A stretch of DNA of 47,206 bases from Candidatus Berkelbacteria bacterium (GTDB taxonomy: Bacteria; Patescibacteriota; UBA1384; DTJR01), in contig JAPLVK010000011.1 in NCBI GenBank assembly GCA_026397175.1, positions 1-47,206 on the forward strand, read 5' to 3'. Shown here in pieces: positions 1 through 47,206 of this stretch; the stretch's first letter is position 1; each line of letters opens with the position of its first letter. A program made the translations under genes and the position numbers. The notes beneath the pieces were generated by a model, which saw only the letters and a program-made list of their open reading frames with translations, was not told the origin of the DNA and did no database searches.

Positions 1-44
1 CGGTAATTCGCCGACAGAGACACAATAAAATACCCAAAACAAAG

Positions 45-78
45 TAAAAACAAAAAAACTCGCCAAATAGCGAGTGGT
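45..78 (-). terminator. Rho-independent terminator (minus strand)
   Basis: A 6-bp stem, ACTCGC/GCGAGT, with a 6-nt loop is followed on the minus strand by a run of seven T and further T-rich sequence. It lies about 95 bases downstream of a first terminator behind rplK. It is either a backup terminator for the rplK unit or ends a short transcript I cannot identify between the two. I see no supportable gene in bases 77-157. Confidence 0.6.
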
Positions 79-157
79 TTTATATTTATGAGCCGGAAAT
101 TACACAACTTTTACAAAATTTGACATTTGCCGACAGGCCCCGAGTCACTAGTATGGA

Positions 158-190
158 GGGAAAAAGAATTCCCCGCCGCAAGGCGGGGTT
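158..190 (-). terminator. rplK terminator
   Basis: A perfect 7-bp GC stem, CCCCGCC/GGCGGGG, with loop GCAA lies 26 bases past the rplK stop codon. On the minus strand it is followed by AATTCTTTTT. The other side is also T-rich, so it could act in both directions. The stem core CCGCCGCAAGGCGG recurs next to tRNA-Trp near 5692, so this may be a small dispersed palindrome used as a terminator. Confidence 0.7.
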
Positions 191-215
191 TTCTTTATGT
201 CTTCTTTTAGATCTT

Positions 216-641
216 TTATTTGGTAACTTCGATTCCCATAGATCTGGCTGTGCCTTCGATAATCTTAACGGCTTGATTGATGTCTGTCGCGTTAAGATCA
301 ACCATTTTCTTTTCGGCAATTTCTTTAACTTGACTTGCACTCACCTTGCCGACTTTCTCCTTATTCGGAGTACCCGAACCCTTTTGGATATTTGCCGCTT
401 TTTTCAAGAGGACTGCAGCCGGCGGGGTTTTTAAGATAAAGTCAAATGTTCTGTCTTCGTAAATTGTAATTTCGGCCGGAACAATCAAATCACCCATTTC
501 GCGCGTCTTCTCGTTGAACTTTGTAACGAAATCCATAATATTAACACCGTGTTGACCCAAAGCCGGACCAATAGGAGGAGCAGGCGTGGCCTTTCCAGCC
601 AGTGCTTGAATTTTGATTTTGATTTTTACTTTTTTAGCCAT
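216..641 (-). CDS. rplK: 50S ribosomal protein L11
   Basis: The 141-residue product is full length for uL11. The N-terminal domain opens [20 protein letters not shown] and carries the Pro-rich [11 protein letters not shown] segment that binds L7/L12 and elongation factors. The C-terminal part, ending [10 protein letters not shown], binds the GTPase-associated region of 23S rRNA. It is the last gene of a secE-nusG-rplK run, 45 bases after nusG. In most bacteria rplA (L1) follows directly; here a strong terminator follows instead and no rplA is visible in the remaining 215 bases. The ATG start matches the family N-terminus. Confidence 0.97.
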
Positions 642-686
642 TTTTTTCTTTATAAACTTTACGAACTTTTTACTTTATGAACTCAT

Positions 687-1241
687 CTACACTTTCTTCG
701 CCTGCAAGAAGTCAATATTAGCAGGGGTTTCTCGACCAAACATATTTACCGAAACCTTTATCTTGCCTTTTTCCTCATCAATTTCCGAAACCTTACCTTC
801 AAAGCCCTTAAGTGGACCATCGTTGATTCTAACCAAATCACCAATTTTAAACTCAATTTTATGCTTGGGCTCTTTGACAGCCATTCTTTTCATGATTCTG
901 GCAATTTCTTCTTCACCAACAGGAGTGGGTCGAACTCCAAATCCAACAAATCCGGTAACATTCGGGGTATTGCGGACAACATACCACGATTCATCCGTGA
1001 CAATCATTTCAACCAGCACATAGCCCGGAAAAATTTTCTTTTCCACAACATTCCTCTTACCGTTTTTGATCTCGATCTGTTTTTCGACAGGGACGATAAC
1101 ATTAAAAACAAAATCATGAATTCCGGTCGTCTCAATTCTTTGCTTCAAATTTTCCGCAACTTGATCTTCATATCCGGCATAGGTATGGATCACATACCAC
1201 CCTCTTTTTCCTTCTTGTTTGATATTTCTTTTTAAACTCAT
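687..1241 (-). CDS. nusG: Transcription termination/antitermination factor NusG
   Basis: The 184-residue protein has the NGN domain at about residues 14-125, with the WYVIHTYAGYEDQVAENL opening and the FPGYVLVEM core. A KOW domain follows at about 130-180 (GDLVRINDGPLKGFEGKV). NusG binds RNA polymerase and, through the KOW domain, Rho or the ribosome, coupling transcription with termination or translation. It lies 4 bases after secE, the classic secE-nusG pair, so the two are almost certainly co-transcribed. Length and domain order are normal. Confidence 0.97.
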   Translation of the reverse strand: MSLKRNIKQEGKRGWYVIHTYAGYEDQVAENLKQRIETTGIHDFVFNVIVPVEKQIEIKNGKRNVVEKKIFPGYVLVEMIVTDESWYVVRNTPNVTGFVGFGVRPTPVGEEEIARIMKRMAVKEPKHKIEFKIGDLVRINDGPLKGFEGKVSEIDEEKGKIKVSVNMFGRETPANIDFLQAKKV

Positions 1242-1245
1242 ATGG

Positions 1246-1440
1246 TTATCCTATTTTAGAAATTGCCATTTTAAAAAGTTCGGTGAAGCCAAAATCGATC
1301 AATCCAAGAATCGTGCCGCTAATTATTAGCGCTATAACAACAATTACCGTATCGTTATAAACCCTTTTTCTTGAAGGCCAACTGATCGCTTTAATTTCCG
1401 TGGCGATTCCATTGACCCAATTTGAAAGTGAATTAAACAT
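1246..1440 (-). CDS. secE: Preprotein translocase subunit SecE
   Basis: The 64-residue product is a single-span SecE. It has an amphipathic N-terminal helix, the conserved EIKAISWPSRKRVYNDTVIV cytoplasmic motif, and one membrane segment at about residues 32-55. SecE clamps the two halves of SecY in the Sec channel. It is of the short single-TM type usual outside Gammaproteobacteria. It sits directly upstream of nusG. The ATG at 1440 is preceded by an AAAGGAAAAA stretch that can act as ribosome binding site. Confidence 0.95.
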   Translation of the reverse strand: MFNSLSNWVNGIATEIKAISWPSRKRVYNDTVIVVIALIISGTILGLIDFGFTELFKMAISKIG

Positions 1441-1542
1441 TTTTTCCTTTAAAAAATACCACTAAATATTTAATGGCATTCTTGCTCGATTACCTTGATA
1501 AATTATAGCTTGAAGCCACGCGTTTGTCAATCTTTTGTTCCA

Positions 1543-2554
1543 TTAATCAAATTTTAATGCTTTTCTCCTTAAATAAATGCTTTGAACGACTCCCAGAATC
1601 GCTGATTCAATTATAACCGAAGTTCCACCATATGAAACCAAGGGCAAAGGGATTCCGGTTACCGGCATAATTCCGATATTCATCCCGATATTTACCAGTG
1701 CCTGAAACAAGATAAAAGACGCGGCACCCAGTAAGGATCACCGATCCGACAAATCCAGTCGCCTCCGCCCAGCCGGAAAAAATAAAGTCAATGTGAGCGA
1801 CTGGCAGAAATTGCAATTGACTTTGCGTTGCACCACCAAATCCCTTACCAAAAAGTCCACCCGATCCAACCGCGATTTTGGCTTGGCTTACATTATAACC
1901 ACTCCCCAATGTGTCTAAATTTGGTTCAATAAAAGCTGTTACCCGGCTCTTTTGATATGGTTTTAACTTCATCCAAACAAACGGAGAAATAAGAGCAATT
2001 AAAATCAACCCTCCGATAATTATTTTCATTGGAACCTTGACTGCAAAAAATATAATCAAGACCCCAAAAAGGATTGTAAGGGCAGTTCCGAGGTCGGGCT
2101 CTTTCATAATCAATAAAACCGGAATCGCCGTTAAAACCAAAAAATATAAAACATTCAAGAGGGTTGGTTTGATATCTTTTGCAAAAAAGCTGCCGGCAAA
2201 AAAAAGGAATATCAGCTTCATAAGCTCTGATGGTTGAAATTGAAAAAATCCAAGATCAATCCACCTTCTTGATCCAAAAATAGAGAGACCAACAAAATCA
2301 ACCACGAAAAGCAAAATTACGCCGAAAATAAATAAATAAGAATAAAACGATCTAAATTCACGATAGTCAAACAACATCAACAAAAAATAAATAACGGCAC
2401 CAACGCCAATATATATAATTTGGCTGCTAGCCAGATAGGTCTTACCGGAAACAGAAGTAATGCTATACAAAGTAGCAACTCCTGCGATAGCAAGCAGGAT
2501 TGGGACTACAACCAAAGTCCAGTCGAGCTCTTTATTGATCCTTGGTAGTTTCAC
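1543..2554 (-). pseudogene. rodA: Rod-shape SEDS protein RodA, frameshifted with internal deletion
   Basis: The first 274 or so codons, from a GTG start at 2554, encode a SEDS peptidoglycan polymerase: many membrane segments, FQFQPSELMKL and the EPDLGTAL motif. After GFVGSVIL the frame reads into junk and stops at 1607. The family C-terminus (MPVTGIPLPLVSYGGTS then ESAILGVVQSI) continues in another frame to a TAA at 1543. The join near 1735 also lacks roughly 30 residues, including the usual cytoplasmic loop and part of a membrane helix, so this is a deletion plus frame change, not a single-base slip. The start overlaps ileS by 23 bases. It could be a true pseudogene or an assembly error. Confidence 0.85.
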
Positions 2555-5468
2555 TTAACCTAATATACACTTTTCCATAAGATATTTTTGCCTCAAAATA
2601 CTCGGCATCTTGCTTTGATTCATTTTCGAGCTTTTTTAACGAGGCGGAATTCATAATCTCTTTTTTGTTTTCGTCTGTCAACTTTTCTGAATCAAAGTCA
2701 GTTGCGTAAAATGCAGAGATTTTTTCTGATGGCTTAAGTCCCATTTTCTTTCGTTTATCTTGAATTGCCCTGATAATTTCGCGGATGTTCCCCAGATTTT
2801 GAAGCCGCTCATTAATTTCCGATTCGATTATCACCTCTAAATCATTTTGCTTAAATTTGAGCGGACTGGAAAATTTCTTTTCATTTGTTTTCTGTTCGAT
2901 ATTAAGCTCGTCGAGAATAAGCGATTCAAACTCTTTTTGTTTTGACCCAAAGGAAACATTAAAATAAATTTTTTCGAGTGGTTGGCGGACACGGATAAGT
3001 TTTTGGGAGCGAAGAGAATGCCCGACTTCCACAGTTTCTCTTGCCTTTTTCATATCCTTCTCGATCTCTTCATCAATTAACTCTTGCTCGGCCTTGGGCC
3101 ATTCGGCCAAATGCACACTTATTGGATCATTTTTATCCCTGACTGTTTGCCAAATATTTTCTGAAATAAACGGTGAAAACGGCGCCATAACTTTGGCAAG
3201 GTTTTTTAAAACGAGATGAATCGTATCGAAGGCCGATAGTTTATCTTCTTCGCTTTCCGATCTAAACCGCTCCCGACTTCTTCTCAACCACCAAGTCGAA
3301 AAATCATCTATAAAAGACCTAATTTCCCTTGTGGATAAAACGGTCTCGTAATTATTTAAATTTGCCTCAACGGACAAAATTAAATCTTGTAGTCGCGAAA
3401 TGATCCATTGATCCAAGACATTTTGGTTTCCCTTTTCACAACTTGATTTTGAGCCGATTTCTTTATAAATTTCATAAAAACTTACTATATTATAAGTTGT
3501 ATTAATAACCTTGTTATAAATTTCGCGAAGATCAACTTCTTTAAAAAACAGATTGTCGGCTTGCATAACAACAGAGTTCATCAGATAAAACCTTAGAGCA
3601 TCAGCACAATACCGATCGAAAATATCCGAAGGGTCTGGATAATTTTTGAGTCGCTTGGACATTTTTTTGCCATCTTCGGCCAAGATTATTCCATTTACAG
3701 CAACATTTTTATAAGCCGGCTTGCCCATTATCGCAGTAGATAAAATGTGCAGATAATAAAACCAAGCACGAGTTTGATCAATTCCCTCTCCGATAAATTC
3801 TGCTGGAAAATTTGCCTCGAATTTTTCTTTATTTTCAAATGGATAATGCATTTGAGCATATGGCATTGAGCCAGAATCAAACCAAGTATCTAGAACATCC
3901 GGAACCCTCTTCATCTTACCGTCGCAGGACATACAGGCAAAATCTAATTTATCAGTAATGTGCTTATGAAGGTCTGTAATTTTTTGTCCTGACGCTTCTT
4001 CCAGCTCGGCAACTGAACCAAAAACTTTAATCTCGTTGCATTTATCACATTTCCAGATTGGTAGAACCGAAGCCCAATATCGTTGTCTGGAAATCGACCA
4101 GTCGCGAGCGCCTTCGAGCCATTTTCCAAAGCGACCTGCCTTGAGATGATCAGGATTCCAATTAATTGATTCGGCTAATTCGATTACTTCGCTCTTAATC
4201 TTCTCAACCGCAACAAACCACGAAGTTGTTGCGTAATTAATAAGCGGTGTGTCACAGCGCCAACAGTGCGGGTACGAGTGCTCATATTCTTTACTGCTGA
4301 ACAACAAATCCTTTTTCTCTAAGTATTCAATAATTTTTTTATCTGTTGCTCTAACATCATTTGCCGGTTTAACTGACAGGCCAGAGAATCCTCCATAACC
4401 AGATTTAATAATTCCATCCATGCCAACATGCTGAATAAATGGCAAATCTAATTTTTTACCCAAATTCATATCATCTTCACCAAACGCCGGAGCGATATGC
4501 ACAATTCCTGTCCCATCTTCGGTCGTGATAAAGTCCGCTTCAACAATTTGCCAGCCATTTTCAGCATTTTTAATATTTTTAATCGGGTCGAAACCAAAAA
4601 GCGGTTGATATTTTAGTCCGACTAAGTCATGACCCTTGAATTCTTCGACAGTTTTATATTTGTCCTTGCCAAAAATTCTCTGCAAACAATCTTTCGCCAA
4701 AATAAATTGGACAAATTTTTTACTTCTCTGATCTTTTTTCTCAATTTTTACATAATCGATGTCAGCACCGACAGCCAATACAACATTGCCGATCAATGTC
4801 CATGGTGTTGTTGTCCAAGCTAAAATTGATGTATCTGGCTCATCCTTTAGTCGAAACTCGGTAATAACTGACAAGTCCTTAATATTCTTATAACCCTCGG
4901 CAACTTCGGATTGCGACAGAGTTGTTTCACAGCGAGGACAAATATGCATCGAGCGGTAACCCTCATAAATCAACTTTTTGTCCCAAAGATTCTTAAAAAC
5001 CCACCAAACGGATTCCATGTACTCTAGGTCCATGGTTTTATAGGGGTTGTCCATATCAACCCAACGCCCCAATCGTTCAATTGTGCCTTTCCATTCTTCT
5101 GCGTATCGTAAAACTTTCGAACGGCAGAATTCATTAAACTTTTCGACTCCGTATTCCTCAATCTGTTTCTTGGTTTTGATTCCAAGCTCCTTTTCGGCAA
5201 TGTTTTCAATCGGCAGACCGTGGCAATCCCAGCCCCAGCGCCGCTCCACCCTCTTCCCCTGCATCGTGAAAAAACGAGGGTAAACATCCTTGACTGTCGA
5301 AGCTAGGATATGTCCATAGTGCGGAAGTCCTGTCGCAAACGGCGGCCCGTCATAAAAAACATAAGGTTTGTCTTTGGGTCGCTCGGAGATTGATCTTTCA
5401 AAAATTTTATTCTCACGCCAGAAATTGAGGATTTCTTCTTCTTTTTGTGAATATGGTGATTTTTCCAT
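2532..5468 (-). CDS. ileS: Isoleucyl-tRNA synthetase, type 2
   Basis: This 978-residue class I synthetase charges tRNA-Ile. The HIGH-like PHYGH lies at residues 49-53 inside DGPPFATGLPHYGH, and the KMSKR signature is present (GKKMSKRLKNYPDP). Between them is a large CP1 editing domain with the TTPWTL motif. A CDKC...CMSC zinc knuckle precedes VPDVLDTWFDSG, as in the archaeal/eukaryotic-like type 2 enzymes common in CPR. The C-terminus holds the anticodon-binding helices and a short tail domain. It follows tRNA-Trp by about 145 bases. The start at 5468 gives the expected N-terminus, although no strong Shine-Dalgarno is visible. Confidence 0.96.
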   Translation of the reverse strand: MEKSPYSQKEEEILNFWRENKIFERSISERPKDKPYVFYDGPPFATGLPHYGHILASTVKDVYPRFFTMQGKRVERRWGWDCHGLPIENIAEKELGIKTKKQIEEYGVEKFNEFCRSKVLRYAEEWKGTIERLGRWVDMDNPYKTMDLEYMESVWWVFKNLWDKKLIYEGYRSMHICPRCETTLSQSEVAEGYKNIKDLSVITEFRLKDEPDTSILAWTTTPWTLIGNVVLAVGADIDYVKIEKKDQRSKKFVQFILAKDCLQRIFGKDKYKTVEEFKGHDLVGLKYQPLFGFDPIKNIKNAENGWQIVEADFITTEDGTGIVHIAPAFGEDDMNLGKKLDLPFIQHVGMDGIIKSGYGGFSGLSVKPANDVRATDKKIIEYLEKKDLLFSSKEYEHSYPHCWRCDTPLINYATTSWFVAVEKIKSEVIELAESINWNPDHLKAGRFGKWLEGARDWSISRQRYWASVLPIWKCDKCNEIKVFGSVAELEEASGQKITDLHKHITDKLDFACMSCDGKMKRVPDVLDTWFDSGSMPYAQMHYPFENKEKFEANFPAEFIGEGIDQTRAWFYYLHILSTAIMGKPAYKNVAVNGIILAEDGKKMSKRLKNYPDPSDIFDRYCADALRFYLMNSVVMQADNLFFKEVDLREIYNKVINTTYNIVSFYEIYKEIGSKSSCEKGNQNVLDQWIISRLQDLILSVEANLNNYETVLSTREIRSFIDDFSTWWLRRSRERFRSESEEDKLSAFDTIHLVLKNLAKVMAPFSPFISENIWQTVRDKNDPISVHLAEWPKAEQELIDEEIEKDMKKARETVEVGHSLRSQKLIRVRQPLEKIYFNVSFGSKQKEFESLILDELNIEQKTNEKKFSSPLKFKQNDLEVIIESEINERLQNLGNIREIIRAIQDKRKKMGLKPSEKISAFYATDFDSEKLTDENKKEIMNSASLKKLENESKQDAEYFEAKISYGKVYIRLSETTKDQ

Positions 5469-5612
5469 TTATTTTAAAATTATTTCGGTTGTGTCGGAGT
5501 CGGTCACATGTCCTCGCCTGCTGGCTCGGCTAGTTTCGAGTTCCACCCTCGAAACCCCCGCCTCACATTGCTCAATTTGGTCGAAGACCATGAGCGAGCG
5601 AAGCGAGTCGAA

Positions 5613-5686
5613 TGGCAGGCCCTAGAGGAGTCGAACCTCTGACTGTGGTTTTGGAGACCACCATTATACCGTTTAACCAAGGGCCT
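5613..5686 (-). tRNA. tRNA-Trp (CCA anticodon)
   Basis: Read on the minus strand this is a 70-nt cloverleaf plus discriminator G and an encoded CCA. The acceptor stem is AGGCCCT/AGGGCCT, the anticodon loop is CTCCAAA with anticodon CCA, and the T-loop is TTCGACT. It lies between rpmG and ileS, near secE-nusG, a common location for trpT in bacteria. Confidence 0.96.
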
Positions 5687-5718
5687 ACATCCGCCTTGCG
5701 GCGGAATAAAATTTCAAT

Positions 5719-5886
5719 CTACTTGGACTCTTTGTGTACAGTATGTTTTTTGCACTTTGGACAGTGTTTTTTCAACTCCAATTTGGTTATGGGTTGAATG
5801 TTGGATCTTTGCGTTATTTTATTTCTTGATCCGCAAATCGTACATTCTAAAACCAAACAATTTAATCGTGTTCCTTTTTTTGCCAT
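5719..5886 (-). CDS. rpmG: 50S ribosomal protein L33
   Basis: This 55-residue gene is too short for the ORF track. It starts MAKKGTRLNCLVLECTICGS and ends HCPKCKKHTVHKESK. Two CxxC pairs (C15/C18 and C43/C46) make it the zinc-binding C+ form of bL33. It lies directly upstream of tRNA-Trp, matching the usual rpmG-trnW-secE-nusG order, here interrupted by ileS and rodA. A small palindrome, TCCGCC/GGCGGA, separates it from the tRNA. Confidence 0.95.
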   Translation of the reverse strand: MAKKGTRLNCLVLECTICGSRNKITQRSNIQPITKLELKKHCPKCKKHTVHKESK

Positions 5887-5888
5887 AT

Positions 5889-6116
5889 TTACCTCTTCTT
5901 CATGTTTCTTATTACTTTTAATATTGTCAATAAAATTGCCAGTAAAATAAGGATCAATCCAACTATCAACAGAAAAGTGCCACTCGAAAAACTGTTTTGA
6001 GTTACCGAATCGGCGCTTGCTAAAAACGAAGGATTATTTGCTTGGACCAAACTAACAATTCCAATTATTAACAAAAAGACGCTGACTGTGTAAGATGTAA
6101 AAATATTTTTTATCAT
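5889..6116 (-). CDS. Small two-span membrane protein, unknown
   Basis: The 75-residue product has hydrophobic segments at about residues 10-27 (VSVFLLIIGIVSLV) and 46-66 (GTFLLIVGLILILLAILLTI). They are joined by a Ser/Asn-rich loop that is probably outside the cell, and the protein ends with a basic KVIRNMKKR tail. I do not recognise the family. It ends 2 bases before rpmG, so it is likely co-transcribed with rpmG and the tRNAs. The hydrophobic pattern and tight packing make it more convincing than a chance ORF. Confidence 0.7.
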   Translation of the reverse strand: MIKNIFTSYTVSVFLLIIGIVSLVQANNPSFLASADSVTQNSFSSGTFLLIVGLILILLAILLTILKVIRNMKKR

Positions 6117-6136
6117 ATTTTTCCTTTTTATTAATT

Positions 6137-6212
6137 TGGAGCCGTTGACCGGATTCGAACCGGTGACCTACTCCTTACCATGGAGTTGCTCTACCAGCTG
6201 AGCTACAACGGC
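6137..6212 (-). tRNA. tRNA-Thr (GGU anticodon)
   Basis: This is a complete 76-nt cloverleaf on the minus strand. The acceptor is GCCGTTG/CAACGGC, the D-stem GCTC/GAGC, the anticodon stem ACTCC/GGAGT with loop ATGGTAA (anticodon GGT) and the T-stem ACCGG/CCGGT. The discriminator is T and CCA is encoded. Confidence 0.96.
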
Positions 6213-6238
6213 AGAATTTTGAGTGAAGGAGCGAAGTG

Positions 6239-6380
6239 TGGTGCCGGGTGAAGGATTTGGTCACCGGTCGATTTCTGCTGAAATCGCCGTCGACCCCGCC
6301 TCGGCCCGTCGGCCTCCGGCTTTCAAATCCTCACCGTCCCAAATATTTTCCCGCTTGGGGCAAGCCCCAATCGGGAAAAT
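6239..6380. repeat. tRNA-Tyr 3'-end duplicate plus GC-rich palindromes
   Basis: Bases 6239-6259 repeat exactly the 21 nt at the 3' end of the neighbouring tRNA-Tyr (6382-6402), including its CCA. Beyond that, CAAATCCTCACC near 6325 is a near-perfect inverted copy of the same T-arm. The interval also holds the hairpin CGATTTC/GAAATCG and an imperfect palindrome ending in ATTTTCCCG/CGGGAAAAT (about 6341-6380). There is no intact tRNA here. It looks like a tRNA remnant rearranged with palindromic inserts. Confidence 0.7.
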
Positions 6381-6381
6381 C

Positions 6382-6468
6382 TGGTGCCGGGTGAAGGATT
6401 TGAACCTCCGTAGCCACAAGGGCGTCAGATTTACAGTCTGATGCAATTGACCGCTCTGCCAACCCGGC
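6382..6468 (-). tRNA. tRNA-Tyr (GUA anticodon)
   Basis: This 87-nt tRNA with a long variable arm (class II) is on the minus strand. The acceptor is GCCGGGT paired with ACCCGGC. The anticodon stem is TCAGA/TCTGA with loop CTGTAAA (anticodon GTA). The T-loop is TTCAAAT, the discriminator A, and CCA is encoded. It lies between two tRNA-Thr genes, as in the Thr-Tyr-(Gly)-Thr cluster near secE in many bacteria. Confidence 0.96.
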
Positions 6469-6606
6469 AAATATTAGCTTCCAGCTTCCAGCCGTCAGCA
6501 AAATACTCTGTCAAAATAACTTGTCCCACTCCAGTAAACTTACGCGGGACACACTTCTTTTTTTATTCGGTGGCTGCGCCACGCGAAGCTCCGAAAGAGC
6601 GAAGTG

Positions 6607-6681
6607 TGGAGCCAGCGAAGGGATTCGAACCCCCGACCGTCACTTTACAAAAGTGCTGCTCTACCACTGAGCTACGCTGGC
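6607..6681 (-). tRNA. tRNA-Thr (UGU anticodon)
   Basis: This 75-nt cloverleaf on the minus strand has acceptor GCCAGCG/CGCTGGC, D-stem GCTC/GAGC, anticodon loop TTTGTAA (anticodon TGT), discriminator T and encoded CCA. The first anticodon-stem pair is a G-A mismatch and the T-stem has two G-U pairs, so it is slightly weak but complete. The 13 nt after CCA (ACACTTCGCTC with CC before) recur after the Tyr-like fragment at 6228-6241, so the trailer was duplicated too. Confidence 0.93.
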
Positions 6682-6690
6682 TTATTTACT

Positions 6691-6742
6691 GCTCTACTTC
6701 ACCCCGCCCCTCTCGGGCGGGGCAAGCTGAGCTATCTCGGCG
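6691..6742 (-). pseudogene. tRNA 5'-half remnant with a GC hairpin in its D-loop
   Basis: On the minus strand the sequence reads like the 5' half of a tRNA: an acceptor-like CGCCGAG, then ATAGCTCAGCT, then GTAGAGCAG. The D-stem GCTC/GAGC is intact. The D-loop is split by about 26 nt centred on a perfect 8-bp hairpin, CCCCGCCC/GGGCGGGG. No anticodon, T-arm or 3' half follows; tRNA-Thr(UGU) begins 10 bases later. The 5' half resembles tRNA-Phe, but that assignment is weak. Confidence 0.6.
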
Positions 6743-6819
6743 AAAATCAAATTTAACAATCGGCACTTCGTACCTTAAATGATATTATCAGAAAAACTTT
6801 ATTACCTCAAGCGCTATCT

Positions 6820-7359
6820 TCAGAACGGTTTGTTTTTGAGCTCTTCGAGCCACTTTTTATATTTTGAGTTTTTTGAGTCCAGCCGAACACATTTTTTGGC
6901 ATTCGCGATCGCTTCTTTCTTATCACCTTGAGAATTTAAGGCAAAAGATAAATTAAAATATTGACTTGCCGAATTGCTGTCCAATTTAATTGCTTCATTT
7001 AAAGCATCAATCGCATCTTTAAAATTTCTCTGATCAAGATAGATGACCCCCAAACGCGAGTAAATTCTAGAATTTTTTGGGTCTTGTTTGGCAGCTTCGA
7101 TATACCACTTCTCGGCAGATATATATTGTTTCTTAGAAAAGAGATCTTCTGCTTTAAGGAATGTTTCATCCCCTTCCGACCTCGCAAATACCCTGGGTTC
7201 GATTTCTTTTTCTTCTTGAAGAATAGCTGCTGTGTTTCCATTTAATATCACCGAATCCTCTGTAACCGGTGTTTCTTTTTGCACCAAATAAGCCCTTCGC
7301 CAGACAATTACAAACCCGGCTATCAGGAGCGCCAGTATTATCAGTGGATAAATAATCAT
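6820..7359 (-). CDS. Membrane-anchored TPR protein
   Basis: This 179-residue protein has an N-terminal membrane anchor (residues 3-21, YPLIILALLIAGFVIVW), a linker, and about three tetratricopeptide repeats from residue 68 on. Typical repeat signatures are visible: AEKWYIEAAKQDPKNSRIYS, LGVIYLDQRNFKDAIDALNE and YFNLSFALNSQGDKKEAI. TPR arrays bind partner proteins; the partner is unknown. It overlaps nothing but starts one base before the end of the delta-prime-like gene, so the two are probably translated from one mRNA. Confidence 0.85.
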   Translation of the reverse strand: MIIYPLIILALLIAGFVIVWRRAYLVQKETPVTEDSVILNGNTAAILQEEKEIEPRVFARSEGDETFLKAEDLFSKKQYISAEKWYIEAAKQDPKNSRIYSRLGVIYLDQRNFKDAIDALNEAIKLDSNSASQYFNLSFALNSQGDKKEAIANAKKCVRLDSKNSKYKKWLEELKNKPF

Positions 7360-7360
7360 T

Positions 7361-8032
7361 TTAAAGTTTTTCTTTTATGGCCCTATTATAAATATACAAG
7401 TCCTCTAAAATCAGCTTTAAATTTACATTTGTGCTGTCTAGCTTAATTAAACCCTTAGCAATTTTTTTGTAAAGGTGTTTATTAACATCATTTAACCCTT
7501 TTATTTTAATTTCTTCAAGCCCCCCCATTAGCATATCCTTAATTTCGTCTTTTTCAATGTTTTTGATTTCTAAAACAAACTGTGAAAATGACTTATTATC
7601 AACCATATCCAATATACTTTGACGATCGTGAATTATGTTATGATCAAAGATAAATTTTTGGCACCTGGATTTTATGGTGGCAATAATCCTAGAAGTGGTT
7701 GAGGAAAATAAAATAATTCTGCCATAATCCGGTGGCTCCTCAAGTGTTTTTAATAAAGTGTTTGATTGCTCCAAATTTAATTTATCGGCCGAATATACTG
7801 AAAATAACCTGAATGGGCTGGAATGGGGTTTGAGTTCAAATTTGTTTATTTGCTCGCGAAGGTCCTTAACTCCCCCGTCGGGATAAAAAAACAGGTTGTC
7901 GCTTTTGCTGATATTGAGCTCATCGGATATTTTTTTGGAAATATCCTCCCAGTCATGAATACCGGAACCAATAATCAATAATGGTTGGGACGAATTTTGT
8001 AAATTTTGAATAAGTTCTTGCTTTATTGGCAT
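7361..8032 (-). CDS. holB: DNA polymerase III delta-prime-like clamp-loader subunit
   Basis: This 223-residue AAA+-type protein has the segment NTLLKTLEEPPDYGRIILFSS followed by an IKSRCQKFIF sensor stretch. That is diagnostic of delta-prime/gamma-tau clamp-loader subunits. The P-loop is degenerate: LLIIGSGIHDWEDISKK stands where GxxxxGKS/T would be, so it probably does not hydrolyse ATP, as is known for delta-prime. It is shorter than usual (about 300 residues), with a reduced C-terminal collar domain. The symbol is by family similarity. The gene is followed directly by the TPR gene. Confidence 0.8.
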   Translation of the reverse strand: MPIKQELIQNLQNSSQPLLIIGSGIHDWEDISKKISDELNISKSDNLFFYPDGGVKDLREQINKFELKPHSSPFRLFSVYSADKLNLEQSNTLLKTLEEPPDYGRIILFSSTTSRIIATIKSRCQKFIFDHNIIHDRQSILDMVDNKSFSQFVLEIKNIEKDEIKDMLMGGLEEIKIKGLNDVNKHLYKKIAKGLIKLDSTNVNLKLILEDLYIYNRAIKEKL

Positions 8033-8064
8033 GATAAGATTAAAATTATGTTACAAGGAACAAA

Positions 8065-8382
8065 ATGGAAATACCAAAGTTTGAAGATAAAACATTTGAC
8101 TGCAAGGTTTGCCAAAAAGAATTTAAATGGTCGGCAAGGGATCAGCAATATTATGCTAAAAAAGGGTTCAAAAAACAACCCCAAAAATGTAGCGAATGCC
8201 GGGAAAAATCTAACAAGCTTCGCGATGAGTCAATGTTCTATATTCACTGCGGGATTTGCGACAAGGACGGAGTTTCACTTTCCCCTCCACCCAAAGACCG
8301 AGTGGCAATTTGTGAGCAATGTTACAATAAACTGGTTAACGACTCTCTTGGTTTGAAGCAGGAAGTTGCTCCTTCAAGCTGA
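8065..8382 (+). CDS. Double zinc-ribbon protein
   Basis: The 105-residue product has two CxxC...CxxC units. The first (residues 1-50) reads FDCKVCQKEFKWSARDQQYYAKKG then KCSECREK and matches the probable zinc-ribbon domain found alone in many CPR and other bacteria. The second reads HCGICDKDG then ICEQCYN. The role is unknown; nucleic-acid or protein binding is usual for such folds. The last 47 bases overlap the 3' end of rpmB tail to tail, an unusually deep convergent overlap that leaves no room for terminators. Confidence 0.8.
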   Translation: MEIPKFEDKTFDCKVCQKEFKWSARDQQYYAKKGFKKQPQKCSECREKSNKLRDESMFYIHCGICDKDGVSLSPPPKDRVAICEQCYNKLVNDSLGLKQEVAPSS

Positions 8383-8569
8383 TTCCCTTTTTCTCAAGAG
8401 TTCTAAAGCAATTTTGACAAAACTTAACGCCCCATTTTTTTTGCAAATTAGGTTTAACAACCCTTTTTGTTTTATGCAAAGAATGCGGTCTGTTTAAAGA
8501 CATCGTGTCGCCTTTCCCGCAGAGATAGCATGCATTTTTTGATTTAAATCTGGTTTGAATGCTTGACAT
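8336..8569 (-). CDS. rpmB: 50S ribosomal protein L28
   Basis: The 77-residue bL28 has the core CYLCGKGDTMSLNRPHSLHK, then TKRVVKPNLQKKWG, and a second FCQNC pair. It is therefore a zinc-binding form with four cysteines. L28 binds 23S rRNA near the E site. The C-terminal tail (LKEQLPASNQESR) is encoded by DNA shared with the end of the convergent zinc-ribbon gene. Divergent promoters for rpmB and the M50 protease must lie in the 67 bases between 8570 and 8636. Confidence 0.93.
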   Translation of the reverse strand: MSSIQTRFKSKNACYLCGKGDTMSLNRPHSLHKTKRVVKPNLQKKWGVKFCQNCFRTLEKKGISLKEQLPASNQESR

Positions 8570-8636
8570 ATGTATATTTCCTCTGTAGTATATTTGAACT
8601 GAACAAATTCTAACAGAAAACTTTAATTAAATCAAC

Positions 8637-9239
8637 ATGGAAACTTCGACGGTCTTTGCGGTAATCATATCATTTATCGGTTTTTTTATTTGTCTATCTG
8701 TTCACGAAGCATCCCACGCGTTCGTTGCTTATAAACTTGGTGATCCGACATCGAAGGTTTTGGGTAGAATGACCTTAAATCCCTTGGCCCACATTGACCC
8801 AATCGGAACCGTTCTCGTACCGATATTTCTAATTTTAACCGGACTGCCTGCGTTTGGCTGGGCCAAACCGGTGATGGTGGACATTAGAAATTTTCAAAAA
8901 CCGTCTGTTGATAATTTTATGACTGCTCTGGCCGGACCGATTTCAAATCTTCTGTTTGCAATTTTACTGGCGTTTATTATCAGGTTATTTCCCGCTGTTT
9001 CATTTTTAGGACTTCTTGTTCAAATTAATGTAATTCTGGCCGTTTTTAATCTGTTGCCGATTCCGCCGTTAGACGGAAGCAAGGTCTGGCATTTGATTTT
9101 GCCGGATGAATCATATATCGCGCTCGAGCGGATGGGACCATTTATCTTAATTGCAATTTTGATTTTTTCTAACTCGTATGGCGGGTTTTTGTTTAATTTA
9201 ATCGGAACAATCTCGGATTTTATTTTAAAAATTATTTAA
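8637..9239 (+). CDS. Site-2-protease family (M50) membrane metalloprotease
   Basis: This 200-residue polytopic protein has the zinc-binding HEASH at residues 23-27 in the first membrane segment (ICLSVHEASHAFVAYKLGD). The distal M50 motif NLLPIPPLDGSKVW is at about residue 140. Conserved FGWAKPV and a GP-rich loop also match the YwhC/YugP-like S2P group without PDZ domains. It cleaves membrane-embedded substrates; the substrate is unknown. It is a single-gene unit between divergent rpmB and the small RNA candidate. Confidence 0.93.
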   Translation: METSTVFAVIISFIGFFICLSVHEASHAFVAYKLGDPTSKVLGRMTLNPLAHIDPIGTVLVPIFLILTGLPAFGWAKPVMVDIRNFQKPSVDNFMTALAGPISNLLFAILLAFIIRLFPAVSFLGLLVQINVILAVFNLLPIPPLDGSKVWHLILPDESYIALERMGPFILIAILIFSNSYGGFLFNLIGTISDFILKII

Positions 9240-9246
9240 CTCTTTG

Positions 9247-9255
9247 TGCTATAAT
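9247..9255 (+). promoter_or_regulatory. Extended -10 promoter of the RNA candidate
   Basis: TGCTATAAT is an exact extended -10 (TGn plus TATAAT) starting 8 bases after the M50 stop codon. No convincing -35 is present, which fits an extended -10 promoter. Seven bases downstream is G9262, the first base of the closing stem of the RNA candidate. Confidence 0.6.
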
Positions 9256-9261
9256 TAAATT

Positions 9262-9395
9262 GTCCCCGGATAAAATGATGCGGATTTGTTTCAACAATTT
9301 TTATTTTAAGGGAGAACAATATTTGGTCGAGTCGCGGCTCGATCGTGCGTTCACCCACCTCATACAAGAGGAACACATCCATCATTGCCGGGGAT
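9262..9395 (+). ncRNA. Candidate structured small RNA, 6S-like architecture
   Basis: About 134 nt with paired ends. GTCCCCGG (9262-9269) pairs with CCGGGGAT (9388-9395), with one pair G-U on this strand and C-A on the other, favouring plus. Inside, AATGATG/CATCATT and GGAT/ATCC extend a rod. A large bubble follows, with a small CCTC/GAGG hairpin on its 3' side and an apical TCGAG/CTCGA hairpin. This resembles the layout of 6S RNA (closing stem, bubble, apical stem), but I cannot confirm homology. No ORF fits. TTTTAATTT follows the last stem as a weak terminator. Confidence 0.45.
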
Positions 9396-9437
9396 TTTAA
9401 TTTGAAAATTTTGTTCAATAAGATAAGATGGGGGTAG

Positions 9438-9535
9438 TTTATTCCAGTGTCGGAGCATAGCACAGTTGGTAGTGCGCCGGGCTGGGGGTCCGGAGGTCGG
9501 CAGTTCAAGTCTGCCTGCTCCGACACTGGAATAAA
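9438..9535. repeat. 20-bp perfect inverted repeat enclosing tRNA-Pro
   Basis: TTTATTCCAGTGTCGGAGCA (9438-9457) and its exact reverse complement (9516-9535) flank the tRNA. Seven base pairs are the acceptor stem. The other 13 continue outward without a break, through the discriminator position. The transcript would form a 20-bp stem in place of the usual open acceptor end. Confidence 0.85.
9451..9523 (+). tRNA. tRNA-Pro (GGG anticodon)
   Basis: A 73-nt cloverleaf: acceptor CGGAGCA/TGCTCCG, D-stem GCAC/GTGC, anticodon stem CCGGG/TCCGG with loop CTGGGGG (anticodon GGG), T-stem GGCAG/CTGCC, discriminator A. CCA is not encoded; CAC follows. That contrasts with the four minus-strand tRNAs in this window, all of which encode CCA. 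The flanks form a long inverted repeat continuous with the acceptor stem, so processing of its ends may be unusual or it may have come from elsewhere. Confidence 0.9.
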
Positions 9536-9637
9536 TAGTTAACGCCGGGCTGACACTCGTACCCCTATTGTTTTATACTTAGGATAAAAATAAATCATCC
9601 CCAAATACACATTTAAACTAATTTTAGAAAACGATAC

Positions 9638-9672
9638 TTGCCCCACTTCTCTGCTTCGAAGTATAATAGTGG
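9638..9672 (+). promoter_or_regulatory. Promoter overlapped by palindromic operator, cassette 1
   Basis: TTGCCC (9638-9643), an 18-base spacer and TATAAT (9662-9667) form a promoter for the TrpR-like gene. A 30-bp palindrome (9643-9672), centred on TTCGAA with CCACT...AGTGG ends, covers the spacer and the -10. Eleven of 15 positions are symmetric. The layout fits self-repression by the encoded HTH protein. Confidence 0.6.
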
Positions 9673-9689
9673 TAAAATGAATATATAAT

Positions 9690-9971
9690 ATGGTAAAAAG
9701 AGGAATTGATTTTGAATCGAAAAAGTTACTGATCGAGTCACTAGAGAAATTAGAAAGTGATGAGTTTGTTGATTTTCTTGAGTCACTTTTATCATCAACG
9801 GAAATAAAAAATATCTCTCGCCGCACTATGGCAGCAAAAGTATTGTTTGAAAAACATACCTACGAAGATGTTGAGGAACTCATGGGAATGTCGCCTGGAA
9901 CTATCAACAAAATTCATTTCAAAACCAAAGGCAGTCCAGCTTTCCGTAAACTATTCGACACAAAACGCTAA
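9690..9971 (+). CDS. TrpR/YerC-family HTH regulator, cassette 1
   Basis: The 93-residue all-helical protein is of the Trp-repressor-like YerC/YecD family. The helix-turn-helix is at about residues 55-80 (YEDVEELMGMSPGTINKIHF), followed by KTKGSPAFRKLF. No tryptophan-binding role is implied, since YerC-type proteins are not known Trp sensors. The gene is bounded by related palindromes 17 bases before its ATG and 4 bases after its stop. A paralogue with the same arrangement is at 15203. ATG choice: an in-frame ATG without a clear Shine-Dalgarno. Confidence 0.85.
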   Translation: MVKRGIDFESKKLLIESLEKLESDEFVDFLESLLSSTEIKNISRRTMAAKVLFEKHTYEDVEELMGMSPGTINKIHFKTKGSPAFRKLFDTKR

Positions 9972-9975
9972 TTTT

Positions 9976-10005
9976 CCACTTCCATACTTCGAAGTATAGA
10001 AGTGG
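9976..10005. repeat. 30-bp palindrome downstream of cassette 1
   Basis: CCACTTCCATACTTC and its reverse complement meet at TTCGAA; 14 of 15 positions are symmetric. It starts 4 bases after the stop codon of the TrpR-like gene. The same arm, with TCTAGA at its centre, flanks the paralogous gene at 15165-15528. It may be an operator, a bidirectional terminator, or the end of a small element. Confidence 0.85.
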
Positions 10006-10150
10006 CAAGTTAAGTGGTGTAGGTAGGGTGTGCAGACAAAAGCCAAATAGTATGATACAATGAAGTTACATTTTAGTATAAAACAAGTAGCGTAGTCGAA
10101 CTATTTTTTTATACAATCTAAATGTAAACATATTAAATAAGGTATATATT

Positions 10151-10381
10151 ATGCAAAAAGGAAAAATCAAACGGTTGACGGATCGCGGATTTGGATTCAT
10201 CGAGATCGAAGGTCAAGAGAAAGATTTATTCTTTCATTCCAACGCGCTCGAAGGTGTAACCTTCGAAGAGTTAAAAGAAGGCGATGAAGTCCAGTTCGAA
10301 GTAGCTTCTGGTCCAAAAGGCGACAATGCAACAAATGTATCCAGAGTAGATGCAGGTGCGCCTGTAGCTGCAGCAGAATAA
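10151..10381 (+). CDS. Cold-shock domain protein
   Basis: The 76-residue CspA-family protein is a single OB fold with RNP1 GFGFIEIEG and RNP2-like DLFFHSNAL. It binds single-stranded RNA or DNA and melts mRNA structure. The short acidic/Ala tail (GAPVAAAE) is common in CPR copies. About 145 bases of untranslated leader precede it, usual for csp genes whose mRNA leader is regulatory. AAGG lies about 9 bases before the ATG. A strong terminator follows. Confidence 0.95.
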   Translation: MQKGKIKRLTDRGFGFIEIEGQEKDLFFHSNALEGVTFEELKEGDEVQFEVASGPKGDNATNVSRVDAGAPVAAAE

Positions 10382-10398
10382 GTAAAATTATTCTAAAC

Positions 10399-10441
10399 AA
10401 AAAACGCCTCGTCCGTATGGGAGAGGCGTTTTTTGTTTTTT
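10399..10441. terminator. Bidirectional terminator between csp and DUF5679 gene
   Basis: The stem AAAACGCCTC/GAGGCGTTTT has a 12-nt loop and T-tracts on both strands (TTTTTTGTTTTTTT on plus, TTTTTTGTTT on minus). It ends csp and the convergent DUF5679 gene. Confidence 0.85.
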
Positions 10442-10448
10442 TATAAAC

Positions 10449-10622
10449 TTACTCTGCTTTTTTGGTACCGAGGATTTTGAACATTTTTGTTCCACACTCG
10501 GTGCAGATACCTTTCATGGCTTTTCGGCCATTTTTCATCTCTACTTCTTCCGTATCCTTCATCTCTCTTTTTTCCTTACACTTCATGCAATGTCCGGTCT
10601 CGACTACTTTTGCTTCGTCCAC
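10449..10622 (-). CDS. DUF5679-like small zinc-knuckle protein
   Basis: This 57-residue gene is absent from the ORF track because it is short and starts with GTG. AAAGGAG lies 5 bases before the GTG. It has CMKCKEKREMKD near the N-terminus and ICTECGTKMFKILG near the C-terminus, with two CxxC pairs (12/15 and 40/43) around a basic NGRKAMKG stretch. This is the pattern of the DUF5679 family common in CPR. Function unknown. The plus-strand ORFs over this interval are shadows. Confidence 0.85.
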   Translation of the reverse strand: MDEAKVVETGHCMKCKEKREMKDTEEVEMKNGRKAMKGICTECGTKMFKILGTKKAE

Positions 10623-10734
10623 AATACTCCTTTGTTATTTGTTGCTACTTTTTAAGTATACACGCTCAAAAAAATCTATCAACTAAAAATTAAACCGATT
10701 GGACATCCAGATAAGTTTACTCGGACACTATAGC

Positions 10735-10815
10735 GAAATTAGGAATTATGAGCTAAGATTTAGACAATAATCCCATACAAAGAAATTATTAAAATCTTGG
10801 AATGGAAAATATTAT
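10735..10815 (+). pseudogene. Decayed copy of the ybaK upstream region and 5' end
   Basis: ATTATGAGCTAAGATT here matches ATTATAAGCTAAGATT just upstream of ybaK (14291). The following bases align with the start of ybaK, including an exact GAAATTATTAAA. Read in that frame they give I-I-P-Y-K-E-I-I-K-I-L-E against M-D-P-Y-Q-E-I-I-K-L-L-D, with ATA in place of ATG. Similarity fades after about 80 bases. Divergence of roughly 30 percent means it is old. It lies on the far side of the pRiA4b-unknown-PIF1 genes from the intact ybaK. Confidence 0.65.
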
Positions 10816-10934
10816 TGCACATTGGAAATTTCGGGGGTATCCCCAAAAAAATAAGGTAGATTTAGCAATAATAAACGATACTAGTAAGAGTTATCGAGGG
10901 GTTGGAAAATAATAAATATTCATGACGGAGATTT
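10816..10934. other. Intergenic leader of the pRiA4b gene
   Basis: AT-rich sequence with one small hairpin, GGGG-TAT-CCCC (about 10834-10844), followed on plus by AAAAAAA. ACGGAG lies 5 bases before the pRiA4b ATG as ribosome binding site. I see no further gene here. Confidence 0.5.
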
Positions 10935-11573
10935 ATGAAAAACGAAAAGAAAGTTATTCGGGGAATGCAGTTTAAAATTACTCTAAATGACAGTAAACCC
11001 AAAGTATGGCGTAGAATTGTGGTGCCAAGTGTTTATTCGTTTTTTGATTTACATTGTGCGATCAAAAACGCAATGGGTTGGTCTGATTGTCATTTACATG
11101 GTTTTTATATTGCCCCAAAAGGCACATCGGGTTTGATCATGATTAAATTTCCCGATCCAGATAATGATTATGGATATTTTGATAATGATGATTTAGACGA
11201 GAGAAAAGAAAAAATTGCTGACTATTTTGGCAAGCGAATCAAACAATGTCAATACACTTACGATTTTGGCGATAGCTGGGATCATACAATATTGTTTGAA
11301 AGAGAGTATGTAGCAGCCATCAGGGCGAAATATCCAATCTGTTTGGCTGGTGAAAATGCCTGCCCCATAGAAGATAGCGGTGGAACCGATGGCTATGAAG
11401 GGTTGACTAAAATTTTGAAAAATCCAAAGCACAAAGAGTATGATGAGATGTGTGAATGGCTGGGAATTGAAAGTGGAGAAGAAATTGATCCCACAGAGCT
11501 TGTTGTGTCCGATGTCTATTTTGAAAACCCGCGACAGTGTCAGAAAAATTGGGAAAAAGGTTGCAGAATTTAA
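10935..11573 (+). CDS. Plasmid pRiA4b ORF-3-like (IS1096 TnpR-type) protein
   Basis: The 212-residue protein opens with QFKITLNDSKPKVWRRIVVP and has FFDLHCAIKNAMGWSDCHLH, TYDFGDSWDHTILFE and a CLAGENACPIEDSGGTDGYE segment. These are hallmarks of the pRiA4b ORF-3 family (PF07929), also seen as a passenger gene of IS1096. The biochemical role is unknown and the family is common on mobile DNA. The next gene starts 50 bases later and the PIF1 helicase follows, so the three likely form one transcript of accessory origin. Confidence 0.88.
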   Translation: MKNEKKVIRGMQFKITLNDSKPKVWRRIVVPSVYSFFDLHCAIKNAMGWSDCHLHGFYIAPKGTSGLIMIKFPDPDNDYGYFDNDDLDERKEKIADYFGKRIKQCQYTYDFGDSWDHTILFEREYVAAIRAKYPICLAGENACPIEDSGGTDGYEGLTKILKNPKHKEYDEMCEWLGIESGEEIDPTELVVSDVYFENPRQCQKNWEKGCRI

Positions 11574-11623
11574 ATGGTCGTCAGATTGTCATAAATAAAA
11601 ACATAAATAAAAAAAAGGATATT

Positions 11624-12526
11624 ATGCAAAAAGGTACTGTTAAAAAATTAATAGAATATTTTTTTAAGAACCATTCGCATGAGATGATTTTCGCAATGAG
11701 AGATTTTTTTGGCGAGAACAACATTGGGCCTGGCGGAAATATAAACATTCAGAATAACCAAGAAGAAGGATTATTTATGGAATGGATTGTCTTTGATTAT
11801 CGTTTTCAAAATGGAAAAGGATTATTAGATAATTTTATTTCTGAAAATCCACTCGATATGTCAAAGAGCGAATTACGGATTTACGAGGACTTGCAAATAA
11901 ATAAGTATGGTTTTTTCGAGATCATTAGCGTCAAAAAAGATGAATATCTTGAGCTCGAGAGTTTGCAAAGCGGAAAAATATACAAAGTGCAGGAAAAGAT
12001 GGGAACCTACAACGCCGAACCCAAAACTACCCTTGTCTGCCGTGTTGGCAAAGTTGCTGATCACTGGGAGTTGATTGGCAGCGATCCAGTCGGTTTTCCC
12101 ATTCACTATACAGAGCGAGCGAAAAAATTAATGCGAGAAGATAAAGGTAAATATTCCCCAAAAGATATCCGTAAACTTTTAATTGACAAAAAAAACAATC
12201 CAAGTAAATTCGAGAAAAACTTACGAATGAAGGATGAGGATTTTATTAAAAAGCAAAACCAGATTAGGACTTCGCTCGAAAAACAGCTGATAAAATCCAA
12301 AAGCACTGCAAGCGTAGATGACATTCTGAAAATTGTCTATAGAGAGAAAAGGCATGACGATATATCTAAAATCGTCTCCCTACTCGGCAATAATAAAAAT
12401 GTGATAATGCAGAGTTTGCTCGATTTAGCATCTAGTGCTTGGAATTATTTTCCACACAAATCGCTTGGCGGTAAATCCCCAGCTGAAAAAGCCAAAGAAA
12501 TTTATGGAGATCAGAAGAAGATCTAA
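11624..12526 (+). CDS. Unrecognised protein between pRiA4b and PIF1 genes
   Basis: I set the start at 11624 because AAAGGA lies 5 bases before that ATG; the ORF track begins 29 codons earlier, overlapping pRiA4b. The product is 300 residues, soluble, with no membrane segment and no cysteine pair. The N-terminal half is mixed alpha/beta, with WIVFDYRFQNGKGLLDNFI and LVCRVGKVADHWELIGSDP. The C-terminal half is Lys-rich and helical, ending in SAWNYFPHKSLGGKSPAEKA. That last motif recalls the C-terminal tail of some transposases and of SEC-C/pRiA4b-linked proteins, but I cannot assign a family. Confidence 0.8.
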   Translation: MQKGTVKKLIEYFFKNHSHEMIFAMRDFFGENNIGPGGNINIQNNQEEGLFMEWIVFDYRFQNGKGLLDNFISENPLDMSKSELRIYEDLQINKYGFFEIISVKKDEYLELESLQSGKIYKVQEKMGTYNAEPKTTLVCRVGKVADHWELIGSDPVGFPIHYTERAKKLMREDKGKYSPKDIRKLLIDKKNNPSKFEKNLRMKDEDFIKKQNQIRTSLEKQLIKSKSTASVDDILKIVYREKRHDDISKIVSLLGNNKNVIMQSLLDLASSAWNYFPHKSLGGKSPAEKAKEIYGDQKKI

Positions 12527-12546
12527 AAAAATATACGGAAGGTATA

Positions 12547-14247
12547 ATGAATCAGACCCAAGCTCTCAAAATTTTAAAGACCGGAGCCAATGTATTCCTT
12601 ACGGGTGAGCCGGGAAGTGGCAAAACATATGCAATCAATCAGTATGTGGCATATTTACATTCCCATGGGATCGAGCCAGCGATTACGGCTTCGACCGGAA
12701 TCGCCGCCACGCATATCGGCGGGATGACAATACATTCTTGGAGTGGTATTGGAATAAAAAGCAAGTTGAGCAAGACCGATCTTAATAAGATTGCTACAAA
12801 CGATTATGTTAAAAAAAGAGTTGGGAAAGCCAAAATTTTGATAATTGATGAGATTTCGATGTTGCCACCCCAGACCCTGCAAATGGTTGATGCAATTTGC
12901 AAAGAAGTGAAGAAAAGTCCAGAGCCCTTTGGGGGCATACAAGTGGTTTTAGTCGGAGATTTTTTCCAGCTTCCCCCAGTTGTCAGAAAGTCATTTAATG
13001 AAGAGTCGCAAGAAAATCTATTTGAGGAAACGCCGGTTCGCTTCGCTTACGATGCTCCTGTATTCAAACAAGCAGAATTTGTTACGAGCTATATCACCGA
13101 GCAACATCGCCAAGACGATAAAGAGCTGGTTTCGGTCTTATCGAAAATCCGTAGTAACAGCTTTGACGAGCTATCACTTGGGCACATTAAAAAAAGAAAA
13201 ATTGATTCTCTAAAAGTTCCGGGCTATGCGCCCAAACTATATTCGCATAATGTTGATGTTGATATCGTAAATGATCGAATGCTAGCCAAGATTCCGGGGA
13301 ATGAACGATTATTTAAAATGGCAGCAAAGGGACACGAGGGGTTAATAAATGTAATGAAAAAGGGCTGTTTGTCGCCTGAAAATTTATATTTGAAAACCGG
13401 TGCCTCGGTCATGTTTACAAAAAATAATACTAAGGAGGGCTTTGTAAATGGAACGCTGGGGATAGTGGAGGGATTTAGTAAAGAGACAAAGCTGCCTATT
13501 GTTAAAATTCGAAATGGCCGCAAAATTAAGGTCTCGCCTGCGGACTGGACTGTTGAGGAAGATGGGAAAGTAAGGGGTAAACTGACACAGATTCCACTTC
13601 GCTTGGCTTGGGCCATCACCGTGCATAAAAGCCAAGGGATTTCTCTGGACGAAGCAGTTATTGACTTATCGAAGGTCTTCGAATTTGGTCAAGGTTATGT
13701 GGCGATTTCGCGGGTTAGGCGACTTTCCGGAATTTATATTCTTGGTTTCAATGACATGGCTTTTCGGGTTGATCCGGAAGTACTGCAAAAAGATAAGGAG
13801 TTTTTTGCTCAATCAACCGACGCCCAGACGGTGTATTCGCGTTTTTCGGAGAATGAATTCGAAAAAATGCGAAAGGACTTTATCGTTTTTTGCGATGGAG
13901 AACTGGATACATCGAGCGTTGTTTCGAAAGATCACGAGAAGAAACCGGCGACATACGACGAGACATTAAAATTATGGAAAGAGGGAAAGGATATTGCTCA
14001 AATCGCTAAAATTCGCAATTTAAGCGAGGGAACAATTTTAGGCCATGTCGCGAACTTGATTGAAAAAGGAAAAATAGATAGAGCTGATCTTGTGCGAGTT
14101 GTGCCGCCAAATCTTTCGCGAGATCTTTCAAAAATCCATGCCGCCTTCAAAAATCTCGGCACCGATAAATTATCACCGGTGTTTAATCATTTCCAAGGCA
14201 GATATTCATACGACGAACTAAAACTTGCTAGGATGATGATGGAATAA
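12547..14247 (+). CDS. PIF1-like ATP-dependent DNA helicase
   Basis: This 566-residue SF1B helicase has motif I GEPGSGKT (residues 20-27), motif Ia ASTGIAATHIGGMTIHSWSG, Walker B ILIIDEISML and motif III VLVGDFFQLPPV. The C-terminal UvrD-like motifs are ITVHKSQGISLD and GQGYVAISRV. After residue 460 there is an extra winged-helix/HTH region (LWKEGKDIAQIAKIRNLSEGTILGHVANLI) as in bacterial PIF1 and RecQ-associated helicase C-terminal domains. PIF1 enzymes unwind 5'-3', resolving G-quadruplexes and R-loops. GGAAGG lies before the ATG. It starts 20 bases after the preceding gene. Confidence 0.93.
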   Translation: MNQTQALKILKTGANVFLTGEPGSGKTYAINQYVAYLHSHGIEPAITASTGIAATHIGGMTIHSWSGIGIKSKLSKTDLNKIATNDYVKKRVGKAKILIIDEISMLPPQTLQMVDAICKEVKKSPEPFGGIQVVLVGDFFQLPPVVRKSFNEESQENLFEETPVRFAYDAPVFKQAEFVTSYITEQHRQDDKELVSVLSKIRSNSFDELSLGHIKKRKIDSLKVPGYAPKLYSHNVDVDIVNDRMLAKIPGNERLFKMAAKGHEGLINVMKKGCLSPENLYLKTGASVMFTKNNTKEGFVNGTLGIVEGFSKETKLPIVKIRNGRKIKVSPADWTVEEDGKVRGKLTQIPLRLAWAITVHKSQGISLDEAVIDLSKVFEFGQGYVAISRVRRLSGIYILGFNDMAFRVDPEVLQKDKEFFAQSTDAQTVYSRFSENEFEKMRKDFIVFCDGELDTSSVVSKDHEKKPATYDETLKLWKEGKDIAQIAKIRNLSEGTILGHVANLIEKGKIDRADLVRVVPPNLSRDLSKIHAAFKNLGTDKLSPVFNHFQGRYSYDELKLARMMME

Positions 14248-14312
14248 ATGACACCTGCGAGGTGTACATGCGTGTGTAGTAGAATCAGGCATTATAAGCT
14301 AAGATTAAAAAA

Positions 14313-14777
14313 ATGGATCCATATCAGGAAATTATTAAACTTTTAGACGAAAACCAAATTGATTATCAAAAAACCGAGCATGAGGCGGTTTACACTTGTG
14401 CACAAGCAGCGAAGGTTCGGGGCGTATCCGAGGACTCTGGTGCAAAGGCACTGCTTCTAAAGGCGGATGGAGAATTTATTTTGGCACTTTTGCAAGGCAA
14501 TAGGCGGCTTGACTCTAAAAAATTGAAAAAAACACTGCAAATAAAAAGTTTTAGATTTGCTTATCCAAATGAGGTCGAGGATACAATGCATTGTCAAATC
14601 GGTGCATGTTATCCATTTGGAAATATCGTGGATTTGCCGACTTATGCCGACATCTCACTTTCAAATATGGAAAGTATTAATTTTAACGCGGGCCATCACG
14701 AAAAATCAATACAGATGAAATGGAATGATTTTGAGAAAATCGCAAAACCAAAAATTATTAACATCGCACAAGAATAA
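14313..14777 (+). CDS. YbaK/EbsC-type aminoacyl-tRNA deacylase
   Basis: The 154-residue protein is a stand-alone YbaK/ProX editing domain with TEHEAVYTCAQAAKVRGV, AKALLLKADGEFILALLQG and the conserved QIGACYPFG (GxxPPFG-like) loop. The family hydrolyses mischarged aminoacyl-tRNA (for example Cys- or Ala-tRNA-Pro); the actual substrate here is unknown. A broken copy of its promoter region and first codons lies at 10735, beyond the PIF1 group. The next gene begins one base after its stop codon. Confidence 0.88.
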   Translation: MDPYQEIIKLLDENQIDYQKTEHEAVYTCAQAAKVRGVSEDSGAKALLLKADGEFILALLQGNRRLDSKKLKKTLQIKSFRFAYPNEVEDTMHCQIGACYPFGNIVDLPTYADISLSNMESINFNAGHHEKSIQMKWNDFEKIAKPKIINIAQE

Positions 14778-14778
14778 T

Positions 14779-15129
14779 ATGAAAAATAAAACCATTGCAG
14801 TTTTTCATATGATTGTTCTTTTAGCGGCTGTATTGTCGCCGGTTTGGATTGATTGGCAAATTATCGTTGTCGGCTACATAATCTACATTTTGCAGATAAT
14901 TATTTTTAAGGGCTGCGTTTTAACCTTTGCTCAATTCGGATCAGAAAATGGTCGGCCACACAGAAGATTCACGGCATATTATATTATCAAGACCTTCGGG
15001 ATAAAATCGATCACAGAAGAGCAACTCGGAATAAAACTTGATCGTTATCTTGCCCCAGCCGTTCCGATTGTGGCTATAATAATTCAAACCGTTTTTAGCT
15101 ATCAGCCATTTGTAAACATTTTTAAATGA
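14779..15129 (+). CDS. Small polytopic membrane protein, unknown
   Basis: Starting at the ATG right after the ybaK stop gives 116 residues; the longer ORF-track start overlaps ybaK and is less likely. There are three hydrophobic segments (about residues 5-23, 26-45 and 92-108) and a conserved-looking loop GCVLTFAQFGSENGRPHRRF. The pattern recalls small DUF2784-type proteins, but I am not sure. It is coupled to ybaK and precedes the second TrpR-like cassette. Confidence 0.65.
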   Translation: MKNKTIAVFHMIVLLAAVLSPVWIDWQIIVVGYIIYILQIIIFKGCVLTFAQFGSENGRPHRRFTAYYIIKTFGIKSITEEQLGIKLDRYLAPAVPIVAIIIQTVFSYQPFVNIFK

Positions 15130-15164
15130 ATGCGTATTTGTTATAAAATTTAATATTTATTAGG

Positions 15165-15200
15165 ATTCTACTTCCATACTCTAGAGTATGGAAGTAGAAT
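15165..15200. repeat. 36-bp perfect palindrome upstream of cassette 2
   Basis: The arm ATTCTACTTCCATACTCT is followed by its exact reverse complement (18 of 18). It ends 2 bases before the ATG of the TrpR-like gene, so the mRNA leader could fold into an 18-bp hairpin over the ribosome-binding site. It differs from the downstream palindrome at two positions per arm, and both changes are mirrored in the opposite arm. Confidence 0.95.
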
Positions 15201-15202
15201 AA

Positions 15203-15493
15203 ATGATAATGCCAGAGAGAAATATTGATAGAAAAGCCAAGGAATTATTTATTAAAACTCTTGCAGAGCTTAAAAAAGAAGATGATATTTTGATGTTTCT
15301 TGAAAACCTGTATTCCTCTTCGGAAGTTAAGGATCATTCACGACGACTGCTGGCTGCAAAAATGTTGATCGAAGGAAGTACTTACGAAGATATCGCTTTG
15401 GTTATGGGCATGGGGACAGGAACCATTAATAAAATACACTTTAAGACCAAGGGTAGTCCTCTTTTAAACAAATTATTTAAAGAAAGGCAATAA
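15203..15493 (+). CDS. TrpR/YerC-family HTH regulator, cassette 2
   Basis: The 96-residue protein (94 if the second ATG at 15209 is used) is paralogous to the gene at 9690. The HTH lies in YEDIALVMGMGTGTINKIHF, and GTINKIHFKTKGSP is identical in both, while the N-terminal helices and the DNA have diverged widely. The stop codon shares its last base with a perfect 36-bp palindrome, and another palindrome ends 2 bases before the start. No Shine-Dalgarno is visible, so translation start may be controlled by the hairpin. Confidence 0.85.
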   Translation: MIMPERNIDRKAKELFIKTLAELKKEDDILMFLENLYSSSEVKDHSRRLLAAKMLIEGSTYEDIALVMGMGTGTINKIHFKTKGSPLLNKLFKERQ

Positions 15494-15528
15494 TTCTGCT
15501 TCTATACTCTAGAGTATAGAAGCAGAAT
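15493..15528. repeat. 36-bp perfect palindrome downstream of cassette 2
   Basis: The arm ATTCTGCTTCTATACTCT and its exact reverse complement (18 of 18) begin at the last base of the TrpR-like stop codon. Compared with the upstream copy, A/G and C/T changes in one arm are matched by compensating changes in the other. The Nudix gene starts 10 bases later. Confidence 0.95.
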
Positions 15529-15538
15529 AGTAAGAGAT

Positions 15539-16048
15539 ATGAAATGTGCACGAGATGAAAAGATGGATATTGTTGATGAAAATGACGGGGTTATTGGGAG
15601 TGCGACGCGAAAAGAAATTTATGAAAAAGGGCATCGCCATCGAATTGTACATGTTTTAGTTTTTAACAAAAGCGGTGAGATGCTGCTGCAACTGCGGTCA
15701 AAAAAAGTTGATTTTTTGCCCAGATATTGGAGTACTGCGGCCGGGGGCCATGTTTCATCCGGCGAGAGTTATCTAGACGCCGCAAAAAGAGAGCTAAAGG
15801 AAGAACTAGGGATTACCGGGGATTTGCAAGGAATTGGGAAATACGAATTTTATGGCACGATAAATAAAATATATAAATTTATCTACTTTTACAAAATTGT
15901 TTTTGATGGAAGATTCAATTTAGATTATAATGATGTCGAGAAAGTTGAATTTTTTTCAAAAGATAAACTAAGAAAGATGATAAAAAATGGCAGTAAGATT
16001 CATCCGGAGTTATTGTTTTATCTTAAAAAATATTTGGAGGAAAAATGA
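15539..16048 (+). CDS. Nudix hydrolase, isopentenyl-diphosphate-isomerase-like
   Basis: The 169-residue protein has the Nudix box GGHVSSGESYLDAAKRELKEELG (GX5EX7REUXEEXG), with the preceding RHRIVHVLVFNKSGEMLLQ and WSTAAGG seen in the YfcD/IDI-like branch. It hydrolyses a nucleoside-diphosphate-linked or similar substrate, not identified. The real start may be the ATG at 15563 (MDIVDEN), which matches the family better; the first ATG is only 10 bases past the palindrome. Its stop overlaps the next ATG (ATGA), so it is translationally coupled to the VOC gene. Confidence 0.88.
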   Translation: MKCARDEKMDIVDENDGVIGSATRKEIYEKGHRHRIVHVLVFNKSGEMLLQLRSKKVDFLPRYWSTAAGGHVSSGESYLDAAKRELKEELGITGDLQGIGKYEFYGTINKIYKFIYFYKIVFDGRFNLDYNDVEKVEFFSKDKLRKMIKNGSKIHPELLFYLKKYLEEK

Positions 16049-16386
16049 ATTTAGATAGTGCGATATTTTATACAAAAGATGTTAAAAAAATCACGAAATT
16101 TTATCAAAAAGTGATGGGTTACAAATTGGAATATAAACGGGGAAACGAATTCGTTTCATTTATTTTTAAAAATAATGCACGACTTGGAATTCGATACGAA
16201 AAAGGAACGCGTGAAATTGCCGGGCATCAGACCACATTTATTGCAGTTAAAGACATCGAAAGGGAATTTAAAAAAGCTAAAGATAAAAAACTAAGTATTT
16301 ACCGTGAGCTCGAAAATCATCCTTGGGGAAAAGCGTTTGCAATTTTAGATCCTGATAATAATAAAATTGAATTTATATCAAGATAG
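16045..16386 (+). CDS. VOC-family (glyoxalase/bleomycin-resistance-like) protein
   Basis: The 113-residue product has the two beta-alpha-beta-beta-beta units of the vicinal oxygen chelate fold: FYTKDVKKITKFYQKVMGYKLEY at the N-terminus and WGKAFAILDPDNNKIEF at the C-terminus, the latter with the metal-ligand Glu. The substrate is unknown; the family includes glyoxalase I, dioxygenases and drug-binding proteins. It overlaps the Nudix gene by 4 bases. A nearby GGAGG in the Nudix 3' end serves as ribosome binding site. Confidence 0.85.
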   Translation: MNLDSAIFYTKDVKKITKFYQKVMGYKLEYKRGNEFVSFIFKNNARLGIRYEKGTREIAGHQTTFIAVKDIEREFKKAKDKKLSIYRELENHPWGKAFAILDPDNNKIEFISR

Positions 16387-16402
16387 AATAGTTTAAAAAA
16401 AT

Positions 16403-17578
16403 CTAATCTTGGACTTTAAAACCCGCTTTGGAGCATGCATAGATAAATAAACCCGCGCCCCACGCCCAAGGGCTTTCGCTTTTGTAAAACAAGAGTTTGA
16501 TGGGTTTATTTTTTCGATAAATTTCGTGAACTGTTTTATCGCGAGCAATAACTTTTGAAATTGACTCGAGAATTTGAATGGCCTTTTTTTTCTCACCAAG
16601 TTTCAGCTTGACCAAAGCAGCAAGGCACCCGAGCCAAAGCCAAGAAAATCCAACATGATAGTTTTTAATTCCAGCAAGTTGATTTGTAAAATAAATCCGC
16701 CAAAAATAATACCTATCTGATGTCAATGGCAACGGGGGATTTGATACATTTAACAATTTATTTAATTGCCGATTTATTTTTAATATTTTCCCCTCGTCTG
16801 CGATATCAAACCAAATCGCTAGTAAATTTCCGTCTGAATTAAAATAGTGGTGGCGGTTAAACCCGAACCAATCGCTATAAAATCCCCCACCAACATCTTC
16901 CCAAAGTTTTAGATCTATTGATTTTTTTACGAAAAGATATTGTGATTTATAAAAATCAGAGTTATCTTTTTTGTGAAGCAAAAGCGCCATTTGGCTCATA
17001 CAATCAAGACATTTTACATAGCACATATTTGTATAAGAAATCGCGCCGCGTTTTAAAACACTTTCTGCCCAACCACCGCCAATCGCCTCGCGCAAAAGCC
17101 CGCTGTTATATGTGTAATTTGATAAAAAATTAATAATTTTTGTTAATTTCGAATAGTTTACCTTTAAAAATTCTAAGTCCTTTGATTTTTCAACATATTG
17201 AAAAAAAGAAATAATAAAAACAGGACATTGCGAAATACTTTTTCCGGTATAGTAAGGACTCATATAGCTTGGCTTTTGCTTGCTCGTTTCTTCGCTAATT
17301 GGAATTTTTAAAAACCTTAGCGGATAGAGAGGGTTTGCAACCCGTTTTGGTATGTTGCCGTTTTTATTTTGATAATCAAGATATAATCTTAAGTTTTTTT
17401 TGACAATTTCAAAATCATCAATCTCCAATGATCCGAACGAAGCAAAAAATGAATCCCAGCTCCAATAAACGCCACGGGAGCCGGTTTTGATTCCCCTCTT
17501 CGTATAGCACGACCTTAAATCTGCTTTTGCGATTTTAATCGCTTCTTTAATTTGAGTCATTTTTATATCATATACCAT
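16403..17578 (-). CDS. Six-hairpin glycosidase-like protein (GH63/debranching type)
   Basis: This 391-residue protein has an (alpha/alpha)6-barrel glycosidase pattern: GVYWSWDSFFASFGSLEID near the start, then GNIPKR, GGGWAESVLKRGAISYTN, YYFWRIYF...GFSWLWLG and a final SPWAWGAGLFIYA. WxWDxFF and the terminal W-WG-G motif are shared with GH63, GH37 and amylo-1,6-glucosidase relatives. The substrate, probably an alpha-linked oligosaccharide, is uncertain. No signal peptide, so it is cytoplasmic. It opposes the Nudix-VOC pair. The start codon is uncertain; a second in-frame ATG lies 6 codons in and neither has a clear Shine-Dalgarno. Confidence 0.75.
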   Translation of the reverse strand: MVYDIKMTQIKEAIKIAKADLRSCYTKRGIKTGSRGVYWSWDSFFASFGSLEIDDFEIVKKNLRLYLDYQNKNGNIPKRVANPLYPLRFLKIPISEETSKQKPSYMSPYYTGKSISQCPVFIISFFQYVEKSKDLEFLKVNYSKLTKIINFLSNYTYNSGLLREAIGGGWAESVLKRGAISYTNMCYVKCLDCMSQMALLLHKKDNSDFYKSQYLFVKKSIDLKLWEDVGGGFYSDWFGFNRHHYFNSDGNLLAIWFDIADEGKILKINRQLNKLLNVSNPPLPLTSDRYYFWRIYFTNQLAGIKNYHVGFSWLWLGCLAALVKLKLGEKKKAIQILESISKVIARDKTVHEIYRKNKPIKLLFYKSESPWAWGAGLFIYACSKAGFKVQD

Positions 17579-17629
17579 TCGGAGATAGATTAAAGTGGAG
17601 CCCCCTTCGCTAAAGCTTCGGGAGGATTA

Positions 17630-17682
17630 CCCTGTTCGCATTCATCCCCAAACAAGAGTTTGGGGCATTCTGCGAAGGAGGG
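17630..17682. repeat. Large GC-rich nested palindrome
   Basis: The inner stem CCCCAAAC/GTTTGGGG with a 4-nt loop sits inside TTCGCA/TGCGAA and an outer CCC/GGG. It lies in the 174-base gap between the divergent glycosidase and secreted-protein genes. It resembles other GC-rich hairpins in this window that interrupt AT-rich intergenic DNA. Confidence 0.7.
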
Positions 17683-17688
17683 TAAAAA

Positions 17689-17717
17689 TTGCCGACTGTA
17701 GCCGAAATAGATATAAT
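17689..17717 (+). promoter_or_regulatory. Promoter of the secreted FN3 protein gene
   Basis: TTGCCG, a 17-base spacer and a perfect TATAAT. The predicted start is near 17724. An AAAGGGGGG stretch lies about 20 bases before the ATG, farther than usual for a Shine-Dalgarno. Confidence 0.6.
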
Positions 17718-17752
17718 AAATTAAAGGGGGGAAAATCGAAGTTACAAAAAGT

Positions 17753-18925
17753 ATGATATTTAAAAAGATCGTTCTGGCGAGTATTGTTTTTTTGATTATT
17801 ATTCCAGTTTACCAACCACAAAAAACAAAAGCGGTCTCAAACCCCGACCAAGCATGCCCGCATGTATTTAATACCGGCTTTTACACTTATGCTTCGCGAT
17901 GGCCAGTGATGGTTTTTAAACCGAAATACAATACTATTGATGGAGTTGATATCAGAATAAAGCAGGTCTTTAATGAGGGACGCGGCGCAAATGTAAAAGT
18001 CGAAATATTGGATTTTAGCGTTGATCCAACTCATGTCCTTGGCTCCTCAACTCAACTAATTACAACGGACGAGGAAATTTGGCAAGTTTATGCTTTGGAC
18101 GATATATCCGTTGTTCCAGAAAGAGAATATGCTTTAAAAGTTAGTTCTCCGGAACTCGAACATGCCGAATGGATCGCAACTGGCGACACATCCTGTTATA
18201 CACGCGGATACGCGATGGATAGATATAGTGCTCGGCTCAATGATAGGATTTTCGGCTTTGCAACTTACGGCAGAAATGTTGCTGCCTCAACTCCTGTCCC
18301 GGCAGCAGATAACTCAAATCCAGGAACTGGAAACGATCAAAGCGCTGATTCAAATTCTGGCTCTACAGATCAAAACAGCTTGTCAAACGAATCCGGAGAT
18401 GCATCCTCACAAGACCAACTTTCAAATCCAGCTGGTGTTACAACTGGTTCAAATCAGTCCCCTTCAGCAACTATTTCAAAATCAATTGAGTCACCAAAAG
18501 ACCTAACTGGATTATACGGCTCTAGCGGTTTTGTAAAGCTGGACTGGAAGGCCTCTGGGACAAAAAATATTGATGGATATAAGATCTATAGGAGTGATAA
18601 GTTGTCAACAGATTTTAAAGAGATCGCCAAGACACCTAAGGATATTTTAAGCTACAAAGACACTAAATATCTAAAAAACAAAAATAATTATTATTTTGTC
18701 AGGACATATAAGGGCAACGACGAGTCGGCAAGCTCGAATACGGCAAATGTTTCGACAAAATCCAGCGAATCAAATACGGCTTTTGGTATTTATGCTCTTT
18801 ACAGAATGCTACCCGGGCTAATTATTTTTACGATTTTTGTTTGCGGGCTGATTGGTTTTATTCTTCTTCTGCTGCTCATGAAAAAGAAAAACAAAGTTCA
18901 GCCAGTTAACCAAGAGAGAAAATAG
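17753..18925 (+). CDS. Exported, membrane-anchored FN3-domain protein
   Basis: The 390-residue protein has a signal sequence (residues 1-27, KKIVLASIVFLIIIPVYQPQ), an N-terminal beta-rich domain to about 175, and a Ser/Asn/Gln-rich linker (about 180-245). A fibronectin type III domain (about 250-335, PKDLTGLYGSSGFVKLDWKA ... IDGYKIYRSD) follows. It ends with a membrane span (about 355-377) and a Lys-rich cytoplasmic tail. The N-terminal domain carries three cysteines and resembles carbohydrate-binding-like beta sandwiches, but I cannot place it. It is probably displayed on the cell surface. It is transcribed alone. Confidence 0.85.
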   Translation: MIFKKIVLASIVFLIIIPVYQPQKTKAVSNPDQACPHVFNTGFYTYASRWPVMVFKPKYNTIDGVDIRIKQVFNEGRGANVKVEILDFSVDPTHVLGSSTQLITTDEEIWQVYALDDISVVPEREYALKVSSPELEHAEWIATGDTSCYTRGYAMDRYSARLNDRIFGFATYGRNVAASTPVPAADNSNPGTGNDQSADSNSGSTDQNSLSNESGDASSQDQLSNPAGVTTGSNQSPSATISKSIESPKDLTGLYGSSGFVKLDWKASGTKNIDGYKIYRSDKLSTDFKEIAKTPKDILSYKDTKYLKNKNNYYFVRTYKGNDESASSNTANVSTKSSESNTAFGIYALYRMLPGLIIFTIFVCGLIGFILLLLLMKKKNKVQPVNQERK

Positions 18926-18973
18926 ATCTGGTTCTCGCTGAAAACATTACAGGTAGAGCAGGAGTTTCGCCTG

Positions 18974-19348
18974 CTATCGGTTTGTTAACATCATAATCCA
19001 TGATTGCAGCCCTCCCATCGGGGAGACCAACCATAAAACTATCAATAATACGACAAGAGAAACCACGCAACACGCAAGGCAGGCGCAACAAATTTTTAAA
19101 AAATTGTTGTTTGATGGCGGATTCTGGGTCTGTTGGGTTGCTGCGGGAGTTGCGGGAGTTGCGGTTGGTGTCGTTTCTGGTTTTTCCGGTTCTGATTTTT
19201 TCTCTTCTTCTTTCGGTTTTTCCTCTTCTTTTGGCTTCTCTTCTTTCTTTGAGGTTTCTTTTTCCGGTTCGGCCTTTTCTTCAGTTTTTACCACTTCTTT
19301 TTCTTCTTTTTTAGACTCGGCCTTATCTTCTTCTTTTTTAGCTGCCAT
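18974..19348 (-). CDS. Lys/Glu-rich disordered protein with C-terminal membrane span
   Basis: I chose the ATG at 19348 because AAAGGAGGAAG lies directly before it; the ORF-track start at 19369 has no such site. The product is 124 residues. Residues 1-60 are almost only K, E, P, S and T (EEKPKEEEKPKEEEKKSEP), followed by a Thr/Pro/Ala linker. A Cys-rich membrane segment, FLKICCACLACCVVSLVVLL, and a short tail end the protein. The low-complexity part creates long shadow ORFs on the other strand. Function unknown; the Cys cluster at the membrane suggests acylation or metal binding, which is speculation. Confidence 0.75.
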   Translation of the reverse strand: MAAKKEEDKAESKKEEKEVVKTEEKAEPEKETSKKEEKPKEEEKPKEEEKKSEPEKPETTPTATPATPAATQQTQNPPSNNNFLKICCACLACCVVSLVVLLIVLWLVSPMGGLQSWIMMLTNR

Positions 19349-19388
19349 CTTCCTCCTTTTATTACTCATCTATAATTTTATCATATTT

Positions 19389-20483
19389 TTAATTAATTCG
19401 CCCAGAACCCAGGCAAATATCATTTTTATAAATAACAGCAAACTGACCCGAGGTAATTGAAACTTGGGGTGATTTAAAATCTATGATGACTTTTTTATTT
19501 GCTAGTCCTAGTTCTGCTTTTTGCAATGTTTGGGTTGATCTAGTTTTTACCTGAACATCGATTTTTCCGGAAGGTGAACTTGAAATAAAATTGTAAGGAG
19601 AAAGAAATATCTGTTTTGTGGCAAATTTTTCTGGAGTTTTTGAAACAACCAAAATATTTTCTTTGATTTTTTTATCAACAACATAATATGGTCCACCGGG
19701 CAAATTGATATTTTTTCTTTGTCCAATCGTGAAAAAGTGAAGACCATTATGTTCGCCTAATTTTTTGCCATTTTCATCAACCATATCTCCTTTTTCAATG
19801 CCAATTTCTTTTTCCAAAAATAACGGCAGGGATGATCCGCTCACAAAACAAAAGTCCTGACTTTGCTTATTTTTTTTATAAAAATCACCGAATCCTAATG
19901 ATTTTGCTTTTTTGTACATATTCTCTTTGGTAGTTTCCCCCAGCGGAAAAATAATCCTTGAAAGTTGATTCTGATTTAAAAACGACAACGAATATGTCTG
20001 ATCTTTGGTTTTGTCTTTCGCCATCAATAGATTATATTTTTTTGATTTTGGATCGTACGAAACATTGGCATAATGACCGGTTGCAACATATTTTATTTTA
20101 TGTTCGTCGGCAAATTTCAAAAGTTTGGCAAATTTTAATTTCGCATTGCAAATAATACATGGACTTGGGGTTCTTTTCTCTTTGAGCTCTCGTTTAAAAT
20201 AGTCAATCACTTCTTTTTGAAAACTGTCCGATACATCAATTTGAAAATATTCAACGCCGAGATCTTTGCAAATTTTTTTGGCGAAATCAAATGATTTTTT
20301 CGAACAACAAACATTCTCCTTGCAATTGTTGCATTTATCTTTCCAGACAGAATATTTTAAAGATACACCCACTGGCTGATAGCCCTGCTCTTTTAGCATA
20401 ACAAGAGCCATTGACGAATCAACGCCACCCGACATTCCGACAACTATTTTTTGCGGATTGTTTTTACGATTTAATCTTTTCAT
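19389..20483 (-). CDS. mnmA: tRNA-specific 2-thiouridylase MnmA
   Basis: The 364-residue PP-loop enzyme thiolates U34 of tRNA-Lys, Glu and Gln. SGGVDSS is at residues 18-24. The catalytic cysteines lie in SPCIICNAKLKF and SQDFCFVSG, and ATGHYA and GQRKNINLPGG follow in family order. An extra Cys-rich stretch CNNCKENVCCS at about residue 51 belongs to the standard CCS-type variant. Length is normal. The gene stands between two small membrane-protein genes on the same strand. Confidence 0.95.
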   Translation of the reverse strand: MKRLNRKNNPQKIVVGMSGGVDSSMALVMLKEQGYQPVGVSLKYSVWKDKCNNCKENVCCSKKSFDFAKKICKDLGVEYFQIDVSDSFQKEVIDYFKRELKEKRTPSPCIICNAKLKFAKLLKFADEHKIKYVATGHYANVSYDPKSKKYNLLMAKDKTKDQTYSLSFLNQNQLSRIIFPLGETTKENMYKKAKSLGFGDFYKKNKQSQDFCFVSGSSLPLFLEKEIGIEKGDMVDENGKKLGEHNGLHFFTIGQRKNINLPGGPYYVVDKKIKENILVVSKTPEKFATKQIFLSPYNFISSSPSGKIDVQVKTRSTQTLQKAELGLANKKVIIDFKSPQVSITSGQFAVIYKNDICLGSGRIN

Positions 20484-20553
20484 TAAATATTGTCTTTACT
20501 TCAAAAAAATTGGATTTATAATCCATTTCAAATTCGCTTTAAAATTAAGGATA

Positions 20554-20793
20554 TTATGGTCTTTTCTTCCCGTAGCCCGAAAAACCAAAAATGTAAATGA
20601 TTTCTAGGATTCCCAAAGTATTGACGATTAAAAGGACTATATACCATGCCAGGGTCTCATTTCTGGCTGCTCTCCATAATGCCCAGCCCTTCCAAATAAA
20701 AGACCAAATCATCAAAATAATAAATAAGACCGTGAATCCCGCTGACCATGTTGATGAGTCAAGATTTGCTAACATATATTTAATCACTCCCAT
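20554..20793 (-). CDS. DUF5652-like small membrane protein
   Basis: The 79-residue product has two membrane helices (about residues 17-34 and 48-68) with the motif WKGWALWRAARNETLAWYIV then NTLGILEIIYIFGF and a basic end. This matches the DUF5652 family widespread in CPR genomes, of unknown role. No clear partner; neighbours are mnmA and the YgjP-type protease. Confidence 0.85.
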   Translation of the reverse strand: MGVIKYMLANLDSSTWSAGFTVLFIILMIWSFIWKGWALWRAARNETLAWYIVLLIVNTLGILEIIYIFGFSGYGKKRP

Positions 20794-20858
20794 CTAAAAA
20801 TTATGTTCTGTTTTCAAAAATATATTACCAAATATTCAAATATTTAAAAAGCAGCAAA

Positions 20859-21560
20859 TTACAAATGAAGAAAATCCCTGTTGTCCCGAAGATATTCTCT
20901 GCATTTTTTATAGTTGCTAGAATGTGATAACACCAAACCCCAAAATGCCTTAGAATGATTTTTTATTTCTGTATGAGCGAGTTCGTGAACAACTATATAT
21001 TCGATTACTGTGGGACTGGCCATACTCAATATTGCATTGAAACTTAAACGGTTTTTTGCGGTACAGCTCCCCCACTTTGATTTATAAAACTTAAAAGTTA
21101 CTTTTGATTTATCGAATGTAAATGCACGATCGTATTTTTGCAATAAATTTTTTACTATTTTCGATGTTTCGTTCTTGTAGAAGTCCTGTAATTCATGCTT
21201 TGTGTAAATACCCAGATCTTTTTTTTCTCCAAGATATAAAAACTTCTCGGATTTTTTAAATTGATATTCTATCCGCGTTTTTTGATTGTATTCGTGGATT
21301 TTTTTGTTTATCCAAGCAGATTTTTCTTTGACGAATTTAGAAATTAAAAATTTGGGGCAATACAAAGGAGAACGAACAACGAGTTCCCCTCCCCTGATTT
21401 CCAAACAAATAGTCCGTCTTCTGGATCTTACTATCTTAAATTTATTTTGAGTAGCAACCGCAGCACTTAGAACAGTCGTCGCAACCCTTGTCTTTGTCTT
21501 TAACATCTTTGGTTTCTTCGTCTTTGTCTTCGCCTGCTTTTTTGTCTTTTTCTTCTTCAT
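20859..21560 (-). CDS. YgjP-like zinc metallopeptidase
   Basis: The ORF is 233 codons. From about residue 42 it matches the YgjP (WLM/SprT-like, DUF45) family: KIVRSRRRTICLEIRGGELVV, KSKWGSCTAKNRLSFN, then the zinc site VVHELAHTEIKNHSKAFW (HELAH). The family is a minimal zinc protease; YgjP homologues are linked to UTP turnover, and the role here is unproven. The first 40 codons (Lys/Thr/Ala-rich) are out of frame with a better small ORF at 21442-21564, so they may not be translated; the start could be the ATG at 21506 or a non-ATG codon. Confidence 0.85.
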   Translation of the reverse strand: MKKKKTKKQAKTKTKKPKMLKTKTRVATTVLSAAVATQNKFKIVRSRRRTICLEIRGGELVVRSPLYCPKFLISKFVKEKSAWINKKIHEYNQKTRIEYQFKKSEKFLYLGEKKDLGIYTKHELQDFYKNETSKIVKNLLQKYDRAFTFDKSKVTFKFYKSKWGSCTAKNRLSFNAILSMASPTVIEYIVVHELAHTEIKNHSKAFWGLVLSHSSNYKKCREYLRDNRDFLHL

Positions 21561-21564
21561 TCAT
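21442..21564 (-). CDS. Cys-rich 40-residue small ORF overlapping the ygjP-like gene
   Basis: GGAGG lies 5 bases before this ATG, the best ribosome binding site of the locus. The peptide is acidic and Lys-rich, then ends GCDDCSKCCGCYSK with five cysteines in eleven residues. It overlaps the first 40 codons of the YgjP-like ORF in another frame; the two ATGs are 4 bases apart. The CxxCxxCCxC tail suggests metal binding. Composition favours this frame as the real one in the overlap, but no homologue is known to me. Confidence 0.55.
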   Translation of the reverse strand: MNEEEKDKKAGEDKDEETKDVKDKDKGCDDCSKCCGCYSK

Positions 21565-21628
21565 TTTGACCTCCACTTATTATTTTTACATTATGATTCT
21601 ACAATAAAATCGACAAAAAGAAAAATGG

Positions 21629-22849
21629 TTATTTTTGTAATTTATCAAAGATTTTTTTCTCGAGTCCCCTTTCGGTGGGTAAATAATATTTTTTGTTTTT
21701 TAAACGCTCCGGTAAATGTGTTTGTTCAACTTTGGCATTTTCAAAATTATGAGCATATTTGTAGCCCTTGCCATAGCCCATTTCTTTCATCAATTTGCTT
21801 GGAGCATTTCGCAAATGGCTCGGTACATCCAGATTCCCATAACTTTTAATGTCCGATCTTGCAGACAAAACAGCCGTATAAAGCGAATTTGATTTAGGGG
21901 CGCACGACAGATGAACTACCGCTTGGGCCAAAATAACATCACATTCAGGAACCCCGATATAGTGGCAACTAGCATAAGTCGCTTGTGCCACCATAAGCGC
22001 ATGAGGATCGGTCATGCCAATGTCTTCCGAGGCGAATCGGATCAGGCGCCGCGCAATATAAAGCGGATCCTCCCCGGCATCGAGCATTCTTAACATCCAA
22101 TAAATTGCCCCATCCGGGTCGGAGTCGCGCATCGATTTATGAAGGGCCGAAATTATATTGTAATGTTCTTCGCCGTTTTTATCGTATTTTAGTGTCTTCA
22201 AAACATTTGAATTTTCGATTGATTTTTTAGTAATATTATTGCTTTGGCTAAATAAATCTTCAAGGGTATTAAGGAGGACTCTTGCGTCGCCGTTTGATTC
22301 ACCAATAATAATTCTTTTGGCTTCTTCTGTAATTTTTACTTTCGAAAATTTTTTTAAACCACGATTCAAGATTTTTTCCAGATCTTCATATTCCAGTCGG
22401 TTTAAAACCAAAACTTTTGACCTTGAAATTAACGGCGAGATAACGGTAAAAGAAGGATTTTCCGTCGTTGCCCCAATTAAAACGATTGAGCCGCCTTCTA
22501 CATACGGCAAAAGGACATCTTGTTGGGCTTTATTAAAACGATGGATTTCATCAACAAAAATAATCGTTTTCTGTCCCATTTTAACCGCTTCCTCCGCCTT
22601 CAGAAGTTCTTCTTTGAGAAGTTTTACCGTTCCCAAAACAGCATTAATTTTGACAAATCTCGATTTGGTCGCGTTTGCAATAATATGCGCAAGCGTGGTT
22701 TTGCCGCTTCCGGGAGGTCCAAATAAAATAACCGAGGAAAGTTCGTCTTTATTGATTGCTTGGCGCAACCAACTCGAAGTTCCGACAATTTGCGACTGTC
22801 CGACAAAATCATCTAATTTTTCCGGTCTTAGCTCGTATGCTAACGGCAT
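21629..22849 (-). CDS. rarA: Replication-associated recombination ATPase RarA (MgsA)
   Basis: This 406-residue AAA+ protein is related to clamp-loader and RuvB ATPases and acts at stalled forks. Walker A is GPPGSGKTT (44-52), Walker B FVDEIHRFNK, sensor 1 GATTENPSF, with the arginine finger in LISRSKVL. The C-terminal MgsA tetramerisation domain has KSMRDSDPDGAIYWMLRMLD and RRLIRFASEDIGM. The N-terminus PLAYELRPEKLDDFVGQ is typical. Length is slightly short of the usual 430. It diverges from the PP2C-like gene. Confidence 0.95.
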   Translation of the reverse strand: MPLAYELRPEKLDDFVGQSQIVGTSSWLRQAINKDELSSVILFGPPGSGKTTLAHIIANATKSRFVKINAVLGTVKLLKEELLKAEEAVKMGQKTIIFVDEIHRFNKAQQDVLLPYVEGGSIVLIGATTENPSFTVISPLISRSKVLVLNRLEYEDLEKILNRGLKKFSKVKITEEAKRIIIGESNGDARVLLNTLEDLFSQSNNITKKSIENSNVLKTLKYDKNGEEHYNIISALHKSMRDSDPDGAIYWMLRMLDAGEDPLYIARRLIRFASEDIGMTDPHALMVAQATYASCHYIGVPECDVILAQAVVHLSCAPKSNSLYTAVLSARSDIKSYGNLDVPSHLRNAPSKLMKEMGYGKGYKYAHNFENAKVEQTHLPERLKNKKYYLPTERGLEKKIFDKLQK

Positions 22850-22936
22850 AAATTTTTCTTATTTTGTATCTTTACTTTACATCTACTTTATTAATTATCA
22901 ATCAATTAGCGACAGTACTGTGATTCTGCTTTGAAA

Positions 22937-22966
22937 TTAGCAGAGATATTGCTTTTCTGATACAAT
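22937..22966 (+). promoter_or_regulatory. Promoter of the PP2C-like gene
   Basis: TTAGCA, an 18-base spacer and TACAAT, the latter preceded by TGA as an extended -10. The predicted start is near 22973, about 14 bases before the ATG. Confidence 0.45.
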
Positions 22967-22986
22967 TTCTTATAGTAAAGAAGTAA

Positions 22987-25173
22987 ATGAACGAGATTAT
23001 AAATTATACTCGATTAACAACATCGGACAGGTTGTCTGATCGGTTTTTGACTTGTCAGGCCTACAACCCGGTAGATCCGGAACAAGCGGAATTGGGTACG
23101 GTTTTCTCTCATGTGGAAATATTAAACCCCTGGTTTCCCACATCGCAGATTGGCCAGACAGTCATTAACACTCTTATCCGAGAATATTACAGAGGTAAAA
23201 ACACCTCTGAACTTGTTAATTTTGAAGAGGCGATTAAAAAAGTAAATGAAGCGCTTGCCCAGACCGCTCAAAACGGAGATACGGATTGGATTGGAAAGTT
23301 TTCTTCGGTTTTGGTTATGCAAAACAAAGGTGAAATCCATTTTGCTCAAACCGGACAGTCGCATGCTTATTTATACCGAAACGGAAAAATTAATCACATT
23401 ACGGAAGGGCTCGAGCAAGAAGAGGCACCGCACCCATTAAAGACATTTAGTAATTTAACTTCCGGAACTCTACAAGTCGGCGATAAAGTGATAATCGCCA
23501 ATTCCGCTTTTTATGAGATAATTCATCCGGCGGAGTTAAAAACAATCATAACTTCTTTTAATTCGACTCTTGCCGCAATCGAAACAGCCAAAATTTTGCA
23601 AGAGCATAATGCACAAGAAGCAAATGCAATTTTCTTAGAGTACACGACCAAGGACGAATTGGCTAACTGTCCACCAGACCAAAAACTTGAAGCAATTTAC
23701 ATTGACCAACAATTACAAGGAATCGGGACAGCGACAAAAAAAATTTTCAAAAAAACATTTGAAGCCATTGGCCGAATTTCAAAAAGTTCTGCTTCAGCAA
23801 TTTCAAAAACAAGCAAGTCACATCTGTTGCCTCTGGCCAAAAAGGGTTGGCAAGCATCCAGGAAAGGATCTCGAAAGGCCTTCTCAACAACTGCCGAACT
23901 AGCGAAAAAAAAGTTTAATAAAATCAGCGAAAAAAACCATACCGAAAATATAGAAAATTTTGATAATCATCAAAATGACAAACAAGAAAAAGAAAAAAAT
24001 GACGGGCTATTATTCGCTAAGACATTTCTTTTAAGAATAAAAAATAAAATTCGCCGGTTTTTGATTTCTATCGGATTTTATTCCAAGAAAAAATCCAAGA
24101 TGTATTTATCGGCTTTGATTATTATTTTGATTGTCTTGGGCATAAGTTTATTTTTCGGACTTCGCCAAAAGTCAAAAAATGATGTGGTAAAAACCGCTCA
24201 AAGCCAAATGACTCAAATAACATCCCTTGAAGGCCAGGCGGCGGTTTTGACTTCGCAAAAAAAGGACTCTGCTGCTCTTTCTGAATATAAAAATATAATT
24301 GAACTTGCATCAAAACTTAACGGCACAAAATATCAGGACGAAGCCAGCAAGGCGTCGAGTCAAGCGCAATTAAAAATTAGCGAAATCACAAAAATGACCT
24401 TTCTTGAACCAAAGTCAAAAATTTCGGTTTCAGACGAGCAATCGTCTTTTGCCTTAGCAAATAACGATCTTTTTCAAATTATTCAAAGTGGTAAGGTTTT
24501 TGAAAAGAAAAGTAATGCAAGCAATTTGAATTTATTTTCCGATTCCGGGAAGATTCCGAGCAAAATCATTTCCAGCACATACATCAGTGAAAGCAATTCG
24601 TTCGCCTTGTCGCTTGAGAATAAAACTGTTCAGACAATTAATTTAGATAATAAAAAAATTTCCACAGAAGAAGTAAAATTAAATTATGCCGGCATGATTT
24701 CGGCGTTTTCCGGCAATATTTATCTTCTAGATCCTCCGGGAAATCAAATTTGGAAAATCGCCCCGGAAAATAGTCAATACAAAACCAATGCACCTTATAT
24801 TAAAGATCAAACGATTGATATTTCAAGCACTCAATCAATGGCGATCGATGGAAGTATATATGTTTTAAAGGCCAACGGTTCGGTCGAAAAAATTTCAAGG
24901 GGCAGTAAAACAAATGAATTTGGTGTTTCGCTTCCCGCTGATGAAAAATTGAGCGATTATATTCAGATATTTACAAGCGAAAAGTCGGATTATTTATTCT
25001 TGGTGGTAAAGGACGCGGGACAAATTAGAATAATTGAGCTCAAGAAAAACGGGACCTTCGTAAAACAGTACTTTCTTAATGAATCAAGCAACTTCCAAAA
25101 CACCTTAGTGAATCCAGATACATTAGAATTTTATGTTAAAACACAAAAAGAAATATTGGTCTATCAGCCCTAA
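22987..25173 (+). CDS. PP2C-like domain protein with membrane span and extracellular propeller
   Basis: The 728-residue protein has three parts. Residues 1-245 are PP2C-phosphatase-like (SSVLVMQNKGEIHFAQTGQSHAYLYRNG, VGDKVIIANSAFYEII), though the Asp metal ligands of active PP2C are not obvious, so it may be inactive. A basic, Ser/Lys-rich helical region with many KK repeats runs to about 370. One membrane helix lies near 375-395 (YLSALIIILIVLGISLFFGL). The outer part has a coiled helix (about 400-465) then beta strands spaced like a propeller (SNLNLFSDSGKIPSKII onward). It probably senses or signals across the membrane; ligand unknown. Confidence 0.8.
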   Translation: MNEIINYTRLTTSDRLSDRFLTCQAYNPVDPEQAELGTVFSHVEILNPWFPTSQIGQTVINTLIREYYRGKNTSELVNFEEAIKKVNEALAQTAQNGDTDWIGKFSSVLVMQNKGEIHFAQTGQSHAYLYRNGKINHITEGLEQEEAPHPLKTFSNLTSGTLQVGDKVIIANSAFYEIIHPAELKTIITSFNSTLAAIETAKILQEHNAQEANAIFLEYTTKDELANCPPDQKLEAIYIDQQLQGIGTATKKIFKKTFEAIGRISKSSASAISKTSKSHLLPLAKKGWQASRKGSRKAFSTTAELAKKKFNKISEKNHTENIENFDNHQNDKQEKEKNDGLLFAKTFLLRIKNKIRRFLISIGFYSKKKSKMYLSALIIILIVLGISLFFGLRQKSKNDVVKTAQSQMTQITSLEGQAAVLTSQKKDSAALSEYKNIIELASKLNGTKYQDEASKASSQAQLKISEITKMTFLEPKSKISVSDEQSSFALANNDLFQIIQSGKVFEKKSNASNLNLFSDSGKIPSKIISSTYISESNSFALSLENKTVQTINLDNKKISTEEVKLNYAGMISAFSGNIYLLDPPGNQIWKIAPENSQYKTNAPYIKDQTIDISSTQSMAIDGSIYVLKANGSVEKISRGSKTNEFGVSLPADEKLSDYIQIFTSEKSDYLFLVVKDAGQIRIIELKKNGTFVKQYFLNESSNFQNTLVNPDTLEFYVKTQKEILVYQP

Positions 25174-25192
25174 TTTACAAGATCCTGTCAAT

Positions 25193-26860
25193 TTAGATTT
25201 CTTCGAGCTTCGATATTCCTAAGACATCAAATAATTTACCGAGAACAATTTGGGTCAATTGCACTAAATACATATTCTTAGCGGTGGCGGTCTCACTATC
25301 TGTAATAATTTTTTCTTTTTCGTAAAAAGCGTTGAATTGATTAGAAATTTGATAGGCAAATTCCGCGATGAGATTTGGGCTGCTGTTTTGAGAAGAGATA
25401 TCAAGGACTGATTTAGCTCTCACGATCGTTTGCAGGACTTCCCGAAACAATGGATTAAAATTTTTTTCAATTTTTAAATTTGGATATTTCTTTTTTGACT
25501 CTCGGATTAAACTCTGTGTTCTGGCATAACTATATTGAATGTATGGGCCACTGTTACCTTGAAAGTTTATGAATTTCTCAAGGCAAAAAACAATGTCTGA
25601 TTTTCTGTTGCTGGAAAGATCGGCGTATTTTATTGCGGAAATTCCTATTTTTTCGGCTACTTCTTTTTTATTTTTTAGATCAGAATTTTTTTCTTCAATT
25701 ATCGCCAGCGATTTTTCTTTGGCTTTTGATATTAAATCATCTAACAAGACAATGCGACCTTTTCTGGTTGACATTTTGCCTTCGGGCAAGCGCATCATAC
25801 CGTGTCCGGCAAAAATAATTTCGGTTTTATCGAGCCAGTCCAATTTTTTCGCCACCGCCCCTAACTGTTTAAAATGAAGGGATTGGTCGTTGCCGACATG
25901 ATAAATTATTTGCGCGGGTTTGTATTTTTCGATTCGATATTTTAAAGCCGCCAGATCGCGAGTCATGTACAACGATGCATCATCTGATCGTTTTATGAGC
26001 GCAGGCGGCATATTCTCAAGCTCGACAATTTGTGCATCTTCCGACTTTTTCAATAACTTTTTTTCTCTTAGCTCATCAATGACTCCTTCTTGTTTATCTT
26101 TATAAAAACTCTCGCCTACTACTTCGTCAATTTTCACATCAAGGGTTTTGTAAATTCGGTCGAATTCTTTAAAGCTCCAGGCAACACATTTTTGCCAAAG
26201 TTCTCTCGCCTCATTATCGCCGTCTTCCAATTTTTTTGACCACGCTCTCGCTTGATCTTCGATTTGCGGATTTTTTTGGGCTTCTTCGTGAAACTTGACA
26301 TAAAGTTCATTAAGTTTAGGGATTGGATCTTTTTCGATTTCCGACTCATCTCCCCAGGACTTAATAGCATAAATCAATTTGCCAAACTGCGTCCCCCAAT
26401 CGCCAATATGATTGATGCCAACAGTTTTGAAGCCAACCGATTTATGAATATTTAAATTTGCTTGACCAATTACCGTTGATCTCAAATGCCCGACCGAAAA
26501 GGGCTTGGCAATGTTTGGTGATGAATAGTCAAAAACAATCGTCTTATCTTTATTTTGCGAATTTACCAAATATGACTCGATGTCATTTTCGATTTTTTGA
26601 AGTTCCTCCGAATAAGCCGATTCGGAAAAATAAATATTAATGTAGCCGTTTTTGTATTCAACTTTTTCAGCCAGACCGGATTTTGAAAGCTCGACTTTAA
26701 TAATTTCGATTAATCTCTTAACCTTGATTTTTTGCTTTTTGCAAATTTGGTTAATTTGCCCGGGATTTAAGCAGCAATCACCAAACCCATCTCTTGAAAA
26801 TTCAATTCTAATTCCATCTTGAAGTATTTCTTTAAGTAACTGATTTATTTCGTCAAGCAT
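25193..26860 (-). CDS. argS: Arginyl-tRNA synthetase
   Basis: The 555-residue class I enzyme has the N-terminal additional domain (residues 1-95), a HIGH-like SVGH in PNIAKPFSVGHLRSTVIGQ near residue 120, then NHIGDWGTQFGKLI and the KMSTRKG signature (EGKMSTRKGRIVLLDDL). The helical DALR anticodon-binding domain follows (YSYARTQSLI ... QFNAFYEK), ending in LTQIVLGKLFDVLGI. It lies 2 bases after tyrS, so the two synthetases form an operon. Its 3' end faces the PP2C-like gene with 19 bases between. Confidence 0.96.
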   Translation of the reverse strand: MLDEINQLLKEILQDGIRIEFSRDGFGDCCLNPGQINQICKKQKIKVKRLIEIIKVELSKSGLAEKVEYKNGYINIYFSESAYSEELQKIENDIESYLVNSQNKDKTIVFDYSSPNIAKPFSVGHLRSTVIGQANLNIHKSVGFKTVGINHIGDWGTQFGKLIYAIKSWGDESEIEKDPIPKLNELYVKFHEEAQKNPQIEDQARAWSKKLEDGDNEARELWQKCVAWSFKEFDRIYKTLDVKIDEVVGESFYKDKQEGVIDELREKKLLKKSEDAQIVELENMPPALIKRSDDASLYMTRDLAALKYRIEKYKPAQIIYHVGNDQSLHFKQLGAVAKKLDWLDKTEIIFAGHGMMRLPEGKMSTRKGRIVLLDDLISKAKEKSLAIIEEKNSDLKNKKEVAEKIGISAIKYADLSSNRKSDIVFCLEKFINFQGNSGPYIQYSYARTQSLIRESKKKYPNLKIEKNFNPLFREVLQTIVRAKSVLDISSQNSSPNLIAEFAYQISNQFNAFYEKEKIITDSETATAKNMYLVQLTQIVLGKLFDVLGISKLEEI

Positions 26861-26862
26861 TT

Positions 26863-28044
26863 TTAACTTTTTATCTTTAGCACGCGAAGTTTGCCAACTT
26901 TGAGTATATTTTCACCAGCCAAATCGTAAATATAATTTACATCATTTATTGCATCACCGTTTATTTTTACAGCGCCTTGCTCTATAAGTCGGCGAGCTTC
27001 ATTTTTGCTTGACACAAGTCCGGTTTCAACCATCGCATCAATTAAAAGTCCGCCTTTTTTAACTTCTTTAACTTCCAGATTTTCCGGCAGTTTTTTTTTG
27101 CTAAAAACATTCTCGAAATTCTCTTTAGCAGCGCGAGCATCTTCTTGTGAATAAAGTTGTTTGACAATCTCATAAGCCAATTCGGCCTTTGCATCTTTAG
27201 GGTTAACTTCTTTGCCTAAAGTTTGCTTTAGTTTATCTATTTCTTCCATTGTTTTATCGGTTAGAAGCTCAAATCCAATTAAAATTAATTCGTCCGGATA
27301 GGCCATAACTTTACCGAAAATATTTTCCGCACTGTCTGAGAGAGAGATGATATTTCCTTCGGACTTGCCCATTTTTTTGCCCACTCCATCCGTCAGAAGT
27401 TTCACCGCCATAACAAATTTTTCTTTATTTTTTACTTTCTTCATGAGGGTGCGTCCGGCCAGCATATTGAATATTTGATCGTTACCGCCGATTTCCATAT
27501 CAACATCCATCGAGACAGAGTCATAGGCCTGAAAAATTGGGTACAAAAATTCGTGAAGAAATATCTCTTTATTGTTCTTTATTCGATCCTGAAACATATC
27601 TCTTTCGATAAGCTGCTGAAAGGTAAAATGTGATGCCAGCTCCAGCATATCAACCGGTTTTAATTTATTAGTCCAGTCCTGATTGTGCAAAAATCTTAAA
27701 TTTGCAGCGCTTGTATCCAAAATCTTTCCGATTAGCTCTTTGTAATTTTTAGCATTTTCCTCTATCTGCTGCACCGTTAATTTTTGCCTGGCCGCCGTTT
27801 TGTCCGTCGGATCTCCAATTTGAGCAGTAAAGTCGCCAATCAGAACAATAATATCATGCCCCAAATCCTGTAACTTTCTTAATTTTCTCAAAACCACCAT
27901 ATGACCGATATGCAGTTCGCCCGTTGGGTCAATGCCGTTATATACTCGTAGCTTTTTCCCCGACTTCAAAGCTAATTCCAAGGTCTCTGGTTTAGGATAG
28001 ATTGCCGAGACACCACGGGTCAAAACATCATCTATTTGATCCAT
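26863..28044 (-). CDS. tyrS: Tyrosyl-tRNA synthetase
   Basis: The 393-residue TyrS has HIGH at residues 45-48 (GELHIGHMVVLRK), the Tyr-binding region GDFTAQIGDPTDKT, GGNDQIFNML and the KMGKSEGN signature. A C-terminal S4 RNA-binding domain follows (SKNEARRLIEQGAVKINGDAI). It is of the TyrZ-like long type with S4. It heads the tyrS-argS operon and diverges from the class A PBP, with both promoters in a 67-base gap. Confidence 0.96.
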   Translation of the reverse strand: MDQIDDVLTRGVSAIYPKPETLELALKSGKKLRVYNGIDPTGELHIGHMVVLRKLRKLQDLGHDIIVLIGDFTAQIGDPTDKTAARQKLTVQQIEENAKNYKELIGKILDTSAANLRFLHNQDWTNKLKPVDMLELASHFTFQQLIERDMFQDRIKNNKEIFLHEFLYPIFQAYDSVSMDVDMEIGGNDQIFNMLAGRTLMKKVKNKEKFVMAVKLLTDGVGKKMGKSEGNIISLSDSAENIFGKVMAYPDELILIGFELLTDKTMEEIDKLKQTLGKEVNPKDAKAELAYEIVKQLYSQEDARAAKENFENVFSKKKLPENLEVKEVKKGGLLIDAMVETGLVSSKNEARRLIEQGAVKINGDAINDVNYIYDLAGENILKVGKLRVLKIKS

Positions 28045-28094
28045 TGTTTCTCCAATTAAAAAATATCTTCTCGAGTTTTATTTTACTTGTTTTA

Positions 28095-28103
28095 TGATAT
28101 AAT
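28095..28103 (+). promoter_or_regulatory. Extended -10 promoter of the class A PBP gene
   Basis: TGATATAAT is an exact extended -10. Transcription would begin about 28110, only 1-3 bases before the ATG at 28112, so the mRNA is probably leaderless; no Shine-Dalgarno is visible. Confidence 0.55.
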
Positions 28104-28111
28104 TCAACTGA

Positions 28112-30889
28112 ATGAAAATTGGTGGAATATTAAATGTCGGGTCTTCCCGTAAACCATATATCAAGCCAAGGCGGGTTGACCGCAAAAAACTCAAAAAAAC
28201 TATTTATTACGCGATAGGAGCTTTTTTTGCGTTTATTGTTCTGCTTTTTGTTTGGTATGCAAAAGATATTCCGACTCCTGCGCGGCTTGCTAAAATCCAT
28301 GCTGCCGAATCAACTCAAATACTAGATCGAAAAGGCCAAGTGCTTTATGAAACAGGCGATCAAAGAAGAACGGTTATTGATAAGAAGGATATTCCAGATA
28401 GCATTAAAAAAGCGACTGTTGCGGCAGAGGATAACAACTTTTATAATCATCACGGTGTTGATTTTAGGGGAATATTGCGAGCCCTTGTTGCAAATGTTTT
28501 GCATATGAAGGTTTCGCAAGGCGGTTCAACGATAACTCAACAGTTTGTTAAAAATGCTGTATTATCACCACAGCGATCTGTCAGCCGAAAAATCAAAGAA
28601 GTTATAATGTCGATTGAAATTGAGCAGATATATAGTAAAGAGGATATCTTGGCGATGTATTTAAACGAGATTCCATACGGTGGAAATGTCTATGGGGTCG
28701 AAGAAGCAAGCAACATGTATTTTAACAAAAGCGCTAAAGACCTAACCCTGTCAGAATCGGCAACTTTGGCAGCCGTGGCCAACGCTCCAACTTATTATTC
28801 GCCATACGGCTCTCATACCGACGAGATGTTTGACCGAAAAAACCGCACTCTTGATAAAATGGCGAAGTTAAACTTAATAACCGAAGATCAAGCGAAACAG
28901 GCCAAATTAGACGCTCCGAATAAAGAAAAACCGGATTTCAAACCAAGGCACGATTACATAAAAGCACCTCATTTTGTGATGTATGTTAAGGAAAAATTGG
29001 TTGAGCAATACGGCGAACGAATGGTAAACGCAGGAGGACTTAAGGTTACAACCACACTTGATATGGACAAGCAAAATGCAGCTCAAGATGCGGTTGATAA
29101 AAATGTAAATAAGATTACAAAATATGGAGCGTCAAATGCCGCTCTTGTTTCAACTGATGTCAAAACAGGAGAAATTGTTGCGATGGTTGGGGGCAAGGAC
29201 TTTTTCGATATAGAACACGGCGGAAATGTAAATGTTACCGATTCCGAAAGACAGCCGGGTTCTTCGTTTAAACCAATTGTATATGCGACCGCATTCAAAA
29301 ATGGTCGTTTTTCCCCCGCTTTTACGCTGTATGATGTGCGAACCGACTTTGGGGGATATGAGCCGCAAAATTATGACGGATCAACTCACGGCGCGGTGTC
29401 AATGAGAACGGCACTAGCGAATTCTTTAAACATTCCTGCGGTTAAAACCTTGGGGTTGGTAGGCGTTCCGGAAGCCCTAAAAACGGCACAAGATCTCGGT
29501 ATAACCACACTTGATCAGCCACAACGATATGGTCTTTCTTTGGTTTTGGGCGGCGGAGAAGTAAAGCCGATCGAAATGGCCGGGGCATTTTCCGCTTTCG
29601 GCAATCAGGGAGAATTCCATCGTCCGGTTGCAATTTTGAAAGTTCAAGACGATAAAGGAAAAACACTATACGAATACAAACCAGATCAAAATAAGTTTCA
29701 GGCGATCGATCCACAAATTGCTTACGAAATTACCGATATCCTAGATGACGATAACGCCAGAAAAATGATTTTTGGTTCACACAGTCCCCTTGATTTTGGC
29801 GACCAACATGTTGCGGCAAAAACCGGTACAACTCAAGAATTCCACGATGCTTGGACGGTCGGCTACACACCGAAATATTCTGCAGCTGTTTGGGTCGGAA
29901 ACAATGATAATACAAAAATGTCGAGTGGAGCAGACGGATCCGTAGTTGCCGCACCAATTTTCCATGACTATATGGCAACACTAGTTGACAACTCGGAATT
30001 TGTCAGACCAAAAGAGATTCAGGAGTTGACCGTTGAAAAATATTCAAGTAAATTGCCAAGTCAATATTCAAAGGACTTCGTCAAAGATATTTTTGCGTCC
30101 TGGCAGGTTCCAACGGCCCACGATGATATCAATGTTGTTTTTAAGGTGAATAAAACAAATAATCAAATAGCTACCGATCAAACTCCTGTAGAACTTATTG
30201 AAGATAAACTTTTCACCAATCTTCATAACGAATGGGGAGACGCTTGGCAGAAGTATCCAAACTGGGAGGGGCCGGTTAGAGGGTGGGCCGAAGCAAACGG
30301 CATGTCGTTGCCGCCGACCGGTAAAGATGACAGCTATTCAAAGTTGCCGGATATTTCTATTAGTGCACCTTCAAATAATCAAACCGTCAAAAATCAAATT
30401 GACATCACGGTCTCGACGAGTTCGGATCATGGAATATCTAATGTGGTTTATTTTCTCAACGATGCCGAAATTGGGTCAAATTCAGCCGCCCCATATTCAA
30501 TACCTTTTGATACTACAAAATATGCTAACGGCACATATAAGCTATTGGCTAAGTTGACCGATTCAAATGGTGTGAACTCTTCTTCGTCCACAATCCAATT
30601 AAATATTCAAAATACAAAAGCGGCGGTTATCAGCGGGCTGACTGTTTCGGCAATTACTGCCAATTCCGCAACAATTTATTTTACCACTGATCTGGGTACC
30701 AGCTCAACCATCTCTTATGGCATAAGTCAAAACGCTTTATCGAACTCCCAAGCAAGCGGCACAAACACAACTTCGCACTCCGGAGCACTTTCAGGATTAT
30801 CTGCCGGAACAAAATATTATTTTAAAATTATTGCGACAAACGCCGCCGGAGACCAAACAATACAAACCGGAACTTTTAACACTAGCTAA
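28112..30889 (+). CDS. Class A penicillin-binding protein (PBP1A type) with Ig/FN3 tail
   Basis: This 925-residue bifunctional enzyme polymerises and cross-links peptidoglycan. A basic N-tail and a membrane anchor (about 30-48) precede the GT51 domain: AAEDNNFYNHHGVDFRGILR with the catalytic Glu, and GGSTITQQFVKN. The transpeptidase has SxxK in PGSSFKPIVYATAF, SxN in LANSLNIPAVK and KTGT in AAKTGTTQEFHDAW. After about 735 come two beta domains: an Ig-like one (NQIDITVSTSSDHGISNVVYF) and an FN3-like one (GLTVSAITANSATIYFTTD). They may bind wall sugars. The stop overlaps radA by 8 bases tail to tail. Confidence 0.95.
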   Translation: MKIGGILNVGSSRKPYIKPRRVDRKKLKKTIYYAIGAFFAFIVLLFVWYAKDIPTPARLAKIHAAESTQILDRKGQVLYETGDQRRTVIDKKDIPDSIKKATVAAEDNNFYNHHGVDFRGILRALVANVLHMKVSQGGSTITQQFVKNAVLSPQRSVSRKIKEVIMSIEIEQIYSKEDILAMYLNEIPYGGNVYGVEEASNMYFNKSAKDLTLSESATLAAVANAPTYYSPYGSHTDEMFDRKNRTLDKMAKLNLITEDQAKQAKLDAPNKEKPDFKPRHDYIKAPHFVMYVKEKLVEQYGERMVNAGGLKVTTTLDMDKQNAAQDAVDKNVNKITKYGASNAALVSTDVKTGEIVAMVGGKDFFDIEHGGNVNVTDSERQPGSSFKPIVYATAFKNGRFSPAFTLYDVRTDFGGYEPQNYDGSTHGAVSMRTALANSLNIPAVKTLGLVGVPEALKTAQDLGITTLDQPQRYGLSLVLGGGEVKPIEMAGAFSAFGNQGEFHRPVAILKVQDDKGKTLYEYKPDQNKFQAIDPQIAYEITDILDDDNARKMIFGSHSPLDFGDQHVAAKTGTTQEFHDAWTVGYTPKYSAAVWVGNNDNTKMSSGADGSVVAAPIFHDYMATLVDNSEFVRPKEIQELTVEKYSSKLPSQYSKDFVKDIFASWQVPTAHDDINVVFKVNKTNNQIATDQTPVELIEDKLFTNLHNEWGDAWQKYPNWEGPVRGWAEANGMSLPPTGKDDSYSKLPDISISAPSNNQTVKNQIDITVSTSSDHGISNVVYFLNDAEIGSNSAAPYSIPFDTTKYANGTYKLLAKLTDSNGVNSSSSTIQLNIQNTKAAVISGLTVSAITANSATIYFTTDLGTSSTISYGISQNALSNSQASGTNTTSHSGALSGLSAGTKYYFKIIATNAAGDQTIQTGTFNTS

Positions 30890-32171
30890 AATTTTGTTTT
30901 ATTAACTCATTAATCGGCAAATCGGCACAAATTACTGTAAAGCCGATTTTTTTTGCGGCCTTGATAATTTTCTTTGCCTCCGATGGAAGATGTAGCCGTC
31001 CCGCCAGATCAACCTCGCCCAAGAATAGGTTTTTGCCGTTTAGGGATTTACTTAAAAAACTGCTGGCTAGCGCCATTAGAATCGCCAAGTCACCAAGCGG
31101 ATTTTTGAGTTTATAGCCATCCGAAATATTAACAAAACAGTCATGTTGTGAAAGATCAACTTTTGAATGACGAGCCAATATCGCAATCATCATCTGAAGT
31201 CGGTTAAAATCATATCCGACAGCGTTTCTTCTGGGCATGGCAAATGGTGATTTCTGAACCAAGGCCTGAACTTCAATAAAATAAATTCTGCTGCCTTCTA
31301 GAACAGCGCATTTGGCAACACCAATAGGCACTTTTTTTGAAGACGAGATTCGTCCAAAGTCGTCCGAGTTCTGAAGTCCGCTTTCACCAATTGTAAAAAC
31401 GCCAAGCTCATCTGTTGGCCCAAAACGGTTTTTGTGAGATCGCAAAAATCTTTCGTTCGAGCCCCTTTCGCCATCAAGATAAAAAACGGCATCCACCAAA
31501 TGTTCTAAAATTTTTGGGCCCGCAACTTCGCCGTCTTTTGTTACATGCCCAACAAAAATTGTTGCCACAGAAAATTTTTTGGCCGCATTGATGATTTTCA
31601 TGGCCGATTCCTTGACTTGCATTATCGAGCCAGGTGATCCCGAGATACCACTGTCGTAGACGGTCTGAATTGAATCAATAATTAAGAGGGTCGGTTTTTC
31701 TTTTTCAATTATGGAAAGCCAACTCAAAATGTCCTGATTTTCGAAAATGGTAATATTTGAATTAGAACCCTTGAGACGATTTGCTCTTATTTTGATTTGT
31801 TCGGGCGATTCCTCGCCGGCTATATAGAAGACCTTTTCTTCAATTGAGCTCGCAATTTGCCAGACCAAAGTTGATTTACCAATACCCGGATGCCCCCCAA
31901 GCAAGATCACCGATCCGGGAACGATTCCTCCGCCCGAGACCAAATCAAATTCCGAAATTTCTGTTTTAATTCTTGACTCAAAATTATTTTTTATATCCGC
32001 AATTTTAATCGGCCTTGCATCTTCGCTGGATCTCGATAGCGTCTCCGAAACGCCCCGTAATTCCTTAAGCGTATTCCAGCTGTTACAATATGAACACTTT
32101 CCCGACCAGGCAAAATGCTCGCCCCCACAATCGGAACAAATCCATATTGATTTATTCGTTTTCTTTGACAT
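30882..32171 (-). CDS. radA: DNA repair protein RadA (Sms)
   Basis: The 429-residue RecA-like branch-migration helicase has an N-terminal zinc finger (C12-C15, C26-C29, CSDCGGEHFAWSGKCSYC), Walker A GGHPGIGKST, Walker B LLIIDSIQTV and the RadA-specific KNRFG motif (SHKNRFGPTDELGVF). A C-terminal Lon-like domain follows (DLAILMALASSFLSKSL, FLGEVDLAGRLH). Slightly short of the usual 450. It starts inside the 3' end of recJ (20-base overlap), so recJ and radA are co-transcribed at the tail of the dcw run. Confidence 0.95.
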   Translation of the reverse strand: MSKKTNKSIWICSDCGGEHFAWSGKCSYCNSWNTLKELRGVSETLSRSSEDARPIKIADIKNNFESRIKTEISEFDLVSGGGIVPGSVILLGGHPGIGKSTLVWQIASSIEEKVFYIAGEESPEQIKIRANRLKGSNSNITIFENQDILSWLSIIEKEKPTLLIIDSIQTVYDSGISGSPGSIMQVKESAMKIINAAKKFSVATIFVGHVTKDGEVAGPKILEHLVDAVFYLDGERGSNERFLRSHKNRFGPTDELGVFTIGESGLQNSDDFGRISSSKKVPIGVAKCAVLEGSRIYFIEVQALVQKSPFAMPRRNAVGYDFNRLQMMIAILARHSKVDLSQHDCFVNISDGYKLKNPLGDLAILMALASSFLSKSLNGKNLFLGEVDLAGRLHLPSEAKKIIKAAKKIGFTVICADLPINELIKQNFS

Positions 32172-33789
32172 CTTTTAAAATTAAATCAATTTTTTCGTTT
32201 CCATTCCATCTATTTATATCAATACAAAACGCAATGTCCAGAATGTCACCTTTGGCAATTATCCAATTTCCTTGTGCAAAATTAAATAAAACGGCTTGAT
32301 GATAATGATTGGATTTAATAAATGTAACTTTGCGATGCGATTGGTCCCGACCGATTGATCTAATTGAATCAACCTTTATTTTTTCGACCGCAAAGATCGG
32401 TTTTGGGTTTCCCGCGCCATATGGTTCAAGTTTTTCTAAATCATCGGCAAGTTGCATTTTAATCTGCGAGGACTCGATTAAAGCATCAATGTTTAAGCAT
32501 TTTTCAAAAACATTTTTGTTGATTTTCTGGGCATAATTTAAAATTGATTTTTCGAATTTTTTAAATTTTGATTTTACTAAAGATAAACCGGCCGCCTGTG
32601 AGTGTCCCCCAAAAGACAACAAACAATCTGATGATTTTGATATTAATTTCGTAATATCAATTTGCGGAATCGACCGCGCACTTCCTTTTATCTTTTCATC
32701 AATTTCAGTTAAAACAATCGCCGGGCGATTAAATTTCTCAACTAACTTGCTTGCGATTAATCCAACAATGCCCTCATTCCATTGGCCTCTTACAATGATT
32801 AAATTTTTCTTAAAAAGGCCTTTGGTGCCAACAATTTCGCACGCTTCATTTTGTCCATTTTCCAACAATTTTTGTCGTTTAATATTCAGCTCGTTTAATT
32901 TTTGAGCTAGCTTTTTGGCCTCGCCTTCGTCTTTTGTAATTAAAAGTTTAAAACTATCTTGAGGATTTGATACCCTACCGGCAGCATTAAGTCGTGGCGC
33001 AACCATAAAGCCAATTTCATAACAGCCGATTTCCCCCATCTTTAAATTTGCAACCTCAATTAAATGTCGAAGTCCAAGATTTTTGGTTTTGTTTAGAACA
33101 AGCATGCCGTATTTAACAATCGTTCTGTTGTCTTCCACTAAGGGCACGACATCAGCGACCGATGAGATAGCGGCGAGATCCAAAAGCCATTTCTCCCGGC
33201 CGTTTCGATTATAGAGTTCGCGGCAAAGCATGTAAGCAACGCCGCCGCCCGACAAATCTGAACATATTTTTCCTTTTTTTAAAATTTTTGGATGGACGAT
33301 TGCATACGATTGAGGCAAAATCTCGTCAAGCTGGTGATGGTCAACGACAATCGTATCAATTTTTTGTTTATTTAAATTGGCAACTTCCAGAACACTTTTT
33401 ATGCCGCAATCAACCGTGATTAAAAGATTTATTTTTTCTTTAATAAAGTATCGCGTAGCGTTTTTCGACAACCCGTAGCCCTCTCGACGATGCGGTACAA
33501 GATAGCACGGTTCATTTCCCAAGTCATTAAGTGTCTTATAAATTATCGCTCCGCCACAAATTCCATCTGCGTCATAGTCCATAAATATGCCGATTTTTTC
33601 TTTGAGCACAATTGCCTGTCTTATCCTTTTGGCCGCCGTCTTTAATTGCGCCATTGCGTTATCGCTTGAAATCAAATCATAAGAGGGATCTAGGAACTCC
33701 TTTACTTTTTCAATTTTACGCAAATGCAAAATTTCTTTAAGTGGATCTTTTGGATTAAACAATGATATATTCCACTTTGAGAATTTCAT
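32152..33789 (-). CDS. recJ: Single-strand-specific exonuclease RecJ
   Basis: The 545-residue DHH-family 5'-3' nuclease has motif I MDYDADGICG (70-79), LITVDCGIKS, motif III VDHHQLDE, then MVAPRLNAAGRVSNP and the DHHA1 GGHSQAAGLSL. A C-terminal OB domain ends the protein. It acts in mismatch and recombination repair. It overlaps ftsQ by 4 bases (ATGA). Attachment of recJ and radA to a cell-wall operon is not standard and places repair genes under the same upstream promoter. Confidence 0.95.
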   Translation of the reverse strand: MKFSKWNISLFNPKDPLKEILHLRKIEKVKEFLDPSYDLISSDNAMAQLKTAAKRIRQAIVLKEKIGIFMDYDADGICGGAIIYKTLNDLGNEPCYLVPHRREGYGLSKNATRYFIKEKINLLITVDCGIKSVLEVANLNKQKIDTIVVDHHQLDEILPQSYAIVHPKILKKGKICSDLSGGGVAYMLCRELYNRNGREKWLLDLAAISSVADVVPLVEDNRTIVKYGMLVLNKTKNLGLRHLIEVANLKMGEIGCYEIGFMVAPRLNAAGRVSNPQDSFKLLITKDEGEAKKLAQKLNELNIKRQKLLENGQNEACEIVGTKGLFKKNLIIVRGQWNEGIVGLIASKLVEKFNRPAIVLTEIDEKIKGSARSIPQIDITKLISKSSDCLLSFGGHSQAAGLSLVKSKFKKFEKSILNYAQKINKNVFEKCLNIDALIESSQIKMQLADDLEKLEPYGAGNPKPIFAVEKIKVDSIRSIGRDQSHRKVTFIKSNHYHQAVLFNFAQGNWIIAKGDILDIAFCIDINRWNGNEKIDLILKDVKENE

Positions 33790-34589
33790 TTAATAAATCC
33801 GACTCCCTCGACCCTTAAGTCCACATAGTCCTTAATATCGGCTCTATTCGTTTCGAGTATCTGCTTTAGACCACTTATCTGATTTTTTAAAGAAGTAGAT
33901 GAATCCATAATAATTTCATAGCCATCGGAGGTCTTAAATTTTATCTTGAAAGTCGTTTCCTCTATCTTCGTTTCAGTTATTTGAATAGACATATTTTTCA
34001 GTTCATCAAGAGCACCAAGATAAAAATTTATAAATTGTGGCGAAACGATTTGCTGGCCAATTTCAACCGGCATCTGCCCTTGATCGTTTAGAACTATCTT
34101 GTCGCTTGGTTTTGAAATCTCCCGATAGACATACCCAAAACTGTCAACTTCGTAACATTTAGCCGAATTACACCAAACCATTATTTGATTTCTCTCCTCA
34201 ACAACAATCTTTACCGTAGAGGGAAGTCCTCTAATAATTTGCGCTTCTTTTAATATCGGGAAATTTTTAGAAAGGGCACTTAAATAATCGCCGGTTTTTA
34301 ATAAAAGTATATTTTTGCCAAGCAAAGTTCGATTAAGATAGTCCGATATTTCAACCGATTTTACTCCTTCGATATCGATTGTTTTTATTTTAAAAGTCGT
34401 AGAGAAAAATAAAAAATACAATATACCCGAAACGATAACAAGATAGAAAAATGTTTTTAACGGCAAAAGGTTGATTTTTAATTTTGGCCTTTGGGGTTTT
34501 TCCGTTCTCCTGATAATTTCCGGTTTTCTAAACTCGGGTCTTATTGTTTTATGACTTACCCTTCCAATCTGATTCATTCCACTCCCCAA
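33786..34589 (-). CDS. ftsQ: Cell division protein FtsQ/DivIB
   Basis: The 267-residue bitopic protein has a basic cytoplasmic N-tail, one membrane span (about 45-65, LKTFFYLVIVSGILYFLFF) and a POTRA domain beginning KIKTIDIEGVKSVEISDYLNR. FtsQ-type beta regions follow (IIRGLPSTVKIVVEERNQIMVW). It scaffolds FtsL and the septal synthase. The start may be the second Met (34577); both lie inside the 3' end of murB. Overlaps with murB and recJ indicate translational coupling. Confidence 0.85.
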   Translation of the reverse strand: MGSGMNQIGRVSHKTIRPEFRKPEIIRRTEKPQRPKLKINLLPLKTFFYLVIVSGILYFLFFSTTFKIKTIDIEGVKSVEISDYLNRTLLGKNILLLKTGDYLSALSKNFPILKEAQIIRGLPSTVKIVVEERNQIMVWCNSAKCYEVDSFGYVYREISKPSDKIVLNDQGQMPVEIGQQIVSPQFINFYLGALDELKNMSIQITETKIEETTFKIKFKTSDGYEIIMDSSTSLKNQISGLKQILETNRADIKDYVDLRVEGVGFIK

Positions 34590-35520
34590 GATATTCTATT
34601 TCTTCTACAAGCTCTATTTTAAATTTTTCTGAAACCGCATCTCGCATTTTTTCTATAAGATGCCTCACTTCAAAACCTGTTCCATGACCTGAATTTATCA
34701 CCCAGTTTGCATGTTTTTTGGAGACATAAGCCCCACCGACCTTAAACTTCTTTGCTCCTGATTGATCAAGCAGATACCCCGCTGTTTTTTCCTGCTCATG
34801 ATTATTTTGGGCATTATCCGTCCCAACGGGATTTTTAAATATGCTGCCGCATGTTCTCTCGCCAACCGGCTGATTTGCTTCCCGCCATTTTTTGTATTTG
34901 GCAATATTTTTGATAATTTCTTCTTTTTTCTTTCTCTGAAATTGGAAAATTACATTTAAAATGACCGGGGCAGCATCATTTTTCTTGTATTTTAGTCGGC
35001 TAGTTCGATATCCAAACTCAAACCAATCTCCCTTAACACTTAATAATTTATCAGATGATATAATGACTGATGCTGACTTCAAATATTGTGCGATGCTTAC
35101 TCCGTGTGCGCCGGCATTTACAATAACCGCTCCTCCAACCGTACCCGGAATCCCGTAAAGCGTCTCGAGTCCTCCTAATCCGTTTGACGCCGCATCCAAA
35201 ATTACTCTCGATAAAGAAGCGCCACTATCTGCGATCACGCGACCCGACTCGTTATCAATATTTATCAAGGATGATTTATTACATATAATTAAGCCGTTAT
35301 ACTGGTTTTCCGATACAACAATATTTGATCCCGCTCCAATTATTTGGTACGGCGCTCCACAATTTCTGGCGATAGAAACAGTTCGGATCAAATCATCAAT
35401 TGATTTAGCAGTATATAAAAATTGAGAAATGCCGCCAACTCCAAGAGTCGTGTACTTCTTAAGAACTTTGTTTTCCTTTACTCCATTTAAATTTTCTTTA
35501 AGTCGCTCTTGCCAAGCCAT
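34549..35520 (-). CDS. murB: UDP-N-acetylenolpyruvoylglucosamine reductase MurB
   Basis: The 323-residue FAD enzyme reduces enolpyruvyl-UDP-GlcNAc to UDP-MurNAc. FAD-binding elements are KYTTLGVGG, IIGAGSNIVVSE, GGLETLYGIPGTVGGAVIVNAGA and the conserved tyrosine/arginine stretch FGYRTSRLKYK. The type I-like end has ERTCGSIFKNP with catalytic Ser, and AGYLLDQSGAKKFKVGGAYVS. There are 61 bases before it from the murG-murC fusion, the largest gap inside the cluster downstream of rsmH. Confidence 0.95.
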   Translation of the reverse strand: MAWQERLKENLNGVKENKVLKKYTTLGVGGISQFLYTAKSIDDLIRTVSIARNCGAPYQIIGAGSNIVVSENQYNGLIICNKSSLINIDNESGRVIADSGASLSRVILDAASNGLGGLETLYGIPGTVGGAVIVNAGAHGVSIAQYLKSASVIISSDKLLSVKGDWFEFGYRTSRLKYKKNDAAPVILNVIFQFQRKKKEEIIKNIAKYKKWREANQPVGERTCGSIFKNPVGTDNAQNNHEQEKTAGYLLDQSGAKKFKVGGAYVSKKHANWVINSGHGTGFEVRHLIEKMRDAVSEKFKIELVEEIEYLGEWNESDWKGKS

Positions 35521-35581
35521 TTTACTCCTAAGTTTAATTTACCAATCAAATCAATTTTTTACAAATAAAAATCGGCAATTA

Positions 35582-38035
35582 CTAACTTTTCTTTAAATAT
35601 CCTTCGCCAATTTCAAAAACATCCGTTGCGCCCATGGTCATCAAGATGTCGTTACTTTTTAGGTTTTCGTTTAGATAGTTTACCGCATCCTCATACCTAG
35701 AAAAGTAAGCGGTATTTTTCTTCGACCTTTTTTTGATTGTTGAGACCAGATCCTCACTTGAGTGTTTTGCATTTTCATCCCGACCGGCAATTTTATATAC
35801 CGGCAAGACACCAATAAAATCTGCCTTGGAATTTTTAAATGAATCAACAAATTGTTCAAAAAATTCGTTCATTCGGCTTTGTTGATGGGGCTGATAAATT
35901 ATGACTTTTCTGCGTTTGGGATAAAGCTCCGACAAAGCATTGAGGGTGGCTGTGATCTCTGTCGGGTGATGAGCATAATCATCATAAACCATGACATTAT
36001 CCCTTGAACCCTTATACTCGAAACGACGGGCCGCACCCACAAAATCCATGACTGATTCTTGAGAGCATATCGTGGAGACACCCAGTGTCTGCGCAACCGC
36101 TAGGGCGGCAGCCGCATTTGATGCAAAATGTCTGCCAATAACTGCCGATTGAAAGTCCGCTTTTTGGAAAGGTGTTTTAATTTGAAATTTACAAAGTGTG
36201 TGTTCGACCGAATAGCTTCGAATAGAAAAAGTTGCGGATGGCTTAAATCCAAAAGAAATAATTTTTATTCTTTTTTCAATCAAAAGATCAAGATTTTGTT
36301 TTACGCAGTCATAGACATTCGGATCATCAGCCGAATAAATCAAAACCCCGCCAGGGTAGATTTTTTGGATAAATTTCGAAAAATGTTGCTTTATTTCTTC
36401 TAATCCATTTTTAAAATAATCAAGATGTTCTTTTTCGATATTTAATATGACACCGATTGTGGCCGGAAAGGCCAAAAATGAATCGTCGTATTCGCAGGCC
36501 TCGACAATAAAATCGCCGCCCGATCCTAAATTATAAGTTTTATTGTTCGCAGAGTCCGGAGCACCGATTAAATAGGACGGGTCAAGACCTGCATTTTCGA
36601 AAATTCTGGCCAAAAGCGAAGCGACCGTTGTTTTGCCATGCATGCCGGAAACCGCGATTCCTCTTTTGTCCCCCATGAGCCAACCAATTGCCTTTGCTCT
36701 TTTGACAATTGGGATTTTAAGCTCGCGAGCCCTTTCGTGTTCCACGCTCGCAGGCGAGATTTTATCTGCCGCCGATGAATAAATTACCAAATCAAGACCC
36801 AAATTAATATTTTGCCGCGAGTGGCCTCCCATTTTTATATCGCTGCCTTTAACATTTACGCCGACTTTGCTCAAAAGACAGGAAAAGGCCTTCATCGAGA
36901 CACCGTTAATACCAATCATAAAAACATTTTTGAGTTCTTTAAGTTTCTGGCTATTAACTAAATCAATTATGTTTTGTGAAATAACTTGTGCCGACTCTGG
37001 AAAATATAAATTTGATACTTTGCTTGTTTTATCTTCTAGCAATTTCTCAATCTTTTTGTAAATGTCTTCCGACGGATCTTTTTCAAAATAAATTTCAGCG
37101 AGACCCTCTTTTTTCAAATATAGAGCATTTATTTCTTGATGAACTGTCACGAAATTTGGTATCGGGACAAATATCGCCGGGCGGCGACACGCAGCAATCT
37201 CGAAAATGCTTGTTGCACCCGCTCTTGAAATCACTAATTTTGCATTTGAAATCAGACCACTCATATTATTTGAAAAATCCATGATTTCGTATCTATTTTG
37301 TTTTTTTTCGGATAATTGGCTTTTAAAATTTTTCGCTCTGTCAAAGTCATAAGCGCCGGTTAAATGTACAATTTTTTCTTTTTCTAAAATTTTATCTGCA
37401 ATTTCAAAGACCCGACTGTTTAAGCTCACCGCTCCCAAGCTGCCACCCATCACTAAAATATATTCACCGTTTGGCACATTTTTTTTGAAGACATTTATAA
37501 AGTCGTCATTTAAAGGAATTCCCGAATAAAATGATTTTTCTCTGATTGAAGATGGATAAAGTTCTTGTGGAAATGCAACCGCAATTTTTTTGGCAAATTT
37601 TGCGCTGATTTTTGTCGTAAGGCCGGGGAGTATATCGGATTCGTGCGAGATAACCGGAACTTTTAAAATGTACGAGGCCAAAATTACCGGCAAAGAAACA
37701 AAACCGCCTTTTGAAAAGACAACGGTCGGTTTAATTTTTAAAAGAAAATAAATCGCCTGACAAAAACCACCGGCTATCTTAAATACATCAAAAATATTTT
37801 GAAACAAATTTGGGATGGAAAAGTGTTTGCGTAACTTCCCGCAGAATATTTTTTGGTAAGGCATGTGCTCATCGCGAGATTTATCTTTTTCAATTTTAGC
37901 TCCGGAACCGATATATAAAAATTCAATTTTTTGATCAATTTTCTTAATTTCTTTGGCAACGGCAAACAAGGGGTATGTATGACCTGCCGTACCCCCTCCG
38001 GTTAAAACAATAATTGTTTTATTGTGTCTGCGCAT
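35582..38035 (-). CDS. murG-murC: MurG-MurC fusion: lipid II glycosyltransferase plus UDP-MurNAc-Ala ligase
   Basis: One uninterrupted 817-codon frame joins two enzymes. Residues 1-360 are MurG, with LTGGGTAGHT (11-20), VVFSKGGFVSLPV, MGGSLGAVSLN and the acceptor/donor loop LVISRAGATSIFEIAA. From about 366 MurC begins (NVFMIGINGVSMKAFSCLL), with VKGSDIKMGG, the P-loop GMHGKTTVASLLA, EACEYDDSFL and VYDDYAHHPTEI, to the C-terminal ligase domain. The two catalyse separate steps, the first amino acid addition in the cytoplasm and GlcNAc transfer at the membrane. The linker is only about 10 residues. It starts 17 bases inside ftsW. Confidence 0.95.
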   Translation of the reverse strand: MRRHNKTIIVLTGGGTAGHTYPLFAVAKEIKKIDQKIEFLYIGSGAKIEKDKSRDEHMPYQKIFCGKLRKHFSIPNLFQNIFDVFKIAGGFCQAIYFLLKIKPTVVFSKGGFVSLPVILASYILKVPVISHESDILPGLTTKISAKFAKKIAVAFPQELYPSSIREKSFYSGIPLNDDFINVFKKNVPNGEYILVMGGSLGAVSLNSRVFEIADKILEKEKIVHLTGAYDFDRAKNFKSQLSEKKQNRYEIMDFSNNMSGLISNAKLVISRAGATSIFEIAACRRPAIFVPIPNFVTVHQEINALYLKKEGLAEIYFEKDPSEDIYKKIEKLLEDKTSKVSNLYFPESAQVISQNIIDLVNSQKLKELKNVFMIGINGVSMKAFSCLLSKVGVNVKGSDIKMGGHSRQNINLGLDLVIYSSAADKISPASVEHERARELKIPIVKRAKAIGWLMGDKRGIAVSGMHGKTTVASLLARIFENAGLDPSYLIGAPDSANNKTYNLGSGGDFIVEACEYDDSFLAFPATIGVILNIEKEHLDYFKNGLEEIKQHFSKFIQKIYPGGVLIYSADDPNVYDCVKQNLDLLIEKRIKIISFGFKPSATFSIRSYSVEHTLCKFQIKTPFQKADFQSAVIGRHFASNAAAALAVAQTLGVSTICSQESVMDFVGAARRFEYKGSRDNVMVYDDYAHHPTEITATLNALSELYPKRRKVIIYQPHQQSRMNEFFEQFVDSFKNSKADFIGVLPVYKIAGRDENAKHSSEDLVSTIKKRSKKNTAYFSRYEDAVNYLNENLKSNDILMTMGATDVFEIGEGYLKKS

Positions 38036-39140
38036 TTTGAGATTGTTTTGAAATATTTAGCAAAATTCCTATTTGGATAAGAGAAACAGCCATCGAGGTT
38101 CCGCCGTAGGAAATAAATGGCAGTGTAACGCCCGTCATCGGAACCATTCCCAAAATTGCCGCAAGATTTACCAACGCCTGAATAATTAATAGCGATGTAA
38201 GACCCAGAGCAAGCAGCCGGCCAAAATTATCCGGGGCACCCTTTGCAATTTTCAAGCCAAGCATAAAGAGATAAATAAAAGCGACAACCAAAAAAGCCGC
38301 TCTAAAGAAACCTAACTCTTCGCAAATAATTGCGAAAATTGAGTCGGTATGCGGCTCCGGAAGATATCTCATTTTTTGCAACGATTGTCCAAACCCCTTT
38401 CCCCACAGTCCGCCTTGGCTAACAGCAATAAACGCTTGATTCACATGATATCCCTGGCCAAGGGATTCGGCCGAAGGGTTTAAAAAAGTTATAAATCGAT
38501 CCCAGCGATAAGATGCAGATCGGACAAATATTGCAAAAATACCGACCAGAAAAACCCCCAAAGAGCCGATGTGCCAAACCGGCGCACCAGCGGCAAAAAA
38601 CAAAATAATCGAAGTTAAAATGATTATACTTAATGTTCCAAGATCCGGCTCCAAAATAATCAAAGCCGATATCACCATAAGCATTAAGGCAAATGGCAGA
38701 AGAGCGCGACCGGCTTTATTTAATTGATCTTTGCGGGAATCAAGCCAAACACTCAAATAAATAACAAACGCAATTTTTGCGATTTCGGAGGGTTGAAAAG
38801 AGAAACCTATATTCAGCCAACGGTGAGCGCCTTTTGCAGAAGTGCCGATAACTGGAAAAAAAACTGCAAGAAGTAAAATTAGCACCGTGATTATTAAAGG
38901 GACAGCAATTTTGCGGAAATTTTTATAATCAAAGTTTGAGAAAAAAGACATGCCTATTAATCCAACAATTAATGCAATCGCCTGATGCCATACAAAATAA
39001 TAATCGTTTGAACCACCATATTTCTCATACGCAACAACCACGGAAGATGAGGCGATCATGATTATTCCAAAAATTGCCAAGCAAATTGATAAAATTGCTA
39101 TTTTGTAGTCCGGCTTAGCTCTCTGTCGAATGTAGTTCAT
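38019..39140 (-). CDS. ftsW: Septal SEDS glycosyltransferase FtsW
   Basis: The 373-residue ten-span SEDS protein has GAHRWLNIGFSFQPSEIAKI, the catalytic-loop aspartate in LEPDLGTL, LNPSAESLGQGYHVNQA and the C-terminal VPMTGVTLPFISYGGTS. It polymerises glycan strands from lipid II with FtsI. Its place between murD and murG and the FISYGGTS ending support FtsW over RodA. It is intact, unlike rodA at 1543-2554, and it keeps the KIAKGAPDNFGRLLALGLTS loop that rodA has lost. Confidence 0.95.
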   Translation of the reverse strand: MNYIRQRAKPDYKIAILSICLAIFGIIMIASSSVVVAYEKYGGSNDYYFVWHQAIALIVGLIGMSFFSNFDYKNFRKIAVPLIITVLILLLAVFFPVIGTSAKGAHRWLNIGFSFQPSEIAKIAFVIYLSVWLDSRKDQLNKAGRALLPFALMLMVISALIILEPDLGTLSIIILTSIILFFAAGAPVWHIGSLGVFLVGIFAIFVRSASYRWDRFITFLNPSAESLGQGYHVNQAFIAVSQGGLWGKGFGQSLQKMRYLPEPHTDSIFAIICEELGFFRAAFLVVAFIYLFMLGLKIAKGAPDNFGRLLALGLTSLLIIQALVNLAAILGMVPMTGVTLPFISYGGTSMAVSLIQIGILLNISKQSQNAQTQ

Positions 39141-39143
39141 ATA

Positions 39144-40478
39144 TTAAAATTTTTGAAACAAATTATTAAATCCCTGTCCTCTTTCGGCATAATTTGAAAA
39201 CTGATCGAAGCTTGCGCAAGCAGGTGAAAAAAGTACGGCTGAAAAATTATTTTGATTTTTTAAATTGAAAAAAATTTCTTGAAGTGATGAACACTTTTTG
39301 ATTAATGTCTGGAGACCAATCCGACTTAGTTCTTTTTCTATTTCGTTTGCGGTCTCACCAGAGAGATAAATTAATCTAATCAATTTATTCTCTTTTATTG
39401 CCTTCGCCAAATCATTAAATTTGAGATTTTTGCTCGAGCCGCCTAAAATTAATGCAAATGGGTCAACCATTGTTTTGATCGCTTCGATGGTTGAAATCGG
39501 ATTTGTGGCAGCTGAATCGTTAAAGAAATTTAGTCCATTTTTTTGGCCAACAAATTCAATTCTGTATGGCATTTTTTTAAAGTCGTGCAGAACTTCTGTC
39601 AAATCACATTTTAAATCCAGCGCAAATGAAAATGCGGCGGCGGCAATTAAGTCAATTTCAGGAATTTTTTTCTCTTGACTTAAGTCCTTGATTTTTTCAA
39701 CTTTCATTTTCTGGTCGTTTTTTGAGCAAATTAATTCTTCCTCAAGATGACAGTCGCTTGTTTTTCGATCTTCGGAAAAATATAATTTTCTCGCCTCGAT
39801 TTTTTCAACAAATAATTTAATATTCGGGTCATCATAAGAAATTATAAAATCCCCACTTTGCATAAAATTTGTTAAATTCATCTTGGCAGAAAAATATTCT
39901 CCCTCGTTCTTATGGTGATCTAGGTGGTCGCTTAAAATCGGCAGTATCACTGCAACATCGGGAGAATATTTTAAGTCACAAATTTGAAAACTGGAAAGTT
40001 CCAAGACCGAATAGCTATCATCGTCTATCTGATCAACAAAGTCCAATGCTGCACTACCAATATTCCCTCCGGTAAAGACATTTTTGTTATTTAACTCAAG
40101 AATTTTAGTTATCAAAAGTGCGGTCGTTGATTTTCCTTTAGTCCCCGTTATCGCAATGATTTTGCCTTTATGAGTTTCGAAAAATAAATTCGTCGGTGAG
40201 GATATTTCGACATTTTCCGGTAGGACACTTTTCAATCTGTCAACTTCAACGCCAGGACTTCGATATGCAATATCAATTTTAGAGTAATCATTTCTATTGA
40301 ATTCACCAAAAATAAATTTTACTTTTTCATAATTGTTAACGACCAACTCATCCTTTTGTTTTTCGTCAAAAACAATTATATTTTGCGCGTCATGCGATAA
40401 TAAATATTTAACAAGAGATCGTCCTTCAACGCCAAAGCCAAACACACCAATATTTTTTTCTTGAAATAAATTTTTCAT
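39144..40478 (-). CDS. murD: UDP-MurNAc-L-alanine:D-glutamate ligase MurD
   Basis: The 444-residue Mur ligase has a Rossmann-like N-domain (IGVFGFGVEGRSLVKYLLSHD), the P-loop ITGTKGKSTTALLITKIL, the NIGSAALDF and ILPILSDHLDHH motifs of the central domain, and the C-terminal KNGLNFFNDSAATNPISTIEAI and LGGSSKNLKF that mark MurD. The first domain is typical in size. The MurD assignment over other Mur ligases is supported by FNDSAATNP and by gene order. It lies 1 base from mraY and 3 from ftsW. Confidence 0.93.
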   Translation of the reverse strand: MKNLFQEKNIGVFGFGVEGRSLVKYLLSHDAQNIIVFDEKQKDELVVNNYEKVKFIFGEFNRNDYSKIDIAYRSPGVEVDRLKSVLPENVEISSPTNLFFETHKGKIIAITGTKGKSTTALLITKILELNNKNVFTGGNIGSAALDFVDQIDDDSYSVLELSSFQICDLKYSPDVAVILPILSDHLDHHKNEGEYFSAKMNLTNFMQSGDFIISYDDPNIKLFVEKIEARKLYFSEDRKTSDCHLEEELICSKNDQKMKVEKIKDLSQEKKIPEIDLIAAAAFSFALDLKCDLTEVLHDFKKMPYRIEFVGQKNGLNFFNDSAATNPISTIEAIKTMVDPFALILGGSSKNLKFNDLAKAIKENKLIRLIYLSGETANEIEKELSRIGLQTLIKKCSSLQEIFFNLKNQNNFSAVLFSPACASFDQFSNYAERGQGFNNLFQKF

Positions 40479-40479
40479 T

Positions 40480-41508
40480 TTAGCTATTTATTAAAACGAG
40501 AGCTAGTCCGATTGTGGTAGAGACCGCGGTAATAATCCAAAATCTCATCGTAACCTTTGTCTCGGGCCAACCCTTGGCTTCAAAATGATGATGAATAGGC
40601 GCAACCAAAAAGACCTTTTTGTGAAAAAACTTTTTCGAGGCAATTTGAATGATTGTTGATAAGGCCTCAATTACCATGATAAAACCGACGAACGGCAGAA
40701 CATAAACAGTGTTAGTTAAAAAGGCAATGACCCCAAGAGTCATGCCTAAACTCATTGCGCCGGTATCGCCCATAAAAAACCTTGCGGGATAAACATTAAA
40801 CCACAAAAAGGCCAAAATTGCACCGGTTATGGTGGCGCAAAAAATCGCCAATGGAACATTGCCTTGCGATAGCGAAATAATAATATATGCCCCAAATGAA
40901 ATCGCAAAAATTCCTCCGGCCAAGCCATCCAGTCCGTAGGTTTGATTTGCAGCAAACCCACCAAAAATTAAGACAAGAATAAAAACAGGGATATACCAAT
41001 ACCCTAAAATAATATTGCCAAGCCCTGGGATAAATAAAGGCCTAATGAGCCAATCAAGTTTGAAAGCAAACCATAGCGAGCCAGCAGTTGCAATAATTGA
41101 GTAAAAAAGAAGTTTTGTTCGAAACCTCATTCCTCCACGGTCCATTCCAATCCCAAAGACATTCATCAAGTCGTCAATAGCGCCAATCACTCCGGAACAA
41201 AACAAGGTAAAAAGAGGCAATAGGGTTCCGCCTCTCGAAAAGTTTGTAAACAAAGTCACAATCGCAGTTATTCCCCAAATTAAAACACCACCCATTGTCG
41301 GAGTGTTTTCTTTGCTTTGATGCAATTTGGAAAAAATTGGCGTTTTGTTGCCTTCATAATCCGCAGTTCTTATCTTTTTGCCAATCCTGTTCCTATATAA
41401 AAAATCAGTAAAAATCGGGGTTATCAAAACCGTCAGCAAAAAAGCAAAAGTCAAAAAAACGAAGACCTGAAATATTTGCGAAACATCAAAGGAAAATGTT
41501 TTAATCAT
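40480..41508 (-). CDS. mraY: Phospho-MurNAc-pentapeptide transferase MraY
   Basis: The 342-residue ten-span enzyme makes lipid I from UDP-MurNAc-peptide and undecaprenyl phosphate. Conserved parts are the cytoplasmic KENTPTMGG loop, the DDLMNVFG aspartates, the FMGDTGAMSLGMTLG motif and the APIHHHFEAKGWPETKV loop with its histidine triad. The nucleotide-binding NQTYGLDGLAGG segment is normal. It starts within the last 4 bases of murF. Confidence 0.96.
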   Translation of the reverse strand: MIKTFSFDVSQIFQVFVFLTFAFLLTVLITPIFTDFLYRNRIGKKIRTADYEGNKTPIFSKLHQSKENTPTMGGVLIWGITAIVTLFTNFSRGGTLLPLFTLFCSGVIGAIDDLMNVFGIGMDRGGMRFRTKLLFYSIIATAGSLWFAFKLDWLIRPLFIPGLGNIILGYWYIPVFILVLIFGGFAANQTYGLDGLAGGIFAISFGAYIIISLSQGNVPLAIFCATITGAILAFLWFNVYPARFFMGDTGAMSLGMTLGVIAFLTNTVYVLPFVGFIMVIEALSTIIQIASKKFFHKKVFLVAPIHHHFEAKGWPETKVTMRFWIITAVSTTIGLALVLINS

Positions 41509-42650
41509 TTAAGTTTCTCCACTATTTTTTCCAAATGATTTGATCGTGAACCCTTGACTAAAACAATATCATTTGGTTTTAAAATATTATCAATCTCCTT
41601 CTCTAATTCTCCCACATTTGCATACCAGTAATCAAGGTTTGCCTCCTTGAAACCTTCACCAACTCCGATTGTTAACTTGGCGATTTTTCGCGCGGCTTTG
41701 GATATTTCAATATGGGACTTGTCTGAAATCTTGCCAATTTCTTTCATTTCCCCCAAAATAGCAACTTTACGACCGTACTTTATCTTATCCATAACTTCAA
41801 GAGCCGCCATCATTGACAAAGGATTTGCATTATAACTTTCATCAATAACTAAAATATCTCGCCTTCCGACAAATCTATTTCCCCTTCCATCAAGAGGAGT
41901 GAGATCGTCAATGTAATCAATCATCTTTTTGTTCCCCGTTACATTTAGAAGTGCAAGCAATGCGAGCTCCAGATTCCATATATTATGTACACCCAAGAAT
42001 TGAAAACTTGTTGTAAATTTCTCTCCCTGAACAAAAAGGTCAAATTCGGTCTTATTCGTAAGAAATTTTATGTTGTTTGAATATATTGTTTCCTTATCAG
42101 GGACTAACAGAATTTCGGCATTGGGTTTTGTTAGATTTTGACATCTTTCGAAGACATCGTGAGTTGTAATAATTTTTTGTTTTGTCGCAGTCGCTAATTT
42201 CCATTTTTCTTCAGCAATTTTTTCAACCGACCCAAACGCTTCGATGTGCGCCACCCCAATATTTGTGATTACTGCCACATCGGGCGCAATAATTTGAGTT
42301 AGATAATCCATATCGTTTGGCTTATCGGCAGCATATTCTAAAACCAAATATTTCGGATATTTCACGGTAAAGATGGCTTTTATCGGAGCGTATATTGCTA
42401 TCCACAAAAAATCCAAAATATTTGACGGGGATTTGGAAAACATCAGAACAGACAGGGGAAGTCCCGTTTCGGTATTCAAGTTACCCGAAGCAACATAGAC
42501 CGACTTTTCGGTCTTTTTTAAAAGTTCCCCGATAAAATACTTGGTAGTCGTCTTTCCGGAACTTCCGGTAATTCCAATCACAAACGGCCTAAATCTGGAG
42601 TAGATATATTTAGCAAAAAACGCTAATTCTTTTTCTAGCAGTTTAATCAT
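41505..42650 (-). CDS. murF: MurF-like Mur ligase lacking the N-terminal domain
   Basis: The 381-residue ligase begins almost at the ATPase domain: GSSGKTTT is at residues 29-36. GNLNTETGLPLSVL, NIGVAHIEAFGS and the C-terminal DESYNANPLSMMAALEVM with LGEMKEIG are MurF-type, matching the ligase that adds D-Ala-D-Ala. The usual N-terminal domain of about 80-100 residues that holds the UDP substrate is missing, replaced by a short amphipathic helix. It could therefore work on a different substrate or with a partner. It overlaps ftsI and mraY by 4 bases each. Confidence 0.85.
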   Translation of the reverse strand: MIKLLEKELAFFAKYIYSRFRPFVIGITGSSGKTTTKYFIGELLKKTEKSVYVASGNLNTETGLPLSVLMFSKSPSNILDFLWIAIYAPIKAIFTVKYPKYLVLEYAADKPNDMDYLTQIIAPDVAVITNIGVAHIEAFGSVEKIAEEKWKLATATKQKIITTHDVFERCQNLTKPNAEILLVPDKETIYSNNIKFLTNKTEFDLFVQGEKFTTSFQFLGVHNIWNLELALLALLNVTGNKKMIDYIDDLTPLDGRGNRFVGRRDILVIDESYNANPLSMMAALEVMDKIKYGRKVAILGEMKEIGKISDKSHIEISKAARKIAKLTIGVGEGFKEANLDYWYANVGELEKEIDNILKPNDIVLVKGSRSNHLEKIVEKLK

Positions 42651-44404
42651 TGATTTTGTTTGGGGACTTTTAAATAACTATTTAGAAGCCAATCGGCAAT
42701 TTCGCCAAAGATTGGAGCGGCTGACGATTCGGCCCATTCGACATTTTGCGGATGGTCAAGTTTGACCAACATGACAAACCTGGGGTCATCTGCTGGTGCA
42801 AATCCCGCAAACGAGCCAATGTGCTGATTTTCCTCATAACCACCTCCGGGTTTGGGAATCTGCGCCGTTCCGGTTTTACCGGCGACCTTAAAACCCTCCA
42901 CTTTCGCCTTTTTTCCATGACCATTTTCTACAACAGAAATCATCATATCCGTATCTTTTTTCGCATTTTCTTCACTCATAATTTTTATCGGTGTTTCCGG
43001 CTCATATTTAGTAACTTTGCCATCAGGTGAAATTACTTTATCAAGAATATGCGGTTTAACTAAACTTCCTTTATCTGCAATGGTTGAGTATGCTTGAGCA
43101 ATTTGTAAAGGAGTAACGGAAATTCCTTGTCCAAATGAAATTGTCGCGCGGTTAACATCTTTCCATGTCTTATACGAACTTACCTGCCCCGATGATTCAC
43201 CGGAAAGATCAATCCCCGTTTTTATACCAAATCCCATTTTTTTAATAAATTCACCCAGAAAATCATTCCCGATTTTATTTGCCACCCAGATCATCCCAAT
43301 ATTATCAGAATTTTCAAGAATTTGGGTAACTGACTCGAAGCCAAATGATTTGTCTTGTGAGTTGTGAATTTCGTATCCGCCTACATTAACTTTGTTTGAA
43401 AAACCACCTTCTTCGGGGCTCGGCTTTGAGTCGGGTTCAATAAACTTTCCCTCTAGCCCGGCTGCGGTTATAATCGGCTTAAAAATTGATCCCGGTTCCC
43501 AGTTTGAAGCAGTAATTGGATTTATAAAAATGCTTTGCTGATCTGTTTTGACTTCGTTAAATTTATTCGGATCATAGTCGGGCGACGAGGCCATCGCTAA
43601 AATCGCCCCTGTTTTTGGATCCATGATAACAATTGAACCGGCATCCGCCCCATACTTTTCAATTCCCTCTTTTAATTTTTTCTCGGCCATATATTGAACC
43701 GAACGATCAATGGTTAAAACAACACTTGAGCCATCTTTACCCGGTTCATTCTGTTGAATCTTAATAACTCGGCCCAGATTATCTTTAAGACCTTTCAAAA
43801 CCCCGCCTTCACCTTTTAAAACCCCGTCAAAATATTCCTCCGCTCCATATTTGCCGTTACCACCATAGTCAACAAAGCCCAGAACTTGTGATAAAAAACT
43901 ATTTTCCGGATAAAAACGCGAGTACTCCCCTTCCAAAAAAACACCTTTTAAATTTAGCGCGGCAATCTTATCCGCATCTTCTTTGGAAAGATGTTTTTTA
44001 AGCGGAGGGATATACAGTTTGTTATTGTTGATTTTTTCAAAAATTGCATTTTGGTCTTCGGATATTATTGGAGCAATTTTGTTTGCCGCATCTCTTTTGT
44101 CGGTAATATTTTTGGGAATGAGCGTTAAACTATAAAGTTCAAGGTCATTTGCAACCGTAAAAAGACCTGTCTTTGATTCGTCAATTAAATTTTGATTATC
44201 TTTGTCCTGAATAAAAATATCTCCCCGCTTGGCCGGTTGATCGATTTTTGTATAATATTGCTTGTCGGCAAGGGCAGTGTACTGACCAGAAGTTATGATC
44301 TGTCTTTGAAAAAGACGGCCGACAAAAATAACTCCTAGCAAAAAAAACAAAATGCCAAGATATTTAATTCTTTTGTCTTGGGGTCTATTGATATTTTGCT
44401 GCAT
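42647..44404 (-). CDS. ftsI: Septal class B penicillin-binding protein FtsI (PBP3/PBP2b type)
   Basis: The 585-residue transpeptidase has a membrane anchor (about 14-31), a dimerisation/pedestal domain with the RGDIFIQD start and RFYPENSFLSQVLGFV, and the catalytic domain. SxxK is in WEPGSIFKPIITAAG, SxN in ILENSDNIGMIW and KTG in VAGKTGTAQIPKPGG. There is no PASTA domain. It cross-links septal peptidoglycan alongside FtsW. It touches ftsL by one base and murF by four, so it is translationally coupled on both sides. Confidence 0.95.
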   Translation of the reverse strand: MQQNINRPQDKRIKYLGILFFLLGVIFVGRLFQRQIITSGQYTALADKQYYTKIDQPAKRGDIFIQDKDNQNLIDESKTGLFTVANDLELYSLTLIPKNITDKRDAANKIAPIISEDQNAIFEKINNNKLYIPPLKKHLSKEDADKIAALNLKGVFLEGEYSRFYPENSFLSQVLGFVDYGGNGKYGAEEYFDGVLKGEGGVLKGLKDNLGRVIKIQQNEPGKDGSSVVLTIDRSVQYMAEKKLKEGIEKYGADAGSIVIMDPKTGAILAMASSPDYDPNKFNEVKTDQQSIFINPITASNWEPGSIFKPIITAAGLEGKFIEPDSKPSPEEGGFSNKVNVGGYEIHNSQDKSFGFESVTQILENSDNIGMIWVANKIGNDFLGEFIKKMGFGIKTGIDLSGESSGQVSSYKTWKDVNRATISFGQGISVTPLQIAQAYSTIADKGSLVKPHILDKVISPDGKVTKYEPETPIKIMSEENAKKDTDMMISVVENGHGKKAKVEGFKVAGKTGTAQIPKPGGGYEENQHIGSFAGFAPADDPRFVMLVKLDHPQNVEWAESSAAPIFGEIADWLLNSYLKVPKQNQ

Positions 44405-44712
44405 TATTGCGAACTTTGCTCCATTCCTTTCTCTTTGGCTTTATCTTGAATTAAAGAAAGGGCCTTAAGACGATTTGCCTCAACTTCGAGCCGTTCTTTT
44501 TCGCTCGTTACGCTTTTATTTTGCTCCTCTAGATCAGAAACGATGTAATTTTTAGTAGCGGACTGCGACGATTGCGAGAGATAGAAAAACGAAAAAGCAG
44601 CCAAAATCACAACAATTAAAACTTTAAATGAATTTGGGCCAAAAAACACCCGTCTTTCAACAGACCTTTGCCTAACCCCCAAATCCCTATTTCTTTTTCC
44701 TACAAAAAACAT
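44404..44712 (-). CDS. ftsL: FtsL-like septum protein
   Basis: The 102-residue bitopic protein has a basic N-terminus, one membrane span (about 31-50, VLIVVILAAFSFFYLSQ) and a coiled-coil outside (DLEEQNKSVTSEKERLEVEANRLKAL). Sequence is poorly conserved in this family; size, topology and the place between rsmH and ftsI decide the call. FtsL pairs with FtsB-like proteins and FtsQ to activate FtsW/FtsI. Confidence 0.8.
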   Translation of the reverse strand: MFFVGKRNRDLGVRQRSVERRVFFGPNSFKVLIVVILAAFSFFYLSQSSQSATKNYIVSDLEEQNKSVTSEKERLEVEANRLKALSLIQDKAKEKGMEQSSQ

Positions 44713-45611
44713 TATTTAATCCTTTCTGCGACGCGGAGCTTCGCGCTCCGACTTCTTATGTTTCCTCTTATTTCATTTCTCGTCGGTACAATTGGTTTTT
44801 TCGTAATAATTTTAATTGATCCTACATCTGCGTTGCTTTTAAAAATATTTTTTATGAGCCGGTCCTCGCCCGAATGGAAACTGATTACCGCAACTCTTCC
44901 GCCAATGTTTAACTTTTCAATCGCCGCGGCGACACCTTCTGAAATTGCTCTATATTCGTCGTTGACCGCTATTCTTAAGGCCTGGAAAACTTTTGTGGCC
45001 GGGTTGGTTTTTCCGTGTTTGTTGCCTTTGATTTTGACAATTTCCGAGACCAAATCGGAAGTCCGTAAAAATTTTCGTTTTCTTCTTCTGTCAACGATCG
45101 CTTTGGCGATTTGGCGGGAAAGATATTCATCCGCAAAGTTATAAAAAATGTCCGCTAATTCCTTTTCGCTCGCTTCGTTGATAATATCTGAAGCCATTAC
45201 CGATTTTGATTTGTCGAGACGCATATCGAGCGGTTCATCTCCCTTAAATGAAATTCCTCTTTTTGATTCATCAAGATGAAAAGATGCGACGCCAAGATCA
45301 AATAATATTTTATCAATTTTAGAAATTTGCATGCCGTCTAAAATTGATGCCAAGTCCCTGAAATTTGCTCTGATCAGTTTGGTGTTTGGCTTTTGGAAGT
45401 CATCCCTTACCTGACTTAAAACCTCTTCATCCTGCTCGATGCCTATTAACAGCCCTTTTAAGCCAATCTTCTCTGAAATCAGCTTGGAGTGCCCTCCGAA
45501 GCCAAAAGTGGTATCAACCACAACTTCGCCCGGTTTGATATCAAGATTTTCCATCACTTCGTTGACTAAGACAGGTTTGTGCATCATTTTTTTGTCAAAG
45601 ATCAAAATCAA
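44712..45611 (-). CDS. rsmH: 16S rRNA (cytosine-1402-N4) methyltransferase RsmH
   Basis: The 299-codon ORF encodes the MraW/RsmH SAM methyltransferase: HKPVLVNEVMENL, SAM motif VVDTTFGFGGHSKLI, LFDLGVASFHLD, GISFKGDEPLDMR and the C-terminal AVISFHSGEDRLIKNIFK. The true start is probably the ATG pair at 45587/45584 (MMHKPVL), because the first eight codons are not family-like. No Shine-Dalgarno is seen. A structured RNA candidate lies 61 bases upstream of the ORF start, within the mraZ-rsmH leader. Confidence 0.93.
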   Translation of the reverse strand: MILIFDKKMMHKPVLVNEVMENLDIKPGEVVVDTTFGFGGHSKLISEKIGLKGLLIGIEQDEEVLSQVRDDFQKPNTKLIRANFRDLASILDGMQISKIDKILFDLGVASFHLDESKRGISFKGDEPLDMRLDKSKSVMASDIINEASEKELADIFYNFADEYLSRQIAKAIVDRRRKRKFLRTSDLVSEIVKIKGNKHGKTNPATKVFQALRIAVNDEYRAISEGVAAAIEKLNIGGRVAVISFHSGEDRLIKNIFKSNADVGSIKIITKKPIVPTRNEIRGNIRSRSAKLRVAERIK

Positions 45612-45671
45612 AAATTGAGCCGAAGGTCAAAATTGATTTTCCGTTTTGATCTATCATTATTTTATTAAAGA

Positions 45672-45788
45672 ACATGGGCGGTAAGACTCCTCCTCACTTT
45701 CCGAACACGGGAAACCCCAGTATCCAGAAGAGCAATCCCACCGTTTAAGATGGCGAGAAGTCCCCCTCCTCGGGTGAACCGCCCATGT
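45672..45788 (-). ncRNA. Candidate structured RNA between mraZ and rsmH
   Basis: A 117-nt segment closed by a perfect 11-bp stem (ACATGGGCGGT / ACCGCCCATGT). Inside, on the minus strand, GACTTCTC pairs with GAGGAGTC, CCATC with GGTGG and TTTCC with GGAAA. Two pairs that are G-U on minus would be A-C mismatches on plus, so minus, co-directional with mraZ and rsmH, is favoured. GC is much higher than the surroundings. It could be a riboregulator in the rsmH leader or a separate small RNA. I could not match it to a known family. Further hairpins (GCTGG/CCAGC type) lie between it and mraZ. Confidence 0.55.
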
Positions 45789-45844
45789 CAATTCACTCGT
45801 GAGCAGCTGACCTAAAGCCAGCACTTCACGTTGCTAATCACAAG

Positions 45845-46276
45845 TTAAATTCCCAACTCCGACAGATCCTCGGCAATTTCGCCCGCCTCGCCTTCGACTT
45901 GACTGATTTGTTTGACCCAGGACTTTTTGTCCCAGATTTCAATTCGATCATACAACCCCGTGATTATAACCTGTCTTTTTATGCCTGCGTATTTTCGAAG
46001 ATAGGTTGGTAAAATTATTCTCCCCTGTTTGTCAAATTCCACATCGGACGCTCCGGCTAAAATCAACCGCGCATAAAGTCGAGCTGATGATTTTGAGACC
46101 GGTAGCTGACCGATAGATTGGGCCATTTTCTGCCACTTTTCCGCGGTGAACAAGAAAAGGCACCCATCAAGCCCTTTGGTGATGACTGCCTCGTTTTTGA
46201 TGAATTTCCTAAATTTTGCGGGTACTGCGACCCGTCCTTTTTCATCAATTGCGTGTTCGTACTGTCCAATAAACAT
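45845..46276 (-). CDS. mraZ: Transcriptional regulator MraZ
   Basis: The 143-residue protein has two SpoVT/AbrB-like halves: FIGQYEHAIDEKGRVAVPAKFRKFI and, from about residue 78, ASDVEFDKQGRIILPTYLRKYAGI. MraZ forms a ring and represses its own dcw promoter by binding short direct repeats. Those repeats are visible just upstream (46286-46320). It is the first gene of the dcw run. No Shine-Dalgarno precedes the ATG (GAATAAAAAATG). Confidence 0.95.
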   Translation of the reverse strand: MFIGQYEHAIDEKGRVAVPAKFRKFIKNEAVITKGLDGCLFLFTAEKWQKMAQSIGQLPVSKSSARLYARLILAGASDVEFDKQGRIILPTYLRKYAGIKRQVIITGLYDRIEIWDKKSWVKQISQVEGEAGEIAEDLSELGI

Positions 46277-46285
46277 TTTTTATTC

Positions 46286-46320
46286 ACCACTTTTCCCCAC
46301 CTTGCACCACTCTTTTCCAC
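46286..46320 (-). promoter_or_regulatory. MraZ operator: four GTGG boxes with 10-bp period
   Basis: On the minus strand GTGGA, GTGGT, GTGGG and GTGGT follow each other with exactly 5 bases between them (CCAC at 46287, 46297, 46307 and 46317 on plus). MraZ is known to bind TGGGN-type repeats spaced 10 bp in front of its own gene. The boxes lie between the promoter and the mraZ ATG, so binding would block initiation. Confidence 0.85.
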
Positions 46321-46327
46321 TTCAACC

Positions 46328-46355
46328 ATATTACCTCTGTATAGATGGGTGTCAA
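46328..46355 (-). promoter_or_regulatory. dcw cluster promoter
   Basis: On the minus strand TTGACA (46350-46355), a 16-base spacer and TAATAT (46328-46333). The -35 is perfect, the -10 is 4 of 6, and the predicted start falls just before the first MraZ box. It appears to be the only strong promoter for the tightly packed run down to radA. Confidence 0.65.
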
Positions 46356-46656
46356 TACGGAACAAAAGACGAACAATATTTATAGCAAAAAATGGCTACA
46401 ATAACCGAGAAAAGCTTGATATTAAGTCAAATTTATGCGAGTATATAAAACTCACAGAACTTTGACTTGTCGGGATCCCGCTTTAGCGGGATCAAAGCTG
46501 TCGCGGTGGACGACATTAACTACCACCCTGGTCAGGTTTATAGTGTACGGACAGAGATCTCGAAGTACTTTAGGCCAACAGTCCCAAAAGACGGTTGGAG
46601 AAGAAACTAAGAGGTCGGGCTGTCAGTCACGATATCGCAGACCAGAGGAGAAAAAT
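46356..46656 (+). other. Leader of the small plus-strand ORF, no gene seen
   Basis: The stretch between the dcw promoter and the ORF at 46657 holds one perfect hairpin, GATCCCGC-TTTA-GCGGGATC (46474-46493). An AT-rich GTATATAAAA near 46441 could be a -10 region. The longer ORF-track frame beginning at 46435 has no ribosome binding site or recognisable sequence. I see no RNA gene that I can name. Confidence 0.4.
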
Positions 46657-46866
46657 ATGAGAGTAGTAATCACCGGCCACAACCCAGAGAAGCCCGAAGA
46701 ACAGGTTGAGTTGACAGAGACCAAACTCGCCCCCTTGTACGAGCTCAAACCTCGCACATGGCGTAAATTGCTCAAAGGATCTAGGTTCGCGCAAGCTGTC
46801 CACAAGGTACTTGCATGTAGTACTTTGTCAAGTACCCATTTTTTAGACAAGTTGTCTGCACATTAG
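46657..46866 (+). CDS. Small ORF of unknown function, 3' end replaced by an IS
   Basis: GAGGAG lies 6 bases before this ATG, which decides the start over the ORF-track start at 46435. The frame is 69 codons. The N-terminal half (MRVVITGHNPEKPEEQVELT) and the basic middle (LKPRTWRKLLKGSRFAQAVH) look coding but I do not recognise them. From about codon 57 the sequence runs into the likely IS end (TGTCAAGTACCC), so the native C-terminus is probably lost. The downstream stop overlaps the transposase 3' end. Confidence 0.5.
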   Translation: MRVVITGHNPEKPEEQVELTETKLAPLYELKPRTWRKLLKGSRFAQAVHKVLACSTLSSTHFLDKLSAH

Positions 46867-47206
46867 TTTGTTTTTCAAATTGTATTGCTCTAGGAAGTTT
46901 TGAGGCGACATTTTTAGTTTAGTATGGATTCTTTTATTGTTATAATAATAAATAGTTTGATAAATAGCATTGATTAGTTCTCCCAGAGTTTCAAACTGGT
47001 CTGTATGCCCAAGGTCCAGTTTGAAGTTGGAATAATATGATTCCTTATGCGGATTTTCCCATGGGGAGGCCTTTTTACTCATTGAGATTTGGATGTTTTC
47101 TCTTTTGAGTAGACCAAGGTATTTGTTCGAATCATATTCGCTGCCTTGATCGTCATGGTGATACAAAGGCGCCTTACCGACATTCACCAAAGCGTTTCTG
47201 AAAGCG
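46826..47206 (-). mobile_element. IS3-family element, truncated by the window edge
   Basis: The transposase 3' end lies 17 bases inside a putative end TGTCAAGTACCC (TG start, as in IS3-family ends). Nearby are GGTACTTG/CAAGTACC and AGACAA/TTGTCT inverted pairs. The opposite end is beyond the window, so the boundary and target duplication cannot be checked here. Confidence 0.65.
46843..47206 (-). CDS. IS3-family transposase OrfB, C-terminal part
   Basis: The frame is open to the window edge, so this is the last 121 or so residues of a longer protein; the TTG at 47190 is not a real start. It shows the second catalytic Asp in YHHDDQGSEYDS and, 35-45 residues on, the catalytic Glu in WENPHKESYYSNFK. 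The usual IS3 tail follows (YYNNKRIHTKLKMSPQNFLEQY). This is the rve/DDE integrase fold that cuts and joins IS ends. The N-terminal part and OrfA lie outside the window. Confidence 0.9.
   Translation of the reverse strand, partial: AFRNALVNVGKAPLYHHDDQGSEYDSNKYLGLLKRENIQISMSKKASPWENPHKESYYSNFKLDLGHTDQFETLGELINAIYQTIYYYNNKRIHTKLKMSPQNFLEQYNLKNKLMCRQLV

Follow-up and report, generated by a model that had tools for sequence, protein, structure and literature searches.

TrpR-family genes of Candidate Phyla Radiation bacteria enclosed at both ends by matched, gene-specific palindromes: candidate self-operators

In this work, we analyzed two TrpR/YerC-family genes, each enclosed by palindromes, within a 47-kb window (the whole stretch of DNA under study) from a Candidate Phyla Radiation bacterium with a tiny genome (1.0 Mb). 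The reading that we favor, with a probability of about 0.6, is that each unit would be a TrpR-family repressor gene placed between two copies of its own private operator, and would be autorepressed and self-insulated.

Results

Two palindrome-enclosed genes in the window

The original prediction had described two palindrome-bounded TrpR/YerC cassettes of 363 and 364 bp, and both their coordinates and their lengths were confirmed. The features are as follows.

9643-10005: unit 1, outer length 363 bp
9643-9672: unit 1 upstream site, CCACTTCTCTGCTTCGAAGTATAATAGTGG, imperfect palindrome with a TTCGAA centre, 11 of 15 dyad pairs
9690-9971, + strand: unit 1 gene, TrpR/YerC-family, 93 aa, PF01371 match
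9976-10005: unit 1 downstream site, CCACTTCCATACTTCGAAGTATAGAAGTGG, 14 of 15 dyad pairs
15165-15528: unit 2, outer length 364 bp
15165-15200: unit 2 upstream site, perfect 36-bp palindrome, 18 of 18 pairs, TCTAGA centre
15203-15493, + strand: unit 2 gene, TrpR/YerC-family, 96 aa, alternative start at 15209, PF01371 match
15493-15528: unit 2 downstream site, perfect 36-bp palindrome, 18 of 18 pairs

Long palindromes had been claimed at all four ends. This held for both sites of unit 2 and for the downstream site of unit 1, but not for the upstream site of unit 1, where the right arm, TATAATAGTGG, contains the -10-like TATAAT and makes the palindrome clearly imperfect. The upstream and downstream 36-mers of unit 2 are identical at 32 of 36 positions; the former ends 2 bp ahead of the first ATG, and the first base of the latter is the last base of the stop codon. 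No other perfect palindrome of 18 bp or more without a loop occurs in the window, where the best palindrome score was 18, versus a maximum of 11 in 20 Markov-simulated windows. Scanning the window with a ten-base half-site signature returned the four unit sites and one non-palindromic chance match, and a search of the 1.0-Mb genome for the shared motif, allowing up to three mismatches, returned only the unit sites plus one chance-level match with three mismatches (the reversed pattern, used as a control, gave two matches per strand). Equal palindromes scattered at unrelated genes, the observation that had been named as speaking against a self-contained unit, are absent from the host genome, in which the motif is confined to the two units and does not occur at histidine genes, where HisR operators lie.

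Judged by consensus matching only, unit 1 has a promoter-like match of 10/12, with the -35 element TTGCCC at 9638 and TATAAT inside the upstream site, and the upstream site of unit 2 begins 16 bp past a -10-like match. Since a -10-like element thus lies inside (unit 1) or just before (unit 2) the upstream site, autorepression through this site appears likely. The DNA between the units (10935-14247) has the appearance of an accessory region, with a gene like ORF-3 of plasmid pRiA4b, an ORF of 329 aa that matches nothing in Pfam, and a PIF1 helicase that includes an HTH_40 domain.

Proteins encoded by the units

Both proteins exceeded the cut-off of the Pfam profile PF01371 (30.2 bits for unit 1 and 33.4 bits for unit 2; cut-off 27) and remained under that of the NCBIfam profile yecD_yerC (TIGR02531; 34.0 and 37.2 bits; cut-off 42.2), which places them in the TrpR family but below the level set for YerC/YecD. 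They are 56% identical to each other, and the unit 1 protein is 84% identical to a protein of another Berkelbacteria genome (L007). The AlphaFold model of the unit 2 protein (pLDDT 91) matched 3g1c (TrpR-like), 3frw and E. coli TrpR in Foldseek with probability 1.00. Profile and fold searches detected no domain other than TrpR in the unit proteins, hence no transposase, recombinase or nuclease, and no third TrpR-family gene was found in the host genome at E≤1.

Recurrence of two-ended sites among relatives

We assembled 100 distinct TrpR-family loci from class and phylum searches and a genome-contig scan; they were sampled by similarity to the window proteins and include a few near-copies (L097/L105). 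For each gene, approximately 250 bp upstream were aligned to approximately 250 bp downstream, and the threshold was the score reached by 1% of mismatched pairings. Of the 100 genes, 44 had matched sites at both ends, versus 1 expected from this null, and the arrangement is present at each of the seven genes in the clade of the window's genes; the original proposal of a self-contained unit carrying its presumed site at both ends is thereby well supported. The same test was passed by 5 of 119 control ORFs; each of these belongs to genus g146, in whose genomes dispersed repeats abound. The genomes G216 and G164 were also seen to contain dozens of dispersed repeats each, about 30-55 bp long and of the TCATTCTGG.../AGAATGAC type. 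The test is conservative, as it missed the Berkelbacteria MAG locus L007, where unit 1-type sites at both ends, in an unrelated gene context, were spotted by eye.

On the tree, 7 changes of the two-ended label were needed, of which 3 or more are forced, compared with 32 when labels were shuffled, so that the two-ended layout is a trait of clades. All 20 members of a clade of short HisR-like proteins are one-ended. A sub-clade within family f66 (L083, L058, L052 and L066) is one-ended as well, from which it follows that the second site is dispensable for some family members. A majority of homologues lacking flanking palindromes had been named as a further argument against the proposal, and, across the family, about half have no second site, but these fall mostly in separate HisR-like clades. 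In one close-clade unit (L024, G031:C50), the gene is broken by an in-frame stop and both matched sites are retained.

Private site sequences and their co-variation with the protein

Sites match within a unit, while their sequences vary from unit to unit, even inside one genome. In genus g146, a genome has up to five paralogues that show 53-68% identity to the first, and the site sequence, matched at both ends, is a different one for each of them. For units that share a locus but come from different species (L110/L076, L057/L064, L150/L158 and L018/L025), the site score was 0.6-1.0 within a unit versus 0.2-0.35 between species; read from these scores, both sites have changed together. Across the 44 units, site similarity increased with protein similarity (Mantel test, 0/1000).

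The downstream site has an even dyad in 44 of 44 units. When aligned on the dyad, the sites share in register the half-site T-N4-TACT-NN, with T at -11 (81%) and TACT at -6 to -3 (T at -6, 90%; A at -5, 77%). Even dyad and conserved half-site together are the geometry of a predicted dimer operator. Asymmetric bases were kept in direct orientation in a ratio of 29:5 and, given that a symmetric dimer needs no direct orientation, we infer that copying between the two ends acts alongside selection. In L019, the downstream palindrome has the same arms as the upstream one but the opposite loop orientation (TTCCC versus GGGAA); in L023, from a sister species, both loops have the same reading direction.

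TrpR-type palindromes were also observed in genus g146 as intergenic pairs or clusters, 70-100 bp apart, without a regulator gene:

L180, 1258-1289 and 1325-1356: solo palindromes
L132, 768-795 and about 895-922: solo palindromes
L129, about 2486-2640: solo palindromes

Such solo palindromes occur near what reads as rluB and as a hydrogenase operon, in an arrangement that is either REPIN-like or regulon-like; the left flank of the region near rluB is not conserved between the genomes compared. A solo site of the L105 type (L131:209-236) directly precedes a gene that reads as a tryptophanyl-tRNA synthetase. The presence of family-type solo sites near other genes suggests that the regulators are not purely self-directed in this genus.

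Position of the downstream site

The distance of the downstream site from the stop of its own gene is tight (median +7 bp, IQR -1.5 to 15.5) when compared with the distance to the next gene (IQR 16-114), which indicates that its position is set by the stop codon of the unit. It is present ahead of convergent neighbours in 8 of 43 cases. Neighbours, which are unrelated housekeeping genes, are co-directional with the unit equally often downstream (36/46) and upstream (36/46), and 15 of 35 co-directional downstream neighbours start within 30 bp of the site. Stop-anchoring, the convergent cases and equal co-directionality argue together for a function within the unit itself, be it loop closure or an insulating roadblock.

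A role of the downstream site as promoter carrier was considered and rejected, as no -10 asymmetry was detected (p 0.78). Helical phasing between the two sites was also rejected (resultant 0.05-0.07), so that the argument for looping is the arrangement itself and neither loop nor roadblock is preferred.

Presence and absence of whole units in operons

In the genomes G273 and G401 (family f66), a unit lies between metG and tatD, whereas the two genes directly adjoin each other in nine further genomes. In G273, a few bases separate the metG stop from the upstream site, and 9 bp separate the downstream site from tatD. Likewise, a unit is present between corA and cysS in G121, G105 and G400 and absent in G403, G294, G223 and G401. 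Clean occupied and empty sites were therefore obtained at both operons, with neither target-site duplication nor scar in the empty ones. Considering these comparisons, the whole unit has most likely been gained or lost as one block within housekeeping operons, and gain, loss or both would fit. Together with the concerted change of both sites between orthologues, this gives good support to the idea of a self-contained unit. The comparison of syntenic genomes that had been suggested thus yielded occupied and empty sites at these two operons, but no clean empty site for the two units of the window: the neighbouring NUDIX gene occurs in four genomes of the class, including that of the window, with a unit adjoining it only in the latter and with differing left neighbours. 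For the Berkelbacteria unit L007, the flanks lie on separate contigs in its genus mate G049.

Several units hold conserved positions between species, and units are patchy within genera. One unit (L047) sits between two dTDP-sugar genes and, at one g146 locus in two species, the units L042 and L054 lie on opposite sides of a DoxX gene. In G402, from the same genus as G401, the metG-tatD gap contains a DUF559 nuclease-like gene (L152) instead of a unit, an occupancy suggestive of a hot spot for insertions. A phage origin was rejected, as viral_contigs yielded no confirmed relatives and a separate search gave five distant phage matches; no plasmid matched the family.

Discussion

Taken together, these results point towards repressor genes that are fenced by their own operators. 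Dimers of the gene product would bind the upstream site, over their own promoter or start, and repress their own gene; they would also bind the downstream site just past their own stop codon. With both sites bound, the DNA between them could form a loop of approximately 330-620 bp, or polymerase could be blocked at both edges, and the expected outcome would be tight self-control and insulation of the gene from the surrounding operon. The two sites might be kept alike by inter-site copying, in which direct orientation is favored, and by selection for binding. Three observations speak against this reading: the spacing of the sites has no helical phase, g146 has family-type sites on their own near other genes, and the f66 sub-clade manages with a single site. 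As to why a downstream operator is kept at all, we infer looping, a roadblock or mobility as candidate reasons.

The last of these leads to the suggestion, already made in the original prediction, of a minimal mobile or selfish element, in which the matched palindromes would be its ends, marked by the TrpR-like protein, and host or foreign recombination would move the unit. Whole units come and go cleanly at metG-tatD and corA-cysS, they occur at unrelated loci with sites close to the adjoining genes and are patchy within genera, and the opposite placements around the DoxX gene, the direct orientation of the asymmetric bases and the two sites retained by the decayed copy L024 are all features that such an element could show. 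However, no catalytic domain is encoded, the empty operons are scarless, private sites exclude one common transposase, and matches in phages amount to five distant ones and those in plasmids to zero; several units moreover keep their position between species, and part of the pattern might be due to loss only. We therefore consider mobility unlikely. The corresponding picture of a selfish cassette, with one DNA-binding gene of about 90-200 codons and two private sites, which would spread between operons without a nuclease or recombinase of its own and rewrite both sites together whenever its specificity drifts, is doubtful to the same degree.

The downstream site could instead be the operator of the next gene, which would turn the protein into a local repressor of itself and of its downstream neighbour. 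The mostly co-directional downstream neighbours, the frequent starts within 30 bp of the site and the g146 solo sites upstream of start codons would agree with this, but upstream neighbours are co-directional just as often, the site persists ahead of convergent genes at a position set by the unit's own stop, the neighbours are unrelated housekeeping genes and downstream sites show no -10 asymmetry, all of which makes this explanation quite improbable. It is also conceivable that the palindromes act as RNA hairpins, that is, paired terminators, mRNA ends or processing signals that bracket the gene by chance, and the downstream palindrome of unit 2 is indeed terminator-like, though on the minus strand. 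Nevertheless, coding-strand departures from pairing are balanced (26 G.U versus 20 A.C) and favor neither strand, on which count this reading was rejected; the even-dyad register, the conserved half-site bases and the covariation with protein divergence point to DNA, and no Rfam family was matched except a tRNA, so that we regard RNA hairpins as a very remote prospect. Self-operators at both ends are thus the interpretation that we retain.

The units are a simple case, found across the phylum, of a regulator gene with its own putative operator on either side, and they comprise dozens of protein/site pairs in which both partners diverged in step. They make it possible to test the role of a downstream self-operator, how DNA-binding specificity and sites change together, and how a gene without a recombinase comes and goes in the housekeeping operons of reduced genomes. 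The assertion that the arrangement had no prior description stands within the searchable literature (subscription journals and preprints being outside its scope), where nothing relevant was found on TrpR-family genes or palindrome-flanked regulators in the phylum. The protein family is known; what seems undescribed is a clade-wide set of repressor genes fenced at both ends by private operators that change together.

RAYT/REP systems and REPINs resemble the units in placing a single small gene between two palindromes, and in genus g146 the likeness extends to similar palindromes, single or in pairs, at other places of some genomes. However, RAYTs are Y1 tyrosine (HUH) transposases whereas the units encode a TrpR domain only, which sets them outside this group, and units of the same genome have different sites. 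Integron gene cassettes and pdif modules are likewise small genes bounded by palindromic or dif-like sites and present or absent as blocks. They need IntI or XerCD and common sites specific to the recombinase, whereas the sites of the units follow the enclosed protein.

The closest relatives are the HisR/YerC and TrpR repressors, with which the units share fold, family and, by prediction, dimer-type palindromic operators. TrpR and HisR operators are 20-bp palindromes, and autoregulation is frequent in both groups, being established for TrpR and deduced for some of the HisR repressors (PMC9413887). These repressors target metabolic operons from an upstream operator only, whereas the motif search of the window's genome returned no other targets and both unit proteins score below the yecD_yerC cut-off; the units differ from them in having a matched putative operator at both ends, with a site sequence private to each gene.
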